The notes under the pieces were generated by a model that saw only the letters and a program-made list of their open reading frames with translations, was not told the DNA's origin and did not search any database. Shown here one piece after another: positions 1 to 64,000 of a DNA stretch of 64,000 nucleotides. Source of the stretch: Clostridia bacterium (GTDB lineage: Bacteria > Bacillota > Clostridia > Oscillospirales > Acutalibacteraceae); NCBI GenBank assembly GCA_017548045.1, contig JAFYNR010000030.1, positions 1 through 64,000 of the forward strand, in the 5' to 3' direction. A program made the position numbers and the translations under genes. Positions within the stretch are counted from its first letter, which is position 1, and each line of letters begins with the position of its first letter.

Positions 1-1
1 A

Positions 2-151
2 GGTGATGCATCAAAAGTTGTACCGATAGATAAATTAAGTGTAGTAATTACCTTAATATTAGCATTTGTTTTTTTGCACGAAGACTTTACAATAAAGTCA
101 TTGATAGGATGTGTTTTGATTGGAATAGGAACATTAATAATAGTTATGTAA
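2..151 (+). CDS. EamA/DMT-family transporter, C-terminal fragment (runs off the left edge)
   Basis: Frame 2 is open from the edge and gives 49 residues to a TAA at 149-151. The peptide GDASKVVPIDKLSVV followed by a hydrophobic stretch, a charged HEDFT turn and a final hydrophobic helix matches the last repeat of small EamA (drug/metabolite transporter) inner-membrane proteins, where the 'VPIDKLS...KE' pattern precedes the last helix. Substrate cannot be told. Most of the gene lies outside the window. The terminator at 203-239 fits as its transcription end. Confidence 0.75.
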   Translation, partial: GDASKVVPIDKLSVVITLILAFVFLHEDFTIKSLIGCVLIGIGTLIIVM

Positions 152-202
152 TTACATATAGAATATAAACTTTCAGTTTGTCGAACTAAATAATAAAACA
201 TT

Positions 203-239
203 AAAGTGCAATGGGATATAAAATCCTGTTGCACTTTTT
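203..239 (+). terminator. Intrinsic terminator after the EamA gene
   Basis: Inverted arms AAAGTGCAA (203-211) and TTGCACTTT (229-237) enclose a loop with its own short GGGA/TCC pairing and run into a T-stretch. Confidence 0.8.
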
Positions 240-261
240 CATTTATAAGGAGTGATTTAAA

Positions 262-288
262 ATGAAACAAACAACATTTGAAGAATAA
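262..288 (+). other. Eight-codon mini-ORF with a good ribosome binding site; leader peptide or gene remnant
   Basis: AAGGAG at 247-252 precedes ATG 262, which opens a reading frame of only eight codons (MKQTTFEE) closed by TAA at 286-288. The strong Shine-Dalgarno followed by an immediate stop suggests either a decayed gene start or a leader peptide for the hexosaminidase downstream. The first residues resemble the start of small transposon-associated TnpV-type proteins, but eight residues cannot prove that. The surrounding 152-396 is very A+T-rich and holds no other gene. Confidence 0.25.
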
Positions 289-396
289 TACTAATGTTCT
301 TGTGGCTTTTTGATTAATCATATGTTATTATTACGATTAGTACTTGATATTTCATTAAATATTATTAATGTTTAGTTTGAAAGATGGAGGAATACA

Positions 397-1971
397 ATGT
401 TCAATATTATACCTCAGCCTGTAAAGATTGATATAAATCGTAAACATAGGGGATTTACTGTTGATTCCGATACAAAGATATCTCAAAATAATGTTGCTGA
501 TGAATTTGTTTTGTTTATAAAAAATACAATAAAAAAAGATATTCTTATTTGCAATGACGGAACGGAGAATATTATCCTGAAAACTGACTCGTCTTTTCCT
601 TATGATGAAGGATATAATATTGTCTGCTCCGATGGAACTATAATTGTAACGGCTAAAAATGACATCGGTATTTTTTATGCTGTGCAAACACTCAAACAGA
701 TTTTTTTGCAGACAGACGGTGTTGTTCCTTGCTTTGAAATTGAGGACTATCCTCGTTTCGGTTACAGAGGATATCTGCTTGATTGCGGAAGATATTTTTA
801 TACTGTTGAAGAAGTAAAAAGAATTGTTGATTTTATCGCTCTCCATAAATTTAACGTTCTTCATTGGCACTTAACCGAAGATCAGGGGTGGCGAATTGAA
901 ATCAAAAAATATCCGTTGTTAACCGAAATAGGATCAAAACGCAGTCACACAAATTTTAATGGCAAACCTCACGGCGGATATTACACACAGGAAGAAATCA
1001 AGGAGATTGTTGCTTATTGTCACGCACGTAAAATTAAAGTTATTCCTGAATTTGACGTTCCAGGTCATAACGTTGCAGCGATAGCGTGCTATCCGTATCT
1101 TTCGTGTTTCAAACGCAGTCTTGAGGTTGCTACCCATTGGGGTGTCAAGCGTGATATTCTTTGTGCAGGTAAAGAATCTACTTACGAGTTTGTTTACGAC
1201 ATTCTTGATGAACTGATTGAATTGTTTCCTGACAAAATCATCCACATCGGCGGTGATGAAGCGTTCAAAGAGCGTTGGAAAATCTGCCCCGACTGTCAAA
1301 AAGCAATTAAAGAAAACAACCTCTCCAGTGAAGACGACCTTCAGATGTATTTTATGAGCAAAGTAAATGACTACCTCAAATCAAAAGGTTGCTCATCAAT
1401 AATGTGGGGAAATGATACAGACGGAGACACAAAGGCTTTAAGCGCTGATATAGCATGGACTGTTTATAAACCGAAATGTACTGCAGAGGTAATAAAGAAA
1501 GAGCTTGAGCGTGGCAGAAAACTTATTAATACAAGAAACAGACCGTATTATCTTGATTTTCCATATGGATGGACATCATTGAAACAAGTTTATGACGATG
1601 ACGGATCTTTAACAGAATGCGATGATGATACATGGGGAATTGAGGCTTGTATGTGGACAGAGTATGTTCCAAACATGAAAAAGCTTGAATTTCTCACTTT
1701 CCCAAGACTTGCAGCAATTTCAGAAAACGCCTGGTCGCCGAAAGGTGCAGCAACATTTCAGAATTTTATTGATAAAGCGGATTCATATTATAAGTTGCTT
1801 GATGTGTATAGCATTAACTATGCTCCGTTGAGAAAAGCATGCCCTTCGTTTATTTATAAGCATGCTTCATCTGTTTGGTTCAAACGACGTGTTTTTCATT
1901 GGGAAAGAATACACACCTATTTCGACAATAAAAAAGTTGAACGAATGGCAAAAAATACAGTTACAGATTAA
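397..1971 (+). CDS. Beta-N-acetylhexosaminidase, GH20
   Basis: A 524-residue GH20 enzyme predicted to release terminal N-acetylglucosamine or N-acetylgalactosamine from glycans by substrate-assisted catalysis. The N-terminal GH20b-like domain (about 1-120) is followed by the TIM barrel, opening with YRGYLLDCGRYF near residue 123 and HWHLTEDQGW at 156-165. The catalytic Asp-Glu pair is D287-E288 in HIGGDEA, and the late barrel motifs MWGND and MWTEYVP are present. ATG 397 follows GGAGG at a good distance. There is no signal peptide, so it probably acts in the cytoplasm on imported oligosaccharides. Adjacent genes suggest a glycan-degrading neighbourhood. No clear sigma-A promoter was found upstream. 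Confidence 0.93.
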   Translation: MFNIIPQPVKIDINRKHRGFTVDSDTKISQNNVADEFVLFIKNTIKKDILICNDGTENIILKTDSSFPYDEGYNIVCSDGTIIVTAKNDIGIFYAVQTLKQIFLQTDGVVPCFEIEDYPRFGYRGYLLDCGRYFYTVEEVKRIVDFIALHKFNVLHWHLTEDQGWRIEIKKYPLLTEIGSKRSHTNFNGKPHGGYYTQEEIKEIVAYCHARKIKVIPEFDVPGHNVAAIACYPYLSCFKRSLEVATHWGVKRDILCAGKESTYEFVYDILDELIELFPDKIIHIGGDEAFKERWKICPDCQKAIKENNLSSEDDLQMYFMSKVNDYLKSKGCSSIMWGNDTDGDTKALSADIAWTVYKPKCTAEVIKKELERGRKLINTRNRPYYLDFPYGWTSLKQVYDDDGSLTECDDDTWGIEACMWTEYVPNMKKLEFLTFPRLAAISENAWSPKGAATFQNFIDKADSYYKLLDVYSINYAPLRKACPSFIYKHASSVWFKRRVFHWERIHTYFDNKKVERMAKNTVTD

Positions 1972-2015
1972 TGATAATATAGAGTCAAAAATCAATTTAT
2001 TAAGGAAAAAATAAA

Positions 2016-3653
2016 ATGCAAGCTATTGTTAAATTTTTGTTTACGATTTTTACAACCGTTACAATTTTTTTTACAAATCTTCTTTACCCTGCAACAGTTT
2101 ATCCCGAAAATGAGAATTTTGATTTTTCGTTTCTTCAATATCCCGATGATGCAATTATCACTCTCGAGGAAGCGTGTCTTACCGAGCAGGAGCTTGTTGG
2201 GCGTGCTTCGGCTCAGCTTCCCGAATACGTGCAATCAGGCGGATATGATGACATAAACGGCATAATTATTTCACCCTATTATACCGCAAAGGTAAGCGGA
2301 GAAGAAATCCCCGTTTATGCTTCAGTTGTTTTCATACGCGTTGACGATACGGGTACGCTTCACTCCTTTTCTGAAATTTATGTTGATTCAAGCGAAGAGT
2401 TTTCGTTCAATATCGAGATAACGGGTGCTGATGTTTTGCTTAAAAACGCTGTTGTATTACCCGAATCACACGGTGTGAAGGCGCAGTGTAAAGACAACAC
2501 CGTAACGGCTTCAATCAATAAAACCGGAATTTATACGTTCCTTTTTAACGATGCAAATCAGTATTACGGCTACACCCTTACGGTGCGCGAAAAGGTTGAC
2601 GAGGATGCCGAAATTGCGGCATATATCGAGGAATACGGCGAGGATAACGTATGGGTTATTGATAAAGGCGTGTATCAATACGATTACGTAAATTTGATCG
2701 GATACAAGAATCTGGTAATTTATCTGCGTGAGGGTGCATATATCATTGCAAATCATCTTTTCGACATTGACTGTGCCGAGGATGAGAATAAATATCTTGA
2801 ACCGAGCGCACCCGGGGATAACGCTTTCGGTCTTACAAGATATCCTTTTATCAATTTTTATAATTGCGATAACGTAACTCTTACGGGCAGGGGTGTAATA
2901 GATATGACCCGTCTGGACAGAAGAGAACGCAGGGGAGTTGTTTTTACCGACTGCAATAACGTGAATGTCAGTGATATAAAAATTATAAATTCACCCGAAT
3001 GGTCATTTATCTCTTATTGCTGCACCGACGTCAGCATTGACAATGTAGATATCATAGGTAACCGCGGCAACTGTGACGGCTTTGCAATCTGCAACAGCCA
3101 CAATGTTACTGTTGATAACTGTTTCGCAAGAGTGGCGGATGATACCTTTGAGGTAAAAGCGCTCGGCGGTAAAATGGACAGCAAAAACATCACGTTCACA
3201 AATTGCATTGCCTGGGGCGGATATGCAAGATGCTTTGGTATTACGGGCGAAGTCAACAAGAAAATTTCTGATATAACATTCCGTGACTGCGCCGTAATCT
3301 ACCGTGACGCTATATGGAATAAAGACAGAATCGGTTCACTTGTTGTTGTAGCAGAGCAGACGGAAGGCGGTATTGACGGAGTTCTTTTTGAGAATATTGA
3401 GATATTCCGTGATGAAGGCAGACCGATACTTGTAAACATTTATGACGAACAGGCGGAGAATTTTGAAATTAAGAATGTTATATTCAGAAACATTTCTTAC
3501 ACTTCATATATGAAACCCAAAATCGCAGGTACTGACAGCAGCACGAATACCGTTCAGGTTAAACTTGAAGATATAAACGCTTACGGAAATAAACTGCGAT
3601 TTCCGAAAACCGGATTCAGCATAGGCAAGTATTGCGAAGTAACTTCTGATTAA
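2016..3653 (+). CDS. Secreted right-handed beta-helix protein, GH28 (polygalacturonase)-like
   Basis: 545 residues. Residues 1-30 form a hydrophobic export signal. After a beta-rich N-terminal domain (to about 210) comes a parallel beta-helix with GH28 features: the SPEWSF rung, GNCDG with D354, and the Asp pair D375-D376 in VADDTFE, at the 21-residue spacing usual for polygalacturonases. The usual GHG histidine motif is replaced by GYA (WGGYARCFG), so activity or specificity may differ from pectinases. Target is presumably a plant or host polysaccharide. The Shine-Dalgarno (AAGGA) is only moderate. It lies 44 bases after the GH20 gene and could be co-transcribed with it. Confidence 0.8.
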   Translation: MQAIVKFLFTIFTTVTIFFTNLLYPATVYPENENFDFSFLQYPDDAIITLEEACLTEQELVGRASAQLPEYVQSGGYDDINGIIISPYYTAKVSGEEIPVYASVVFIRVDDTGTLHSFSEIYVDSSEEFSFNIEITGADVLLKNAVVLPESHGVKAQCKDNTVTASINKTGIYTFLFNDANQYYGYTLTVREKVDEDAEIAAYIEEYGEDNVWVIDKGVYQYDYVNLIGYKNLVIYLREGAYIIANHLFDIDCAEDENKYLEPSAPGDNAFGLTRYPFINFYNCDNVTLTGRGVIDMTRLDRRERRGVVFTDCNNVNVSDIKIINSPEWSFISYCCTDVSIDNVDIIGNRGNCDGFAICNSHNVTVDNCFARVADDTFEVKALGGKMDSKNITFTNCIAWGGYARCFGITGEVNKKISDITFRDCAVIYRDAIWNKDRIGSLVVVAEQTEGGIDGVLFENIEIFRDEGRPILVNIYDEQAENFEIKNVIFRNISYTSYMKPKIAGTDSSTNTVQVKLEDINAYGNKLRFPKTGFSIGKYCEVTSD

Positions 3654-3657
3654 ATTA

Positions 3658-3686
3658 TTTACATTGTTTTACCGTTATGTTATAAT
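3658..3686 (+). promoter_or_regulatory. Sigma-A promoter for the ATC-hydrolase-like gene
   Basis: TTTACA (3658-3663), 17-bp spacer, TATAAT (3681-3686), with TGT just before the -10 giving an extended -10. It sits 34 bases upstream of the start codon. Confidence 0.8.
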
Positions 3687-3719
3687 TATCAGGAATTTTA
3701 ATCCGAAAGGAACGATAAT

Positions 3720-4211
3720 ATGAGCAAAGTAGTCAATGAGGCAAAAATCAAAAATCCGCTTATTGTTGCGGTGCGTGAACAGCTTGAGCACAGAGCAACC
3801 TGGCTTTATCTTCTGTGTGACGAGGCAAGAAAAAGGGGGCTTGACCCCAAGGATTTTGCCTCCGCGGCAGTTAAAAGATGCGGCTTGATGCAGGGTAAAG
3901 GGTTGGTTGAAAAAGGAAAAACCGATTCACTTACAGGCTTGCGTAAAACTCTTTTCACAAAGCCTGCACAGTGGGTTTTTGAAATGGACGTCAAAGACGT
4001 ATCGGATAACAGACTTGAAATAGAATTCCACTATTGTCCGCTTGTTAAAGCCTGGCAGAAAGCCGGCTGCAGCGATGAGGATATAGCAATGCTTTGTGAT
4101 ATTGCAATGTGCGGTGACAGAGGTATCGGCGAAAGATACGGTGCTGCCCTTGACTTACCCAAAACCATTGCAAACGGTGACAACGTTTGTCATTTGATTT
4201 ACCATAAGTAA
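3720..4211 (+). CDS. L-2-amino-thiazoline-4-carboxylic acid (ATC) hydrolase-family protein
   Basis: 163 residues, cytoplasmic, no signal peptide. The sequence has the family pattern: an N-terminal helical part (EQLEHRATWLYLL), EFHYCPLVKAW in the middle, DIAMCGDRGIGERY, and a C-terminal GDNVCHLIYHK. The founding member hydrolyses a cyclic thiazoline on the way to L-cysteine, but most members in gut Clostridia are uncharacterised, so only the family is claimed. AAAGGA precedes ATG 3720. A strong promoter directly upstream and 24 bases to the secreted ceramidase-like gene suggest a two-gene transcript. Confidence 0.8.
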   Translation: MSKVVNEAKIKNPLIVAVREQLEHRATWLYLLCDEARKRGLDPKDFASAAVKRCGLMQGKGLVEKGKTDSLTGLRKTLFTKPAQWVFEMDVKDVSDNRLEIEFHYCPLVKAWQKAGCSDEDIAMLCDIAMCGDRGIGERYGAALDLPKTIANGDNVCHLIYHK

Positions 4212-4235
4212 TTAAAGTATTGCGGAGGATATGAA

Positions 4236-5876
4236 ATGAAGAAAAGATTATTAAAAATTATTTCGGCAGTGCTTTGCGCCGCGCTTCTTGTTTCAGGTTT
4301 ATCCGTCGGCTCATATGCCGCACAGGATGAATCCGCGGGCGACAGCATAATGAAAGGTCTCTATAACACTCTCAACGTGCTTGTGGAAGGTCTTGCAAAA
4401 TCAATCTGCGGAATATACGTTAATCCTAAGGATTGGCAGAGTATTGATGAATATAATTCCGAAGAAATCGGCTTTATGCCCGGCAGAGATACATATCAGA
4501 CATCTGCATCGGATGAAAACGTTTGGATGCTGGGTTATTCAAAAAAGAGCCTCGTGCCCGATGACGTTGACAGCGGTAAGTATAATCTGGGCAGAGATTT
4601 GCTTAATAAGTATGCTCAGGGTGTTTATGACGATCAGTGCATCCGTGTAGCCGTTATTGATGATAACAGCGGTGAAGGTGCCGTTGTGCTGGGTGCAATC
4701 GATTCGCTGGGTGTTACTTCAACGGATATCCGAACAATCCGCAAGGCAATTATCGAATACTGCGAAGAACAGGGCATTAAGGTTGCAAGTATCAACATCA
4801 GCGCCACTCACGCTCACTCTGCACTTGATACTCAGGGTGTCAGCACAGAATTTTTCAGAAAGCTTTTCGGTTCGTTCTGGTGCAATCTTATCGGTTATGA
4901 CGGCACGTTGGCAGGTCTTGAAACCGCTGAAATGTTCAAAGAGCATTTCATCAGCGTATCGATTGAAGCAATTAAAGAGGCTTTCGGCAAAACGGAAGCA
5001 GGCAAGCTTTATTTCTCGTCGATTGATATGAGTGAATATTTCAAGGATAAACGAAAACTTATTTCTAAGGATGATCTTCCCGAAACCGCAAGCTTCAAGT
5101 TCGTTCCGGACTCGGGTAATCCTTCAACTTATATTGCCGATATAACCTGCCACGCAACGTCTTTCAGTGCAAGCAACGGTCTTGTCGGTTCAGACTATAT
5201 CTATTACGCCGATGAATATATAAAGAATACCGACGGCGGTAATTTTATTATGATTCCCGGTGCGGTAGGTCAGGTTTCCCGTGACATTGAGGTTGATACA
5301 ACCGGTATGACTGAGCACGAAGAAATCGGCGCAAGTGCAAAAAAACTCGGTCAGCTTGTTGGTGCCGATATTGTTGCGGCTGATTATTCAACCGAACTTT
5401 CGCCTGTAATAAACGTGAAACACAGAGAGCTGTTTATTGTACCCGAAAACAGTATTCTTACTCTTGCGTGTGAAATCGGCCTTGTAAATAATAAGATTTT
5501 CTATGACGGTTTCCTTATCAGAGAATACAGTATGGCAACTGAAATGGGCTACCTGGAATTCGGTAATGAAATTGCACTTGCTCTTTTCCCCGGTGAGCTT
5601 TATCCCGAAGTTTTCTGGGATGATGAAATAACGGGAGGCGCAAACTGGGACGGCACAGAATGGCCTTACAATAATCTTTCAACAGAGGTTGACGGTGTTA
5701 CAACTTATGCGGTAAGCCTTACAAATGATGCTATCGGTTACGTTCTTACCGATAATAACTTTGCATTTATGGGACATATCATCGGTGACGGAATTGCCGA
5801 TGAAACCCTTTCGGTAGGTAAGCATATCGGCTCATATCTTGTAACGGAATATCTGGCACTTATTGATTCACTCTGA
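4236..5876 (+). CDS. Secreted neutral/alkaline ceramidase-like hydrolase
   Basis: 546 residues with a clear signal peptide (about 1-29, ending near SYAAQ). The body resembles the neutral/alkaline non-lysosomal ceramidase N-terminal domain: zinc-ligand motif ATHAHS (H192, H194), a second histidine in ITCHATS (H306), the region GAVGQVSRD (S348) where the family has its active-site serine loop, and ALFPGELYPE. Known members are zinc amidases that split ceramide into sphingosine and fatty acid; whether this one uses sphingolipids is not shown. Residues 38-60 form an amphipathic helix before the catalytic domain. GGAGG precedes ATG 4236 and a terminator follows directly. Confidence 0.78.
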   Translation: MKKRLLKIISAVLCAALLVSGLSVGSYAAQDESAGDSIMKGLYNTLNVLVEGLAKSICGIYVNPKDWQSIDEYNSEEIGFMPGRDTYQTSASDENVWMLGYSKKSLVPDDVDSGKYNLGRDLLNKYAQGVYDDQCIRVAVIDDNSGEGAVVLGAIDSLGVTSTDIRTIRKAIIEYCEEQGIKVASINISATHAHSALDTQGVSTEFFRKLFGSFWCNLIGYDGTLAGLETAEMFKEHFISVSIEAIKEAFGKTEAGKLYFSSIDMSEYFKDKRKLISKDDLPETASFKFVPDSGNPSTYIADITCHATSFSASNGLVGSDYIYYADEYIKNTDGGNFIMIPGAVGQVSRDIEVDTTGMTEHEEIGASAKKLGQLVGADIVAADYSTELSPVINVKHRELFIVPENSILTLACEIGLVNNKIFYDGFLIREYSMATEMGYLEFGNEIALALFPGELYPEVFWDDEITGGANWDGTEWPYNNLSTEVDGVTTYAVSLTNDAIGYVLTDNNFAFMGHIIGDGIADETLSVGKHIGSYLVTEYLALIDSL

Positions 5877-5886
5877 TATTAAAATC

Positions 5887-5922
5887 AAAGCACAGAGGAC
5901 ATTTTGTTCTCTGTGCTTTTTT
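5887..5922 (+). terminator. Intrinsic terminator after the ceramidase-like gene
   Basis: AAAGCACAGAG (5887-5897) pairs with CTCTGTGCTTT (5909-5919) and is followed by T residues. Confidence 0.92.
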
Positions 5923-5954
5923 ATATAAATATATAATAAAAACCTCAAAACGGA

Positions 5955-5983
5955 TTGAAGATTTTTCCGTAATGTGATACAAT
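5955..5983 (+). promoter_or_regulatory. Sigma-A promoter for the 6014-7801 unit
   Basis: TTGAAG (5955-5960), 17-bp spacer, TACAAT (5978-5983). It lies between the preceding terminator and the small TTG-started gene. Confidence 0.75.
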
Positions 5984-6013
5984 AAAGTGTAATAAAATAG
6001 GTGTCGGTGTACC

Positions 6014-6229
6014 TTGAAGAAAATTCTTTCCGTATTTGCGGTGCTTATATTGATTTACGGCTTTGAAATAAGCGGTGTTCATTATCCCGTTTCAAGTCTT
6101 ACACTGTTCTTTACTTTTGAAATGCCAGATGAAGAAATGCTTAATGCGTTCTGCAAATCAATAGATAAGAATTACAGAAAAGACGTAAAATATATGGTTG
6201 ACGGTCTTAAGGTTACCGTTACCTGGTAA
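6014..6229 (+). CDS. Small exported or membrane-associated hypothetical protein
   Basis: 71 residues from a TTG start (6014), reading KKILSVFAVLILIYG as a hydrophobic N-terminal segment and then a short polar tail ending in VDGLKVTVTW. Not recognised. No strong Shine-Dalgarno is visible, but the promoter at 5955-5983 would start transcription about 25 bases upstream, and codon use resembles the neighbours. It leads a probable operon with the TVP38 and CHAP genes. Confidence 0.5.
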   Translation: MKKILSVFAVLILIYGFEISGVHYPVSSLTLFFTFEMPDEEMLNAFCKSIDKNYRKDVKYMVDGLKVTVTW

Positions 6230-6262
6230 TAAAACGAATCTGTGAAAAATGAGGATGAATAT

Positions 6263-6949
6263 ATGACAGAAACAAAAAAATATGACAAGCTTATAAAAGC
6301 ATTGCAGATTCTTTCTTTTGTATTTATGCTTGCAATGGTTGCGGTTTGCGTTATCTTTCTGAAAAAGAATAACATTTCCGTTCAGAACGTTGATGCGCTG
6401 ACTCAATACCTTGTTGGCGGTACGTTGACAATGGCGCTGATAATTATAGGGTTCAGTATTATCAAATCTTTTGCGCTTATTTTTCCTCCCGCAGTTTTGT
6501 TTGTACTTTCGGGAATAGTTTTTGACAATCTTCTCATTGCTGTTGCAGTTAATTTTGTTGCTACTGCCTGCAGTCTTATTCTTCCGTATTTTCTCGGAAG
6601 ATTTATGGGTGCCGATATGGTTGATTCGCTTTCGGGAAGATTTAAGGCAATCAAAAAACTTGATGACTTCGCCGATGAAAACTCATTTGAGGTTGTATTT
6701 GTGTTCAAAGCGGGCGGATTTATGCCGTCGGATTTAAGCAGCCTTATATTCGGCGCACTCAATATTCCTTTCGGGAAGTATTTTATTGCCGCAAATCTCG
6801 GTATGCTTGTTCTTAACGTGCTCTGGAGCATCGTAGGTGTTTACGGCGATCTTACTAATCCGTTATCTTACCTTTATGCTTTACCTGCTTTGCTTTTTGC
6901 AATCGGAGCGTCCGTTTTCCTTGCCAAAAGAAAGAAGAATAAAAAATAA
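6263..6949 (+). CDS. TVP38/TMEM64-family membrane protein (VTT domain)
   Basis: About 228 residues with several hydrophobic helices and a basic C-terminus (KRKKNKK). The central GRFMGADMVDSL and the segment FKAGGFMPSDLSSLIFG fit the VTT (SNARE-associated) domain, a family implicated in lipid scrambling or transport in the membrane. ATG 6263 is preferred over the GTG at 6242 because GAGGA (6251-6255) stands seven bases before it and nothing resembling a Shine-Dalgarno precedes the GTG. It lies between two exported proteins in the same orientation. Confidence 0.78.
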   Translation: MTETKKYDKLIKALQILSFVFMLAMVAVCVIFLKKNNISVQNVDALTQYLVGGTLTMALIIIGFSIIKSFALIFPPAVLFVLSGIVFDNLLIAVAVNFVATACSLILPYFLGRFMGADMVDSLSGRFKAIKKLDDFADENSFEVVFVFKAGGFMPSDLSSLIFGALNIPFGKYFIAANLGMLVLNVLWSIVGVYGDLTNPLSYLYALPALLFAIGASVFLAKRKKNKK

Positions 6950-6967
6950 AATAAAAGGAGATTTATT

Positions 6968-7801
6968 ATGAATCTGAAAAAACTTATTTTAAGAATCACT
7001 GCCGTTATTCTTGTTATTTCAACCTTGTTGGGATTATCGTTTTCGTCCTTTGCGGCAGGCGGCAATCTTTCGTCTTCAGTAACCGTTCAGCAAACAGATA
7101 ACTCCGTTGAAGAAACGGAAGAGCTTCCCATTGCTGATGAAATTGTAAACGTAGCAAGATCCAAAATAGGCTATTATCCCAGCAACATCAACGAATTCAC
7201 AACCTGGTATTACGGTGTTGAAACAGATGCATATTGGTGTTCAATTTTTGTTTCCTGGTGCGCTGCACAGGTTGGTGCAATCGGAACGGCTGTTCCCAAG
7301 CGAGCATCCTGCGATACGATGAGACAGTGGTTCATAAACAAAGGCGAATATTACCCTGCAACAAGTGATTATGTGCCTCAGCGTGGCGATATTGTGTTTA
7401 TCAATACCGCTGTTGACGGCACAGACGACGTTCACCACGTTGAAATTGTTACCGAAAGCGGTTTTTTTGACGCAAACAAAAATCCCAAGGTTAAATGTAT
7501 CGGTGGCAATACATCTGATATCAACTATAACGGTTCGGAATATGTTACTGAAAAAACAAGACCAGTCAACAGTTCTAGAGCAACGCTTGTTGGTTATGCG
7601 CATCCTTCATATGAAGACAGCGAAGGACTTATGGGTTCACTTTATACTCTTGCAGATAAGCTTAATCCTTCATTTGTAACATATATTTTCTCAAAAATTA
7701 TTTCAATCCTTCCCAAACTGCAGATTATTGCCGATATTTTTAAGGTTCTTTTTACTGTTGATGCGGAAACTCCCACTCAGCCCGTTGAACCTGCAGTGTA
7801 A
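6968..7801 (+). CDS. Secreted CHAP-domain protein (putative peptidoglycan hydrolase)
   Basis: 277 residues. Signal peptide about 1-30 (ending FSSFAAG). The CHAP domain spans roughly 55-215, with the nucleophile C91 in YWCSIFVSWC and the histidine in VHHVEIV (H156/H157), followed by GGNTSD. CHAP enzymes cleave peptide bonds in cell-wall stem peptides or cross-bridges. The C-terminal 60 residues form an amphipathic helix (LADKLNP...IISILPKL...FKVLF) without known cell-wall-binding repeats, similar in style to other exported proteins here. AAAGGAG precedes the ATG. Last gene of its unit. Confidence 0.85.
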   Translation: MNLKKLILRITAVILVISTLLGLSFSSFAAGGNLSSSVTVQQTDNSVEETEELPIADEIVNVARSKIGYYPSNINEFTTWYYGVETDAYWCSIFVSWCAAQVGAIGTAVPKRASCDTMRQWFINKGEYYPATSDYVPQRGDIVFINTAVDGTDDVHHVEIVTESGFFDANKNPKVKCIGGNTSDINYNGSEYVTEKTRPVNSSRATLVGYAHPSYEDSEGLMGSLYTLADKLNPSFVTYIFSKIISILPKLQIIADIFKVLFTVDAETPTQPVEPAV

Positions 7802-7815
7802 AACAGAAATAATAA

Positions 7816-7845
7816 ACCCCCGACTTTGGTCGGGGGTCATTTTTA
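7816..7845. terminator. Bidirectional terminator between convergent genes
   Basis: ACCCCCGAC (7816-7824) pairs with GTCGGGGGT (7829-7837) around a TTTG loop, with a T-run on the plus side and A-rich sequence (T on the minus strand) on the other. It separates the CHAP gene from the nucleoside permease. Confidence 0.92.
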
Positions 7846-8820
7846 TCTTTCCTCTCGGAAATATGAAAGTCCGAGGCTGGCAGGGGGAAGATTTTCGCGT
7901 TTGCGGCGCATACTTACAATTACAAGAACTATTATTGTGACAACGTAAGGTGTCATCTTAAATATTTCCTGTGATGCCATTGTAAGGTTGGGAATATAGT
8001 TATGAACAACAAGAAGTCCGCCGAAAAGTATTGAGCCGAAAATACTGAGGTTGGGTTTCCATACCGCGAATATTACAAGCGCAATCGCAAGCCATCCTCT
8101 GTCGCCGAAACCGTCATTCGACCATACACCGCAAGCATAGTCCATAACATAATAAAGACCGCCCAAACCTGCTATTACACTGCCCGTACAGGTAGCAAGA
8201 TATTTATATCTTGAAACGTTGATGCCGGCGGCATCAGCCGTTGCAGGATTTTCTCCCACTGCTCTGAGGCTGAGACCTGCTTTTGTTTTATTGAAAAAGA
8301 AGGCTGCAAACAACGCAATGGCAATGGCAACATAAGCAAGAAAGCTGTACGAAAGAAAAATATCACCAAACCATCCCAGGTTTTCTGCAAAAGGTATTTT
8401 TGTTTTGAAACAGTTACTCGTGGCAGTAAGTGTAATTGAAGGAAGCTCACTGTTGGTAAGCTTTATAAGTGAACCGCCGAAGAAGTTACCTACACCTACG
8501 CCGAACGTTGTGAGTGCAAGACCTGTAACGTTCTGATTTGCTCTGAAAGTTACGGTAAGAACAGAATAAATCATACCCATAATAAGTGAGCCGATGATTG
8601 ATGTTAAAATAGGTATAATTACCGCTAAAACAGGATTAATTGTTTCAACAGAATTTTCATACATAAATGCACCGATTACGCCTGCAATACCGCCAACGTA
8701 CATTACACCCGCCGTACCGAGGTTAAGGTGTCCCGTTTTCTCGGTGATAATTTCACCTGTTGAACCGAACAAAAGAGGTATGCCCTGAACGATTGCTCTT
8801 TGAATAAATGCAATAATCAT
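7843..8820 (-). CDS. nupQ: Nucleoside ABC transporter permease (NupQ/YufQ type)
   Basis: 325 residues, about eight to nine hydrophobic helices, of the branched-chain/ribose-type permease family. The pattern ERAIVQGIPLLFGSTGEIITEKTGHLNLG near the N-terminus and GENPATADAAGINVSRYKY in the cytoplasmic loop are typical of the second permease partnered with BMP-type binding proteins. Its ATG overlaps the stop of the upstream permease (ATGA, 8817-8820), indicating translational coupling. Last gene of the xpt-led operon. Predicted to move purine nucleosides into the cell; the exact nucleoside is inferred from operon context. Confidence 0.9.
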   Translation of the reverse strand: MIIAFIQRAIVQGIPLLFGSTGEIITEKTGHLNLGTAGVMYVGGIAGVIGAFMYENSVETINPVLAVIIPILTSIIGSLIMGMIYSVLTVTFRANQNVTGLALTTFGVGVGNFFGGSLIKLTNSELPSITLTATSNCFKTKIPFAENLGWFGDIFLSYSFLAYVAIAIALFAAFFFNKTKAGLSLRAVGENPATADAAGINVSRYKYLATCTGSVIAGLGGLYYVMDYACGVWSNDGFGDRGWLAIALVIFAVWKPNLSIFGSILFGGLLVVHNYIPNLTMASQEIFKMTPYVVTIIVLVIVSMRRKRENLPPASLGLSYFREER

Positions 8821-9923
8821 TTGCTGACCTCCTTATCCTTTTGTCTGAATTTAATAGTGTAATTAACAAAAAATTCACTGCCGATAATAAAGAAAATTAT
8901 TATGCCTGTAAGAATCTCCGCAAAAGAATCGTTAAGACCGAAATCAGTTGAAATCTGACCTGCACCTTTTTCAAGAAAAACAATAAGTAACGATGTAAGA
9001 ATCATATAAATGGGATTGAATTTTGCAAGCCAGGATACCATAATAGCGGTGAAGCCTCGACTGTCTACGGTTTCCTTTGCAATGGAATGGTCAGTACCTG
9101 CAACAAGAAGCAATCCTGCAATTCCGCAAATAGCACCTGAAAGGAACATTGTTCTTAAAATAACTTTTTTAACATTAATTCCTATATATTTTGCAGTGTT
9201 TTCGCTTTCGCCAACAACCGATATTTCATATCCGTGCTTATTATATTTAAGGTAAATATACATTCCGATTGTAAGCACAGCAACAATTATAATATTGAAA
9301 AGGTATGTGTGACCGCCGAGTTTAGGAAGCCAACCGGCTTCAGTAGCACTGTTGATAATACCGATTTTACCTGAACCGACAGGATTGGAATGCAGAAAAA
9401 CAAAATATGAAACCAACTGCATCGCAATATAGTTCATCATCAAAGTAAACAGTGTTTCATTTGTATTCCAGTGAGCTTTGAAAAATGCAGGTACAATTGC
9501 CCAGATTGCCGAAGCAAGAATACTTGCTATAATCATAACAGGAAACAGAATAACGGGATGAAGACTTTCTCCGAAATATATCATACAAGCAGCAGTTGCA
9601 AGACCGCCCATAAGAACCTGACCCTCAGCACCGATGTTCCAGAATTTCATCTTGAACGCAGGTGTAACAGCAAGTGATATGCAAAGAAGAATTGCGACGT
9701 TTTGCAGAAGTGACCAGATTCTACGTTCCGATCCTATTGCACCATCAATCATTGTTGAATAAATTTTAATCGGATTTTCACCGGTAAGAACAATCGTAAC
9801 AACACCGCAGACAACAAGAGCAGCAACGACAGAAAGAATTCTTATAACCCACGAAAGCCATAAAGGGAGTGAACCACGTTTAACAATGTGAAAAAGAGGT
9901 TCGTGTATTTTATTCTTACTCAT
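8817..9923 (-). CDS. nupP: Nucleoside ABC transporter permease (NupP/YufP type)
   Basis: About 368 residues, membrane permease with the conserved loop VVGESENTAKYIGINVKK and the preceding NIGAEGQVLMGG motif of this permease class. ATG 9923 is preferred over GTG 9932 because the GTG lies inside the Shine-Dalgarno GGAGGTG itself. The start lies within the last codons of the ATPase gene (8-base overlap), and its stop overlaps the next start, so the three transport genes are tightly coupled. Confidence 0.9.
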   Translation of the reverse strand: MSKNKIHEPLFHIVKRGSLPLWLSWVIRILSVVAALVVCGVVTIVLTGENPIKIYSTMIDGAIGSERRIWSLLQNVAILLCISLAVTPAFKMKFWNIGAEGQVLMGGLATAACMIYFGESLHPVILFPVMIIASILASAIWAIVPAFFKAHWNTNETLFTLMMNYIAMQLVSYFVFLHSNPVGSGKIGIINSATEAGWLPKLGGHTYLFNIIIVAVLTIGMYIYLKYNKHGYEISVVGESENTAKYIGINVKKVILRTMFLSGAICGIAGLLLVAGTDHSIAKETVDSRGFTAIMVSWLAKFNPIYMILTSLLIVFLEKGAGQISTDFGLNDSFAEILTGIIIFFIIGSEFFVNYTIKFRQKDKEVSK

Positions 9924-11448
9924 TTTGCTCACCTCCGTGTTTTGTCATAAGAAGACCAAGTTCTTCTTTTGTTGATTTTCTTGCGTCAACAATACCTGAA
10001 ATCCTGCCGGAGCTGATAACCATAATTTTATCGCAAAGTTCAAGAAGCACGTCAAGATCTTCACCGACAAAAATAACAGCAACACCGTTTTCTTTCTGCT
10101 GATTAAGCAGATTATAAATAAGATATGATGAGTTTATATCAAGACCTCTTACAGGATATGCAGCCATAAGAACAGTGGGGGATGCAGCTATTTCTCTGCC
10201 CACAAGAATTTTCTGAACATTACCACCTGAAAGTCTTCTTACGGGTGTTGATGTGCCCGGTGTTACAACTCCGAGATCTTCAATAATCTTTTTAGCAAGA
10301 TTTCTGGGTTGCTTTCTGTCAACAAAAAGAGACTTTCCTTTTTTATAGCTTCTGAGCATCATATTGTCAACAATATCCATATTGCCGACGAGACCCATTC
10401 CAAGTCTGTCCTCGGGGACAAACGAAAGTCTGACTCCGAGATCTCTGATCTGAACAGGAGTTTTATCGCGAAGATTATCGATTTTACCTGTTTTTGGGTC
10501 GTGGTAAAGGATATTTCCGTCGTTAAGCTTCTGTAAGCCTGCAATTGATTCAAGAAGTTCTCGCTGACCGCTGCCTGCGATGCCTGCAATACCGAGAATT
10601 TCGCCCGAATTCGCCGTAAACGAAACGCTGTCAAGAACCTTTACGCCTTCACGGTTGACACAGTTAATATTAAGAACTTCAAGCCTTTTCTGGCAGTTCA
10701 CAGGTTCGGTTCTTTCAATGTTAAGCTCAACCTTCTGACCGACCATCATCTCGGTAAGCTGAGATTCGTTTGTGTTTTTTGTTTCAACAGTGCCGATATA
10801 TTCACCTTTTCTGAGAACAGAAACACGGTCTGAAAGTGAAAGAACTTCGTGAAGTTTGTGAGTAATAATGATAATCGCTTTGCCGTCATCACGCATTCTT
10901 CGGAGAACTGAGAAAAGCTTCTGTGCTTCTTGGGGAGTAAGTACAGCGGTAGGTTCATCAAGGATAAGAATATCAGCACCCCTGTATAGAACCTTGATTA
11001 TTTCAACTGTCTGCTTTTCAGAAACAGACATTTCATAAATTTTTTTGTTAAGATCAATTTCAAAGCCGTATTTATCGGTTATTTCTTTAATTCTTTTTGT
11101 TGATTCCTTAATATTATATTTTCCGTTTTCATCAATACCCAGAACAATATTTTCAGCAGCACTGAACACATCAACAAGCTTGAAGTGTTGATGTATCATA
11201 CCAATCTTATAGTCAAAGGCATCTTTGGGTGACTTGATGACAACTTCATTTCCGTTTATCAGAATATGTCCGCTATCAGGATAGTATATGCCTGAAATCA
11301 TATTCATCAGTGTTGTTTTACCACTTCCGTTTTCACCGAGAATTGAAAGAATTTCGCTACTGTAAACGGTAAGTGAAACATTCTTATTTGCAACAATATT
11401 TCCGAATGTTTTTGTTATGTTTTTCAGTTCAATAGCCGGATTGCTCAC
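9916..11448 (-). CDS. nupO: Nucleoside ABC transporter ATP-binding protein (NupO/YufO type, two fused ATPase domains)
   Basis: 510 residues with two ABC domains, as in ribose/nucleoside importers. The first has Walker A GENGSGKTT and Walker B LILDEPTAVLTP; the second is degenerate (GIAGSGQREL in place of Walker A) but keeps LSGGNVQK. The start is GTG 11448, with GGAGG seven bases upstream; an ATG just before it is out of frame. It energises import by the two permeases downstream. A hairpin at 11523-11548 separates it from the binding-protein gene, which probably lowers its expression relative to the lipoprotein. Confidence 0.93.
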   Translation of the reverse strand: MSNPAIELKNITKTFGNIVANKNVSLTVYSSEILSILGENGSGKTTLMNMISGIYYPDSGHILINGNEVVIKSPKDAFDYKIGMIHQHFKLVDVFSAAENIVLGIDENGKYNIKESTKRIKEITDKYGFEIDLNKKIYEMSVSEKQTVEIIKVLYRGADILILDEPTAVLTPQEAQKLFSVLRRMRDDGKAIIIITHKLHEVLSLSDRVSVLRKGEYIGTVETKNTNESQLTEMMVGQKVELNIERTEPVNCQKRLEVLNINCVNREGVKVLDSVSFTANSGEILGIAGIAGSGQRELLESIAGLQKLNDGNILYHDPKTGKIDNLRDKTPVQIRDLGVRLSFVPEDRLGMGLVGNMDIVDNMMLRSYKKGKSLFVDRKQPRNLAKKIIEDLGVVTPGTSTPVRRLSGGNVQKILVGREIAASPTVLMAAYPVRGLDINSSYLIYNLLNQQKENGVAVIFVGEDLDVLLELCDKIMVISSGRISGIVDARKSTKEELGLLMTKHGGEQNE

Positions 11449-11522
11449 TGCATTTCCTCCTGTGATTTTATTTTGAAAACATTCTTCATAATCTGAAAAA
11501 TCTTTTCAAAATAAAATAATGA

Positions 11523-11548
11523 TTAGGCGGAGAAAAATCTCCGCCTAA
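11523..11548 (-). terminator. Hairpin between binding-protein and ATPase genes (partial terminator or mRNA stabiliser)
   Basis: An 11-bp perfect stem (11523-11533 with 11538-11548, core AGGCGGAGA) around a four-base loop lies just after the lipoprotein stop on the minus strand. The T-tract after it is weak, which fits partial termination or 3'-end protection. Confidence 0.65.
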
Positions 11549-11561
11549 ATTGTTGTAAGAA

Positions 11562-12761
11562 TTAATAAGCTTCGTTGAGAAGTTTAATACCATCTATTTT
11601 AAGATCGAAATAGGGAGCTGAACGGATGTCTGATTCTGAGAACTGACCGTCCTTGATTACTTCCGTATCTTCAACGAGGTAGCTTGTAACTGCTTCGCCG
11701 TTAACGGTGAAAGTGTTTGAATCAAACACTTTGATTGTTCCGTCTGCAAGGCCCTTCTTAACTTCTTCAATCTTTTCGGCAGTGCCGGCAGCTGCAGCCT
11801 GAGTGTTGATTTCGCTGAGTTCAACTGAGCCTTCATCAATACCGCCGCACCAGTCGTCAACAATTTCTGTGCCGTTCTTAACTGATTCGATCATATATTT
11901 GAAATAAGGTTCCCAGTTGATTCTTGATGAAATAATAAATGTTTGAGGACAAGCTGAAACTGTGCTTCCGTTATATGATACATTGGGAACACCTGCGGTT
12001 TCACAAGCTGTGGGAGCACCCCATGAGTCAGCATGCTGGCTGATAAGAACACACTTATTGTTGATAAGAAGCTCTGCTGCTTCTTTTTCTGCCATTTCGT
12101 CATACCAGCTACCTGTGAACTGAACTTCCATTGTAACGCTGGGGCAAACAGACTTTGCACCAAGGTAGAATGAAGTATAACCTGAAACAACTTCTGCGTA
12201 TGTCCAAGCACCGACATAACCCATTTTTGCTTCTTCAGCAGTGATTTTGCCCGCTTCAATCATTTCATTAAGCTTCAGACCAGCAGCAACACCTGCAAGG
12301 TAACGGCCTTCATAAATTGATGCAAAAGCGTTGTGGAAATTGGGGAGATCAACGATATGAGCATTTGTACCGGTAGCATGACAGAACTGAACTTCAGGGC
12401 ATTCTTTTGCAGCTTCAATAATGTATGGCTCGTGTCCGAAACTGTCAGCAAAAATGATATCACAGCCACTGTCAACAAGGTCAAGTGCTGCTTCTTTACA
12501 TTCAGCACTTTCGGGAATGTTAACCTTTGCGACATATTCAACACCAAGAGCTTCACAAGCAGCCTTCGCAGCTTTAATGAAGTTGTTGTCATAGGTTGAG
12601 TTTTCATCGTGAAGATAGATGAAACCTACTTTAAGGTCGGATGCCACGGGAAGATTTGACTCTTCATTGTCAGGTTTTTCGGACTGATTGCCGCAAGCAG
12701 CAAGACCGAATACAAGAGCGAGCGAAAGGATGATTGCGAGAATTCTTGTGAGTTTCTTCAT
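11562..12761 (-). CDS. nupN: BMP-family nucleoside-binding lipoprotein (NupN type)
   Basis: 399 residues. The lipoprotein signal peptide ends in LAAC with the lipidated Cys at 23. The mature part shows BMP-family features: KVGFIYLHDENS, CDIIFADSFGHEPY, the long basic-substituent domain and INTQAAAAGTAEKIEE near the end. It would capture nucleosides outside the membrane and deliver them to the permeases. ATG 12761 is chosen because AGGAGGT stands directly upstream and the signal peptide starts there; the frame stays open 45 codons upstream but that is inside xpt. It follows xpt by 25 bases. Confidence 0.93.
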   Translation of the reverse strand: MKKLTRILAIILSLALVFGLAACGNQSEKPDNEESNLPVASDLKVGFIYLHDENSTYDNNFIKAAKAACEALGVEYVAKVNIPESAECKEAALDLVDSGCDIIFADSFGHEPYIIEAAKECPEVQFCHATGTNAHIVDLPNFHNAFASIYEGRYLAGVAAGLKLNEMIEAGKITAEEAKMGYVGAWTYAEVVSGYTSFYLGAKSVCPSVTMEVQFTGSWYDEMAEKEAAELLINNKCVLISQHADSWGAPTACETAGVPNVSYNGSTVSACPQTFIISSRINWEPYFKYMIESVKNGTEIVDDWCGGIDEGSVELSEINTQAAAAGTAEKIEEVKKGLADGTIKVFDSNTFTVNGEAVTSYLVEDTEVIKDGQFSESDIRSAPYFDLKIDGIKLLNEAY

Positions 12762-12786
12762 TTTGTTTACCTCCTGAATTTTATTA

Positions 12787-13356
12787 TCACCCAAAGACAA
12801 CCTTACCGTCATCAATGGATTTAATAACCGCAAGTGATTCAACACGGTAGCCCATCGAGCGAAGGGAATCTCCGCCGGACTGGAAGCCTTTTTCAATGAC
12901 GATGCCGATTCCCTCTACCGTTGCGCCTGCCTGATTTATAATGTTAATCAAGCCGTGAACAGCTTTACCGTTTGCCATAAAATCATCAATTATAAGTATG
13001 TGATCATCTTTGCCTATGTAATCCTTTGAAATGCCGATTGTTGTTGTAACACCTTTTGTGAAGGAGTAAACATCGGCTTTATAGATGTTATCGCCAACAT
13101 TTCTGTTTGCACCTTTTTTGGCAAATACAACGGGAACCGAAAAATACTGGGCCGCAATACAGGCAATTCCAATTCCCGATGCTTCGATGGTCAGAATCTT
13201 ATTTATTTTTTCCGAATCAAAAATCCTTCTGAATTCTTTTCCGATTTCACAAAGAAGGTCAACGTCTATCTGATGGTTAAGAAACATATCGACTTTAACA
13301 ACATCTGACCCGACAGTTTTTCCTTCATCAAGAATTTTCTGTTTGAGAAGCTCCAT
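12787..13356 (-). CDS. xpt: Xanthine phosphoribosyltransferase
   Basis: 189 residues, the usual length for Xpt. Type I phosphoribosyltransferase motif ILIIDDFMANGKAV (PRPP-binding loop), IEASGIGIA and the C-terminal GFQSGGDSLRSMGYRVESLA are characteristic. It converts xanthine to XMP. Being first in an operon with a nucleoside importer argues for coordinated purine scavenging. Unlike the Bacillus xpt leader, there is no room for a purine riboswitch: the sigma-A promoter at 13390-13418 would start transcription about 27 bases before the ATG. Shine-Dalgarno AAGGTG. Confidence 0.95.
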   Translation of the reverse strand: MELLKQKILDEGKTVGSDVVKVDMFLNHQIDVDLLCEIGKEFRRIFDSEKINKILTIEASGIGIACIAAQYFSVPVVFAKKGANRNVGDNIYKADVYSFTKGVTTTIGISKDYIGKDDHILIIDDFMANGKAVHGLINIINQAGATVEGIGIVIEKGFQSGGDSLRSMGYRVESLAVIKSIDDGKVVFG

Positions 13357-13389
13357 AATCTTATCAACACCTTTAAAAATGTCAATTTA

Positions 13390-13418
13390 ATTATAGAGCA
13401 ACAGAAGGGAAAAATCAA
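13390..13418 (-). promoter_or_regulatory. Sigma-A promoter of the xpt-nup operon
   Basis: On the minus strand TTGATT (13418-13413), 17-bp spacer, TATAAT (13395-13390). Divergent to the promoter at 13482-13510. Confidence 0.85.
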
Positions 13419-13481
13419 GGACTTTTTGTCATTTTTTATGTTATTATGTGCTTCGGGATAAAAAAGACCACTACATTTTGT

Positions 13482-13510
13482 TTGACTTTGGAATACGAAT
13501 GATATATAAT
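13482..13510 (+). promoter_or_regulatory. Sigma-A promoter of the redox pair
   Basis: TTGACT (13482-13487), 17-bp spacer, TATAAT (13505-13510), 31 bases before the GTG start. Confidence 0.88.
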
Positions 13511-13541
13511 TATTAAGAAATAAGCCAACGGAGGCGGTTAA

Positions 13542-15095
13542 GTGAAAAAATATGACGTTATTGTTATCGGTGCAGGTAACGGCGGTCTTGCTGCTGCTGC
13601 AACTTGCGCTCAGGCAGGTCTTTCTACACTTCTGCTTGAAAGACACAACATTCCCGGAGGATCTGCTTCATCATTTGTAAGAGGCAGGTTCGAGTTTGAG
13701 CCTTCTCTTCACGAGCTTGCAGGTGCCGGTTCGCCCGAAAAAGACGGTCAGATCGAAGATATGTTTATAAGAATGGGCGGCGACGTTGATTGGGTTGCAC
13801 ACGACTCCACATTCCGTCTTATTGTTCCGGCAAAAGAAGGGGATAAGGATGCTTTTGTAAACGAAAACGGCATTCTCGTTACCGTTGATGCACGTATGCC
13901 CGTAGGATTTCAGAATTTTGCAAGAAAACTTGACGAAATTGTTCCCGGTTCATATGACAGCTGTATGGCTGCGTTTGACCTTTCAACAAGAATGTTCAAT
14001 GCTTTCGAATGTCTTAACAACCCCAAGAAAATTCCCGGTTGTCTTAAAGATGTTCCCGACCTTATGCGTATGATTTCGCATACAATGAACGAGGCACTGG
14101 ACGCACTCGGTATGCCTAAGAAGGCGCAGGATATCTTTAACACATATTGGTGCTATATGGGTTCGCCCGGCTCGAAGTTTGACTTCCTTTATTATATGGC
14201 AGTTCTTCACAGCTATGTAAAAAACGGAACGGGTGTTCCTCTCAAGCGAAGCCATGAAATGAGCCTTGCTCTTGATGAAGTAATCCGCAAAGCAGGCGGA
14301 GATATCTGGTATAATTCGGAAGTTACCAAGGTTATAATGGAAAACGGAAAGCCTGCAGGCGTTGTTATTAACGGTGAAAAAGAAATTTACGGCAAATACT
14401 TTATTTGTAATTCTTCGCCCAATGCAGTATGGAACGATCTTTTTGATATCAAGGATGTTCCCGAAAAACAGCTTAAAATGCTTAATGCCAGAAAAACAGC
14501 TTGTACTTTAACAACTGTTTATCTTGGCATGAATAAAACAAAGGAAGAATTGGGTATTACGGATTATTCCGTATTCATTGCACCCGATTCGGATTCGGAT
14601 AAGCAGTATGAAGCGGCACAGAACTTTTTCAGCGGATACTGCATTATCAACTGCCTTAACGAAATCATTCCCGATTGTACTCCCGAAGGCACAAGTCAGC
14701 TTTTCCTTACAACAATGACTTTTGGTGACGTTATGAAGGATATCAAGCCTCAGGATTACAAAAAATTCAAAACGAAGGTAGCAAAGGATATGATTGAAAC
14801 CTGTGAAAAGGCGCTTAACATTTCAATCACTCCCTACATTGAAGAAATTGAAATTGCACTTCCGCCCACCTTTGCAAGATACCTCAACACACCTCTCGGC
14901 ACACCTTACGGATATATGCTTGAAAAATGGGATAGTATGATTCCTCGTACCGTTCAGTACGGCAAGGATCAGCCTTTCGATAATTTCTATTTCTGCGGTG
15001 CAAGCCAGGAACGCGGTGACGGCTACGGCTGTGCATATTACACAGGTGAAAAAGCAGGCGGAATTGTAGTTAAAAAAATCAAGGAGGGCAAATAA
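13542..15095 (+). CDS. FAD-dependent oxidoreductase of the phytoene-desaturase/retinol-saturase superfamily
   Basis: 517 residues, GTG start after GGAGG. The Rossmann dinucleotide motif is VIVIGAGNGGLAAAA (residues 5-19) followed by the acidic end of the second strand (LLLERHN), then PGGSASSF and EFEPSLHELAG, and near the C-terminus DNFYFCGASQERGDGYGCA, the flavin-contact region. CrtI-like proteins saturate or desaturate isoprenoid-type C=C bonds, but no carotenoid genes are nearby, so the substrate is unknown. The stop is one base before the start of a ferredoxin-reductase/ferredoxin fusion, its likely electron donor. Confidence 0.85.
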   Translation: MKKYDVIVIGAGNGGLAAAATCAQAGLSTLLLERHNIPGGSASSFVRGRFEFEPSLHELAGAGSPEKDGQIEDMFIRMGGDVDWVAHDSTFRLIVPAKEGDKDAFVNENGILVTVDARMPVGFQNFARKLDEIVPGSYDSCMAAFDLSTRMFNAFECLNNPKKIPGCLKDVPDLMRMISHTMNEALDALGMPKKAQDIFNTYWCYMGSPGSKFDFLYYMAVLHSYVKNGTGVPLKRSHEMSLALDEVIRKAGGDIWYNSEVTKVIMENGKPAGVVINGEKEIYGKYFICNSSPNAVWNDLFDIKDVPEKQLKMLNARKTACTLTTVYLGMNKTKEELGITDYSVFIAPDSDSDKQYEAAQNFFSGYCIINCLNEIIPDCTPEGTSQLFLTTMTFGDVMKDIKPQDYKKFKTKVAKDMIETCEKALNISITPYIEEIEIALPPTFARYLNTPLGTPYGYMLEKWDSMIPRTVQYGKDQPFDNFYFCGASQERGDGYGCAYYTGEKAGGIVVKKIKEGK

Positions 15096-15096
15096 T

Positions 15097-16302
15097 ATGG
15101 CAAACAATTTCAAATCATTAAAAGGCAAAAAGTTTTTGTCAATGCTCTCTGCCCGTCAGGAAAGATTTGAAAACTCCAAGGCTGAGCTTCCTAAAGACGG
15201 AGATAATGCAATGTTTCTCGCCAAGGCACTTCACCCCAAAAGGCAGTATCTTGTGATTGAATCCGTAACAGACAGGGGAGAAGACTGCAAAAGCTTCACG
15301 CTTGTTCCCGATGCAGAAAAAGGAACTGCTTCGCTTGCATATTTCTCAGCCGGTAAATATCTTACGGTTTTCGAAACAATTGAAGGTATGCCCGTAACCA
15401 GAGCGTATTCGATTTCATCCTCACCCAAGGAATCGCTTGAAGGTAAGTATGTGCTTACAATAAAGCTTGTTGACGGCGGACTTATGTCAAAATATATTTT
15501 TGATAACTGGACCGTTGGTACAAAGGTTGAGGTTTCAGCGCCCTCGGGCAATTTTGATTACCAGCCTCTCCGTGATGCCGAAAAGGTTATTTGTATTGCA
15601 GGCGGCAGCGGTATAACACCTTTCCTTTCAATGGCAAATGCTATCAATGACGGCGATGAAGATTTCGAACTTACACTTCTCTACGGAAGCAGAAATGCAG
15701 ATTGCATCCTTTTCCGTGACGAACTTGCAGACCTTGAAGCAAAATGCAGCAAAATCAAGGTTGTTCACGTTTTAAGTGATGAAAATACACAGCTTCCCGA
15801 TGGTGCCGAAAAAGGCTTTATCACCGCCGAGCTTATCAAAAAATACGCCCCGGAAAGCGAAAACTATTCAGTATTTCTCTGCGGTCCTCAGCAGATGTAT
15901 GAATTCGTTGATAAAGAACTTGAAAAGCTTTCTCTCGAAAAAAAATATATCCGTCACGAAATGTTCGGTGAATTCCATAATCCCGCTTCTCAGTCGGATT
16001 ATCCGTCCGATATTCCCGAAACAGTCAAAATCACAGTAACAATTCAGGATAAAACCTATATTGTTAAAGGCTTATCCTCAGATTCCGTTATGCAGACTCT
16101 TGAAAAGAACGGTATTTCTGTTCCTGCACGTTGCAGAAGCGGTGAATGCGGCTTCTGTCACTCGCATCTTATTTCCGGTAAAGTGTACGTACCCAAGCAC
16201 CTTGAATACCGCAGACTTGCCGATTATAAGTTCGGATGCATCCACCCCTGCTGTTCTTTCCCTCTGACAGATCTTGAGATTAACGTTCCTGTGGCAAAAT
16301 AA
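15097..16302 (+). CDS. Ferredoxin-NAD(P)H reductase fused to a plant-type [2Fe-2S] ferredoxin
   Basis: 401 residues. An N-terminal extension (about 1-45) precedes an FNR module with the flavin motif TRAYSISSS, the NAD(P)-binding GGSGITPFLSM and CGPQQMYEF; the last 90 residues are a [2Fe-2S] domain with C346, C351, C354 (CRSGECGFC) and C381 (CIHPC). It would move electrons from NAD(P)H via flavin to the cluster. AAGGAGGG within the end of the previous gene supplies its ribosome binding site. Co-transcribed with the FAD oxidoreductase, it forms a self-contained reductase system of unknown substrate. Confidence 0.9.
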   Translation: MANNFKSLKGKKFLSMLSARQERFENSKAELPKDGDNAMFLAKALHPKRQYLVIESVTDRGEDCKSFTLVPDAEKGTASLAYFSAGKYLTVFETIEGMPVTRAYSISSSPKESLEGKYVLTIKLVDGGLMSKYIFDNWTVGTKVEVSAPSGNFDYQPLRDAEKVICIAGGSGITPFLSMANAINDGDEDFELTLLYGSRNADCILFRDELADLEAKCSKIKVVHVLSDENTQLPDGAEKGFITAELIKKYAPESENYSVFLCGPQQMYEFVDKELEKLSLEKKYIRHEMFGEFHNPASQSDYPSDIPETVKITVTIQDKTYIVKGLSSDSVMQTLEKNGISVPARCRSGECGFCHSHLISGKVYVPKHLEYRRLADYKFGCIHPCCSFPLTDLEINVPVAK

Positions 16303-16317
16303 TATCAGATATAAAAT

Positions 16318-16358
16318 TCAGCCTCCGTCGGAATAACCGGCAGAGGCTGATTATTTTT
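16318..16358. terminator. Bidirectional terminator between the redox pair and rbsK
   Basis: TCAGCCTC (16318-16325) pairs with GAGGCTGA (16343-16350), with an inner partial stem; T-rich tails are present on both strands. Confidence 0.85.
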
Positions 16359-17251
16359 TATTTTATTTCTTCTCTTGTGGGTATCGAGCAGCTTGCACCT
16401 TTTCTGCTTACGGTGATTGCCGACGCTTTGGTTGCAAAATCAATACATTGAGTCAAGCTCATTCCTTCCGCAAGACCGCAACAAACAGCACCTATGAAGG
16501 TATCTCCTGCAGACGTTGTGTCAACAACGGTTGTTTTCTCTGCATCTCTGAAACAGATATAATCGCCGTCGTTATATGCACAGCCTTTTTCTCCCAGAGT
16601 AATAATAACCGTTTCAACACCTTTGACTTTCAATGTTTCAATTATTCTTCGGCAGCTTTCTTTATCATCAGCATTTATTCCCGTAAGAAGAAAAGCTTCA
16701 TGTTCATTGGGAACAATTATATTAATATTTTTAAGAAAGCTGTCTGATAAATCCTTGTACGGCGCAGGATTGAAAACAACAAGGGTATTGCTCTGCTTTG
16801 CAATTTCAGCAGCCCTCACAACTGATTCAAGGGGGATTTCAAGCTGCATAACAAGAATATCCGATTCTTTGATTATATCCGAATTCTTATCGATAACATC
16901 CGGCGTAATGCAGTCGTTTGCACCTGCGTTAAGGATTATGAAGTTATCTCCGTTTACAACCGTAATGCTTGCAGTACCCGTTGATGCTTCTTCTGTTATA
17001 AAACCGCAAAAACGAGCACCTGATTTTTCTAAATTTTCAAGAAGCATTCTGCCGTTTGAATCATTTCCCACGGCACCGAGAAAATTTACTTCACCGCCAA
17101 GCTTTGCAACGGCAACTGCTTGATTGGCGCCCTTGCCGCCTGCGTTAACGGAGAAATCAAAGCCTTCAACTGTTTCTCCGAGAAGAGGCATTCTTTTGGT
17201 ATGAATAGTAAGGTCAGCATTCATACTGCCGATAACCAGAATTTTTTTCAT
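16358..17251 (-). CDS. rbsK: Ribokinase (PfkB family)
   Basis: 297 residues. PfkB signatures: the N-terminal GSMNADLTIHTKRMP and NAGGKGANQAVAVAKLGG (ribose-binding GKGANQ), and the C-terminal DTTSAGDTFIGA with the catalytic Asp. It phosphorylates ribose at the 5-hydroxyl using ATP. It lies 13 bases after xylB, so it is probably the last gene of a pentose operon; with no ribose transporter nearby, ribose may come from nucleosides imported by the system at 7843-12761. Shine-Dalgarno is weak (AAAGCGG). Confidence 0.9.
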   Translation of the reverse strand: MKKILVIGSMNADLTIHTKRMPLLGETVEGFDFSVNAGGKGANQAVAVAKLGGEVNFLGAVGNDSNGRMLLENLEKSGARFCGFITEEASTGTASITVVNGDNFIILNAGANDCITPDVIDKNSDIIKESDILVMQLEIPLESVVRAAEIAKQSNTLVVFNPAPYKDLSDSFLKNINIIVPNEHEAFLLTGINADDKESCRRIIETLKVKGVETVIITLGEKGCAYNDGDYICFRDAEKTTVVDTTSAGDTFIGAVCCGLAEGMSLTQCIDFATKASAITVSRKGASCSIPTREEIK

Positions 17252-17264
17252 ATCAAAACCGCTT

Positions 17265-18794
17265 TCAATTTATATTTGCAAGGTCTTTATAGTTTGATTT
17301 AAGAGAAGTATAAAGAGATGAGTATATGTTATAGTACTTGCGGTATGAAGCCGTATTATCGGCATCGGGAGATAATTTATCCGACACCTGCGGAATCATC
17401 GCATCACAGGCTTCCTTTACACCGGCGTAAATGCCTGCACCGACCGACGCAAGCACTGCAACACCCAACGCCGCCGCATCTGACGATTTCGCTGTTTCAA
17501 CGGGAATTGCAAATGTATCGCAAATTATATTCTTCCACAGCTTGCTTTTGCTTCCGCCGCCGCAAAGGAGCATTGAAAGGGGAGTGATACCCATTTCTCT
17601 GAGAACGAGAAGGCAATCATAAAGCGAATAGGTAACACCTTCCATAAGCGCTCTTATGAAGTGTGCTTTCGTGTGCATAGCTGACAATCCGAAGAATACA
17701 CCTCTGCAATCGGGGTCAAGATGAGGCGTTCTTTCACCCATAAGATAGGGGAGATAAATAAGTTTATCGCATCCGATGGGGATATTTTTTGCTTTCTCAT
17801 CCGTTATCTGATAAACGTCTTTGTTTTCTTTATCTGCCTGCATAATTTCTTCATAGCAGAAGTTATTCTTAAACCACTGAAGCGAAAGTCCTGCACCTTG
17901 GGTGACACCCATTACGTGCCATGCACCCGGCACAGCACAGCAGAATGTATGAACTCTTCCTCTGGGGTCAATAACAGGATTATCGGTATGGGCGAACACC
18001 ACTCCCGACGTTCCGATTGTTGTGAACGCTTTTCCTTCGGTAACAACACCCATACCTACTGCGGCGGCAGCATTATCGCCTGCACCGCCTACAACGGCTG
18101 TTTTAACTGATAAACCTGTTTTAGCGGATGTATCACCGTTGATATATCCTGTAATCTCGGGGGATTCATATACCTTTGCAAGATAATCTTCTTTAATTCC
18201 AAGTGCATCAATCATCACATCAGACCATTTTCTGCCCGGAACATCAAGAAGCTGCATTCCTGATGCATCGGATACTTCGGTTGCAAATTCACCCGTAAGT
18301 CTGAATCTTAAATAATCCTTCGGAAGAAGAATGTGTCTGCATCTTTCAAAATTATCAGGCTCATTATTCTTAACCCAAAGTATTTTAGATGCGGTGAAGC
18401 CTGTAAGTGCAGGATTTGCCGTAATCTTAATAAGAGTATCAAGGCCCAATTTTTCGGTAAGTTCTTCACATTCCTTACCCGTTCTCTGATCGCACCACAG
18501 GATAGCCGGCCTGATAACGTCACATTTTTCATCAAGCATTACAAGTCCGTGCATCTGACCCGATATACCCAAAGAAACGATATCTTCCGCATTAACACCG
18601 CTGTTTTTTACAACATCGGTAAGAGTGGAGATGGCGGCATTATACCAATCCTCGGGATTTTGCTCAGCCCAACCGTTCTGAGGCTGATAAAGCGGGTATT
18701 CCATACTCGCAGATGAAATTGCATTACCCTTTTCATCAAAAAGCACGGTTTTTGTTGCGGAGGTTCCTAAATCGATACCAATTAAATATTTCAT
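17265..18794 (-). CDS. xylB: Xylulokinase
   Basis: 509 residues, FGGY kinase family. N-terminal YLIGIDLGTSATKTVLFDEKG (first phosphate motif), SGQMHGLVML, ILWCDQRTG, and the C-terminal LLCGGGSKSKLWKNI of the ATP site. It phosphorylates D-xylulose to feed the pentose phosphate pathway. ATG 18794 is used, with GGTGA six to seven bases upstream; the frame also opens at TTG 18806, inside xylA. It starts two bases after the xylA stop codon ends, so the two are translationally close. Confidence 0.94.
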   Translation of the reverse strand: MKYLIGIDLGTSATKTVLFDEKGNAISSASMEYPLYQPQNGWAEQNPEDWYNAAISTLTDVVKNSGVNAEDIVSLGISGQMHGLVMLDEKCDVIRPAILWCDQRTGKECEELTEKLGLDTLIKITANPALTGFTASKILWVKNNEPDNFERCRHILLPKDYLRFRLTGEFATEVSDASGMQLLDVPGRKWSDVMIDALGIKEDYLAKVYESPEITGYINGDTSAKTGLSVKTAVVGGAGDNAAAAVGMGVVTEGKAFTTIGTSGVVFAHTDNPVIDPRGRVHTFCCAVPGAWHVMGVTQGAGLSLQWFKNNFCYEEIMQADKENKDVYQITDEKAKNIPIGCDKLIYLPYLMGERTPHLDPDCRGVFFGLSAMHTKAHFIRALMEGVTYSLYDCLLVLREMGITPLSMLLCGGGSKSKLWKNIICDTFAIPVETAKSSDAAALGVAVLASVGAGIYAGVKEACDAMIPQVSDKLSPDADNTASYRKYYNIYSSLYTSLKSNYKDLANIN

Positions 18795-18795
18795 A

Positions 18796-20112
18796 TTATT
18801 CACCAAATAAAATGCTGTTCAGTGCCGACTGCAGATATTCCTGACTGCCCGAACCGGGATCGCTGCACTTGCCCAGTGAGCAAGCATAAGCCGAAAGCTC
18901 TTCAAGGCTTGTTTCGCCGTCAACAATTTTCTTGCCGATTCCGCTGTTATAGCTTGAATATCTCTCTGCCTTGAATCCGTCAATCCTGCCGTCTTCAATG
19001 ATTTTTGCCGCCTTAATAAGACCGAGTGCAAAGGTATCCATACCAAGGATGAAACCGAGAACCATATCCTCAAGTGTGTTACTGGGTCTGCGGTTTTTGG
19101 CATCAAAGTTAAGGCCGCCGTTCTTCATACCGCCTGCCTTGAGAACTTCATACATACACATCGTAGCCGAATAAACGTCAAAGGGGAATTCATCGGTATC
19201 CCAGCCAAGGATGGGATCGCCCTGGTTTGCGTCAATTGAACCGAGCATACCGTTGATTGCCGAAATTCTGAGTTCATGTTCAAACGTATGACCGGCAAGA
19301 AGTGCGTGGTTAGCTTCAATGTTCATCTTGAAATCCTTATCAAGACCGTACTGACGGAGAAAACCGATTGCAGTTGCGGCGTCGAAATCGTACTGGTGCT
19401 TCATAGGCTCCTTAGGCTTGGGTTCAATGTAGAAGTCGCCTTCAAATCCTATGCCTCTGCCGTATTCAACAGCCATTTTCATAAGACGAGCAATATTTTC
19501 CTGCTCAAACTTAACATCTGTATTAAGAAGTGTTTCGTAGCCCTCTCTGCCGCCCCAGAAAACATAGCCTTTACCGCCGAGTTTAACTGTAAGGTCAAGA
19601 GCCTTTTTGATCTGTGCTGCAGCAAAGCAGTAAACCTCTGCACTGTTTGTGCTGCCTGCGCCGTTCATAAATCTGGGATTTGAGAACATATTTGCGGTAC
19701 CCCAAAGGCATTTGATGCCCGTTTCCTGCATCTTAATAAGAATATAATCGGTTATTTCATCAAGACGGCGGTTTGTTTCGTTGATATCCTCCGCTTCAGG
19801 AACAAGGTCAACGTCGTGAAAGCAGAAATATCCGATTCCGAGCTTACTCATAAACTCAAAACCTGCATCAACCTTTGCTTTTGCGTGTTCCATAGTGCCT
19901 TTTTCCGCACCGAAGGATTTATCGGCTGTATCTCTGCCGAACATATCCGTTCCTGCGGCACCGAGATTATGCCACCAAGCCATAGCAAATGAAAAATGCT
20001 CTTTCATGGTTTTGCCCATAATAACTCTGTCTGCATCATAATATTTGAATGCAAAAGGATTTTTGCTTGAAGCACCCTCATAATTTACTTTTTCAATGAA
20101 ATCGAAATACAT
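18796..20112 (-). CDS. xylA: Xylose isomerase
   Basis: 438 residues from ATG 20112 (CGGAG upstream), the normal length for the long class II xylose isomerases. Hallmarks are [28 protein letters not shown] (catalytic His and metal-site Asp), [23 protein letters not shown] and [14 protein letters not shown]. It converts D-xylose to D-xylulose. The reading frame stays open far upstream to 20778, but that part is antisense to the exonuclease and has no family similarity. The promoter at 20147-20175 supports the chosen start. No xylose transporter or XylR is in the window. Confidence 0.96.
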
Positions 20113-20146
20113 ATCAAAAACTCCGTTTCTATAATATATATGTTTA

Positions 20147-20175
20147 ATTATATATTTACACGCCGATATATGCAA
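20147..20175 (-). promoter_or_regulatory. Sigma-A promoter of xylA-xylB-rbsK
   Basis: On the minus strand TTGCAT (20175-20170), 17-bp spacer, TATAAT (20152-20147). The -35 overlaps the left arm of the inverted repeat at 20173-20227. Confidence 0.82.
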
Positions 20176-20227
20176 GAGAAAAAGAAAAGATTTTACAAAT
20201 AATAACCCATATATTCTTTTTCTCTTG
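20173..20227. repeat. 14-bp perfect inverted repeat spanning both divergent -35 boxes; candidate operator
   Basis: Left arm 20173-20186 (CAAGAGAAAAAGAA) is the exact reverse complement of right arm 20214-20227. The arms are 41 bp apart centre to centre and each ends in the TTG of one of the two diverging promoters. This could be a shared operator, or a pair of identical upstream promoter sequences. Confidence 0.6.
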
Positions 20228-20253
20228 AAATAACGTGAGAAATATTGTATTAT
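20225..20253 (+). promoter_or_regulatory. Sigma-A promoter of the exonuclease-rmlB unit
   Basis: TTGAAA (20225-20230), 17-bp spacer, TATTAT (20248-20253). Transcription would begin near 20260, which excludes the upstream alternative start at 20245. Confidence 0.78.
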
Positions 20254-20292
20254 TGTATACAGTGTAATGAAAAACCGAAAAGGAATGTTTAT

Positions 20293-21168
20293 ATGCAGTT
20301 CATTGTAATGGATCTGGAATGGAACAATACTTATGCCAAAAAAGCAAACGGTTACATAAATGAAATTATTGAAATCGGCGCAGTGAAGCTTGACGGCGAT
20401 CTTGAAACCGTTGATACTTTTTCGTGCATTATCCGTTCTCAGATCGGAAAAAAACTCAGAGGTACCGTTAAAAGACTTACTCAGCTTACAAATGCAGATA
20501 TAAGCTCCGGTATGCCTTTCACCAAAGCATTCTCTGTTTTCAGAAAGTGGATAGGCAATGACGATACCGTTATTCTCACATGGGGTGACGGTGATATCAG
20601 AGTTCTGCTTGATAATTTTAAGTACCTCAACGGTATAAAAGTTATTCCGTTTTTGAAGAAATACTGCGATATGCAGAAAAGCTTTCAGAAAATCAACGGT
20701 AATGCAAAAGGTCAGCAGACAGGTCTTCTTGCCGCGGCTGAATATCTTGGAATAGACCCTGAAATGTATATTCATCACCGTGCTCTCGGTGACAGTATGC
20801 TTACCGCGGATATTCTTAAAAAAATATACCCCATGGGTATCATTGAGCCGGATATACTCGATTGTAACGATGATTTTTATTCAAAACTTCTTTACAAAGC
20901 AAAGGTAATCAGAAACATCGACAATCCTTTGGTTGATAAAAAAAGGCTCAACCATACCTGCGAATCCTGCGGTACACCCTGCACCCAGCTTACACCCTGG
21001 AAGTTCCACTGTCAGTTTTTCAGAGCAAACTTTTATTGCAGTGAATGTGACCTCACATACTCGGTAGGTGTGAGATTCAAAAAACTTTTTGACCAGGTTG
21101 AATTCAGAAAAATTGTATCGGTTAAAGAACCGGAACCTAAAATAGAGCAGGAGGGAACTGAAGAATGA
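20293..21168 (+). CDS. DEDDh 3'-5' exonuclease with C-terminal zinc-ribbon-like domain
   Basis: 291 residues. RNase T/DnaQ-type fold: [10 protein letters not shown] gives the first acidic pair (D-x-E), a central [10 protein letters not shown] supplies the next Asp, and [14 protein letters not shown] carries the His and last Asp. The last 80 residues contain a cysteine-rich module (CESCGTPC ... C ... CSEC) likely to bind zinc. It probably degrades single-stranded DNA or RNA; the precise substrate is unknown. ATG 20293 follows AAAAGGA. Its final codons overlap the rmlB start by four bases. Confidence 0.85.
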
Positions 21169-22166
21169 AAATTCTGGTTACGGGCGGCGCAGGCTTTATC
21201 GGCTGTAATTTTGTTTATTATATGCTTGATAAATATGCAGACTATGAGATCGTGTGCCTTGATGCGCTTACATATGCAGGTAACATCAAAAGCCTTTCAA
21301 AAGCGTTTGAAAATAAAAACTTCAAGTTTGTAAAGGGAAGCATAGCAGACAAAGAGCTTGTATATTCGCTTTTTGAAAACGAAAAATTCGACGTTGTTGT
21401 AAATTTTGCAGCAGAAAGTCACGTTGACCGTTCAATTGAAAATCCGTTTGTTTTCCTTGAAACAAACGTTATGGGCACTGCGTGCCTTCTGGACGCAAGC
21501 AAAAAATTCGGAGTTAAAAGATATCACCAGGTTTCAACGGATGAGGTTTACGGCGATCTGCCTCTCGACAGACCCGATTTATTCTTTACCGAAACGATGA
21601 ATCTTATTACCTCAAGCCCTTATTCCGCTTCAAAAGCTTCTGCAGATCTTCTTACGCTTGCTTTTCACAGAACCTACGGTCTGCCTGTCACAATATCCCG
21701 CTGTTCAAATAATTACGGGCCGTACCAATTCCCCGAAAAGCTTATTCCCGTTATGATAATGAAAGCATTGGCAAACGAAAATCTTCCTGTTTACGGTCAG
21801 GGTCTTAATGTCCGTGATTGGCTTTACGTTGAGGATCATTGCAAGGCTATCGATATGATTATTCATAACGGAAAAATCGGTGAAGTTTATAACGTAGGCG
21901 GTCACAATGAAAAGCAGAATATTGAAGTTGTAAAAACCATTCTCAGCCACCTTTCGAAGCCTGAAACTCTTATTACTTATGTAAAAGACAGAGCAGGGCA
22001 CGATCTGAGATATGCAATTGACCCGACAAAAATCTCAACTCAGCTTGGCTGGGAACCTGAAACCGCATTTGAGGACGGTATGAAAAAAACAATAGAATGG
22101 TATCTTGATAATCAAGGCTGGATGGACGACATTAAAAGCGGTGAATATCAGAACCACGGTTTATAA
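21165..22166 (+). CDS. rfbB: dTDP-glucose 4,6-dehydratase
   Basis: 333 residues, extended short-chain dehydrogenase. NAD-binding GGAGFIG at 7-13, STDEVYGD, the catalytic YSASK in SSPYSASKASADLL, and NNYGPYQFPEKLIP are diagnostic for RmlB. It makes dTDP-4-keto-6-deoxyglucose for rhamnose-type surface sugars. The start overlaps the exonuclease stop (ATGA). None of rmlA, rmlC or rmlD is in the window, so the rest of the pathway must be elsewhere. Confidence 0.92.
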   Translation: MKILVTGGAGFIGCNFVYYMLDKYADYEIVCLDALTYAGNIKSLSKAFENKNFKFVKGSIADKELVYSLFENEKFDVVVNFAAESHVDRSIENPFVFLETNVMGTACLLDASKKFGVKRYHQVSTDEVYGDLPLDRPDLFFTETMNLITSSPYSASKASADLLTLAFHRTYGLPVTISRCSNNYGPYQFPEKLIPVMIMKALANENLPVYGQGLNVRDWLYVEDHCKAIDMIIHNGKIGEVYNVGGHNEKQNIEVVKTILSHLSKPETLITYVKDRAGHDLRYAIDPTKISTQLGWEPETAFEDGMKKTIEWYLDNQGWMDDIKSGEYQNHGL

Positions 22167-22172
22167 AAATGT

Positions 22173-22212
22173 AACAGGCTTACGATTGATAATCCGTAAG
22201 CCTGTTTTTTTA
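22173..22212. terminator. Terminator after rfbB, also serving the convergent protease gene
   Basis: AACAGGCTTACG (22173-22184) pairs with CGTAAGCCTGTT (22195-22206) and runs into seven or more T residues. Confidence 0.93.
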
Positions 22213-25200
22213 ATAACTCATTGCATAAATTGATTTAACAATATCACGAAGAAGAAAAGCGGCAATCTTTTCCCAAAAATTCAGTTTACATTCGAAAACT
22301 ATTTTTCCTTCGGTAAACGTACCGTCAACGTTTTCTATCGTAAGACTTACCGTTGCAACGCCATCACCGATGCACCTTGCATAGCCTGATGACGAAACAA
22401 GAATTACATTTTCATTATCAGACGTCCATTCTGCATCATAATACAACGCTTCGGAAGGCTGGAATACCGTAATAATTCTTTCTGCCTCATAAAGGCTGAG
22501 CTTAACGCTTGATGCATAAAGGTTGATTACTTCAACAATTTTCGGTTCAAGCTTTTCCAGTGCTTCAAGAATTGCGAGTGTCTGTCTGTCAACAATATCC
22601 TGTTCGCAGGAGTATCTGCCGCTTACATCTTCTCCGACAGCCGCATCAAGCTGTGATAAATCCTTATAAAGTGTTCTGTCAACGGCAAGGGCTTTTTCAA
22701 CAGCTTTATTATATTCGGTGTAATCGGCAGGTACCGTATCCTTGGTAATAATATCTGTTGTGATTACGTTGATAACGCCAAGGTCATTCTGGGTTATTTG
22801 ACAGTAGTAATACGGTGCTGAATCGGAATTTGTAAAAATATACGACGGCGTAGTTGCCCCGTCAATCGGTGTACCGCCTGTCGTTTCGGGTACGGTATTC
22901 CAATACCACTGATAAGTAAGGTCAAAGCCCGCTGCCAGAATATATACTGTTTCACTGTTTTCGGTTACGTATTCGGGAATTTCACTGTAAATAAGAGGAA
23001 TTTCAATGAATTTATATCCTTTGAGGTTTGCATAGCGTTCAACAAAGGTATTCTTGGTTCCGTATACGGTCATATTTTCTCCTTTATCGGTTGACTCGAT
23101 AAAGTTGTTTGAAAGAAGAATACCACTGTTATCAGGCATATCGTCAGTTGTAATAAGATTTCTTGCGTCAATAAATTCTATCGTACAGTCATTAAAAACG
23201 CCGGCTGAAAGGTGGGTGGTATTTTCAATATTCAACGAGTATATGTTATGACAGCCCTTGAAAGTGTCTGCGGCAATGTTTTCGGCGCCGTTGAGACCGA
23301 TAATATAAATATCGGGAGTTTTTGCAAACATTTCAGGCACGGTTTTAAGAAGCTTCGGCGCATAGAATTTTTCAAGATTTGCAGGAAGATAAATATTTGG
23401 AGACGGCTTGGAATAGACGTCATCTTCAAAGGCGGTCATTTCGGGAAGATTCAGAACAATGAGAGAGTCACATCCGTTGAAAGCGTTAGAATAAACCGTT
23501 TTAGCCTGCGGAAGAATAATATCATAAAGAGAAATACAGCTTTCAAAGGCATTTGAGAAGATATATCCTGCATCAGAGAATGACGCGATCATCAGACTTT
23601 CACAGCAGCTGAATGCTCCTGCAGGAATATATGCAAGGCCGCTTATATCAACCTCTGTAAGGGAAAAACATCCTTTGAAGCAACCGTCAGGCATATTGGA
23701 AAGATGGCTGATGTGAACGTTTACAAGCTGATTACAATCTCTGAACGAGTTTTTTCCTATCGACGACACATTTCCCAATTCAATATTTGAAATTGCGGAT
23801 TTTGAAAAAGCACCGTCAGGTATGCTTTTGAGCTTTGAAAGCCTAAGCGTAAAAGTTGAACCTGTAAAGATATTCTGTCTGTTTCCTGCGTTGTAAAAAG
23901 AATATTTACCTATTGATTCAAAATCGGTAAAGAAAAACGGATTTTTCAGCCAATCGCAATTATAAAATGCATAATCACCCACAACCTTCACGTTTCTTCC
24001 GAAAACGGTTTTGAGCATAGTACAATTTTTGAAGGAAGCATTTCCTATTTCGGTTACGGAGTCGGGGAGTATAACCTCGGTTACGTTTGTATTTTCAAAC
24101 ACACCGTCACCTATTTTTTTAACTTCCGTTCCGTTTACGTTCCGAGGCACCGTGAAACTCAATAAACTTCCGCTGTACGCAGTTAACGTACCGTCGGACG
24201 TTACGGTAAGTTCTTCTTCATTTGCATACGGTGCAATGACGGTTGCAAAAGACGATATGGGCGAACGATACATACCGTCACAATAAGCAACGGCAGTAAT
24301 AACAACTGTCTGAGCGGCGTGTATGGGTTTACCGTCATAAAGCTTTACGTTTTCACCGCCGATTACGGGAACGGAACGGTCTGTCGTATAATATATCTGT
24401 GCTCCCGGTGTATCACAGAATATTTCAATATCAATTTCAGTCTGACTGAAAGCTGTCAGATGTGAAAAATAGGGGGCTGATACAATATCCTTCTGCTTAA
24501 CGTTATCAGGCGTTTCGGGCGCTCTTATAATTCCGTTACCGTATTTGATTGTAGAATTGTGCTCACTTATATGAACACAGGTGTTTTTGATTATTTCGAT
24601 TATCTCTTCGCGTAACGCATCGGGTCTGTACGAGTAAATCGTCGCAACAACTGCGGTTACAAAAGGTGCGGCAACGGATGTGCCCCTTGTTTTAACGTAG
24701 CCACCGCCAAGATTTGTTGTTGTTATTTCAAAGCCTGGTGCCGCAAATGAAACGCCGTTATCATACGTACTGAAGTTTGTTACAATACCCGACTTATTTA
24801 CAGCGGTAATTTTCAAAACACTGTCGTATGATGCAGGATAATATTTATTGGTTGTACCGTCATTACCCGAAGCCGCAATAACAGGGATATCATTGATTTC
24901 TGCATTATCTATTGCGTTTTTCAGTACAGAGGAATCTTCTTCAAAACCTACGCTGATATTGATTACGTCAACACCGTCCTCTACTGCACAGTTTATACCT
25001 GCCGCAAGAGAAATGACTGTTCCTGCACCGTGGGAGTCAAGAACCTTATAGGGCTGAACAAAGACGTTATCCATTGTACTGTCAATAATAACTCCTGCAA
25101 CCTGTGTGCCGTGACCGTTATCATCCATAGAGTTGTTTCTTGTTCCGCTTGTGCTTGTGTTGATTCTTGTTGGGAGCACACGGCCGTTGAAAAAAGGATG

Positions 25201-25773
25201 GTCAGGGTCAACACCCGTATCAACAACAGCAACAACGGTGTCACTGATTTCAACGTTGCTGATTTTTATGTGATTGTTAAGTTTGTCAATTCCTATGTAC
25301 TCGGGACCCCAGGATAAATACGTATTTTCACCTTCTCCGTCGGAATACACGATAGGCTCAGATGACATTGTATCGGAGAATAAAGCGCAAACCTCTTTGT
25401 CGATTTCAACATATTCAAGCTTATTGTTATTAACGTAGCTGTTATATGCATTTTCCGCATCATCGGGAGAATTGAACTGAAGCACCCAAAGGTCATCGTA
25501 TCCGCAAATAACCGATGTTGCATTCATAGTGTCGATCCTGTATTTACTTTTAATAATAAGTCTTGCCGTTTTGAACTCATCTGAACCGCTTCCGTATTCA
25601 GAGCCGAAAGCGCCTTCCGTCATAACGGATGCATTAATCATACCGCTTATTTCCGCAGCAAATTCCTCAGCGGATATTTCATCAACATCCGTTGCAACAG
25701 CATATGATAAAAATGATAAAGCTGACGATGCAACCGCAATCAGCGACATTATGATGCATAGCAGTTTTTTCAC
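22210..25773 (-). CDS. Large secreted subtilisin-type (S8) protease with leucine-rich repeats
   Basis: 1187 residues, GTG start with GGAGGAGA upstream. Order: signal peptide (1-27), propeptide region (to about 150), S8 catalytic domain with D185 (VVDTGVD), H221 (DNGHGTQVAG) and S366 (GTSVAAP), a chitobiase-C-like domain (about 430-512, PGAQIYYTTD), BspA-type LRR_5 repeats (about 530-930, pattern IGDGVFENTNVTEVILP), an Ig-like region with TYQWYWNT, and a final bacterial Ig-like domain. The last 25 residues (KLNFWEKIAAFLLRDIVKSIY) are an amphipathic helix. Probably degrades host, dietary or microbial proteins at the cell surface. No LPXTG or S-layer motif. Confidence 0.9.
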   Translation of the reverse strand: MKKLLCIIMSLIAVASSALSFLSYAVATDVDEISAEEFAAEISGMINASVMTEGAFGSEYGSGSDEFKTARLIIKSKYRIDTMNATSVICGYDDLWVLQFNSPDDAENAYNSYVNNNKLEYVEIDKEVCALFSDTMSSEPIVYSDGEGENTYLSWGPEYIGIDKLNNHIKISNVEISDTVVAVVDTGVDPDHPFFNGRVLPTRINTSTSGTRNNSMDDNGHGTQVAGVIIDSTMDNVFVQPYKVLDSHGAGTVISLAAGINCAVEDGVDVINISVGFEEDSSVLKNAIDNAEINDIPVIAASGNDGTTNKYYPASYDSVLKITAVNKSGIVTNFSTYDNGVSFAAPGFEITTTNLGGGYVKTRGTSVAAPFVTAVVATIYSYRPDALREEIIEIIKNTCVHISEHNSTIKYGNGIIRAPETPDNVKQKDIVSAPYFSHLTAFSQTEIDIEIFCDTPGAQIYYTTDRSVPVIGGENVKLYDGKPIHAAQTVVITAVAYCDGMYRSPISSFATVIAPYANEEELTVTSDGTLTAYSGSLLSFTVPRNVNGTEVKKIGDGVFENTNVTEVILPDSVTEIGNASFKNCTMLKTVFGRNVKVVGDYAFYNCDWLKNPFFFTDFESIGKYSFYNAGNRQNIFTGSTFTLRLSKLKSIPDGAFSKSAISNIELGNVSSIGKNSFRDCNQLVNVHISHLSNMPDGCFKGCFSLTEVDISGLAYIPAGAFSCCESLMIASFSDAGYIFSNAFESCISLYDIILPQAKTVYSNAFNGCDSLIVLNLPEMTAFEDDVYSKPSPNIYLPANLEKFYAPKLLKTVPEMFAKTPDIYIIGLNGAENIAADTFKGCHNIYSLNIENTTHLSAGVFNDCTIEFIDARNLITTDDMPDNSGILLSNNFIESTDKGENMTVYGTKNTFVERYANLKGYKFIEIPLIYSEIPEYVTENSETVYILAAGFDLTYQWYWNTVPETTGGTPIDGATTPSYIFTNSDSAPYYYCQITQNDLGVINVITTDIITKDTVPADYTEYNKAVEKALAVDRTLYKDLSQLDAAVGEDVSGRYSCEQDIVDRQTLAILEALEKLEPKIVEVINLYASSVKLSLYEAERIITVFQPSEALYYDAEWTSDNENVILVSSSGYARCIGDGVATVSLTIENVDGTFTEGKIVFECKLNFWEKIAAFLLRDIVKSIYAMSY

Positions 25774-25832
25774 TGTATCTCCTCCGAAAATATATTATGT
25801 ATGATTGAAAAACATTATAAATATTTTGTTTT

Positions 25833-25862
25833 ATTATACTATACTTTGTGTATATAATGCAA
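25833..25862 (-). promoter_or_regulatory. Sigma-A-like promoter of the subtilisin/LRR gene
   Basis: On the minus strand TTGCAT (25862-25857), 18-bp spacer, TATAAT (25838-25833), about 60 bases upstream of the GTG start. Confidence 0.6.
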
Positions 25863-25965
25863 GCGAATACAAAATAAATCATAGATATACTAAAAATAAC
25901 GCCAATTAAACTATACTGTTTGTAATACCATTGGCACTGTATAAATAACTTTTACCAAAATAATG

Positions 25966-25994
25966 TTGAAAATGTCACTTGACAATATTATAAT
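25966..25994 (+). promoter_or_regulatory. Sigma-A promoter of the nitroreductase gene, with palindrome in the spacer
   Basis: TTGAAA (25966-25971), 17-bp spacer, TATAAT (25989-25994). A perfect inverted repeat TGTCA-CT-TGACA (25973-25984) lies between the two boxes, a classical repressor position. Confidence 0.75.
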
Positions 25995-26012
25995 AGAGAC
26001 GAGGTGAAAAAA

Positions 26013-26585
26013 ATGATTAAAGAACTTGTTATAAAAAACAGATCTTACAGACGGTTTAATGAATACGAAACAATCAAATCAGAAGTACTTTACGAGCTTG
26101 TTGACCTTGCAAGGTTTACTCCTTCGTCAGTTAATTTTCAACCGCTGAGATTCAAAACGGTCAATGATGCCGAAAACAACCTTAAGGTTTTTGAAACTCT
26201 TTCGTGGGCAGGTCTTTTGAAGGATTGGAACGGTCCGTCAGAAGGGGAAAGACCTTCAGCTTATATTATCATTCTTACTGACCTGTCCGTTGCAAGCAAT
26301 ATGAAAACCGACGTTGGAATAGCCGCACAAACGATTATGCTCGGTGCCGCAGAAAAAGGAATCGGCGGATGTATGCTCGGTAGTATAAAAAGAGAAATTC
26401 TTGCAGAAAGCCTGGGAATTAATCTTGACAGATACTCAATTGACCTGGTGCTTGCCTTAGGTATTCCGGCTGAGGAAGTCAGAATTGTAGACATTCCCGA
26501 AAACGGCGCAACCGCATATTACAGGGATGAAAATGACGTTCACTGTGTGCCCAAACGCAGCCTTGATGATTTAATAATTCAGTAA
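26013..26585 (+). CDS. Nitroreductase-family FMN oxidoreductase
   Basis: 190 residues. The N-terminal NRSYRRF and ELVDLARFTPSSVNFQPLRF are the flavin-phosphate and dimer-interface signatures of the family, and GIAAQTIMLGAAEKGIGGCMLGS is the second flavin-contact region. Members use NAD(P)H to reduce nitro compounds, quinones or flavins; the natural substrate here is unknown. ATG 26013 is preferred over GTG 26004, which lies within the Shine-Dalgarno GAGGTGA. Monocistronic, with its own promoter and terminator. Confidence 0.87.
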   Translation: MIKELVIKNRSYRRFNEYETIKSEVLYELVDLARFTPSSVNFQPLRFKTVNDAENNLKVFETLSWAGLLKDWNGPSEGERPSAYIIILTDLSVASNMKTDVGIAAQTIMLGAAEKGIGGCMLGSIKREILAESLGINLDRYSIDLVLALGIPAEEVRIVDIPENGATAYYRDENDVHCVPKRSLDDLIIQ

Positions 26586-26624
26586 AAAAACGACCCTGCA
26601 ACATAACTGCAGGGTCGTTTTTTG
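26585..26624. terminator. Strong bidirectional terminator between nitroreductase and PHP genes
   Basis: A 16-bp perfect stem (26585-26600 with 26608-26623, core CGACCCTGCA) flanked by A and T runs on both sides. Confidence 0.95.
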
Positions 26625-28121
26625 TTATACGAGAATATCAAAAACTACCTTTATGGGTGTTTTAAGAAGTCCGACAAGGATTTTAACGGGGATATCGCAG
26701 ATTGCCGAAGCGATTGTACCCCAATCAAAGAAGAAACCGTCTTTTTCTGCGGTAGGTGCGCCGTCATAATCAAGAACAAAAGCCTGTGTATAGATTATGC
26801 CGCCCTTGCCGAGTGATTCGGCTCTGACGTATTTACCGATTTCCTCTGAATAATCGTCAAGGTCAATGGTATTGCCTACGTGAATTACCTTACCGTCTGC
26901 AATCCAATGAGTTACAAGGGTATTTTCGGTTGTAAGGGTAATGGTATCTTCCGTTTCGTCAACAGTGATATTGCTGATAACGGGTGCTGCGGCTTCGGGA
27001 TAGTCGGTAGCATTGAACTTATCGTTGGCGTTTATTACGTTGCCAAGCAGTCCTGCAAGCTCAAGTGCTTCTGCAGTGCCGATTGCTTCAAGTGAAGCCT
27101 TATATCTTACCTGCTCATCGTAGTTGCCGAGATATTTGCTTGCGGCGAAGAATTCACCGTTTGCCAGGGCGGATTTAAGGTTATCCGAAGTAAGCTCAGG
27201 CATAAGCATAACCGTATAACCCGAATCAACGATATTAAGGTTGTGAGCATCTGATGTTGCAATGGCAAAAACGTTTCTTTCACCGATGGGAAGAATCTTC
27301 TGAAGAAGAATATCCCAAAGCTTTCTGTCATAACGGGTTCTGCTGTCACCCTTACTGTTGATATCAATACCGATGCAGGCATGATATGTATTAAGAATGT
27401 TTATAAATTTGTTGATTTTATATTCATAAGTTGAATCTTCAAGGTTATAGGCATCTGCGGTGCTTTCTTCATCCCTTGCGTTTGTATATTCACCGGGATG
27501 ATTGATTACGCAAAGACCGCCAAGCTCATCAACCTTGCTGATTGGGCTGAGATAATTGCTTGTACCGCCTACAACACCGTGACCGTAGTCAACAAACCAG
27601 GAATTGACGTGGGCATTGTTGAATGATGTGGGATTCTGTTCGTTGGCGTAGGGAACTCTCATAAGCTCCTGACCCTTTTCGCCGCTTGAAAAAGTCTGTG
27701 CATAGTATTCGTCAGTACCCTTATTGTAAACAGAATATGCATTGCCGTTTGCCGCAACTCCGCTTTCAGAAAGAACGTCGCCTACATATTCGCCGTTGTC
27801 GATAAGTGAGAAAACAAGCATAGGCTCGTTGTGTCGCTGACTTGTGAAGCCGTAGCTTACCGTACCGTGGTCAGAAATGGCAAGAATATCAAAGCCGAGT
27901 TCATAGTGTCTTTCAACCATTTCGGGCAGTGAATTACTGCCGTCACTGAACGTGGTATGGCTGTGAAGATCCGCTTTATATCGGTTATAAGTTGAAAAAT
28001 CAACGCCTTCATAAGGGCTGTTGATCGTGTAATCAACATCGTTATCCGATGCAAACGAGAATGGTGCGATGGCAAACAGCATTGCCGCAGCCGTCATAAC
28101 CGCCAGAATTTTCTTTAACAT
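26625..28121 (-). CDS. Secreted PHP-domain (metal-dependent phosphoesterase-like) protein
   Basis: 498 residues. Signal peptide about 1-24 (FSFAS). The PHP domain begins with YKADLHSHTTFSDG (metal-binding H-x-H) and FDILAISDHGTVSYG, and later has VINHPGEYTN and FAIATSDAHNLN, all metal-ligand motifs. About 100 C-terminal residues are beta-rich and Ig-like (ISNITVDETEDTITL), and the protein ends in an amphipathic helix (IPVKILVGLLKTPIKVVFDI). Exported PHP proteins are predicted hydrolases of phosphate esters; substrate unknown. A weak TTTACA-16-TATAAT promoter is at 28179-28152 and GGGAGG precedes the ATG. Confidence 0.85.
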   Translation of the reverse strand: MLKKILAVMTAAAMLFAIAPFSFASDNDVDYTINSPYEGVDFSTYNRYKADLHSHTTFSDGSNSLPEMVERHYELGFDILAISDHGTVSYGFTSQRHNEPMLVFSLIDNGEYVGDVLSESGVAANGNAYSVYNKGTDEYYAQTFSSGEKGQELMRVPYANEQNPTSFNNAHVNSWFVDYGHGVVGGTSNYLSPISKVDELGGLCVINHPGEYTNARDEESTADAYNLEDSTYEYKINKFINILNTYHACIGIDINSKGDSRTRYDRKLWDILLQKILPIGERNVFAIATSDAHNLNIVDSGYTVMLMPELTSDNLKSALANGEFFAASKYLGNYDEQVRYKASLEAIGTAEALELAGLLGNVINANDKFNATDYPEAAAPVISNITVDETEDTITLTTENTLVTHWIADGKVIHVGNTIDLDDYSEEIGKYVRAESLGKGGIIYTQAFVLDYDGAPTAEKDGFFFDWGTIASAICDIPVKILVGLLKTPIKVVFDILV

Positions 28122-28231
28122 TTTTATTGCCTCCCAAAAATTTATGATATTATTATATCAAATATTTATAAATTGTAAATAGTCATCAAAAAAATTTTGG
28201 ATATCTTGTATAAGCATTTATACGAAATAAG

Positions 28232-28260
28232 TTGATATTTACATCGCGTTATGTTATTAT
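28232..28260 (+). promoter_or_regulatory. Sigma-A promoter for 28285-31232
   Basis: TTGATA (28232-28237), 17-bp spacer, TATTAT (28255-28260), about 25 bases before the ribosome binding site and ATG 28285. Confidence 0.7.
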
Positions 28261-28284
28261 CTAAAAAATGAGGAGGTTATGAAT

Positions 28285-29148
28285 ATGTTTATTATCAGAA
28301 AAATATGGTCTGTTCTTACACTGCCTTTACTCTTGATTACGTTGCTCACAAGTCCCGTTGCAAAAACCACGGAAACTGCTGAGCTTATTTCAAAAAATAC
28401 GTTTGTTTTTGAAAAAGCACTTCTTATGGGACAGGGTATTACAACAGACGGCGAATATTATTATACCAGCGGTGCCATTGCGGCACTTGATCTGACCGCT
28501 CTTGCAAAATTCACCTTTGATGATATGGAGCTTGTTGATACACATATTAACCCTCTGCCCGACGAATGCACAGACAAAGATGATGACCATATCGGCGGTA
28601 TCAGTGTTTATAACGGTAAAATTTACGCATCCGTTGAAGACAGCGACGAATATCTTTCACCCTGCATAGTTGTTTTCGACTGTGAAACTCTTGAAGCAAC
28701 GGGCGAAATATATGATTTACCCAACGATATATATGATGACGGTGTACCCTGGTGTGCTGTTGACGGTGAAACAGGTCTTCTTTATACATCAAAATGGAAC
28801 AATATAAATTCAATATATGTTTATAACGTTGCTGATTCCATGAGTTTTGTTAAGGAAATTCCTCTTTCCGAAACAATTCACAGAATTCAGGGCGGCGAGT
28901 TTTATAACGGAACTCTTTATCTTTCAAATGACATAAAGGATAACGGTAATTATAAAAACATTCTCAGTGTTGACGTTGAAACAGGTAAAGTCGACGTTGC
29001 GGCAATACGCGATGTGGGCGGCGATAATGTTGAGGCAGAGGGTCTTACATTCTTTCCCGCTGAAGACGGTTCTGTTATGCACGTGCTTGATTATAACAAG
29101 GTAATCGGTGTTTTTGTTCATCATTATAAGACTGAATTTACACAATAA
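28285..29148 (+). CDS. Exported beta-propeller-like protein of unknown function
   Basis: 287 residues with an N-terminal hydrophobic signal (about 4-25). The rest has repeated short beta-strand units such as GGISVYNGKIYASVED, CIVVFDCETLEATGEIYDL, VDGETGLLYTSKWNN and GGEFYNGTLYLSNDI, which look like blades of a small propeller of about six units. No catalytic signature is recognised. ATG 28285 is preferred because GGAGG (28272-28276) lies eight bases before it; the earlier ATG at 28279 is too close. It is 12 bases upstream of the lipase-like gene, suggesting a joint role. Confidence 0.7.
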   Translation: MFIIRKIWSVLTLPLLLITLLTSPVAKTTETAELISKNTFVFEKALLMGQGITTDGEYYYTSGAIAALDLTALAKFTFDDMELVDTHINPLPDECTDKDDDHIGGISVYNGKIYASVEDSDEYLSPCIVVFDCETLEATGEIYDLPNDIYDDGVPWCAVDGETGLLYTSKWNNINSIYVYNVADSMSFVKEIPLSETIHRIQGGEFYNGTLYLSNDIKDNGNYKNILSVDVETGKVDVAAIRDVGGDNVEAEGLTFFPAEDGSVMHVLDYNKVIGVFVHHYKTEFTQ

Positions 29149-29160
29149 AAGGGGATAGTT

Positions 29161-30615
29161 ATGAAAAAATTTATCAGCTTATTACTTGCTTTTTCCCTTG
29201 GTTTTTCTCTTGCCGTTCCTGCCTTTTCAAATGAAGAAACCCCTGCAGAAGCCTGCGATAACGTACCTGTAATCGTTGTGAGGGGTATGGACTTTGCAGG
29301 TATGTATGTCGATTACGGTACCGATAACGAAAAATCAATCCTTACAGTAGATGCAGGTACAATAGTGAAGGGTATTCTTAAAGCTGTGGCCTCAGGTATA
29401 ATTAATTTCAGTCCGGACTCCGCTATTAAAGAAATCTCACTCCTTGCAAAGGATATTTTCAAATATTATTCAATGGATGAAAGTGGAGGTTCGTTATATA
29501 ACGTAACGATGCCTGCATACCCCGAAAGTGCAGATAAATATGAAAACCTCTGCGAAGGTACGTCGTTTGAATACGGAATCGTAAGAAGGTGCATTGAAGA
29601 ATTCGGTGAGGGTCATACTTATTACATTAATTATGATTGGCGTCTTGATCCTTTTGTTGTTGCCGACGATATTAATGCGGCAGTTGAGGCTGCGATTGAA
29701 AATACCGGTCACGAAAAGGTAAATATTATCTGCTGCAGTATGGGCGGTCAGATGACACTTGCATATCTCACCAAATACGGATACGAAAAAGTTAACCGAT
29801 GCATTTTTCTTTCAACAACATTCTGCGGTGCCCAGGTTGCATCGGATTTGCTCAACGGCAGAGTAAACATAGAGGCGGAAAATCTTTACGGTTATCTCGC
29901 ATACACCGTCAGAGACAACAAACCCCTTTCAGTTCTCATAAATGTTCTCTATAAAGCAAAAGTTTTTGATTTGCTGACTAAGCTTACGGATTTCATTCTT
30001 GAAAACTATAAAGACACAGTGTATCAGGATGCGATAATCCCTGTTTTCAGCCATATGCTGCCTCTGTGGGGGCTTGTTCAGGAGGAGGATTATGCATCTG
30101 CCATTGATTATGTTTTCGGTGGCAGAGAAAACGCTGATGCGGATTTCATAGAAAAAACCGACAGGCTTCAGAAAATGATGAAGGATAAAACCGCCCTTAT
30201 GAATGAAATGATTGACAACGGCGTTGAAATCGCTATTGTTGCTCATTACGGAATTCCCGTAATACCCGTTTATGAAAATTCCGATTATAACGGCGACGGT
30301 ATACTTGAAACCTATCAGATGTCGGGCTATGCAACCGTTGCAGCTTACGGTGAAACCCTTGGTGATGATTACGTTGCTGCAAATCCCGCTCTTGTTTCAC
30401 CCGATAACACCGTTGACCTTTCAACCGCACTTTTTCCCGAGTATACATATATAATCAAAGGTGCTGACCACGTAGGCGGAACATACGGAACGGATTACAG
30501 CGATTTTATTGTCTGGCTCCTTATGTACGACGGTGAATTTTACGCAGGTGCAAGTGATAAATATCCTCAGTTTATGGTTTCCGATTCATCACAAAGCTTA
30601 AGTAAATTTAATTAA
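29161..30615 (+). CDS. Secreted alpha/beta-hydrolase, lipase/LCAT-like
   Basis: 484 residues, signal peptide 1-23. The mature protein has VIVVRGMD (oxyanion strand region), YYINYDWRLDP, as in LCAT-type lipases and acyltransferases, and the nucleophile elbow NIICCSMGGQMTLAYL with S193. The usual first Gly of GxSxG is Cys here. A late GADHVGG offers the catalytic His. An amphipathic stretch (about 65-103) lies between the first strand and the DWR region. Probably hydrolyses lipids or esters outside the cell. Co-transcribed with the propeller-like gene; thiN follows by 11 bases. Confidence 0.8.
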   Translation: MKKFISLLLAFSLGFSLAVPAFSNEETPAEACDNVPVIVVRGMDFAGMYVDYGTDNEKSILTVDAGTIVKGILKAVASGIINFSPDSAIKEISLLAKDIFKYYSMDESGGSLYNVTMPAYPESADKYENLCEGTSFEYGIVRRCIEEFGEGHTYYINYDWRLDPFVVADDINAAVEAAIENTGHEKVNIICCSMGGQMTLAYLTKYGYEKVNRCIFLSTTFCGAQVASDLLNGRVNIEAENLYGYLAYTVRDNKPLSVLINVLYKAKVFDLLTKLTDFILENYKDTVYQDAIIPVFSHMLPLWGLVQEEDYASAIDYVFGGRENADADFIEKTDRLQKMMKDKTALMNEMIDNGVEIAIVAHYGIPVIPVYENSDYNGDGILETYQMSGYATVAAYGETLGDDYVAANPALVSPDNTVDLSTALFPEYTYIIKGADHVGGTYGTDYSDFIVWLLMYDGEFYAGASDKYPQFMVSDSSQSLSKFN

Positions 30616-30626
30616 GGGTTGATATT

Positions 30627-31232
30627 ATGAGCATTTGCTGTATCATCGGTGCAGGTGATTGTGAAAAATTTGATTTTCAAAAAAATAACGGCGACTTAAT
30701 TATTGCCGCCGACGGAGGATACAGCCATCTGAAAAAATACAAAGTAATTCCCGATGTCGTTATAGGTGATTTCGATTCCCTCGGATATATTCCGGATGAT
30801 ATACCTGTTATCAGACTTCCGGCTGTAAAGGATGTAACTGATATGTATGCTGCGGCTGAAATCGGACTCGAAAAAGGATATAAGGAATTTTTGATTTTCG
30901 GTGCCTGCGGCGGAAGACTTGATCATACAATCAGCAATATTCAGCTTGCCGTTTCGCTGACGGAAAAAGGAAATAAGTGCACCATAATCGACGGTGAAAC
31001 AAATATAACATCGATTCACAACGGTACTGTTGAGTTTTCCGAGAATAATACGGGGTATATTTCAATTTTTTCCCATTCGGATAACTGCACGGGAGTAACA
31101 ATAAAAGGTTTGAAATACACTATTGAAAATCAGTCATTAAAAAACTCGTTTCCGATGGGAGTCAGTAACGAGTTCATCGGGCAGAAGGCTTCAGTTACCG
31201 TTAAAAACGGTACGCTTGTAATTATTTACTAA
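30627..31232 (+). CDS. thiN: Thiamine pyrophosphokinase
   Basis: 201 residues. Family motifs IIAADGGYSHL, PDVVIGDFDSLG, KDVTDMYAAAEIGLEKG and IFGACGGRLDHTISNIQL are all present, followed by the beta-rich C-terminal domain with a late SNEF and VKNGTLVII. It makes thiamine diphosphate from thiamine and ATP. In many Firmicutes thiN sits behind rsgA-rpe; here it follows a secreted lipase-like gene by 11 bases, so its position is unusual. No TPP riboswitch is visible in the window. A terminator follows. Confidence 0.95.
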   Translation: MSICCIIGAGDCEKFDFQKNNGDLIIAADGGYSHLKKYKVIPDVVIGDFDSLGYIPDDIPVIRLPAVKDVTDMYAAAEIGLEKGYKEFLIFGACGGRLDHTISNIQLAVSLTEKGNKCTIIDGETNITSIHNGTVEFSENNTGYISIFSHSDNCTGVTIKGLKYTIENQSLKNSFPMGVSNEFIGQKASVTVKNGTLVIIY

Positions 31233-31249
31233 ATCATATTTTTTATTAT

Positions 31250-31285
31250 AAAAACCGACTTTGAGTTATTCGAAGTCGGTTTTTG
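31250..31285 (+). terminator. Terminator after thiN
   Basis: AAAACCGACTT (31251-31261) pairs with AAGTCGGTTTT (31273-31283), followed by T. Confidence 0.92.
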
Positions 31286-31315
31286 TGACATATCGGAACA
31301 ATATAAATATATCTG

Positions 31316-31343
31316 TTGACATTTCGGTTATTTAATGTAAAAT
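31316..31343 (+). promoter_or_regulatory. Sigma-A-like promoter of the surface-protein gene
   Basis: TTGACA (31316-31321), 16-bp spacer, TAAAAT (31338-31343), 36 bases before ATG 31379. Confidence 0.7.
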
Positions 31344-31378
31344 CTTATAAAAAGAAATTTTTGTCAAAAGGTAATTTT

Positions 31379-32386
31379 ATGAAAAAGATAACTGTGTTTT
31401 TTATTTTGTTACTTTTAGTAATACTTTCATCGTTCAGTGCATTATCCGTCAACATTGACGGATATGACAACGGTGACGAATGGATTGAATCAGATGCTCT
31501 TCTTCTGCTCAACGGCGAAAGCAACTGCAAGGTAAATTTCGGGCTTATAAAATGGAAATTCGAGCCCGATACCAATACCGTTTATTTTTGCGTTATGTTC
31601 AAAGAACCCGACCTCGCAGCCGATAATACAAACGTAGGTGCGTCAATCAGAATTGAAAACTCCGATTTTTATACCGTCAGTGCTTCTTCATCCGATAATG
31701 AAATTAACGAAGACAGATATTCTTTCAAAGGTGCTGTTTCGGTTGACTCAAACAACGGTGTCACGTGTGAAATAAAGTTTGGCTTAAAATACGGAATTCC
31801 GGACATAATCAACGGCTCCGTAAGGTTTTTGGACTCAGACGGCGTTCCGTCAAACGTTTATAACTTTACTATCCGAAGTGACGAAATTGTTACCGAGGAA
31901 CAAATGCACTATAATTCGGGCAGTTCATACCAAACAACAACGTATAAAACTACAACCCAAAAGACGGAAAAAACAACAAGCAAAACAGCAAAAACAACAA
32001 AGAGCAAGCAGTCGGATTCAGACGGCGGCTTATGGCTGATTGATATGATTTTGAATGATATTACAACAAATTCCGAATCCTCAACCGTAATTTCAAAAAC
32101 AAAATCCGAGACAAAAAAGAAAACGCAGAAAAAGGATAAATCAACAACCGAGAATAATAAAACCGATATTTCCGACACCGTTTCTGAACAGTATAAAGAA
32201 ACGCAATATACTTCAACAGAAAAACAAACTCCGGAAAGTATGCTCGGTCTTGAAAAAGGAGATAAGTATAAAACAATTACATTGATAGCAGGCGCAATTA
32301 CTCTTGTTGCAATTTCTGTTCTCGGAACAGTTAAGCCGAACAAAAGAAATAAATCAGACGAAACAGAAAACGACCCGAAGTCATAA
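31379..32386 (+). CDS. Membrane-anchored cell-surface protein of unknown function
   Basis: 335 residues from ATG 31379 (AAAAGG upstream). Signal peptide about 1-23, then an extracellular beta-sandwich-like domain (about 25-185; VNIDGYDNGDEWIESD, VYFCVMFKEPD) reminiscent of DOMON/CBM9-like folds, a Thr/Lys/Ser-rich linker (about 190-300) and one C-terminal transmembrane helix (ITLIAGAITLVAISVLG) followed by a charged tail. Topology is that of a stalked surface protein. It could bind a ligand or carbohydrate, but nothing proves that. The frame stays open 21 codons upstream, across the promoter region, which is why that start is rejected. Confidence 0.65.
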   Translation: MKKITVFFILLLLVILSSFSALSVNIDGYDNGDEWIESDALLLLNGESNCKVNFGLIKWKFEPDTNTVYFCVMFKEPDLAADNTNVGASIRIENSDFYTVSASSSDNEINEDRYSFKGAVSVDSNNGVTCEIKFGLKYGIPDIINGSVRFLDSDGVPSNVYNFTIRSDEIVTEEQMHYNSGSSYQTTTYKTTTQKTEKTTSKTAKTTKSKQSDSDGGLWLIDMILNDITTNSESSTVISKTKSETKKKTQKKDKSTTENNKTDISDTVSEQYKETQYTSTEKQTPESMLGLEKGDKYKTITLIAGAITLVAISVLGTVKPNKRNKSDETENDPKS

Positions 32387-32406
32387 GGCTTCGGGTCTGA
32401 TTTTTT
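32372..32406. terminator. Terminator overlapping the 3' end of the surface-protein gene; bidirectional
   Basis: GACCCGAAG (32372-32380) pairs with CTTCGGGTC (32389-32397), followed by a T-run. The left arm is coding sequence and the stop codon (32384-32386) lies in the loop. The minus strand also has a T-rich tail, serving lacZ. Confidence 0.88.
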
Positions 32407-35400
32407 ATTTAACGGGCATCATATAGAAGCTGAACTCAAGCTCTTTTCTGCCGTCAACAACAAACTGAGGAAGAACGTCGGGTCCGCAGCTTGCGGTACC
32501 TGTACCTCTTGTGAAGCCGTCAATGTTAACTGCAACAGTATTCTCGCTGTGAAGGTCTTCCTGATGCTTTGCATTCTGCAAAAGTTTCTGGCTGAATTCT
32601 CTGACGTTGAAGTTGAAGTATTCATCATCATATGCAAATTTCAGACCGTTTCCGTTTTCATCAGTAAGTGCAAGATATCTGACACGTGTTCTGTTGCCTG
32701 CATCCTGAGGCTTTATATAAGGCTCGTGCATATCTTTTATCGTAGTGTTATAAACTCCTACAAGTGCCTGTGCATAGATATCTGAAAGGTTTTCCTCGGG
32801 TCCCATACCGTAATACTCAACGTTAGTAAAGTTTTCGGGCATTTCAAGTGTAAGACCGAATCTGGGGATATCAGCTGCAGCTTTTTTCTTTGCAAGTGCC
32901 TTGAACTTTGCTTCAACCTTGATAAGACCGTTTGAATACACGGTGTATTCAAGCTCTGCCTTGCCGAGAGGAAGAATTGATTTTTTGCTCTTGAGAAGGT
33001 ATGTAACCTCAACCTCTGCCTTATTCTTTTTAAGCTCTATCTCAAAATCAGTGCACTTGCACTCATAGTTATCGTAGCCTGCGCCGTACCATTTGTCACG
33101 GCAAGCATCGTTATCAAGCGGAGCTCTGAATATGTTGGGAAGGAAGCCCTTGAACGAAGCAGGTGAGGGATTGATAAGCTCCACACCGTCTGCAATGTAG
33201 CTTTCGAGCATACCTGTCTTGTTGGAGAATGTTGCACTGCCGCCGCTGAAAGCAAGGGTGCTTACATCTCCGTCGCTTGACATGGCAAGCTTATCGAATG
33301 ATTTCTCGGCTTTGTATTCATATTCTTCTTTGAGAGCAATCTGCTCAAAAGCGATTTCATCATCACCAACGTAATAATAAACGTTGAGATGGCAGTCACA
33401 ATCTCCCTTGGGAACGTCAAACTCAACAGCGTGTTCAATCTTCTGTTCGGGTTCTATATCAAGAACAAGCTCATCTGCCGCAAGGAGGATATTGCCGTTT
33501 TTAACAAGCTCCCATACCGCAGTAATATATGATGCATTTCTGAATCTGTTCGTGTTAGTGAACGTTATAACGCCGTCGCTGTATTCTGCTCTTACGGGTC
33601 TGTAAACGTTCTTCATTTCTTTTGCACCGGTATGAAGCCTTCTGTCGGGATAAAGAAGTCCGTCAACGCAGAAATTACCGTCATGACGCCATTCACCGTG
33701 GTCACCGCCGTATGTGAACTTGAGCTTACCGTTTGCATGATAAACAGCGTGGTCAGCCCATTCCCAGATACATCCGCCCATAAGGTTGTCATATTTATAG
33801 AAAAGCTGCATATATTCTTCAAGTCCGCCGGGGCCTACACCCATAGCGTGAGCATATTCGCAGAGGAAGAAAGGCTTGGGTGTGTATTTCTTTCCTCTTG
33901 TGTGCCTTCCTGTTTTCTCTACATCCTTGTGGTTTGTATACATCTCTGAAACAACGTCGTATGAATGTCTTTCGTTACGTACAACACCTTCGTAATGAAC
34001 GGGAATTTCGGGGCAGATACCGTGAAGGAAATCGTAGCAGACATCATGGCAGGCATAACCGCCGGCCTCGTTACCAAGCGACCACATAATGATACCTGCA
34101 CGGCTTCTGTCGCGCATATACATTCTCTTCACTCTATCGAGATATCTGGGTGCCCATTTGAGATCGTGGCTGATAAGATCGATATTGTTGTGAGGATCAC
34201 AGCCGCAGCCGTGAGTTTCAATATCGGCTTCGTCAACAACATAAAGACCGTATATATCACAAAGAACAAGGAACTGTGCATCGGGAGGGTAGTGAGATGT
34301 TCTTACGGTATTGACGTTGAGTGACTTCATAAGTCTGATATCCTTTTCGATATCGTCATAACTCATTACATAACCGTTCTTATAATGTGTATCGTGATGA
34401 TTTACACCCTTAACCTTAATTTTCTTGCCGTTAACGGTAAAAATATCTTTTTTGATTTTTACCGTTTTGAATCCGACATAATTTCGGGTTGTCATTATTT
34501 CTTCATCACCCTTGTAAAGAGTGACGAAAGCGGTGTAGAGCGTAGGAATTTCCGCATTCCAGCTTGTAACGTCAAGATTTCTGAATTTTATAACAGCTTC
34601 ACTGCCTGCATCAACGGTATTTGTTGCAAGAAGCTTGTTTTTGCTGTATATTTCGGCGCAGACTTTATAGCCGTCCGTGTTACCTTCAAGAGCAAGATTG
34701 ATATCAAGATTCCAGCCCTTTGAGGTTTCTTTGGTTCTGTAATATACGTCAAAAAGGTAAGTTTCAGGCATTTCATAAAGAAGAACGTCTCTGAAAATAC
34801 CGTTTTCTCTGAACATATCCTGACACTCAAGGAAGGTAGCATTGGACCACTTATGAACTATTGCAAGAATTTCGTTTTCACCTTTTACGACGTTCTTTGT
34901 AATGTCAAATTCCGCAGTATTATGAGCACCTTCGCTGTAACCGACGAATTCACCGTTGACATAGAGATCAAGGCAGGAAATAACACCGAGGAACGAAAGA
35001 ATATAAACCTTATCCGTATCACTTACATCAAAGGTCTTTCTGTATACACCTACGGGCTGTTCTTCCGGAACGTAGGGAGGTTTGTCATCAAATGCATAAG
35101 GGCAGTTTATGTATGCAGGTGCATCATAACCGGTTCTCTGCCAGGTCGAAGGTACCTTTACGGAATCAAAAGCTTCCTTATCGGTATCAATGATATCGGG
35201 AACATCATTCCTGCTTTTGTAATATCTGAACTGCCATTTACCCGAAAGAACCTTAACTATATCCGATGAAATTCTTTCTTTTTTGAATGAAGTCTTTTTC
35301 AGCAGTTCCTTTGATGAATAGGGGATAGCGTAACCTCTGCCGCTGAGCTTATTAATTTCATAAACCGAGAAATCATTGTAATTTGTTTTGTTAACGGTAT

Positions 35401-35407
35401 ATTTCAT
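32405..35407 (-). CDS. lacZ: Beta-galactosidase, GH2 (LacZ type)
   Basis: 1000 residues, LacZ-sized. Order: jelly-roll sugar-binding domain (QRTGYDAPAYINCPYAF, QPVGVYRKTFDV), Ig-like domain, TIM barrel with VNHHDTH and the acid/base Glu in MWSLGNEAGG, the nucleophile Glu in FLCEYAHAMGVGPG, WEWADHAV, then the C-terminal Bgal_small_N domain ending near GPDVLPQF. Cytoplasmic; hydrolyses lactose or galactosides. ATG 35407 begins five bases after the murC stop; its AAAGG lies inside murC. A TTG at 35428 in frame is rejected because it lies within murC without a ribosome binding site. No lactose transporter is nearby. Confidence 0.95.
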   Translation of the reverse strand: MKYTVNKTNYNDFSVYEINKLSGRGYAIPYSSKELLKKTSFKKERISSDIVKVLSGKWQFRYYKSRNDVPDIIDTDKEAFDSVKVPSTWQRTGYDAPAYINCPYAFDDKPPYVPEEQPVGVYRKTFDVSDTDKVYILSFLGVISCLDLYVNGEFVGYSEGAHNTAEFDITKNVVKGENEILAIVHKWSNATFLECQDMFRENGIFRDVLLYEMPETYLFDVYYRTKETSKGWNLDINLALEGNTDGYKVCAEIYSKNKLLATNTVDAGSEAVIKFRNLDVTSWNAEIPTLYTAFVTLYKGDEEIMTTRNYVGFKTVKIKKDIFTVNGKKIKVKGVNHHDTHYKNGYVMSYDDIEKDIRLMKSLNVNTVRTSHYPPDAQFLVLCDIYGLYVVDEADIETHGCGCDPHNNIDLISHDLKWAPRYLDRVKRMYMRDRSRAGIIMWSLGNEAGGYACHDVCYDFLHGICPEIPVHYEGVVRNERHSYDVVSEMYTNHKDVEKTGRHTRGKKYTPKPFFLCEYAHAMGVGPGGLEEYMQLFYKYDNLMGGCIWEWADHAVYHANGKLKFTYGGDHGEWRHDGNFCVDGLLYPDRRLHTGAKEMKNVYRPVRAEYSDGVITFTNTNRFRNASYITAVWELVKNGNILLAADELVLDIEPEQKIEHAVEFDVPKGDCDCHLNVYYYVGDDEIAFEQIALKEEYEYKAEKSFDKLAMSSDGDVSTLAFSGGSATFSNKTGMLESYIADGVELINPSPASFKGFLPNIFRAPLDNDACRDKWYGAGYDNYECKCTDFEIELKKNKAEVEVTYLLKSKKSILPLGKAELEYTVYSNGLIKVEAKFKALAKKKAAADIPRFGLTLEMPENFTNVEYYGMGPEENLSDIYAQALVGVYNTTIKDMHEPYIKPQDAGNRTRVRYLALTDENGNGLKFAYDDEYFNFNVREFSQKLLQNAKHQEDLHSENTVAVNIDGFTRGTGTASCGPDVLPQFVVDGRKELEFSFYMMPVK

Positions 35408-35411
35408 ATTT

Positions 35412-36800
35412 TCACTGCCTTTCTTCAAGCATTTTAATCATTATTTTTGCCGCCTTGTAGATATCTCCGCATCCGAGAGTAATAATGAGATCTCCCTTTT
35501 CCGCATTGTCAACGGCGTATTTTGCAACCTCATCAAAAGTGTTGAACCACACACTTCCGGGAATCTTTTCAGCAAGCTGAGAGGTATAAATACCGTATGT
35601 GTTAACCTCTCTTGAACCCATTATTTCAGTCATTATACATTTATCGGGAATTTTCAGAACTCTCACAAACTCATCAAAAAGAATGGACGTTCTTGAATAG
35701 GTGAAAGGCTGGAACACCGCCCAAACTTTATTGAACCCCATTTTCATCGCAGTGTTGAGAGTAACCTCAAGCTCCTTGGGATGATGTGCATAATCGTCAG
35801 CAATCGTAATTCCGTTAAGTTTTGCAAGAATTTCAAATCTTCTGCCTGCACCTGCAAAATCCGCAATTCCTTTTACACATTGCTCAAAGTCTACACCCGA
35901 TTCCATAGCGGATGCGGTAACAGCAAGTGCATTGTAGACGTGATGCTTTCCCGGGACTCCGAGAGTGATTCTGCCGAGATTTTCACCGTATCTTTTCAAA
36001 ACAAAAGATGCAAATTCATTTTCAAGCTGAACATCAACCGCCTGATAATCATTCCCGTCGTTAAAGCCGAAAGTAACCAAAGGCTTGCCCGATTCATTTG
36101 CGGCAGGTATAACGGATTCGGCAGAATGAATATCATCACCGTTATAAATAATCATTTTCGTTGCCATTGAAGCAAACTTTGTAAATGATCTCTTCAAGTT
36201 TTCAAACGTTTTGAAGTAATCAAGATGATCCTCATCAACGTTAAGCACAACAGCAATATCGGGGGATAAATCAAGAAAAGTATCAACAAACTCACATGCC
36301 TCACAAACCATATGCTCACTGTGGCCTACAATGCCGTTTGAACCGGTCAGAGGCAGCTTGCCGCCAATTACAGCCGTGGGGTCAAAATCAGCCTCGATGA
36401 GCACCTGAGTAAGCATTGAGCAGGCTGTTGTTTTACCGTGCGTACCGCTTATGCATATGCTGTTGGGATAAATTCTTGTTACCGCACCGAGAAGCTTGCT
36501 TCTTTCAAACGTAGGTATACCCGATGCTTTTGCTGCAACGAGCTCAGGATTATCGGGAAGCAATGCAGCAGTGTAAACAATCATTTCAGCACCTATGATA
36601 TTTTCAGCCTTCTGACCCATAGTTACAGGGATACCAAGCGAACGGATGCGGGCAAGAGTATCCGTTTCGTTGTTATCGGAACCACTGAGCAAATATCCTT
36701 CCTTATGAAGAATTTCTGCAAGGGGACACATACCCGAACCCCCTATTCCGATGAAGTGAATACGCTTGACCTGCTTCAAAAGAACGTCTATCTCAAACAT
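35412..36800 (-). CDS. murC: UDP-N-acetylmuramate--L-alanine ligase
   Basis: 462 residues. Mur ligase motifs: FIGIGGSGMCPLAEIL at the N-terminus, the ATP loop SGTHGKTTACSML, LNVDEDHLDYF and the C-terminal DDYAHHPKELEVTL. It adds L-alanine to UDP-MurNAc in cytoplasmic peptidoglycan synthesis. It is not in a dcw cluster here but stands alone upstream of lacZ. AAAGGAGAA precedes ATG 36800; a TATAAT-like -10 lies about 35 bases upstream without a good -35. Confidence 0.96.
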   Translation of the reverse strand: MFEIDVLLKQVKRIHFIGIGGSGMCPLAEILHKEGYLLSGSDNNETDTLARIRSLGIPVTMGQKAENIIGAEMIVYTAALLPDNPELVAAKASGIPTFERSKLLGAVTRIYPNSICISGTHGKTTACSMLTQVLIEADFDPTAVIGGKLPLTGSNGIVGHSEHMVCEACEFVDTFLDLSPDIAVVLNVDEDHLDYFKTFENLKRSFTKFASMATKMIIYNGDDIHSAESVIPAANESGKPLVTFGFNDGNDYQAVDVQLENEFASFVLKRYGENLGRITLGVPGKHHVYNALAVTASAMESGVDFEQCVKGIADFAGAGRRFEILAKLNGITIADDYAHHPKELEVTLNTAMKMGFNKVWAVFQPFTYSRTSILFDEFVRVLKIPDKCIMTEIMGSREVNTYGIYTSQLAEKIPGSVWFNTFDEVAKYAVDNAEKGDLIITLGCGDIYKAAKIMIKMLEERQ

Positions 36801-36890
36801 CTTCTATTCTCCTTTTGAATATACTGCTTTTATTATATAACATTGTTTTCAAAAAATAAAGAGAAATTTTACTAAAATATTGTGTTTTTG

Positions 36891-36941
36891 CCCTGTAACA
36901 GACGTTTGTCTGAAACCATAAAATGATAGTAAATTACAGGG
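36891..36941 (+). repeat. Nested inverted repeats in the dpaA leader, 3' arm touching the Shine-Dalgarno
   Basis: Outer arms CCCTGTAA (36891-36898) and TTACAGGG (36934-36941) are perfect complements; the right arm runs into the GGGAGGTG ribosome binding site. Just inside the left arm lies a second perfect repeat, CAGAC-GTTT-GTCTG (36899-36912). Confidence 0.5.
36898..36926 (+). promoter_or_regulatory. Candidate sigma-K promoter for dpaAB
   Basis: AC at 36898-36899, then 17 bases, then CATAAAATG (36917-36925), eight of nine matches to the CATANNNTA -10 described for sigma-K. dpaAB is sigma-K-dependent in Bacillus, and sigK is 10 kb away. Inferred only from similarity. Confidence 0.35.
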
Positions 36942-36951
36942 AGGTGCAAAT

Positions 36952-37815
36952 ATGAAAAAAATCAACAGTTTTATTATTATCGGCGGTGACAGCAGACAGC
37001 TTTATATGGCTGATTATCTTTCATCTATGGGATATGAAGTAACGCTTTACGGCTTGCCGGAAGTAAACCGCAAATGTGCGGAAAACATAAAAAATTCCAT
37101 CAGCAGTGCCGATTGCATTATTCTTCCTCTGCCTGTCACAAAAGACAACAAATATATTTATTCAATTGTTCAGATGAGAGAAACGGCAGATGAGATATTT
37201 TCTATGATTAATGAAAATCAGCTTGTTTTTGCCGGTATGCTGAGCAAAGGTTTCGAAACAAAAATCAAGAAAAAAACAGACTGCATATACGATTACTTCA
37301 AGCTTGAAGAAGTAACCGTTATGAATACCGTTCCCACAGTGCAGGGGATTATAAAAGCAATGATTGATAACATCGAATATACCGTTCATTCAAGCAAATG
37401 TGCCGTTTTCGGATACGGACGCGTTGCAAGGCTTACGGCCGATACGCTTTCTTCCCTGGGTGCTGATGTTACCATTGCAGCACGGAAAAGCGGCGACATT
37501 GCAACTGCAAAAACCAAGGGATGCGGCGGAATTTATATTTCTGAATTCTGGAAGCAGGCAAATAAATTCGACATCATAATTAATACCGTTCCGTCACTTG
37601 TAATCAACAAAAAAATACTTGAAGCCGTAAAAAGCGATTGCCTTATCATTGACGTTGCATCGTCACCCTTCGGTACGGATTTTGCCTGTGCATACGAACT
37701 TGGTATAAAAGCGATACAGTGCTCGTCTCTTCCCGGCAAGGTTGCCCCGAAAACAGCAGGAAAAATTATTGCTGACGGAATTCTTAACATTATAAAGGAG
37801 GGGGAATATGAGTAA
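36952..37815 (+). CDS. dpaA: Dipicolinate synthase subunit A
   Basis: 287 residues (spoVFA). N-terminal FIIIGGDSRQLYMADYLSSMGYEV, then CIILPLPVTKDN and the Rossmann segment VFGYGRVARLTADTLSSLGADV typical of DpaA. With DpaB it oxidises the dihydrodipicolinate-pathway intermediate to dipicolinic acid in the mother cell, for uptake into the forespore core. GGGAGGTG precedes ATG 36952. Its end overlaps dpaB by eight bases. The presence of dpaAB, rather than an Etf-based route, is informative for clostridial spore formers. Confidence 0.96.
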   Translation: MKKINSFIIIGGDSRQLYMADYLSSMGYEVTLYGLPEVNRKCAENIKNSISSADCIILPLPVTKDNKYIYSIVQMRETADEIFSMINENQLVFAGMLSKGFETKIKKKTDCIYDYFKLEEVTVMNTVPTVQGIIKAMIDNIEYTVHSSKCAVFGYGRVARLTADTLSSLGADVTIAARKSGDIATAKTKGCGGIYISEFWKQANKFDIIINTVPSLVINKKILEAVKSDCLIIDVASSPFGTDFACAYELGIKAIQCSSLPGKVAPKTAGKIIADGILNIIKEGEYE

Positions 37816-38380
37816 ACTCTGTATAGGTTTTGCAATCTGCGGTTCATTCTGCACGTTTGAAAAGGCAAAAGAACAGATAAGATTTCTTTGCAATGACGGA
37901 AACACCGTTATTCCGATTATGTCATATAATGCCTATTCAACTGACACACGCTTCGGTAAAGCCTGTGAGCATATAGCGGAAATAGAAGAAATAACAGGCA
38001 AAAAAATTATTTCAAGCATTTCCGATGCCGAGCCGATCGGACCTAAGAAAATGCTCGACATACTTGTTATTGAGCCTTGTACGGGCAACACACTCGCAAA
38101 GCTCGCAAACGGCATAACGGATACTCCCGTAACGTTGGCTGCAAAAGCTCATTTAAGAAACGACAGACCGCTCCTTATTGCCGTATCAACAAACGATGCG
38201 CTTTCGTCTTCAGCCGCAAATATAGGTAAACTTCTCAACACAAGAAATATATATTTTGTCCCTATGCGGCAGGATGACAGCAAAAATAAGCCAAGGTCGG
38301 TTGTTGCCGATTTTGAGAAAACAAACGAAGCAATAATATACGCGGTTGACGGCGTACAGCTGCAGCCTGTCATTTTCTGA
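37808..38380 (+). CDS. dpaB: Dipicolinate synthase subunit B
   Basis: 190 residues (spoVFB), flavoprotein fold. LCIGFAICGSFCTFEKAKEQI at the N-terminus, DILVIEPCTGNTLAKLANGITDTPVTLAAKAHLR in the middle and the C-terminal MRQDDSKNKPRSVVADF are diagnostic. It forms the functional synthase with DpaA. The start overlaps dpaA (37808-37815), with AAGGAGGGGG just upstream, so the two are translationally coupled. A terminator follows at 38387. Confidence 0.96.
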   Translation: MSKLCIGFAICGSFCTFEKAKEQIRFLCNDGNTVIPIMSYNAYSTDTRFGKACEHIAEIEEITGKKIISSISDAEPIGPKKMLDILVIEPCTGNTLAKLANGITDTPVTLAAKAHLRNDRPLLIAVSTNDALSSSAANIGKLLNTRNIYFVPMRQDDSKNKPRSVVADFEKTNEAIIYAVDGVQLQPVIF

Positions 38381-38386
38381 TTTTGT

Positions 38387-38420
38387 ACGGAGTATTGAAA
38401 TTTTCATTACTCCGTTTTTC
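38387..38420 (+). terminator. Terminator after dpaAB
   Basis: ACGGAGTA (38387-38394) pairs with TACTCCGT (38408-38415), then T residues. Confidence 0.82.
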
Positions 38421-38440
38421 ATAATTTTATCTGTCCGTAC

Positions 38441-38469
38441 TTGAAAAGTACATTGTTTGTTGATATAAT
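38441..38469 (+). promoter_or_regulatory. Sigma-A promoter of the tmk operon
   Basis: TTGAAA (38441-38446), 17-bp spacer, TATAAT (38464-38469), 31 bases upstream of ATG 38501. Confidence 0.88.
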
Positions 38470-38500
38470 GTTAATAATTATGGTGTAATATGGAGGAAGT

Positions 38501-39172
38501 ATGGACGGAAAGCTTATTGTAATCGAAGGTCTTGACGGAAGCGGAAAATCAACTCAAGAAAATCTCCTTAAAGAAAAACTTGCAGATATGGGCGTAAAGG
38601 TTAATTTTATCAAACTCCCGAATTATGATGACCCCGCCTGTGAGCTTGTCAAAATGTATCTTGCCGGCAGATTCGGAAAAAAGCCGGGCGATGTTAACGC
38701 TTATGCTGCTTCATCTTTTTTTGCGGTAGACAGATATGTAAGCTATAACTGTTTCTGGAAAGAAAAGTATCTTAACGGTGAAACTTTTCTTGCAGACAGG
38801 TACACAACCTCCAATGCATACCATCAGCTTACGAAAACACCCCGCCACGAGTGGGATGCATACCTTGAATGGCTCGAAGATTTCGAATACAATAAAATGG
38901 GTATACCCAAGCCCGACGCTGTTATTTACCTTGATATGCCTATTGAAGTTTCACAAAAACTTATGACAGGCAGGTATAATGGCGACGAAAGCAAAAAAGA
39001 TATTCACGAAAAGGATGTTGAATACCTTAACAGCTGCCGTGAAGCGGCAGATTATGCTTGCTCTAAACTGGGATGGTTCAGAATAAACTGCAGTGAAAAC
39101 GGCGAACCCTTGCCCGTTGAGGTTATTTCTCAATCGGTTCTCGAGGCCGTAAAATCAGCTTTGAACATATGA
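38501..39172 (+). CDS. tmk: Thymidylate kinase
   Basis: 223 residues, slightly longer than the usual 205-215. P-loop IEGLDGSGKST (8-18), DRYTTSNAYHQLTK for substrate and Lid, and VIYLDMPIEVS. It phosphorylates dTMP to dTDP. GGAGG precedes the ATG. First gene of a six-gene operon; its stop overlaps the next start by four bases (ATGA). Confidence 0.95.
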   Translation: MDGKLIVIEGLDGSGKSTQENLLKEKLADMGVKVNFIKLPNYDDPACELVKMYLAGRFGKKPGDVNAYAASSFFAVDRYVSYNCFWKEKYLNGETFLADRYTTSNAYHQLTKTPRHEWDAYLEWLEDFEYNKMGIPKPDAVIYLDMPIEVSQKLMTGRYNGDESKKDIHEKDVEYLNSCREAADYACSKLGWFRINCSENGEPLPVEVISQSVLEAVKSALNI

Positions 39173-39990
39173 TCAGACTTTACAAAGAAGACGATATAAA
39201 CGGAATAATCAGACTGTGGGAAGAAGCTTTCGGTGACACAGAAGCCGAAATACGATTTTTTCTTGACGGATGCCGTAAGCCTCTTACCGCATTGATATAT
39301 GAACTTGACGGCAAAATCGCCTCCATGCTGTTTTTGCTTGAAGGCGATATGCATATTAGCGGTGCAGATTACCCGTCATACTATCTGTATGCCGCCTGCA
39401 CATTAAAAAATTACCGCGGCAGAGGACTTATGGCCGAACTTCTGGATTCCGCAAAAGAAATTGCAGATAAGAACGGCAAATATTTTATATGCCTTAAACC
39501 TGCCGAAAAATCACTTTTTGATTTTTATGAAAAGCACGGATATAAAACTGTTTTCACGGCAAGAATCACAAAATATAACGCAGAAAAATCATTAATAAAC
39601 GACACAACCTGTAATGAAATACATCCTCAATTACTTCGGGATTCCGCATTTGAAGGGCACAGCTATTTCAAATGGGACAGGCAGTCGGTTGAATTTGCGT
39701 TTTTACACAATCAATTCTTCGGTGGAAACGCCTCCACAAACCGTAAAGGATATTCACTTTACACATCAGATGGCACAGAAAACGTCGTAAAGGAAACAAC
39801 CTTTACACACATTGAAGATGTAATCCGTACAATATCACATTATGAAAAACTTGTGAAAATTATTTTTCCGCCATGGGTTGATGCGGAAGGTGAAATCATA
39901 CCTTATGCAATGATTACCGCTGTTAACAGCGATGGCAGAAATTTAATTGATTCCGTTGAAAATGCATATCTGGGTCTCACCCTGGATTAG
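39169..39990 (+). CDS. GNAT-family N-acetyltransferase
   Basis: 273 residues. The N-terminal half is a GNAT domain: IRLYKEDDINGIIRLWEEAFGD at the start and the acetyl-CoA loop NYRGRGLMAELLDSA, then FYEKHGYKTVF. The C-terminal half (about 150-273) looks like a second, degenerate GNAT-like or sterol-carrier-like part, as in Eis-related proteins. Acceptor unknown. Its ATG overlaps the tmk stop, so the two are coupled. Confidence 0.85.
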   Translation: MIRLYKEDDINGIIRLWEEAFGDTEAEIRFFLDGCRKPLTALIYELDGKIASMLFLLEGDMHISGADYPSYYLYAACTLKNYRGRGLMAELLDSAKEIADKNGKYFICLKPAEKSLFDFYEKHGYKTVFTARITKYNAEKSLINDTTCNEIHPQLLRDSAFEGHSYFKWDRQSVEFAFLHNQFFGGNASTNRKGYSLYTSDGTENVVKETTFTHIEDVIRTISHYEKLVKIIFPPWVDAEGEIIPYAMITAVNSDGRNLIDSVENAYLGLTLD

Positions 39991-40003
39991 AAAGGTGATA
40001 TAT

Positions 40004-40546
40004 ATGCTTTATATGTTTTTCGCAGACGGCTTTGAAGAGGTTGAAGCCGTTGCTGCGCTTGACGTTGTAAGACGTGCAGGCATTGAAATAAAAAGCGTCG
40101 GAGTAGTCAATAAAACGGTGAAAGGCTCTCACGGAATAAGTATAGTATGCGACGTTACTGATTCCGAAGTCACTGCCGACAAAGAGCTTTCCGGCATTAT
40201 ACTTCCCGGCGGAATGCCCGGTACAACCAACCTTCTGAGTAGTAAAAAGGTTAATGAATTCATTGATTTTTGTTCAGAAAATAATCTTCTTCTTGCCGCA
40301 ATCTGTGCAGCACCTATGATTTTGGGCAGAAAAGGTCTTCTTAACGAACATAAAGCTGTTTGCTTTCCCGGGTTTGAAGATGAGCTTACAGGTGCAGAAA
40401 TTTCCGAAGAATTCGTTTGTACCGACAGTAACATAATCACCGCCAAGGGTATGGGCAGCGCAATCAATTTCGGTTTGGCGATTACTTCTTATTTCAAGGG
40501 TACTGCGGCTGCTGATTCTCTTAAGGCTACACTCCAATGCTCATAA
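40004..40546 (+). CDS. DJ-1/PfpI-family protein
   Basis: 180 residues, the usual DJ-1 length. FFADGFEEVEAVAALDVVRRAGI carries the conserved Glu, IILPGGMPGTTNL follows, and C101 in LAAICAAPMIL is the nucleophile-elbow cysteine. Family members act on damaged or carbonyl-modified molecules or as chaperones; the role here is not defined. ATG 40004 is preceded by AAAGGTG; the frame extends 19 codons upstream into the GNAT gene and is rejected. Overlaps the next gene by ten bases. Confidence 0.9.
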   Translation: MLYMFFADGFEEVEAVAALDVVRRAGIEIKSVGVVNKTVKGSHGISIVCDVTDSEVTADKELSGIILPGGMPGTTNLLSSKKVNEFIDFCSENNLLLAAICAAPMILGRKGLLNEHKAVCFPGFEDELTGAEISEEFVCTDSNIITAKGMGSAINFGLAITSYFKGTAAADSLKATLQCS

Positions 40547-41100
40547 CGGATAAGATAAAGCTCCGCACACTGTTCAAGTCGGTGAGAAACGGTATGGATG
40601 CTGAGTGTAAAAAAAATCTTGATTCTTCAATTTTAACAAGACTTGTAAATTCGGATGTTTATAAAAATGCAACACTGATTCTCACTTATATCTCATTCGG
40701 CAGTGAAGTGGATACAACGGAGCTTATAAAATATTCTCTTTCAGTCGGAAAGCGGATTGCCGTACCTTATTGCTCCGGAAATCAGATGGATTTTTATGAA
40801 ATATCCGATATAAGCGATACTGTAAACGGCAGATTCGGTATACCGACCGTTAAACCGGGGAATAATCATCTTATAACCGATTTTAATAATGCAATCTGCA
40901 TCGTTCCGGGTCTTTCATTTGATGCAGAAGGCGGAAGACTCGGTTACGGCGGAGGATTTTACGACAGATTTCTTGTTGATAAAAAAATCCGTACCGTCGC
41001 TCTTTCTTATGAGAGATGCATGTACCGATCAATCCCAACCGATAAATACGATATATCCGTTTCTGATATTATAACCGAAAACAGACATTATAAACTCTGA
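40537..41100 (+). CDS. 5-formyltetrahydrofolate cyclo-ligase
   Basis: 187 residues. Conserved VPGLSFDAEGGRLGYGGGFYDRFL (ATP and folate site) and TYISFGSEVDT are diagnostic of 5-FCL. It converts 5-formyl-THF to 5,10-methenyl-THF using ATP, recycling folate; relevant to thymidylate supply along with tmk. Its start lies within the DJ-1 gene (ten-base overlap) and mltG follows by 17 bases. Confidence 0.94.
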   Translation: MLITDKIKLRTLFKSVRNGMDAECKKNLDSSILTRLVNSDVYKNATLILTYISFGSEVDTTELIKYSLSVGKRIAVPYCSGNQMDFYEISDISDTVNGRFGIPTVKPGNNHLITDFNNAICIVPGLSFDAEGGRLGYGGGFYDRFLVDKKIRTVALSYERCMYRSIPTDKYDISVSDIITENRHYKL

Positions 41101-41117
41101 AAAGGGAGGGTATACAT

Positions 41118-42506
41118 ATGAATAATGATGCCAACAACAATATGAACGGACGAAAAAAGCCCTTTGAGGTTCATATTGAAGATGACGGTTTTCTCAGCCC
41201 CGAAGCACTCGAAAATATTAAACCGACTGAAAAAATACAAAAGAAAAAATTTGAAGTTCATATTGACGAAAATGCTCTTGCACCCGAAACCGATGACCAT
41301 ACGCCGCAGTATAAGGGTGAAGTGTATTTTTCCAACAGAAAGCCTTTAAGGCGGAATACTCAGCCTGCACAGCCTGCCGAAAGAAATCAGAATCAGAATA
41401 AAAACAAATCGATTAAAGCAAAGGCATTCAATTCAGTTCTTGCAATATTTATGGCAGTTGTTCTTGTGTTCACAACAGCTTTTTCGGCTATTGCAATCAC
41501 CTGCATAAACGACGTTCTTGCGCTTAACAGAAGCGAAGAGCTTGTTAAGGTTACAATCCCTCAGGGTTCAACAACCGACAGTATAATCAATATTCTCAGT
41601 GATGAAGGGCTTGTAAAGCAGAAAATGTTCTGCAAGCTCTACTATAACCTTGTCACTTTTCTCAAAAATCTTAATAAAGACCCGAAACCCGGTGATCCCG
41701 AATACCTCAGCGGCGTGTACTACGTTCAGAAAAATCTGGGTCTTGAGGGATATCTGAACGAATTTATGGAGGTTCAGAAAAGCGCAGATACCATTACTCT
41801 TGTTTTTCCCGAAGGCTGGACAATCTATCAGATGTTCGATAAAATCGCCGAATTCGGTGTATGCAGCAAAGAGCAGCTCATAGAGTCTATTCAGGGAACC
41901 GACTTTGAAAATGATTTTATCAAAGCTATTCCTCAGAACAGCAGCAGAACGTTTACTCTTGAGGGCTATCTCTACCCGGCAACTTATGAATTCTATGAAA
42001 AAAGCGACGCAAACTCAATAATCAGAAAATTCCTTGAGGCATCCGAAGACAAGTGGACCGATGAATATGAAGCCAGGAGAATTGAACTCGGTCTTACGAG
42101 GGATGAAGTTATCACAATAGCTTCAATAATCCAGCGCGAAGCCGCAAGCAAAAAACAGATGGGTCTTGTTTCATCGGTAATTCATAACAGACTCAACCAT
42201 TCCGTATCGTGGCCTTTGCTGGGCTGTGACTCTACAACAAACTATATATCAAGTTACGTTGCACCCAACGTGTCGTCTACTCTTGCTATGGCATACGAGA
42301 GCGCATATGACACTTACAGTCAGCAGGGTCTTCCTCCCGGACCTATCTGCAACCCCGGCGACGATGCAATTAACGCTGCTCTTTTCCCCGAAGATACGAA
42401 CTATTTCTACTTCAGACACGATAAATACGGCCAAATATATATGGCGAGAACCCAGGCAGAACACGATGCAAACGGCAGAGAGGTTCTTCGTGTTAACAGC
42501 CGATAG
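41118..42506 (+). CDS. mltG: Endolytic murein transglycosylase MltG
   Basis: 462 residues. A long charged cytoplasmic N-terminus (about 1-100) precedes one transmembrane helix (SVLAIFMAVVLVFTTAFSAI), a LysM-like part with VTIPQGSTTDSIINIL, and the YceG catalytic domain: FPEGWTIYQMF, LEGYLYPATYEF, IIQREAASK (catalytic Glu), SVIHNRLN and LPPGPICNPG. It cuts nascent glycan strands and helps set their length. GGGAGGG precedes the ATG. The order mltG then U32 peptidase matches the Bacillus yrrL-yrrN/O neighbourhood. Confidence 0.95.
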   Translation: MNNDANNNMNGRKKPFEVHIEDDGFLSPEALENIKPTEKIQKKKFEVHIDENALAPETDDHTPQYKGEVYFSNRKPLRRNTQPAQPAERNQNQNKNKSIKAKAFNSVLAIFMAVVLVFTTAFSAIAITCINDVLALNRSEELVKVTIPQGSTTDSIINILSDEGLVKQKMFCKLYYNLVTFLKNLNKDPKPGDPEYLSGVYYVQKNLGLEGYLNEFMEVQKSADTITLVFPEGWTIYQMFDKIAEFGVCSKEQLIESIQGTDFENDFIKAIPQNSSRTFTLEGYLYPATYEFYEKSDANSIIRKFLEASEDKWTDEYEARRIELGLTRDEVITIASIIQREAASKKQMGLVSSVIHNRLNHSVSWPLLGCDSTTNYISSYVAPNVSSTLAMAYESAYDTYSQQGLPPGPICNPGDDAINAALFPEDTNYFYFRHDKYGQIYMARTQAEHDANGREVLRVNSR

Positions 42507-42516
42507 GAGATAATTT

Positions 42517-43767
42517 ATGTTTCAGATTTCCAAACCCGAATTGCTTGCGCCGGCAGGAGATACCGAAAGACTTGTTGCGGCAGTTGAATACGGTGCCGAT
42601 GCGGTTTACCTTGGTTCTGATTGCTTCGGCATGAGGACTGCGGCGGCAAGCTTCGGAGGAGATGAATTAAAAAAGGCTTGTGATTATGCTCACTCAAAAG
42701 GGGTGAAGGTTTACCTCACCTGCAACACGGTGCCCCGTAATGATGAGCTTAACAATCTTCCTTCATTCATTGAATACGCCTCAGACAGCGGTGTCGATGC
42801 GTTCATCGTCACAGATATCGGAGTAATGAAAGCAGTTCAGAAGTATGCACCCGATAAGGAGATTCATATTTCTACGCAAGCGGGTATAACAAACTACGCA
42901 TCGGCTTGTGCATTTTATGAAATGGGCGCCAAAAGAATTGTTACCGCAAGAGAGCTTTCACTTGAAGAAATAGCTGAAATCCGAGCAAAAACACCTAAAG
43001 ACCTTGAAATAGAATCCTTTGTTCACGGTGCGATGTGTGTATCTTTTTCGGGCAGATGCCTTCTCTCGAATTATATGACCGGTAGAGATTCAAACAGAGG
43101 CGATTGTGCTCAGCCCTGCCGTTGGAGATACTCTTTACTCGAAGAAAAGCGTCCCGGTGAATATTTTCCTATTGAGCAGGATAACACCGGCACTTACATA
43201 ATGAATTCAAGAGATATGTGCCTTATTGAGCATATTGCGGCTTTGACAGAGGCAGGCATAAACAGCTTCAAAATTGAAGGCAGAGCAAAATCTGCATACT
43301 ATACCGCCGTTTCCGTCAACGCATACCGCTGTGCCATTGACGGCTATGAAAAATCCGGTTATTCAAGCGATTACAAACCCGAACAATGGATACTTGACGA
43401 AGTAAGGAAAGTCAGCAACAGGCAGTATTGCACAGGCTTCTATTTCTCAACTCCCATGGATGATGCTCAGATATTTTACAACGGCGGATATGTCCGTGAG
43501 TGGGACGTTGCGGCTATTGCAGAAAAGTGGGAGAACGGGGTTCTCTATGCTTCACAGCGTAACAGATTTTTCAACGGCGATGAACTGGAAATTATGGTTA
43601 AAGGAATTGAGCCCGTAAGAGTTACCGTAAATAATCTCAGAAACGAAGAAGGGGAGCTTATTGATAATGCACCTCATCCTATGATGAAGCTCAGTTTTGA
43701 GTGTCCCGTTGAAGTGCCTGAAGGCTCATATCTGAGAATGCAGAGAAAGAACGGCATCATACTTTAA
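42517..43767 (+). CDS. trhP: U32-family protein, probable tRNA hydroxylation protein TrhP
   Basis: 416 residues. U32 signature: PELLAPAGDTERLVAAVEYGADAVYLG, IHISTQAGITN, TARELSLEEI, and the cysteine cluster GAMCVSFSGRCLLS ... DCAQPCRW likely to bind an iron-sulfur cluster. U32 proteins of this size next to mltG act in 5-hydroxyuridine formation at tRNA wobble position 34 in Bacillus and E. coli; older annotation calls them collagenase-like peptidases. Last gene of the tmk operon, with two successive hairpins downstream. Confidence 0.9.
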   Translation: MFQISKPELLAPAGDTERLVAAVEYGADAVYLGSDCFGMRTAAASFGGDELKKACDYAHSKGVKVYLTCNTVPRNDELNNLPSFIEYASDSGVDAFIVTDIGVMKAVQKYAPDKEIHISTQAGITNYASACAFYEMGAKRIVTARELSLEEIAEIRAKTPKDLEIESFVHGAMCVSFSGRCLLSNYMTGRDSNRGDCAQPCRWRYSLLEEKRPGEYFPIEQDNTGTYIMNSRDMCLIEHIAALTEAGINSFKIEGRAKSAYYTAVSVNAYRCAIDGYEKSGYSSDYKPEQWILDEVRKVSNRQYCTGFYFSTPMDDAQIFYNGGYVREWDVAAIAEKWENGVLYASQRNRFFNGDELEIMVKGIEPVRVTVNNLRNEEGELIDNAPHPMMKLSFECPVEVPEGSYLRMQRKNGIIL

Positions 43768-43784
43768 TATCGAATATGCCGTTC
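43749..43784 (+). repeat. Hairpin at the end of the trhP gene
   Basis: GAACGGCAT (43749-43757) is complementary to ATGCCGTTC (43776-43784). The left arm is the coding end of the gene. There is no T-tract; the true terminator follows. The arm TGCCGTTC recurs in the hairpin at 48238-48274. Confidence 0.6.
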
Positions 43785-43797
43785 ATTATACAACTCA

Positions 43798-43828
43798 GCA
43801 CCCGCCACAAAACGGCGGGTGTTTTTTT
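43798..43828 (+). terminator. Terminator of the tmk-trhP operon
   Basis: CACCCGCC (43799-43806) pairs with GGCGGGTG (43814-43821), followed by seven T residues. Confidence 0.95.
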
Positions 43829-43885
43829 GTCCTTTTTATCGGTCATAAACCGAAGTATAATGTTACATATAAAGATAAATATTAA

Positions 43886-43897
43886 ACAATATATTGT
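43886..43897. repeat. 12-bp perfect palindrome upstream of the topoisomerase promoter
   Basis: ACAATATATTGT reads the same on both strands and ends eight bases before the -35 box. Possible operator; A+T-rich, so chance is not excluded. Confidence 0.35.
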
Positions 43898-43905
43898 CGC
43901 AAAAC

Positions 43906-43933
43906 TTGACTTTGATTCAAGATGTGGTATAAT
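43906..43933 (+). promoter_or_regulatory. Sigma-A promoter of the topoisomerase pair
   Basis: TTGACT (43906-43911), 16-bp spacer, TATAAT (43928-43933) preceded by TGG (extended -10), 40 bases before ATG 43973. Confidence 0.85.
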
Positions 43934-43972
43934 AGTATCGGTAAAAATTGCGCATTTTGGGAGGATTATCTT

Positions 43973-45961
43973 ATGGCGAAAAAACCCGGCTACAACGACG
44001 AAAGTATTGTTGCGCTTAAAGGTAAAGACAGAGTAAGAAAAAAACCTGCCGTTATATTCGGTTCCAGCGGTATCGACGGCTGTGAACATTCAATTTTTGA
44101 AATTGTTTCCAACTCTGTCGACGAGGCGAGAGAGGGCTTCGGTAATAAAATTGTTGTTACACGTTTCGATGACAACTCAATAGAGGTTCAGGACTTCGGC
44201 AGAGGCATTCCAGTTGACTATAACCAGAAGGAAGGACGTTACAACTGGGAACTTGTATTCTGTGAGCTTTATGCCAGCGGTAAATACAACAACGGCGAGA
44301 ACGGAAACTATGAATTTTCGCTCGGTACAAACGGTCTCGGCCTTTGTGCAACTCAGTATGCATCCGAATATATGGAAGCGGAAATCCATACCGGAGGATA
44401 CAGATATCTTCTCAATTTCAAAAAAGGCGATCCCGACGGTGAAATGATCAAAGAACCGTATTCAAAGAAAGATACGGGCTCAAGAATCAAATGGAAACCC
44501 GACCTTGAGGTATTCACCGATATAAATGTTTCGCTTGAGTATCTTCAGGAGATGCTGAGAAATCAGTCTGTTGTAAACGCAGGTGTAAAATTCATCCTTA
44601 AAAATCAGGTCGGCAAAGGGTTTGACACCTATGAATACTACTATGAAAACGGCATAAACGACTACATCAAAGAAAAAGTTGGCGAAAATGCTCTCACAAG
44701 CTTTCTTTCCTGGAGCGGTGAAAGTATGTGCCGTGACCGAGAAGACCTTGACGAATATAAACTCAAAATGAGCTTTGCTCTGACATTCTCTAACAAGGTC
44801 CAGATGAAAGAGTATTATCATAACTCAAGCTACCTTGCAAACGGCGGTTCACCGGATAAAGCTGTCAGACAGGCGTTCCTTTCTCAGATTGACCTGTATC
44901 TCAAACAAAGTAACAAATATCAGAAAAGCGACGGAAAAATAACTTTCCAGGATATTGAGGATTGCCTTGCAATAGTCGTTTCGGCATTTTCGACTCAGGC
45001 ATCCTACGAAAATCAGACTAAAAAATCAATTAACAATAAAGGCATACAGGATGCAATGACCGCATTCATAAGGCATCAGCTTGAAATTTACTTTATTGAG
45101 AATCCTATGGAAGCAAACAAAATTGCCGATCAGATTCTCATAAATATGCGAAGCCGTGTCAATGCCGAAAAAACAAGACTCGGTCTTAAAGAATCGCTCA
45201 CCAAAACCGTAAGCAATCTCACAAACCGTATTCAGAAATTTGTTGATTGCCGAAGCAAAGATGTTGATATACGCGAACTCTTCATCGTAGAGGGCGACTC
45301 TGCGTTGGGTGCCTGTAAACAGTCAAGAAATTCCGAATATCAGGCTATTATGCCCGTAAGAGGTAAAATTCTTAACTGCCTTAAATCTGAATATGACAGA
45401 ATTTTCAAAAGTGATATCATTACCGACCTTATTAAGGTTATCGGCTGCGGAGTTGAAATAGGTTCAAAGCAGAAAAAAGGCAAGGATATGATTTCGTTCA
45501 ATCTTGATCTGCTCCGCTGGAATAAAATTATTATCTGTACCGATGCCGACGTTGACGGCTTCCACATCAGAACTCTGATTCTTACAATGATATACAGACT
45601 TATGCCCACGCTTTTTGAAGAAGGCAAGGTCTTTATTGCAGAATCACCTTTGTACGAAATCACCTGCGGCGACGAAACCTGGTTTGCATACACAGAAAAA
45701 GAAAAAACCGACGCACTTGCCGAAATCGGCAACAAAAAATATACAATTCAGCGTTCAAAAGGTCTCGGTGAAAACGACCCCGATATGATGTGGCTTACCA
45801 CAATGAACCCTGCAACAAGACGACTCATTAAGGTTGAACCATCTTTTGCTCAGGAAACGGCTGATAAATTCGACCTTCTTCTCGGAGATAACCTTGCAGG
45901 CAGAAAAGAGCATATCGCTCAGAATGGTCATCTTTACATTGATATGGCTGACGTATCATAA
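43973..45961 (+). CDS. Type IIA DNA topoisomerase subunit B (divergent ParE/GyrB-like)
   Basis: 662 residues. GHKL ATPase domain: EIVSNSVDEAREGFG (Mg-binding Asn/Asp-Glu), VQDFGRGIP, SLGTNGLG; then the transducer domain; then Toprim: FIVEGDSALGACKQSRN (catalytic Glu), PVRGKILNC and CTDADVDGFHIRTL. Catalytic residues are kept, but the N-terminus departs from both GyrB and ParE (FGSSGIDGCEHSIFEI in place of YIGSTGxxGLHHLVYE). ATG 43973 follows GGGAGGA. Paired with the A subunit 21 bases downstream. Best read as ParE-like or an additional clostridial type IIA enzyme. Confidence 0.85.
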   Translation: MAKKPGYNDESIVALKGKDRVRKKPAVIFGSSGIDGCEHSIFEIVSNSVDEAREGFGNKIVVTRFDDNSIEVQDFGRGIPVDYNQKEGRYNWELVFCELYASGKYNNGENGNYEFSLGTNGLGLCATQYASEYMEAEIHTGGYRYLLNFKKGDPDGEMIKEPYSKKDTGSRIKWKPDLEVFTDINVSLEYLQEMLRNQSVVNAGVKFILKNQVGKGFDTYEYYYENGINDYIKEKVGENALTSFLSWSGESMCRDREDLDEYKLKMSFALTFSNKVQMKEYYHNSSYLANGGSPDKAVRQAFLSQIDLYLKQSNKYQKSDGKITFQDIEDCLAIVVSAFSTQASYENQTKKSINNKGIQDAMTAFIRHQLEIYFIENPMEANKIADQILINMRSRVNAEKTRLGLKESLTKTVSNLTNRIQKFVDCRSKDVDIRELFIVEGDSALGACKQSRNSEYQAIMPVRGKILNCLKSEYDRIFKSDIITDLIKVIGCGVEIGSKQKKGKDMISFNLDLLRWNKIIICTDADVDGFHIRTLILTMIYRLMPTLFEEGKVFIAESPLYEITCGDETWFAYTEKEKTDALAEIGNKKYTIQRSKGLGENDPDMMWLTTMNPATRRLIKVEPSFAQETADKFDLLLGDNLAGRKEHIAQNGHLYIDMADVS

Positions 45962-45982
45962 TAAAAATAACGGAGTAATAAT

Positions 45983-48232
45983 ATGGCTAAAAAAACAAAA
46001 AAAGGCAGCGGAAAACCCGTTGAAACTCTTGATGCCAAAACCCATATTTTAGGTGCGGGCGAAGTTGTAAACCAGCCCATTACGGATACACTCGAGCTTA
46101 ATTTTATGCCTTATGCAATGAGCGTAATTATGTCACGAGCAATCCCCGAAATAGACGGCTTCAAGCCTTCACACAGAAAAATACTTTTCACAATGTATAA
46201 AATGGGTTTGCTTACAGGCAACCGTTCAAAATCCGCAAATATTGTTGGCCGAACAATGCAGCTTAATCCTCACGGTGATGCGGCAATTTACGAAACCATG
46301 GTCCGCCTTTCAAAGGGTTATGAAGCGTTGTTGCACCCTTACGTTGATTCAAAGGGTAACTTCGGTAAAGCATATTCAAGAGATATGATGTGGGCTGCAT
46401 CAAGATATACCGAAGCAAAGCTTGATAAGCTTTGTGCTGAGCTTTTCTCGGACATCGATAAAGACACTGTTGATTTCGTCGATAACTACGATAACACGAT
46501 GAAAGAACCCGTTCTTCTGCCCGTAACGTTTCCCAGTGTACTTGTAAACGCAAATACCGGTATTGCTGCGGGTATGGCGAGCTCAATATGTTCTTTTAAC
46601 CTTGAAGAGGTGTGCAATACCACCATAGAGCTTCTTCGTAACCCTAAGCACGACGTTACCGAAACTCTCAAAGGACCGGATTTTGCAGGCGGCGGCTTCC
46701 TCGTCTACAACCGTGATGAAATGGAAAGCATTTACAGAACGGGCAGGGGAGGATTCAAGGTAAGAGCAAAATATACTTACGATAAAGCCAACAACTGCAT
46801 TGACGTTACCGAAATCCCTCCCACAACAACGTGCGAAGCTGTTATAGACAGAATAATCGAGAAAATTAAAACAGGCTCAATCAAAGAGATAAGCGATATC
46901 CGTGATGAAACGGATAAGAACGGTCTTAAGATTACAATTGACATAAAGAAGGGCACTGACCCTGATAAACTTATGAAAAAGCTTTATGATTCAACATCGC
47001 TTCAGGATACGTTCTCGTGCAATTTTAATGTACTCATAAACGGAATGCCCAAGGTTTTGGGTGTAAGTGAACTTCTCAAGGAATGGATTGATTTCAGAAG
47101 CAACTGCATAAGAAGAAGAACAGCGTTTGATTTGAAACGTGCAACTGACAGACTTCACCTTCTCAGAGGTCTTGAAAAAATTCTTCTCGATATTGATAAA
47201 GCAATCAAAATTATCAGAAACACCGAGGAAGAATCCGAAGTTGTTCCCAACCTTATGATCGGATTCAGAATCGATAAGATTCAAGCAGAATATGTTGCCG
47301 AAATCAAACTCAGACACCTTAACAAAGAATATATTCTTAAGCGTCTGCAGGATATTGAAAAGCTTGAAGAGGCAATAAAAGACCTTAACGATATCCTCGA
47401 AAACGCAAAAAGAATAAAGCAGATTATAATTTACGAGCTTAAAGAAGTCATAAAGAAATATTCATCACCGAGAAAAACCGAAATAATCTATTCAACAGAA
47501 ATTGATAATGAGGATTTCGAAGAAGAAGTGCCCGATTATCCCGTACACATCTTCTTTACATCCGGCGGATATTTCAAAAAAATCACACCTCTTTCATTGC
47601 GTATGAGCGGTGCACAAAAGCTTAAAGAGGGTGATGAAATTTCACAGACGTTTGATACAACCAACGCAAAAGAGCTTTTGTTCTTCACAAACAAATGTCA
47701 GGTTTACAAGTCATCAGCTGCCGCTTTTGAAGACACAAAAGCAAGCGTACTGGGTGATTATATTCCCGCAAAGCTTGAAATGGATGAAGGCGAAACACCC
47801 GTCTATATGGCTGTTACGGGTGATTACAAGGGATATATGCTGTTCTTCTTTGAAAACGGTAAGGTGGCGAAGGTTGAACTTAAAGCATACCAGACCGTTA
47901 CAAAGCGCAAAAAGCTTATCAAGGCATTTTCGGACAAATCGCCGGTATCCGCAATTATGCATATTGAACAGGATACGGAGCTTGTCGTTTCATCAAGTGC
48001 CGGCAGACACCTTCTCATCAACACAGCGGTAATCACACCCAAAACAACCAAAGATACGCTCGGTGTAGGTGTGTTAACTCTGAAAAAAGGTCACCGTCTT
48101 ATGGGTGCAAGACCATACAGAGAAGGGGAATTTGCAAAGCCGTACAGATACAAGGCAAAAAATCTTCCCGCTGCAGGTGCACTTCTCAGCAGTGAGGACG
48201 AAGCAGAGCAGATAACCTTTTCCGCAGAATAA
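45983..48232 (+). CDS. Type IIA DNA topoisomerase subunit A (divergent ParC/GyrA-like)
   Basis: 749 residues. Breakage-reunion domain with MPYAMSVIMSRAIPEIDGFKPSHRKIL, the quinolone-resistance region GDAAIYETMVRLS and the catalytic Tyr Y142 in AASRYTEAKL, then a coiled-coil gate (RLQDIEKLEEAIKDLNDILEN) and a C-terminal beta-pinwheel (about 500-735). No GyrA-box (QRRGGKG-like) is found: the equivalent loop reads TVTKRKKLIK. This suggests decatenation or relaxation rather than negative supercoiling. CGGAG precedes ATG 45983. Acts as a heterotetramer with the B subunit. Confidence 0.87.
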   Translation: MAKKTKKGSGKPVETLDAKTHILGAGEVVNQPITDTLELNFMPYAMSVIMSRAIPEIDGFKPSHRKILFTMYKMGLLTGNRSKSANIVGRTMQLNPHGDAAIYETMVRLSKGYEALLHPYVDSKGNFGKAYSRDMMWAASRYTEAKLDKLCAELFSDIDKDTVDFVDNYDNTMKEPVLLPVTFPSVLVNANTGIAAGMASSICSFNLEEVCNTTIELLRNPKHDVTETLKGPDFAGGGFLVYNRDEMESIYRTGRGGFKVRAKYTYDKANNCIDVTEIPPTTTCEAVIDRIIEKIKTGSIKEISDIRDETDKNGLKITIDIKKGTDPDKLMKKLYDSTSLQDTFSCNFNVLINGMPKVLGVSELLKEWIDFRSNCIRRRTAFDLKRATDRLHLLRGLEKILLDIDKAIKIIRNTEEESEVVPNLMIGFRIDKIQAEYVAEIKLRHLNKEYILKRLQDIEKLEEAIKDLNDILENAKRIKQIIIYELKEVIKKYSSPRKTEIIYSTEIDNEDFEEEVPDYPVHIFFTSGGYFKKITPLSLRMSGAQKLKEGDEISQTFDTTNAKELLFFTNKCQVYKSSAAAFEDTKASVLGDYIPAKLEMDEGETPVYMAVTGDYKGYMLFFFENGKVAKVELKAYQTVTKRKKLIKAFSDKSPVSAIMHIEQDTELVVSSSAGRHLLINTAVITPKTTKDTLGVGVLTLKKGHRLMGARPYREGEFAKPYRYKAKNLPAAGALLSSEDEAEQITFSAE

Positions 48233-48237
48233 ATCAA

Positions 48238-48274
48238 TGCCGTTCAAAGTCGGGCTTCCCCACCTTGAACGGCA
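48238..48274 (+). repeat. Hairpin without T-tract after the topoisomerase operon
   Basis: TGCCGTTCAA (48238-48247) pairs perfectly with TTGAACGGCA (48265-48274) around a GC-rich loop. No T-run follows, so it may stabilise the 3' end or act with another factor. Apart from this hairpin and the secG promoter, 48233-48448 shows no gene. Confidence 0.6.
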
Positions 48275-48384
48275 CAAGCAGAAATAAAGCAAACGCATAT
48301 CTTAATCATCTCTGCATTACTATCTTTACCTGCATTTCTGTTTTGATTACTATAATATTTTTCCAAATAAATTAAAAAAACATC

Positions 48385-48413
48385 TTGCATTTATCTATAA
48401 TATGTGTTAAAAT
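48385..48413 (+). promoter_or_regulatory. Sigma-A promoter of secG
   Basis: TTGCAT (48385-48390), 17-bp spacer, TAAAAT (48408-48413) preceded by TGT (extended -10), 36 bases before ATG 48449. Confidence 0.8.
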
Positions 48414-48448
48414 CCATTAGTACAATAATTTTTGGAGGTCATTTACCT

Positions 48449-48700
48449 ATGCAGTGGTATGAAATCGTAGTAGGCATCGTCCTTATTCTTACATCTCTTG
48501 CACTTATTGCTATTGTTCTTCTTCAGGAAAGCAAAACTCAGGGTCTTTCCGGTGCAATCGCAGGCGGAGCTGAAACCTTCCTCGGTAAGGGCAAAAGCAA
48601 AACTGCCGAGCAGAAACTTGCTAAGATTACAAAGATTCTTGCTATCGTATTCTTTGTTCTTGCTCTCGTTTCAACGCTCATTGTTCTTTTTATCAACTGA
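48449..48700 (+). CDS. secG: Preprotein translocase subunit SecG
   Basis: 83 residues. Two transmembrane helices (VVGIVLILTSLALIAIVLL and ILAIVFFVLALVSTLIVLF) joined by the conserved loop QESKTQGLSGAIAGGAETFLGKGKSKT. It assists SecYE in protein export. ATG 48449 follows GGAGG; the frame extends 15 codons upstream through the promoter and is rejected. It is monocistronic here rather than followed by rnr and smpB. Confidence 0.95.
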   Translation: MQWYEIVVGIVLILTSLALIAIVLLQESKTQGLSGAIAGGAETFLGKGKSKTAEQKLAKITKILAIVFFVLALVSTLIVLFIN

Positions 48701-48715
48701 TTCAGAAAATCAAGC

Positions 48716-48746
48716 AAAGCTGTTCCTTTACGGAGCAGCTTTTTTC
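48716..48746. terminator. Terminator between convergent secG and sigK
   Basis: AAAGCTG plus TTCC (48716-48726) pairs with GGAGCAGCTTT (48732-48742), with one G-T wobble, and a T-run follows on the plus strand. Confidence 0.85.
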
Positions 48747-49434
48747 ATTTTTCGATAAATCTTTTTCTCAGTTTATCAATAACACGTTTTTCAATTCTGC
48801 TTACGTATGAACGGGAAATATCAAGTTTTTTTGCTATTTGCTTCTGAGTCAGAGGGTTGACTCCGTACAAACCGTATCTGAGTATTATTATTTCTTTTTC
48901 ACGTTCATTTTCAAGCTCTTCAACGTACTCATAAAGCTTTGTAATTTCAATTTTATCGCTTATATCATCCGCTATCGTATCCTCAATACATACAATATCC
49001 ATTAACGTCAGCGGATTACCGTCACTGTCCGAATCAATCGGTTCGTTTATGGAAATATCCTGTGCAGATTTTTTCTGACTTCTGAAATACATCAGCACTT
49101 CGTTTTCAATGCATTTTGAGGCATATGTTGCAAACTTGGTACCTTTTGAGCCGTCAAACGTATTTACCGCTTTTATCAGACCTATGGTTCCTATTGAAAT
49201 CAGATCATCCTGCTCATTAGGATTGGTGCAGTATTTTTTTGTAATATGCGCAACCAATCTCAGATTATGTTCAATGAGTATGTTTTTTGCATTCAGATCT
49301 CCCGCCTTGAATTTTCTGAAATACTCTTTTTCGTCTTTTGCAGATAATGCTGATGGGAACGAATTTCCGCTTTTTATATGTAATGCAAAAAACAAAAATC
49401 CTCTTGTAATAATTTCAATCAGCAAGCCAAACAT
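48745..49434 (-). CDS. sigK: RNA polymerase sporulation sigma factor SigK (pro-sigma-K)
   Basis: 229 residues. The first 20 or so are hydrophobic (FGLLIEIITRGFLFFALH) and match the cleaved pro-sequence of sigma-K. Then SGNSFPSALSAKDEKEYF, region 2 HNLRLVAHITKKY (SigK has VAHI where SigE has VVYI), DLISIGTIGLIKAVNTF, CIENEVLMYFRSQKK, and the region 4 helix-turn-helix QIAKKLDISRSYVSRIEKR. It directs late mother-cell transcription, including dpaAB. The gene is continuous, without a skin-type insertion. GGGAGTG precedes ATG 49434. No confident promoter is seen. Confidence 0.93.
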   Translation of the reverse strand: MFGLLIEIITRGFLFFALHIKSGNSFPSALSAKDEKEYFRKFKAGDLNAKNILIEHNLRLVAHITKKYCTNPNEQDDLISIGTIGLIKAVNTFDGSKGTKFATYASKCIENEVLMYFRSQKKSAQDISINEPIDSDSDGNPLTLMDIVCIEDTIADDISDKIEITKLYEYVEELENEREKEIIILRYGLYGVNPLTQKQIAKKLDISRSYVSRIEKRVIDKLRKRFIEK

Positions 49435-49526
49435 TCAATCACTCCCATAATTCAAAATATATTACAATCCACTATCAAAAATACCGTATGAGGCGAAAAA
49501 AGAGAGAATTTATAACCAATATAAAC

Positions 49527-49555
49527 TTGCATAATACATAAAAAAGGTATATAAT
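49527..49555 (+). promoter_or_regulatory. Sigma-A promoter of the isomerase-phosphoesterase pair
   Basis: TTGCAT (49527-49532), 17-bp spacer, TATAAT (49550-49555), 30 bases upstream of ATG 49586. Confidence 0.85.
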
Positions 49556-49585
49556 GTAATAAATATACTGGAGAGGTGAATATAA

Positions 49586-50362
49586 ATGAGTTCAATTAAG
49601 TTAGGTGCACAGCTTTATACTTTGCGCGACTACATTAAAACATATGAGGATTGCGAAGAAACATTCAGATATCTTGACAGCATCGGTATCAATGTTATTC
49701 AGATTTCGGGCATAGGCCCCATTCCTGCAGAAAAAGTTGCTTACCTTGTTGAAAAATACAATATGGACGTTTGCGTAACTCACACCTCTTTTGACAGAAT
49801 GCAGACCGATCTTGATGCCGTACTGAATGAGCATAAAATGCTGGGATGTGATACTCTCGGCATCGGAGGAATGCCCGATATTTACAGAAAAGATGCTGAC
49901 AGCATAAAAGAATTTATAAAAATAACAAGTGAAATCGGCAAAAAAATGCACGATAAAGGTTTTCAGTTTGCATACCATAATCATGCCTTTGAATTTGCAA
50001 AGCTTGAAAACGGCAGACGCATCTTCGATATGCTTATTGAAGATACAAAGCCCGAAGAATTCAGTTTCATAGGCGATACATACTGGTTCCAATTCGGCGG
50101 TGTAAATCCCTGCGACTATATTGAAAAAATTGCCGGAAGAATGAAGGTTTGCCACTTCAAGGATTACGGCATTACAGACCATACACCGAAATTTGTTGAA
50201 ATCGGAACAGGCAATCTTAACCTCGATGCTATTTATAAGAAATGTTTGAGCACAGGTGTAAAGTATATTGTCATTGAGCAGGATATATGCGAAATTGACC
50301 CCAGAGAATCAATGGCAATCAGCTATAAAAACCTTGTTGATATCGCCGAAAGGAACGAATAA
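49586..50362 (+). CDS. Sugar phosphate isomerase/epimerase-family protein (xylose isomerase-like TIM barrel)
   Basis: 258 residues. KLGAQLYTLRDY at the start, VCVTHTSFDRM, GFQFAYHNHAFEF (metal-site His), GDTYWFQFGGVNP, VCHFKDYG and YIVIEQD with the C-terminal Glu outline the AP-endonuclease-2-like barrel with its divalent-metal centre. Such proteins isomerise or epimerise sugars, inositols or keto-sugars; the substrate is undefined. GGAGAGGTG precedes the ATG. Two bases separate it from the phosphoesterase gene, so the two probably work on related compounds. Confidence 0.87.
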   Translation: MSSIKLGAQLYTLRDYIKTYEDCEETFRYLDSIGINVIQISGIGPIPAEKVAYLVEKYNMDVCVTHTSFDRMQTDLDAVLNEHKMLGCDTLGIGGMPDIYRKDADSIKEFIKITSEIGKKMHDKGFQFAYHNHAFEFAKLENGRRIFDMLIEDTKPEEFSFIGDTYWFQFGGVNPCDYIEKIAGRMKVCHFKDYGITDHTPKFVEIGTGNLNLDAIYKKCLSTGVKYIVIEQDICEIDPRESMAISYKNLVDIAERNE

Positions 50363-50364
50363 CA

Positions 50365-51978
50365 ATGACATTTGCCCCGCTTACGCTTACCGTATTGACG
50401 GATACACATTACTATTGCAAAGAAAACGGAACAAGCGGAAAAGCTTATGAGTTTGCAAATCTCAAAAGTCAGAAGCTTTTAGCCGAAAGTCCCGAGGTTC
50501 TTGCACAGGCATTCAGTCAGATTGAAAATGATACCGAAAGCGACATCGTGCTCATCAGCGGCGACGTAACCAACAACGGTGAGCTTAATTCACACGCTGA
50601 ATTCATCTCAATGCTGCGCAATCTGAAAGCCAAAGGCAAAAGGGTTTACGTGATTACGGCTACACATGATTTCCGTGACGGCGGAGTAACAAACGGCTAT
50701 GACGGGGATAACGTGTACGATGTGCCCGCGGCAAAAAGAAATATGCTTTTTGAGATGTACCGCGAATTCGGTCCCGATGAAGCACTTGACGTTCATTTGC
50801 CAAGTATGTCATATATTATTCAGCTTTCAGACGGATACAGACTTTTTGCGCTTAACGATGACACAAACCTGAACGGAAAAAGCGGATTTTCGGATGAGTG
50901 TTTTGAATGGATTACAAAACAGGCATTAAAGGCAAAAGAAGATAATCAGTTCATTATAGCCATGACTCATCATCCGCTTATTGCACCATCGCCCATATAC
51001 GAATTAATTGGAAAAGGCGATATGCTCGGTGATTATGACGACAGGATACACCGCCTTGCAGACCTTGGAATTCAGTTTATTTTCACAGGTCATACACATA
51101 TTCACAATATTTCTGCTTATCAGAGTGAGCAGGGCAACGTTCTCTACGATATATGCGGAGCTTCACCCATAGGCTATCCCGGTGCGTACCGTAAGGTTAT
51201 CTTTAAACCCGAGAAAAAAACAGTGGACGTTGACACGGTTTTTGTGAACTCTCCGGAGATTTATTCAAAACAAGGCATTTCTCTGCGTGAACGCCTTGAA
51301 GATCAGCTTATAGGCGTCATAAAAGAAATGATAAAAACCGCCGGTGAGGATATTGATAAGCTTGCGGATATGGTTAATGCCATAAGTATAAAGCCAAAGG
51401 TTATATATAAATTCGCCTGGATTATAAAGCCTGTTTTCAAGTTCCTCAATTCTTTGAAAATAGGCACGGTTGCGAAATGGACAAAGCAGGAAACAGGCTT
51501 AACACCCTCTGACTATGCTCAAATAAAAGAAAATAAGGTCGTTGATTTTATTGCCGAGCTTGTTCTTAATCTTTTCGGCGGTGAAAGCAAGTATCCGCCC
51601 GAAACTGCTGAGTATAAAATAACCATGGGTCTTTTCAGCATCATTGACAGCATCCTTCGTGTTCTTCATATCGATTTAAGTAAAATACTTAAGGTTGCAC
51701 CCGATGCTTCTTCTCTCATTGAGCCCTTACTTTACAACGCAAAAATTGATTCATATTTTGCAGATCTCGAAATCTTTCCTTACGTTGAAGAAGGGGAGAG
51801 CAGCTTCAAAAAACTTATTTTTTCTCCCGGAATTTCGTCCGTAAAGAAAAGTAAAAAAGGGTTACCGATTATAATTATTGCCGCAGTTTTACTCCTCGCC
51901 TTCCTTCCCGTATGGCTTATTCTGGCATTATACGGTATAGTTTCAAACCACATAAAATACGGCAACAAAATAAATTAA
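50365..51978 (+). CDS. Membrane-anchored calcineurin-like metallophosphoesterase
   Basis: 537 residues. The N-terminal 300 carry the two-metal site: VLTDTHYY (Asp, His), LISGDVTNNGEL (Asp, Asn), ITATHDF (normally GNHD; here the Asn is Thr), MTHHPL and FTGHTHIHN. A helical middle section follows (about 300-460). A single transmembrane helix near the C-terminus (GLPIIIIAAVLLLAFLPVWLILALYG) follows a basic KKSKKG stretch. There is no N-terminal signal peptide, so the catalytic domain is probably cytoplasmic and tail-anchored. Substrate unknown. Confidence 0.85.
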   Translation: MTFAPLTLTVLTDTHYYCKENGTSGKAYEFANLKSQKLLAESPEVLAQAFSQIENDTESDIVLISGDVTNNGELNSHAEFISMLRNLKAKGKRVYVITATHDFRDGGVTNGYDGDNVYDVPAAKRNMLFEMYREFGPDEALDVHLPSMSYIIQLSDGYRLFALNDDTNLNGKSGFSDECFEWITKQALKAKEDNQFIIAMTHHPLIAPSPIYELIGKGDMLGDYDDRIHRLADLGIQFIFTGHTHIHNISAYQSEQGNVLYDICGASPIGYPGAYRKVIFKPEKKTVDVDTVFVNSPEIYSKQGISLRERLEDQLIGVIKEMIKTAGEDIDKLADMVNAISIKPKVIYKFAWIIKPVFKFLNSLKIGTVAKWTKQETGLTPSDYAQIKENKVVDFIAELVLNLFGGESKYPPETAEYKITMGLFSIIDSILRVLHIDLSKILKVAPDASSLIEPLLYNAKIDSYFADLEIFPYVEEGESSFKKLIFSPGISSVKKSKKGLPIIIIAAVLLLAFLPVWLILALYGIVSNHIKYGNKIN

Positions 51979-52055
51979 CAAACAGATTATAAATCATTCA
52001 ATAATTCAGTTTATTATAAGACTTACATAATCTTCTTTAAGGAGGTTTGATTATA

Positions 52056-54275
52056 TTGGCAAAAACCAAAAGCAAGAAAAAAAGCATAAAAGAATTAAGT
52101 AAAACCGGCCTGGCATTTTTAGGTGTATTCAGCGTTGTTGCACTTACAGCAGTTGTTGTTATTTCATATATGCTTATCAACGTTATTTCAACCATAAAAG
52201 GCGATCTTATTATCAACCTTGATGAACACAAGGCAAATCAGAATCAGACTTCGTTTATTTATGCTTATGATAAAAACGGCAATACGGTTGAAATCGCAAG
52301 GCTTCACGGCGAAGAAGACCGAGTATGGGTTGACCTTGACGATATGTCGCCCTATATGGAGAAAGCCTTTATCGCTCTTGAAGACGTCAGATTCAAAAAG
52401 CATCACGGTGTTGACTGGATAAGAACCGTGGGTGTTGTCGTCAAACCCAAGCAGATCGGCCAAGGCGGTTCAACCATTACTCAGCAGCTCATTAAAAACC
52501 TTACCAACAACAAAGAAGTAACCGTTGTCCGTAAATTCAATGAAATTCTGACTGCGCTTAACCTTGAAGAACACTACAACAAAGATACCATTATTGAAGC
52601 GTATCTTAATACTCTGTATCTCGGCAGCGGATGCTACGGCGTTAAAACCGCAAGCGAAGAATATTTCGGTAAAGACGTAAGTGAACTCAATGCCGCAGAG
52701 TGTGCCGTAATTGCTTCAATCACTCAGGCACCTACCAAATGGAATCCTCTTCTTAACCCCGAAAACAACAGAAAACGCCAGCTTGACTGCCTTGAAAAAA
52801 TGTATTCTGAAGGCTTCCTCACAAAGGAAGAATATGACGAGGCTGTAAATTTTGAACTGATATTTACAAACAGTGAAAATTACGTTCCTGATGAGGACGA
52901 AGAAGAAGAGAAGGCAAAAAAAGACACTGAAAATACCGTTGACAGCTTCTATGTTGACTATGTAAGACAGTGCGTTCAGAATGACCTTATGGAAGAATAC
53001 GGTTATTCGTTGCAGCAGGCTCAGGATAAAATTCTTTACGGCGGTCTTAAAATATATGCCGCAGTTGATCTTGATATACAAGAAACACTTGAAGACGTAT
53101 ACGTTAACCGTAAATCATTCCCCGACTTGTACAGCAAAAATGAAGATTATGAGGGTGAAGCCGTTCAGTCTGCTATGACCATTATGGATTACAGCGGCAG
53201 AATAGTTGCAATCGTCGGTGAAGCCGGCCCTAAATCAGGTGCAATGTGCCTTAACAGAGCAGCAAATTCACCCAGACAGCCCGGTTCTACAATCAAACCT
53301 CTTGCAACGTATGCACCTGCAATAGAAATGAATATCTACAACTACTCAAGTATGATTAAGGACTATGCTATTCCCGTACAGGGTAAGCTTTGGCCTCATA
53401 ACGTAGACCAGACATACGGCTCAGGTAAAAACGTAAGCGTTGAATATGCAATTCAGAAATCGCTCAACACCGTACCGGCAAGAATAATCAACTATGACGT
53501 GGGCATTGATAATTCATTCGAATTTATCAGAGACCATTTTAAGCTTTCAAGACTTAACGAAAAAGAGGACAGAACACTTGCTCCTCTTGCAACAGGCGCG
53601 CTGACAAACGGTACAACAACAGTTGAAATGGCGGCAGCTTATGCAACCTTCGGCAACGGCGGATATTACTATGAGCCCTACACTTATTACAAAGTAACAA
53701 ACAGCCAGGGAACAGAAATTATTCTGAGCAACGAAAACCCCTCAGAAAAGGCCCAGCGCGTTCTTTCCGAAGAAACTGCCGATATTATGTGTGAACTTCT
53801 TCAGACCGTTGACACAAGCTACTACGGAACGGGAAGCAATGTAAGAAAGTTTCAGATTATGGCAAAGACGGGTACAACCAGCAGCGATAAGGACCGTTGG
53901 TTCTGTGCAGGCACACCTTATTATGTTGCCGCCGTATGGTTCGGATTTGACCATCCCGAAACACTTGGTGTTTCAACTAACCCCGGCGGTAAGGTGTTTA
54001 TCAGAGTTTTCGATGAAATACACGAAGATTTACCTGAAAAAGAATTTCCCAAGAGCACAAAAACCATCGAAAAACGCTATTGCCGTGCAACGGGTAAACT
54101 TGCAGGAGCAAACTGTTCCTCAACAGGTGTCGGCTGGTACAAAATAACTTCATTGCCCTCAACCTGTACTTCGTGCACTTATACACCATCTACCGATGAG
54201 CTTATAAGCGATGTTGTAGGCGGAGTAGTTGAAAATCTTGATTCCATTCTCAACAATATCGTAGGCGAAAGATAA
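52056..54275 (+). CDS. Class A penicillin-binding protein (PBP1A type)
   Basis: About 739 residues. A basic N-terminus and one transmembrane helix (about 20-48) precede the GT51 glycosyltransferase (ALEDVRFKKHHGVDW, GGSTITQQLIKNLTN, EAYLNTLYLGSGCYG) and the transpeptidase with SxxK in PGSTIKP, SxN in KSLNTVPA and KTG in MAKTGTTSS. It polymerises and cross-links peptidoglycan outside the membrane. The start is TTG 52056, ten bases after AAGGAGG; a TTG at 52047 is too close and no ATG is available. The C-terminal tail has a cysteine-rich piece (CRATGKLAGANCS ... CTSC). Confidence 0.93.
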   Translation: MAKTKSKKKSIKELSKTGLAFLGVFSVVALTAVVVISYMLINVISTIKGDLIINLDEHKANQNQTSFIYAYDKNGNTVEIARLHGEEDRVWVDLDDMSPYMEKAFIALEDVRFKKHHGVDWIRTVGVVVKPKQIGQGGSTITQQLIKNLTNNKEVTVVRKFNEILTALNLEEHYNKDTIIEAYLNTLYLGSGCYGVKTASEEYFGKDVSELNAAECAVIASITQAPTKWNPLLNPENNRKRQLDCLEKMYSEGFLTKEEYDEAVNFELIFTNSENYVPDEDEEEEKAKKDTENTVDSFYVDYVRQCVQNDLMEEYGYSLQQAQDKILYGGLKIYAAVDLDIQETLEDVYVNRKSFPDLYSKNEDYEGEAVQSAMTIMDYSGRIVAIVGEAGPKSGAMCLNRAANSPRQPGSTIKPLATYAPAIEMNIYNYSSMIKDYAIPVQGKLWPHNVDQTYGSGKNVSVEYAIQKSLNTVPARIINYDVGIDNSFEFIRDHFKLSRLNEKEDRTLAPLATGALTNGTTTVEMAAAYATFGNGGYYYEPYTYYKVTNSQGTEIILSNENPSEKAQRVLSEETADIMCELLQTVDTSYYGTGSNVRKFQIMAKTGTTSSDKDRWFCAGTPYYVAAVWFGFDHPETLGVSTNPGGKVFIRVFDEIHEDLPEKEFPKSTKTIEKRYCRATGKLAGANCSSTGVGWYKITSLPSTCTSCTYTPSTDELISDVVGGVVENLDSILNNIVGER

Positions 54276-54280
54276 ATATA

Positions 54281-54317
54281 TGCGGAGTTTGTATTTAACT
54301 GCAAACTCCGCAATTTT
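54281..54317 (+). terminator. Hairpin between the PBP and ruvX genes (weak terminator or attenuator)
   Basis: TGCGGAGTTTG (54281-54291) pairs perfectly with CAAACTCCGCA (54302-54312), followed by only ATTTTA. ruvX begins 16 bases later. Confidence 0.65.
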
Positions 54318-54332
54318 AAAAGGAATGATACT

Positions 54333-54755
54333 TTGGTTATAATGGCAATTGATTACGGCGATGTAAGAACAGGTATTGCCGTATGTGATAAATTTGAAAT
54401 GCTCGCTTCTCCTGTGTGTGCTATTACACAAAGAAACCCTGACTTGCTTATTGATGATATTATTAAGCTGGCAAAGGAATATAAGGCTGAGCAGTTTGTT
54501 GTGGGTCTTCCGAGAAATATGGATTCGTCATACGGCTCAAGAGCTGAAAAATGCGAGGATTTTGCCAAACAGCTTTCAGAAAAATCAGGCATCGGATACG
54601 TTATGAGGGATGAGCGACTTTCAACCGTCACCGCACATAATGCACTCAACACAACCAATACACGCGGCAAAAAAAGAAAAGCTGTTGTTGACCAGGTTGC
54701 CGCAGTGGTAATACTTCAGGATTACATAGATTTCAGAAAAAATCAAAATATATAA
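54333..54755 (+). CDS. ruvX: RuvX/YqgF-family Holliday junction resolvase-like nuclease
   Basis: 140 residues, usual size. MAIDYGDVRTGIAV (first Asp), FVVGLPRNMDSSYGSRAEKCEDFA, DERLSTVTAH and the final DQVAAVVILQDYID make the RNase H-fold active site. The family is linked to pre-16S rRNA 5'-end processing and recombination. The start is TTG 54333, nine bases after AAAGGA; the ATG at 54342 is 18 bases away, and family members usually begin a few residues before the MxxDYG strand. Confidence 0.93.
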   Translation: MVIMAIDYGDVRTGIAVCDKFEMLASPVCAITQRNPDLLIDDIIKLAKEYKAEQFVVGLPRNMDSSYGSRAEKCEDFAKQLSEKSGIGYVMRDERLSTVTAHNALNTTNTRGKKRKAVVDQVAAVVILQDYIDFRKNQNI

Positions 54756-54762
54756 TCATTTA

Positions 54763-54794
54763 TCCGCATATTATTTATCAGATTGATATGCGGA
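54763..54794 (+). repeat. Hairpin whose 3' arm covers the cwlD Shine-Dalgarno
   Basis: TCCGCATAT (54763-54771) is complementary to ATATGCGGA (54786-54794). The right arm includes most of the CGGAGTG ribosome binding site for ATG 54803, so folding would reduce cwlD translation. Confidence 0.5.
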
Positions 54795-54802
54795 GTGATT
54801 AT

Positions 54803-55540
54803 ATGAAAATTATTGCATCACAGAAAATTAAAATTAAAACCACTCTGTTTGCTTCACTGATTTTTATTTTTTCTGTTATTGCAATAGGTACAAGGTACGT
54901 TTACGTTAAATCGGCTATGGATGTTCTGAACAGTTCCGTTGCCTGTACGGTAGTAATTGATGCAGGTCACGGGGGAGTAGACAGCGGAACATCTGCAGCA
55001 GACGGAACTCCCGAAAAAGAAATCAACCTGCAGATTGCTCACAAATTAAATGATATATTAACTTCTTTCGGCATAGAAACCGTAATGACAAGAGTTGAAG
55101 ATATATCAATACATGACGACACTGCAAAAACAATAAGACAAAAGAAAGTTTCTGATATTAAGAATAGATTAAGCATTATAAATAATACCGATAATGCGAT
55201 TTACGTAAGCATACACCAGAACCACTATTCAGATTCAAAATACAGCGGCACGCAAGTGTTCTATTCTAAAAACAATCCGGATTCCGAGGTTTTTGCGAAC
55301 AAAATAAGAGGTTCTGTTGTTTCAATTCTCCAGAAAGACAACACAAGAGAAATAAAACAAAGCGGAAAAGAAATCTATTTGTTAAACAACGCTCAGGTTC
55401 CCGCCGTAATGGTCGAATGCGGTTTTATGTCAAATATAAAAGAAACAGAGTTACTCAAAAATTCTGACTATCAGCAAAAAATGGCTTTTGTTATCGCTTT
55501 GGGAATATGTGATTATATCAATTCATCTAAGGATGTGTAA
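54803..55540 (+). CDS. cwlD: Spore cortex N-acetylmuramoyl-L-alanine amidase CwlD
   Basis: 245 residues. One N-terminal transmembrane helix (TTLFASLIFIFSVIAIGT), then an Amidase_3 domain: VVIDAGHGGVDSGT (zinc His), PEKEINLQIAHKL (zinc Glu), YVSIHQNHYSD (zinc His) and MVECGFMSN (catalytic Glu). Length and layout match CwlD, which with PdaA makes muramic-delta-lactam in the spore cortex. ATG 54803 has CGGAGTG at the right distance; the in-frame ATG 54788 has no ribosome binding site. Other amidases share this domain, so the role is supported mainly by size and the sporulation context. Confidence 0.85.
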   Translation: MKIIASQKIKIKTTLFASLIFIFSVIAIGTRYVYVKSAMDVLNSSVACTVVIDAGHGGVDSGTSAADGTPEKEINLQIAHKLNDILTSFGIETVMTRVEDISIHDDTAKTIRQKKVSDIKNRLSIINNTDNAIYVSIHQNHYSDSKYSGTQVFYSKNNPDSEVFANKIRGSVVSILQKDNTREIKQSGKEIYLLNNAQVPAVMVECGFMSNIKETELLKNSDYQQKMAFVIALGICDYINSSKDV

Positions 55541-55543
55541 AAA

Positions 55544-56908
55544 ATGGCTTCAAAATCAAAAACATTATACATATGCAGTCAGTGCGGCTATGAAAGCGCA
55601 AAATGGTTCGGATGCTGTCCCGGTTGTTCGGAGTGGAATACAATGGAAGAAGAATTCCGCACTGCTCAGCAGCAGAAATCCGTCCATTCTTCTTCAAAAA
55701 TTATTACTGCACAAACCATCAACGAGATTGATGCCGATGATGAAATCAGATTTAAAACAGGTATGGCAGAGCTTGACAGAGTTCTTGGCGGTGGAATAGT
55801 TAAAGGCTCACTTGTTCTGCTCAGCGGTGATCCCGGTATCGGCAAATCAACAATCCTTCTTCAGATTTGCGAATATCTTGGTAAAAACCTCAGAATCCTT
55901 TACGTTTCCGGTGAAGAATCTGCAAGGCAAATCAAACTCAGAGCTAACCGTCTCGGAGTGAAAACAGAAAATCTTCTTATAATGTGTCAGACGGACGTTG
56001 AAGCCATAACCGAATACATCAAGTCAGAAAAGCCCAACCTTGTTATTGTTGACTCTATTCAGACAATGTGTGTATCAGAAATTAATTCTTCTCCCGGAAG
56101 TATAACTCAGGTCAGAGAATCTACCAATCTGTATATGCACTGTGCCAAGGGTCTTGGCATACCAACAATTCTTGTGGGACACGTCAACAAGGACGGCAAT
56201 ATTGCAGGACCCAAAGTTCTTGAACATATCGTAGACTGTGTTCTTTATTTTGAAGGAGAAAGACATCTTTCATATCGAATTCTCCGTGCAGTTAAAAACA
56301 GATTCGGTTCTACAAATGAAATCGGCGTTTTTGAAATGCTCGATAAAGGTCTTGTAGAGGTTGAAAACCCGTCTCTTATGCTTATATCAGGCAAGCCAAA
56401 AAACACTGCAGGCACCTGTATAGCCTGCGTAATGGAAGGAAGCAGACCTATCCTTGCCGAAGTTCAAGGACTTGTTGCAACATCAAATTACGGCAATGCA
56501 AGAAGGATGTCAACAGGCTTTGACTACAACAGAATGTCAATGCTCCTTGCCGTTTTAGAAAAAAGATCGGGCTATTTTATGAGCAACTGTGATGCTTATA
56601 TAAATATTGTAGGTGGTCTGAGGCTTGACGAACCTGCCACAGACCTTTCTGTTGCTCTTGCTCTTATTTCAAGCTTCAAAGATACACCCATAAGAGATGA
56701 TACGCTTGTAATCGGAGAAATCGGTCTCGGCGGTGAACTCAGAACAGTTTCATACTGTGAACAAAGAATCAAAGAGGCGGAACGACTTGGTTTTAAGCGA
56801 TGCATAATACCAAAACACAACTTAAAAACACTTTCGGACGGGTTTAAGGGCAACATTGAAATTGTAGGCGCAAATAACGTAAATGAAGCGTATAATGCGG
56901 CAGTATAA
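55544..56908 (+). CDS. radA: DNA repair protein RadA
   Basis: 454 residues. N-terminal zinc finger CSQCGYESAKWFGCCPGCSEW, Walker A LLSGDPGIGKSTILLQ, NLVIVDSIQTM (Walker B), the RadA-specific KNRFGSTNEIGVFEM, and a Lon-like C-terminal domain with ATDLSVALALISS and GEIGLGGELRTV. It promotes branch migration in homologous recombination. Three bases separate it from cwlD. Confidence 0.96.
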   Translation: MASKSKTLYICSQCGYESAKWFGCCPGCSEWNTMEEEFRTAQQQKSVHSSSKIITAQTINEIDADDEIRFKTGMAELDRVLGGGIVKGSLVLLSGDPGIGKSTILLQICEYLGKNLRILYVSGEESARQIKLRANRLGVKTENLLIMCQTDVEAITEYIKSEKPNLVIVDSIQTMCVSEINSSPGSITQVRESTNLYMHCAKGLGIPTILVGHVNKDGNIAGPKVLEHIVDCVLYFEGERHLSYRILRAVKNRFGSTNEIGVFEMLDKGLVEVENPSLMLISGKPKNTAGTCIACVMEGSRPILAEVQGLVATSNYGNARRMSTGFDYNRMSMLLAVLEKRSGYFMSNCDAYINIVGGLRLDEPATDLSVALALISSFKDTPIRDDTLVIGEIGLGGELRTVSYCEQRIKEAERLGFKRCIIPKHNLKTLSDGFKGNIEIVGANNVNEAYNAAV

Positions 56909-56914
56909 AACTAT

Positions 56915-57655
56915 ATGAAATATATTGAAAAACCGAATTTACCGCAGGGGAAGGTATCACTTGCGGCAATAAGCGAAGAAGCAGGGGAGTCAACAGAAAA
57001 ACTCAACTCTCTGGGTATAAAAACAATCAAAATACCTGAATACAGTAAATTACCTAAACCCGTATGTTCACACGCTGATATTCAAATGCTTCATACAGGA
57101 AGAAAAAATATTTTTTGCTACGAACATTTGTTCTCGGGGGAGTTTGACAAAAAATTTGATTTTATAAACATACCCGAAGAAGCAGGCAGCAAATATCCAG
57201 ACGATGTAAGACTTAACTGTGCAATTATCGGCAATAAGATTATATGTAATCCCAAAACAGTTTCTCGAGCAATCCTTGAATATGCAGAAATCCACGGTTT
57301 AACTATTATAAACGTTAACCAGGGCTATTCAAGGTGCTCAATATGCGTTGTCAATGAAAACGCAATAATTACTGACGATAAATCCATCTTTACAGCCGCT
57401 GGAAATTTTTTTAACGATACTCAGTTCATTTCAAAAGGCTCCATCGAATTGAATGGATACGGTTACGGATTCATCGGAGGATGCTGCGGCAAGATCCATA
57501 AAAATAAAATCGCATTTAACGGAGCAATTGAAAGCCACAAGGATTATAAAATTATAATTGATTGTCTTGAAAGAAACAACGTAGAGTGCATTGAATTAAG
57601 CAGAAACAAGCTCTGCGATATCGGCGGAATAATACCGCTTTGCGAAGAAGTATAG
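56915..57655 (+). CDS. DUF6873-type GME-fold protein of unknown function
   Basis: 246 residues, soluble. VCSHADIQMLHTGRKNIF, NVNQGYSRCSICVVNENAIITDDKSI and GYGFIGGCCGKIHKNKIAFNG resemble a clostridial family with the fold of guanidino-group-modifying enzymes (GME), recalled as DUF6873. The conserved CSxCVV and GFIGGxCG motifs hint at a catalytic or structural cysteine, but no activity is known to me. Six bases after radA, last gene of its unit. Its association with radA and cwlD may be structural only. Confidence 0.65.
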   Translation: MKYIEKPNLPQGKVSLAAISEEAGESTEKLNSLGIKTIKIPEYSKLPKPVCSHADIQMLHTGRKNIFCYEHLFSGEFDKKFDFINIPEEAGSKYPDDVRLNCAIIGNKIICNPKTVSRAILEYAEIHGLTIINVNQGYSRCSICVVNENAIITDDKSIFTAAGNFFNDTQFISKGSIELNGYGYGFIGGCCGKIHKNKIAFNGAIESHKDYKIIIDCLERNNVECIELSRNKLCDIGGIIPLCEEV

Positions 57656-57680
57656 TTTTTTGTGTTTTTTCACTCCCCTA

Positions 57681-57710
57681 AATTATACAAAACATTTATT
57701 TTGTATAATT
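57681..57710. repeat. Perfect 12-6-12 palindrome upstream of the recombinase gene; candidate recombination site, operator or weak terminator
   Basis: Arms 57681-57692 (AATTATACAAAA) and 57699-57710 (TTTTGTATAATT) are exact reverse complements around the six-base centre CATTTA. This geometry is close to Xer/dif sites (11-6-11). A run of T residues starts eight bases later, so transcription termination of the radA unit is an alternative. Confidence 0.5.
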
Positions 57711-57713
57711 ATA

Positions 57714-57742
57714 TTGATTTTTTTTTAAGGGTATGTTATAAT
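57714..57742 (+). promoter_or_regulatory. Sigma-A promoter of the recombinase gene
   Basis: TTGATT (57714-57719), 17-bp spacer, TATAAT (57737-57742) with TGT before it (extended -10). Confidence 0.8.
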
Positions 57743-57760
57743 ATATTTATAGCATACCCT
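57728..57760. repeat. Inverted repeat bracketing the recombinase -10 box; candidate operator
   Basis: AGGGTATGTT (57728-57737) and AGCATACCCT (57751-57760) are complementary at nine of ten positions and flank the TATAAT. Confidence 0.5.
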
Positions 57761-57782
57761 ATTTATATTTGAGGTGAAAATA

Positions 57783-58769
57783 ATGAGGCAAGAAGAAATT
57801 GCAACCCTTCCGGCTCTTGTTAGAGTATATCTTAACTATCTTATGTCTGTTAAAGCAAAATCCGAATTAACCGTACTCGAATACGGTTCTGATCTCAGAC
57901 TTTTTTTCAGATATATTTCTCGCATAAAAGGTCTGTGTGACAAATCCACACCTTTTGATGAAATTAATATTTCGCTTTTATCTAACGATGTGATATTTAA
58001 CGTTACACTCGAAGATGCTTATTCTTTCCTCGCCTATTGCAGAAAAGAAAGAAATAACGATACAAATGCCCGCGCACGAAAAGTTGTTGCCATAAAGCGT
58101 TTTTATAAATATCTGGAAATTAACGGTTATATTGAAAACAACAGAATTGCTTTTCTTGAATCACCTCAAACAAAACGCGGATTGCCCAAATATCTTTCTC
58201 TTGAGCAAAGTGTTATGCTTCTTCAAAGCGTAGACGGTAAATTTAAGGAACGTGATTACTGTATACTTACACTATTTCTCAACTGCGGTCTTCGACTTTC
58301 TGAGCTTGTAGGCATAAATATTTCTCATATCAAGGATAATAATACGCTTGTCGTTCTTGGTAAAGGAAATAAAGAAAGAACGATTTATCTTAACAACGCC
58401 TGCCTTTCCGCAATCAGTTCATATATGGCTGTCCGTCCAGCAGACGGTGTAAAGGACAGAGATGCACTTTTTATAAGCAACCAAAAAAAGCGCATAAGCA
58501 GACAAAGTGTTCAGAAAATGGTTGAAGGATATTTGAAAAAGTGCGGACTTGACGGTATGGGATTCTCCACACACAAGTTAAGACATACCGCCGCTACGCT
58601 TATGTACCAACACGGAAACGTTGACCCGTTGCAGCTTAAAGAAATTCTCGGTCACGAAAATCTTTCAACAACAGAAATTTACACTCATATTCACAGTGAA
58701 CAGCTCAAGAGAGCCGTTGACTCAAACCCGTTAAATAACCCTTCAAATTTCAAAAAAACCGGTGAATAA
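57783..58769 (+). CDS. Tyrosine recombinase, XerC/XerD-like
   Basis: 328 residues. SAM-like N-terminal core-binding domain (about 8-120; TVLEYGSDLRLFFRYI) and catalytic domain with R171 (CGLRLSELVG), Lys in GKGNKERTI, H264 and R267 (HKLRH), H291 (LGHENLS) and Y300 (EIYTHI), all in place. Could be the chromosomal dimer resolution recombinase of this lineage or a specialised recombinase. ATG 57783 is used with GAGGTGA before it; GTG 57774 lies inside that site. No phage or integrative-element genes surround it. Its last 27 bases overlap the convergent spoIIM gene. Confidence 0.88.
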   Translation: MRQEEIATLPALVRVYLNYLMSVKAKSELTVLEYGSDLRLFFRYISRIKGLCDKSTPFDEINISLLSNDVIFNVTLEDAYSFLAYCRKERNNDTNARARKVVAIKRFYKYLEINGYIENNRIAFLESPQTKRGLPKYLSLEQSVMLLQSVDGKFKERDYCILTLFLNCGLRLSELVGINISHIKDNNTLVVLGKGNKERTIYLNNACLSAISSYMAVRPADGVKDRDALFISNQKKRISRQSVQKMVEGYLKKCGLDGMGFSTHKLRHTAATLMYQHGNVDPLQLKEILGHENLSTTEIYTHIHSEQLKRAVDSNPLNNPSNFKKTGE

Positions 58770-59372
58770 TGCGGTGAATACCGCATCTGTTGCTGAGGAA
58801 AGAATACAAATCGCCGCAAACAAAATCTGTCTTGTCAGGAAGTATTTTGTTTCGCCTTTTTCAAACTGACCCCTTCCCTTCACGGCCTTAGCGAAAGCAT
58901 TTTTGGAATACTCGCAACTGTCGTTACACGCAATCAAAAAAGCAAATACTGATACAACAGCACCGGGATATACCGTCAGAACACAATATCCCAGACCGGT
59001 AAGCTTATAGACAGAATACATATATCCGCTCAAAACACCGAATCCTAAGCCGCGAAGAACAGGCAGCCACATAATAAAGGGATAACCGATAAGCGAAAAC
59101 CCGAAAAACACACTAAGAATATTAAATGACATACAGATTTTTAACGAATCAAAAAAATTCTCACCTATCCCCTTTTCTGCTCGGTTCTGAACAAAGCTTA
59201 CCGCTATTTGTTTTACCTCAGAAAATAAATCTGACGGATTATCAATCATAACAGCGCCGAAAATAATTCCTGCCGCAAACAGAATAGTAAGAAAAAATAT
59301 TCTTGAATTTTCAAATATTCTTTTCAGCGCTTTGCCGTTATAAACCTTATAATTTAATTTGGACTTGCTCAT
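58743..59372 (-). CDS. spoIIM: Stage II sporulation protein M
   Basis: 209 residues, integral membrane protein with about five hydrophobic helices. IFFLTILFAAGIIFGAVM near the N-terminus, FNILSVFFGFSLIGYPFIMWLPVLRGLGFG and a final pair of helices match SpoIIM, a component of the mother-cell SpoIIDMP engulfment machine. Preceded by GGAGGT. The start codon and next codons form the 3' arm of a 13-bp hairpin (59360-59416), and a sigma-E-like promoter overlaps the other arm, suggesting developmental control of translation. The 3' end overlaps the convergent recombinase gene by 27 bases. Confidence 0.9.
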   Translation of the reverse strand: MSKSKLNYKVYNGKALKRIFENSRIFFLTILFAAGIIFGAVMIDNPSDLFSEVKQIAVSFVQNRAEKGIGENFFDSLKICMSFNILSVFFGFSLIGYPFIMWLPVLRGLGFGVLSGYMYSVYKLTGLGYCVLTVYPGAVVSVFAFLIACNDSCEYSKNAFAKAVKGRGQFEKGETKYFLTRQILFAAICILSSATDAVFTALFTGFFEI

Positions 59373-59416
59373 TTTTTACCTCCGAAAGCTTTTTGTAAAA
59401 TATATGAGCAAGTCCA
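59360..59416 (-). repeat. 13-bp hairpin sequestering the spoIIM start codon
   Basis: On the minus strand TGGACTTGCTCAT (59416-59404) is the exact complement of ATGAGCAAGTCCA (59372-59360), the first codons of spoIIM. The 31-base loop holds the ribosome binding site. Confidence 0.75.
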
Positions 59417-59427
59417 TTTTTATATTA
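59399..59427 (-). promoter_or_regulatory. Candidate sigma-E promoter of spoIIM
   Basis: On the minus strand TAATATA (59427-59421), 14-bp spacer, CATATATT (59406-59399): the -10 agrees at six of eight positions with CATACAMT and the -35 keeps the ATAT core; spacing is right for sigma-E. Transcription would begin near 59392, inside the hairpin loop. Confidence 0.45.
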
Positions 59428-59456
59428 CAAAAGACGGATGATTACCATCCGTCTTT
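59424..59456 (-). terminator. Terminator after pcrA
   Basis: AAAGACGGATG (59430-59440) pairs with CATCCGTCTTT (59446-59456) around a five-base loop; on the minus strand the stem is followed by TTTTG. Confidence 0.88.
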
Positions 59457-59461
59457 ATAAA

Positions 59462-61822
59462 TCATTTCTTTTCAACCTTGGCATAATTTGCCATAATTTT
59501 TTTCGTTCCTGCTGCTGTAAATGCTATCTCAAGCAACGTATCATTGCCCATAGGCTTTGCGCTGAGAACGATACCTTCTCCGTATGCCTTATGAATTACG
59601 GTATCGCCAACATTGAATACCGCCGTATTCTTTGCAGGTACTGAAACAGAAGCTGCAGAAGTGAAGCCTCTTGAAGGAGTCTGGGATTTTGAAGATGCCT
59701 GTGAAAATCCTGTTGCAAACGATGTTTTCAGTGTTTCGCCCGTTCTTTCCATAAGCTCTTCGGGAATTTCTCTGATAAATCTTGAAGGCTGATTAAAGCG
59801 TGTCTGCCCGAAAATCATACGGGTTTTGGCTCTCGTAATATACAAGCGCTTCTTTGCTCTTGTAACGGCAACATAAGCCAGTCTGCGTTCTTCTTCAATC
59901 TCCTCCTGACCTGCCATAGTCGACATATCCGAAGGAAAAATGGATTCCTCCATACCTACAAGAAATACAACCGGAAATTCAAGGCCTTTTGCAGCGTGAA
60001 CCGTCATAAGAACAACAGTTTCAGCCTCGGCATTATAGTTATCGATATCGGTCATAAGTGCAACTTCCTGCAGGAAATCATTGAGAGTTGCATCACCGTT
60101 ATCATTTGAGAAGCGAAGAAGGTTATTTGCAAGTTCATCAAGGTTTGCAAGACGATCTTCTTTTGTTTCAGGTTCATTTGAAAGTGAATCAACGTAACCC
60201 GATACATTTATAACTCTCTTGAAAAGCTCGGATAATTCTGTATTTTCCATTTCATCAATGAAATCTTCAATCATCCTCGCAAATTCAAGCATTTTCTTTG
60301 CGCTTCTGCTGAGTTTTGGGAATTGATCTGCAGATTTGATAACGTCAAAAAGACCTATTCCCAGGCCGTCTGCAATCTCCTGTGCGGCGGCAACGGAAGA
60401 GTCTCCGATTCCTCTCTTTGGAACGTTAATTATCCTTTGAAGTCTGACGCTGTCATTGGGGTTAACAAGCACGCTGAGATAGGCAAGAGCATCTTTGATT
60501 TCTTTACGGTCATAGAATTTGTGACCGCCTATAAGTCGGTAAGGTATGCCCATTCTGACAAAGGACTGCTCAATATGGTTTGACTGCGAGTTCATTCTGT
60601 AAAGAACTGCAAAATCACTGTATTTTCTGCCGTTTCTTATGCCGTCGTAAACCTTATCGGCAACATAAAAACCCTCGTCTCTGTCTGAATCTGCAGTGTG
60701 ATATGTTATAAGTTCTCCCCTGCCGTTATCGGACCAAAGGTTTTTGCCTTTTCTGTTTTGGTTGTTTGAGATGATCTTGTTTGCGGCATCAAGAATATTC
60801 TGGGTTGATCTGTAATTCTGTTCAAGGCGGATTACCTTTGCGTTTATATACTGATGTTCAAAGCTGAGGATATTCTCAATGGTTGCACCTCTGAATTTGT
60901 AAATACTCTGGTCATCATCGCCGACAACACAGATGTTTTTATAACCGCCTGCAAGCAACGAAGTAAGAAGATACTGTGCGTGGTTGGTATCCTGATACTC
61001 GTCAACCATAATATACTTGAATTTACGCTGATAATATTCAAGTACCTCAGGATTATTCTGCAAAAGACGGACCGTATTTACAATTATATCATCAAAATCC
61101 ATTGCATCTGCGGCTTTAAGGCGTTTCTGATACGCTTCATACACCGAACCGATATTTCTTTTTCGGATATCCATATAGTTTTCTTTTATATATTCTTCCG
61201 GAGAACTAAGCATATCCTTTGCACTGCTGATTGCACCTAAAACACTCTTGGGTGTAAGGATATTATCCGAGAAACCAAGCTGTTTCAGACAATCTTTTAT
61301 AATACGTTTACTGTCATCCGTATCATAAATAGTGAAATTGGAAGAATAACCTATATAATCGGCATTTCGTCTGAGGATTCTGACACAAGAAGCGTGAAAC
61401 GTACTCGCCCAGATATCTCTCGCCTGCTCACCAAGCATTCTTTCAAGCCTGTCCTTGAGCTCACCTGCCGCTTTATTTGTGAATGTAATCGCAAGTATTT
61501 CCCAAGGCCTTGCGGCATCAACCTTAAGCAAGTGCTCGATATCAAACGCATCGTCAATAACGCCGTCAGCATATGCACGCATCAAAGCAAGTTCATCGCT
61601 TGTGGGTTCATATTCAACAGAATCACTGTAATAAGCCTTACCGTATTTTATAAGGTTAGCTATACGGTTTACAAGCACGGTTGTTTTACCGCTGCCTGCA
61701 CCGGCAAGCACCAAAAGCGGTCCCTCCGTAGAAAGGACCGCTTTTTTTTGCATATCATTAAGGGAACTGAAATCCCTTTCAATAATTCTTTTTCGTAATG
61801 AAAGAAAATCGTTAGAAAGCAT
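59462..61822 (-). CDS. pcrA: ATP-dependent DNA helicase PcrA (UvrD family)
   Basis: 786 residues. Superfamily 1A helicase: motif I VLAGAGSGKTTVLVNRI, Ia TFTNKAAGELKDRL, II VDEYQDTNHAQ, III VVGDDDQSIYKFRGA, IV EQNYRSTQNIL, V MTVHAAKGLEFPVVF and VI RRLAYVAVTRAKKRL. The last 60 residues are the Tudor-like domain that contacts RNA polymerase. 3'-5' helicase for repair and replication-transcription conflicts. It starts eight bases after pfkA with GAGGT upstream, so it is in one unit with pfkA. Confidence 0.96.
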   Translation of the reverse strand: MLSNDFLSLRKRIIERDFSSLNDMQKKAVLSTEGPLLVLAGAGSGKTTVLVNRIANLIKYGKAYYSDSVEYEPTSDELALMRAYADGVIDDAFDIEHLLKVDAARPWEILAITFTNKAAGELKDRLERMLGEQARDIWASTFHASCVRILRRNADYIGYSSNFTIYDTDDSKRIIKDCLKQLGFSDNILTPKSVLGAISSAKDMLSSPEEYIKENYMDIRKRNIGSVYEAYQKRLKAADAMDFDDIIVNTVRLLQNNPEVLEYYQRKFKYIMVDEYQDTNHAQYLLTSLLAGGYKNICVVGDDDQSIYKFRGATIENILSFEHQYINAKVIRLEQNYRSTQNILDAANKIISNNQNRKGKNLWSDNGRGELITYHTADSDRDEGFYVADKVYDGIRNGRKYSDFAVLYRMNSQSNHIEQSFVRMGIPYRLIGGHKFYDRKEIKDALAYLSVLVNPNDSVRLQRIINVPKRGIGDSSVAAAQEIADGLGIGLFDVIKSADQFPKLSRSAKKMLEFARMIEDFIDEMENTELSELFKRVINVSGYVDSLSNEPETKEDRLANLDELANNLLRFSNDNGDATLNDFLQEVALMTDIDNYNAEAETVVLMTVHAAKGLEFPVVFLVGMEESIFPSDMSTMAGQEEIEEERRLAYVAVTRAKKRLYITRAKTRMIFGQTRFNQPSRFIREIPEELMERTGETLKTSFATGFSQASSKSQTPSRGFTSAASVSVPAKNTAVFNVGDTVIHKAYGEGIVLSAKPMGNDTLLEIAFTAAGTKKIMANYAKVEKK

Positions 61823-61830
61823 TTGATACC

Positions 61831-62793
61831 TCAGATTGAAATTTCGTGTGCAATCTTGTAAAGCTCATGGTTAACCTTGCGTTCCATGCTGAGTGCTTCG
61901 TAAATATCGTAATCGATAATATGGTCATCCTTCTGAACAACAACTCTGTTACCGATTCCCTCCATAAGAAGCTGAACAGCTTTATAGCCCATCTGGCTTG
62001 CCGCAACACGGTCGCGTACGGTGGGTGAACCGCCTCGCTGAACGTGACCGAGAACGATTGCTCTTGATTCAACGCCGCATTCCTTCTCAATCTTTCTTGC
62101 GAGTTCTTCAACGCCGCCGATACCTTCAGCAACCATAACGATGAAATGCTTTTTATCTGTTTTCTGAGTTCTTCTGATTCTTTCAATAACGTGTTTCTCA
62201 ATCTCAGAAGGAATTTCAGGAATTACGATTGCGGTTGCGCCAACTGCAATACCTGCATTAAGCGTAAGGTCACCGCATCTGTTACCCATAACCTCAACAA
62301 CAATACATCTGCTGTGAGATTCAACGGTATCTCTTACTCTGTCAACCATCTGCATAACAGTGTTGAGACACGTATCATAACCGATTGTATAATCTGAACT
62401 TACAATATCGTTATCTATTGTTCCGGGAACACCGATGCAGGGAATACCTCTGAGTGAAAGGTCACGCGCACCTCTGAATGAGCCGTCACCGCCGATAACT
62501 ACAATACCTTCAATGCCGAGATTTTTGCAGTTATCAACAGCCTGCTGAATTCCTTCTTCTTCACGGAATGCCTTACATCTTGCCGAATAAAGCATTGTTC
62601 CGCCTCTGTGAATTATATCGGAAACACTTCTGATGTTAAGTTCACGAACGTCTCCGTCGATGAGACCCTGATAGCCTCTGTTAATGCCTAAAACCTTAAT
62701 GCCGTTTTCACACGCAGTTCTTACAACTGCACGAACAGCAGCGTTCATGCCAGGTGCGTCGCCGCCGCTTGTTAAAACGCCGATAGTCTTCAT
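61831..62793 (-). CDS. pfkA: ATP-dependent 6-phosphofructokinase
   Basis: 320 residues, the standard bacterial PfkA length. IGVLTSGGDAPGMNAAVRAVVR (ATP site), VIGGDGSFRGA, PGTIDNDI (catalytic Asp), EVMGNRCGDL and GHVQRGGSPTVRDR are diagnostic. It commits fructose-6-phosphate to glycolysis. ATG 62793 is chosen because AAGGAGAG precedes it; the open frame upstream lacks family sequence. Confidence 0.97.
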   Translation of the reverse strand: MKTIGVLTSGGDAPGMNAAVRAVVRTACENGIKVLGINRGYQGLIDGDVRELNIRSVSDIIHRGGTMLYSARCKAFREEEGIQQAVDNCKNLGIEGIVVIGGDGSFRGARDLSLRGIPCIGVPGTIDNDIVSSDYTIGYDTCLNTVMQMVDRVRDTVESHSRCIVVEVMGNRCGDLTLNAGIAVGATAIVIPEIPSEIEKHVIERIRRTQKTDKKHFIVMVAEGIGGVEELARKIEKECGVESRAIVLGHVQRGGSPTVRDRVAASQMGYKAVQLLMEGIGNRVVVQKDDHIIDYDIYEALSMERKVNHELYKIAHEISI

Positions 62794-62828
62794 AATCAAT
62801 ACTCTCCTTGGAAAAATGTTCAAGCAAT

Positions 62829-62857
62829 ATAATACACTTTTTATTACACAATGTCAA
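62829..62857 (-). promoter_or_regulatory. Sigma-A promoter of pfkA-pcrA
   Basis: On the minus strand TTGACA (62857-62852), 17-bp spacer, TATTAT (62834-62829). It lies between dnaE and pfkA. Confidence 0.88.
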
Positions 62858-62901
62858 TGAAATAAACATTATTTGATAAAAAACTTCAATCTTTTGCAAC
62901 G

Positions 62902-64000
62902 CTAATCATTATAAATAACATTATCTTCTCCGAGAATTTTTATGAGCTCACGAAGAAGCACGGGATTAACGTCAATCCCGATATTAAGCGGATTCTTTTT
63001 ATACTCCTTCGTATCGCTGAAATAATAGAACAGTGGTACATTTCCGTCAAATATCGCGAGTAATCTTCTGCAATATTCTATTTGCGGTGATTGTGAATTA
63101 TCAAATCGCAGGAATAATCCTTTAGCCTTTTTCTTTTCGGTTTTCGGACTTTCCGTAACTGCATTTTCAGACGGACACGGCTCTACGGATTCACACACTA
63201 TCTTAGTGTCCTCATCTTCTCGCATACTTATTCTGCCTCGGATAAGAACAATATTGCCTTCATAAAAAAGCGACGGATTTTCGGCAAGCGTTTTCGGAAA
63301 CACAATAACTTCAATACTGCCGAAAGTATCCTCAAGATTAACAAAAGCCATTGTAGAATCACTTTTTGTTATTTTTCTTTTAAGCGAGCCAATAAGACCG
63401 AGTATCTTTACTCTTTCATTATCTTTATAAGCGGTTTCTTCGCCTGTGATATCGGATGTTTTTGCACATTTAAGAGAATCGGAAATGTTTTTGTATCTCG
63501 CCATCGGATGACCGGAGAGATACATACCTGAAACCTCTTTTTCATATTTCAGAAGTGTTTCATTTGGATATTCCTCAACATCGGGATAGGTAAACGTCAC
63601 TGAGGGCGAAGGTTCATCCGATGAACTCATAAGGTCGCCAAATCCGAGCTGACCTTCAACATTGCGGTTTTTCTCGCTGTCAAGCTCTTCAATAATTTTA
63701 TCGGTAACGGTAATCATCTGATTTCTGTTTGCGCCCAATCCGTCAAAAGCACCGCACTTGACAAGGCTTTCAATAGCCCTTCTGTTGAAATCCTTGCCGT
63801 ACATTCTGCGGCAGAAATCATAAAAATCAACAAATTTTCCGTTAAGTTCTCTCTCAGCCGTCATTCTCTTTATGAAATTTCTGCCGAGATTTTTAACAGC
63901 TAACAAGCTGAAATGAATATTACCGTCTGAAACCTCAAAGGATTCAGAGCTTCTGTTAATATCCGGAGGAAGAATTTTGATACCCAATCGTGAACATTCA
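62902..64000 (-). CDS. dnaE: DNA polymerase III subunit alpha, C-terminal part (runs off the right edge)
   Basis: About 366 residues of the C-terminus. Reading from the edge, ECSRLGIKILPPDIN, NIHFSLLAVKNLG and KCGAFDGLGANRNQM belong to the fingers and helix-hairpin-helix regions; EKEVSGMYLSGHPMARY precedes an OB-fold (KILGLIGSLKRKITKSDSTMAFVNLED ending in RGRISMREDEDTKI), and a C-terminal tail ends at TAA 62902-62904. Replicative polymerase catalytic subunit; the palm and PHP domains lie outside the window. pfkA and pcrA follow under their own promoter. Confidence 0.94.
   Translation of the reverse strand, partial: ECSRLGIKILPPDINRSSESFEVSDGNIHFSLLAVKNLGRNFIKRMTAERELNGKFVDFYDFCRRMYGKDFNRRAIESLVKCGAFDGLGANRNQMITVTDKIIEELDSEKNRNVEGQLGFGDLMSSSDEPSPSVTFTYPDVEEYPNETLLKYEKEVSGMYLSGHPMARYKNISDSLKCAKTSDITGEETAYKDNERVKILGLIGSLKRKITKSDSTMAFVNLEDTFGSIEVIVFPKTLAENPSLFYEGNIVLIRGRISMREDEDTKIVCESVEPCPSENAVTESPKTEKKKAKGLFLRFDNSQSPQIEYCRRLLAIFDGNVPLFYYFSDTKEYKKNPLNIGIDVNPVLLRELIKILGEDNVIYND

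Follow-up and report, generated by a model that had tools for sequence, protein, structure and literature searches.

Can the promoter of a sporulation gene also keep that gene silent on RNA that enters from upstream? The spoIIM locus of a Clostridia bacterium (Acutalibacteraceae; genome of 2.38 Mb in 68 contigs) raises this question. In the stretch of 64,000 nucleotides analysed here (the window), spoIIM occupies 58743..59372 on the minus strand and encodes 209 aa (PF01944, E 2.4e-12), with 86% identity to SpoIIM of the Oscillospiraceae MAG SIG555 and 62% to that of MAG SIG586. The co-directional upstream gene, pcrA (59462..61822, minus strand; UvrD-helicase, UvrD_C, and PcrA tudor domains), is the proposed source of read-through RNA into spoIIM, and a tyrosine recombinase gene is convergent with spoIIM. 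An earlier note on this DNA, which had identified both genes correctly, took the leader for a hairpin that locks read-through RNA. Our analysis supports that reading, and we assign a probability of about 0.8 to the spoIIM leader being a cis-acting lock on translation of read-through RNA. In the mechanism proposed, the spoIIM sigma-E promoter, through its spacer and -10, would be complementary to the Shine-Dalgarno (SD)/start-codon region. RNA entering from a co-directional upstream gene, here pcrA, would carry both arms and close the start codon within a long stem, which would keep SpoIIM from being made in growing cells. Mother-cell sigma-E RNA polymerase would start just downstream of the 5' arm, and its RNA, unable to form the stem, would be translated. 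We infer the existence of the read-through RNA, the start of the sigma-E RNA and the effect on translation; SpoIIM made early would presumably be harmful or wasteful.

At this locus the 5' arm, TGGACTTGCTCAT (59404..59416, minus strand), is the exact reverse complement of the 3' arm, ATGAGCAAGTCCA (59360..59372, minus strand), over 13 nt each. The former lies in the sigma-E promoter, covering spacer and the first 3 nt of the -10, and the latter covers the spoIIM start codon, codons 2-4 and the first base of codon 5. Between them, a loop of 31 nt (59373..59403, minus strand) contains the SD, GGAGGT (59378..59383, minus strand). The promoter itself consists of a sigma-E-like -35, TAATATA (59421..59427, minus strand), and, after a 14-nt spacer, a sigma-E-like -10, CATATATT (59399..59406, minus strand). 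All 12 genus leaders have T[AC]ATA at the corresponding -35 position, give or take 1 nt, and CATATA is unchanged in every one of them. In sigma-E promoters, transcription is expected to start near +15 from the C of CATA, which places the predicted start at 59391..59392 (minus strand), and RNA from there is predicted to lack the 5' arm. An ATA motif is also what has been reported for the sigma-E -35 of Clostridioides difficile (PMC3789822).

RNA covering both arms is predicted to fold mainly into this stem, which is present in the minimum-energy and centroid structures, and the fold of 59425-59340 reaches -23.7 kcal/mol (z -5.8; 0/200 shuffles as good). Among 48 SD-supported genes of the window, the strongest duplex of [-85,-25] with [0,+24] belongs to the spoIIM leader (-23.0, against -15.7 for the runner-up). 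Opening -14..+4 is computed to cost 12.1 kcal/mol in read-through RNA versus 2.7 in the predicted sigma-E RNA, and a helix in the longer RNA is thus predicted to sequester the SD and/or start codon. What the earlier note had described here, namely the exact 13-base complementarity, the SD in a 31-base loop, the promoter over the 5' arm and the pairing of the start codon in read-through RNA, was found again base for base or, in the last case, borne out by the predicted fold.

Other identities for the hairpin found little support. The U-run expected of an intrinsic terminator or attenuator is missing directly 3' of the 3' arm, where AATTAAATT comes next; our terminator scan could not have listed this hairpin either way, since it covered only loops of 3-8. 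Rfam gave 6 matches at E <= 1 in 59250-59650, every one under its gathering score (the best with E 0.0082 and 21.4 bits against a gathering score of 100). The arm does not belong to a repeat family, since at up to 3 mismatches it has 51 matches in its own genome versus 69 for the reversed pattern, and a short upstream ORF within the arm is not conserved in the genus leaders, as judged by eye. A feature that the earlier note had not mentioned is the intrinsic terminator of pcrA directly upstream (stem about 59431..59455, minus strand). By eye, a hairpin followed by a T-rich stretch lies between pcrA and the spoIIM promoter in 12/12 genus leaders, so any read-through must pass it. This counts against the lock, as the terminator-like hairpin should on its own stop most read-through.

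Within the genus (45 genomes), SpoIIM was found in 13, the window's own included. pcrA precedes spoIIM co-directionally at 12 of the 13 loci, and at these same 12 the 15-mer GGACTTGCTCATATA is unchanged, with 30-36 nt from its CAT to the ATG. The exact 15-mer occurs nowhere else in the 45 genomes, where its eight one-mismatch copies all lie inside long ORFs; it was found in 7/398 family genomes (5 own-genus spoIIM loci and 2 inside ORFs). Nine of its 15 bases are promoter spacer, and spacer bases are not known to be needed by sigma-E. The start sides vary (ATGAGC, ATGGGC, ATGCGC, ATGCGT, ATGAGT, ATGAAC), and codons 2-4 nonetheless keep 7-9 of 9 possible pairs with the 5' arm. Over the 12 loci, 98/108 such pairs were observed versus 68.4 +/- 4.3 expected from synonymous choice, with codons drawn by usage in the rest of the same 12 genes; the significance of this difference is overstated because the relatedness of the loci is ignored. 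Codon 3 is AAG or AGG in 12/12, in genes that elsewhere use AAA and AAG at 100:31. One leader (L013) pairs poorly: 45% of foreign starts would do at least as well as its own. Conservation of the arms in close relatives, on which the earlier note had staked its reading, was therefore found, with a 5' arm identical in 12/12. The compensatory changes that it had asked for were not found in the genus: start-side mismatches (ATGCG..., ATGAAC...) have no matching change in the 5' arm, because that arm never varies. Its fixity even opposite such mismatches is a point against the lock, and the invariant arm may have a second role.

The remaining genomes of the genus differ. In 32/45, several of them at least 95% complete, no match to the window's SpoIIM was found, which suggests repeated sporulation loss or strong divergence. 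A divergent copy (33% identity) in G009 lacks both the 15-mer and an upstream pcrA.

As the 15-mer is limited to the genus, we looked in other genera for the same pairing made by different sequences. A family search found spoIIM at E <= 1e-8 in 102/145 genomes, and 89 of the 101 non-own matches, from 83 other genera, were used as leaders; the 12 left out were the 11 lowest-scoring and one too close to a contig end. Start codons were assigned by an automatic procedure from SD and distance, which certainly misplaced some of them. In a swap test, the promoter region of each leader was compared with its own start region and with those of swapped partners. For [-80,-20] against [-18,+22], own complementarity exceeded swapped complementarity at z 14.7-15.1 (0/5000 permutations), with 60/89 leaders scoring at least 18 where 22.1 were expected, and this is where compensatory change, absent in the genus, was found. 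The result holds with GC-matched swaps (z 14.5, 0/300), in the 77 leaders with a clear SD (z 13.7) and after removal of 3 near-duplicates (z 14.7). The codon choice in the genus and the swap tests in the family both indicate that the pairing is kept by selection.

Ungapped complementarity peaks for [-50,-20] against [-20,+4] (z 11.7; 29 leaders at 18 or above versus 5.4 expected), is still high for [-65,-35] against [-20,+4] (z 8.8) and falls to z -1.1 to 3.4 for more distant pairs of windows. By RNAduplex energy, [-85,-25] gave z -5.25 with [0,+24] and z -0.8 to -1.8 with windows over later codons; a segment further upstream gave z -0.06 with the start and -2.5 with [24,48]. Among the 47 other genes of the window, z was 1.0-1.5 against [-20,+4] and -0.2 to 0.6 against [0,20]. 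For 173 neighbouring genes, no excess complementarity was found in the main window pair (z -0.59 for the 121 with an upstream gap of at least 75 nt, -0.22 for the 52 with less), and narrower windows gave z -1.2 to 2.2. That some control windows reach z 2.2 and some distant spoIIM pairs z 3.4 weighs against the lock.

Examples illustrate how the letters change. L147 pairs GCCCTTCATATTATTTAAC with GTTAAATAATATGAAGGGT, L197 TCCTCTGCATAGAATGT with ACATTCTATGCAAAGGA, L146 TATAGCATATAATT with AATTATATGCTATA, and L170 TTCATAAAATCCT with AGGATTTTATGAA. CATA lies inside arm 1 of all four; arm 2 holds the start codon in L147, L197 and L170 and sits in codons 3-8 in L146. When the CAT of the -10 was required to pair with the ATG, the signal was weak (z 2.7; an own run of at least 5 in 6/74 versus 2.2 expected): the arms slide between leaders rather than keep a fixed CAT-to-ATG register. 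Outside the family, 27 of 33 spoIIM matches in the class were used as leaders and gave z 1.5 to 4.6 by window, with 4.6 in the main one. Some of these, judged by eye, have an arm that amounts to an anti-SD within the spacer (e.g., TCCTCCTTTTG with CAAAAGGGGGA in L242). Bacilli, B. subtilis spoIIM among them, and further sigma-E genes lie outside the sample.

Inverted copies of a protein-binding site would also be complementary, and the arms could accordingly be DNA operator half-sites for SpoIIID or another mother-cell repressor, the first lying in the promoter spacer and the second where the gene begins, with RNA pairing as a by-product. The SpoIIID core is GGACA. The family leaders (89) have TGTCC mainly at -60..-31 (17 counts over two bins of 15 nt, against 0-3 in any other bin) and GGACA mainly at 0..+14 (18 counts, against 0-7 in any other bin), and TTGTCC lies in the promoter region of 9/11 own-genus spoIVA leaders (L068-L078). 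A binding site would account for the invariant 5' arm of the genus, and in B. subtilis, GerR is reported to switch off spoIIM, and SpoIIID to switch off spoIID and spoIVA (PMC517825). However, z is still 10.5 for the 42 leaders that lack every TGTCC/TTGTC and GGACA/GACAA core, and TGTCC-type words and GGACA occur together in just 8/89 leaders, where about 5.8 are expected from their counts of 26 and 20. Arm sequences differ from genus to genus, a change that protein-binding repeats do not predict, and the spacing inside the own genus ranges from 30 to 36 nt. GGACA was not found in both arms there, the 5' arm reading GAGCAAGTC on the other strand, and the own-genus word GAGCAAG departs from the SpoIIID core. 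We therefore hold it unlikely that operators explain the complementarity. Being strand- and position-specific in the family leaders (L109-L197), the TGTCC/GGACA words may be real operators superimposed on the hairpin, and overlap with a binding site is one possibility that may explain the frozen 5' arm of the own genus.

Further predictions of a read-through lock concern where arm 1 ends and which gene lies upstream. A -10 was called in 72/89 family leaders. Counted from the C of CATA, arm 1 covers positions 0..+4 most often (22), then +5..+9 (21), +10..+14 (13), +15..+19 (8) and +20..+24 (4). In 37/47 leaders scoring at least 20, arm 1 is over by +14 (12.2 expected from swaps), that is, before the expected start near +15, so the sigma-E RNA would mostly lack it; in the other 10/47 it runs past the predicted start, which counts against the lock. 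For 72 family leaders, the computed cost of opening -14..+4 is 12.5 kcal/mol in the read-through RNA, 7.5 when the upstream region is foreign and 5.2 in the predicted sigma-E RNA (own above swapped, p 1.5e-12). For read-through, swapped and sigma-E RNA, the corresponding costs are 11.5, 8.6 and 7.7 kcal/mol for class spoIIM (18 leaders, p 0.0014) and 12.7, 9.6 and 6.0 for spoIIID (27 leaders, p 0.0019). In the own genus (12 leaders) they are 11.3, 10.9 and 2.6, with no significant difference between own and swapped (p 0.21) because all 12 share one 5' arm.

The excess of own over swapped complementarity also tracks the orientation of the upstream gene. It averages 6.47 in the 54 leaders behind a co-directional neighbour with room for a promoter (32 at 5 or above), 3.09 in the 20 with a divergent neighbour (4 at 5 or above) and 0.39 in the 12 whose co-directional neighbour abuts, with its stop within 45 nt (1 at 5 or above); 3 neighbours were uncalled. 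Because ORF length was used to assign neighbours, some of these labels will be wrong. The fractions of strong pairing in the second and third groups (4/20 and 1/12) differ from that in the first (32/54) at Fisher p 0.004 and 0.003, and the co-directional and divergent excesses differ at p 0.023 (Mann-Whitney), in a test that reached as far as about 2.2 kb upstream in 60 leaders. An initial, cruder version that looked no further than 900 nt had not reached significance (p 0.16), which weighs against the lock. What is observed or computed comprises the two arms and how they evolve jointly, where they lie on the promoter, this neighbour dependence and the predicted change in accessibility, and pairing that is kept while both strands change, lies on the promoter and depends on the neighbour is what a read-through lock predicts.

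The same arms would act identically on any longer RNA. The long RNA could then be a deliberate silent isoform from an earlier, second promoter, or the hairpin could be opened by a signal, and the device would time spoIIM. Four of the 20 divergent-neighbour leaders pair strongly, which run-in from a divergent gene cannot explain and which tells against the lock. The dependence on orientation, however, speaks against a timing device, as do the genes found upstream of strongly pairing leaders: of ten co-directional ones checked, all chosen from leaders with an excess above 5, 7 are proC-type (pyrroline-5-carboxylate reductase) and 3 radical SAM genes. We regard a timing role as distinctly unlikely. 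Chance or neutral inverted duplication, retained because the 5' arm lies on a promoter and the 3' arm on a coding start that are both conserved for other reasons, is very improbable, given that synonymous positions of codons 2-4 follow the pairing (as at codon 3, AAG or AGG in 12/12) and that the covariation is family-wide, with null controls in the same window.

Precedents exist for such a read-through lock. In T4, longer early RNAs of gene e (also soc, 49 and I-TevI) are described as sequestering the SD and/or AUG, and late-promoter RNAs, which lack the 5' strand of the structure, as well translated (PMC3014915). The earlier note had invoked this logic for spoIIM, and the arms, the promoter position and the neighbour test support it: as in T4, the long spoIIM RNA would sequester the start, and RNA from the sigma-E promoter is predicted to lack the 5' strand. 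T4 differs in being a phage early/late switch rather than a bacterial developmental sigma factor, and the parts of that account available to us mention no intervening terminator. The closer precedent is B. subtilis sigG (spoIIIG), likewise a sporulation gene, where a large hairpin has been proposed to silence RNA read through from spoIIG, transcripts of sigG's own promoter being unable to form it (PMC5942855). As described for B. subtilis, sigG has a forespore sigma-F/sigma-G promoter and a sporulation operon upstream, whereas spoIIM belongs to the mother-cell sigma-E genes, has pcrA, proC-type or radical SAM genes upstream and shows family-wide covariation. That paper cites Sun 1991 and Masuda 1988 for the sigG proposal. 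The transposase leaders of IS10 and IS50 are protected from outside promoters in a similar way, outside RNA folding the transposase start region and the element's own RNA not; unlike spoIIM, these are mobile elements that need protection from a random insertion context. Yeast LUTI repression, in a eukaryote, relies on upstream ORFs rather than a hairpin. It resembles the lock proposed for spoIIM in that a long isoform is reported to be poorly translated and a short one translated (PMC8153250). Among open-licence papers, searched by titles and abstract openings, no description of such a device at spoIIM, spoIIID or spoIIIAA was found. The mechanism is thus of a known kind; its presence at spoIIM, the family-wide joint evolution and the neighbourhood dependence are new as far as our searches go.

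Two other sigma-E genes show weaker versions of the spoIIM pairing at the sequence level. In the main window pair, z was 4.5 for spoIIID (best 30 of 53 rows, one being the window's own genome) and 3.5 for spoIIIAA (best 30 of 54). For the [-50,-20] window, spoIIM subsampled to 30 leaders gave a median of 5.9, spoIIID 3.3 and spoIIIAA 0.7. Leaders of spoIVA (best 30 of 120) gave z 0.1-1.7 by window and 0.14 in the main one, a weak control because 22/30 closely follow a co-directional ORF; spoIID was dropped as a sigma-E control, its leaders being unusable as a promoter-proximal set. By eye, the sigma-E spacer of some spoIIID promoters (L287-L316) contains an anti-SD (e.g., L309 and L313), and in some spoIIIAA leaders (L257-L286) a spacer TTGTCC pairs with GGACAAG at the SD/start (e.g., L258 and L259).

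We consider it an even bet that a rule holds across the regulon in Clostridia: sigma-E genes behind vegetative genes would keep the spacer and -10 complementary to their own SD/start, re-matching the arms as sequences drift and losing the lock on joining an upstream operon, with spoIIM as the strongest case and spoIIID and spoIIIAA included. Sporulation control is usually described as sigma factors acting at the promoter. If the lock is real, the on-switch of spoIIM in spore-forming gut bacteria doubles as the complement of its own start signal, and if sporulation promoters in general carry an anti-start strand as well, leak control is one of their functions. In that case promoter spacers could not be read as neutral, and leader sequences could predict which genes are too costly to express early. 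The signature, own-versus-swapped complementarity together with neighbour orientation, is a cheap test for any regulon.

A separate observation concerns the spoIIID gene itself. In 4/60 family genomes (G051, G056, G078, and G089), the spoIIID match is split in two, its parts separated by 3 to 28 kb or lying on different contigs. This suggests an insertion in the gene, and such an insertion would recall the skin element of sigK.
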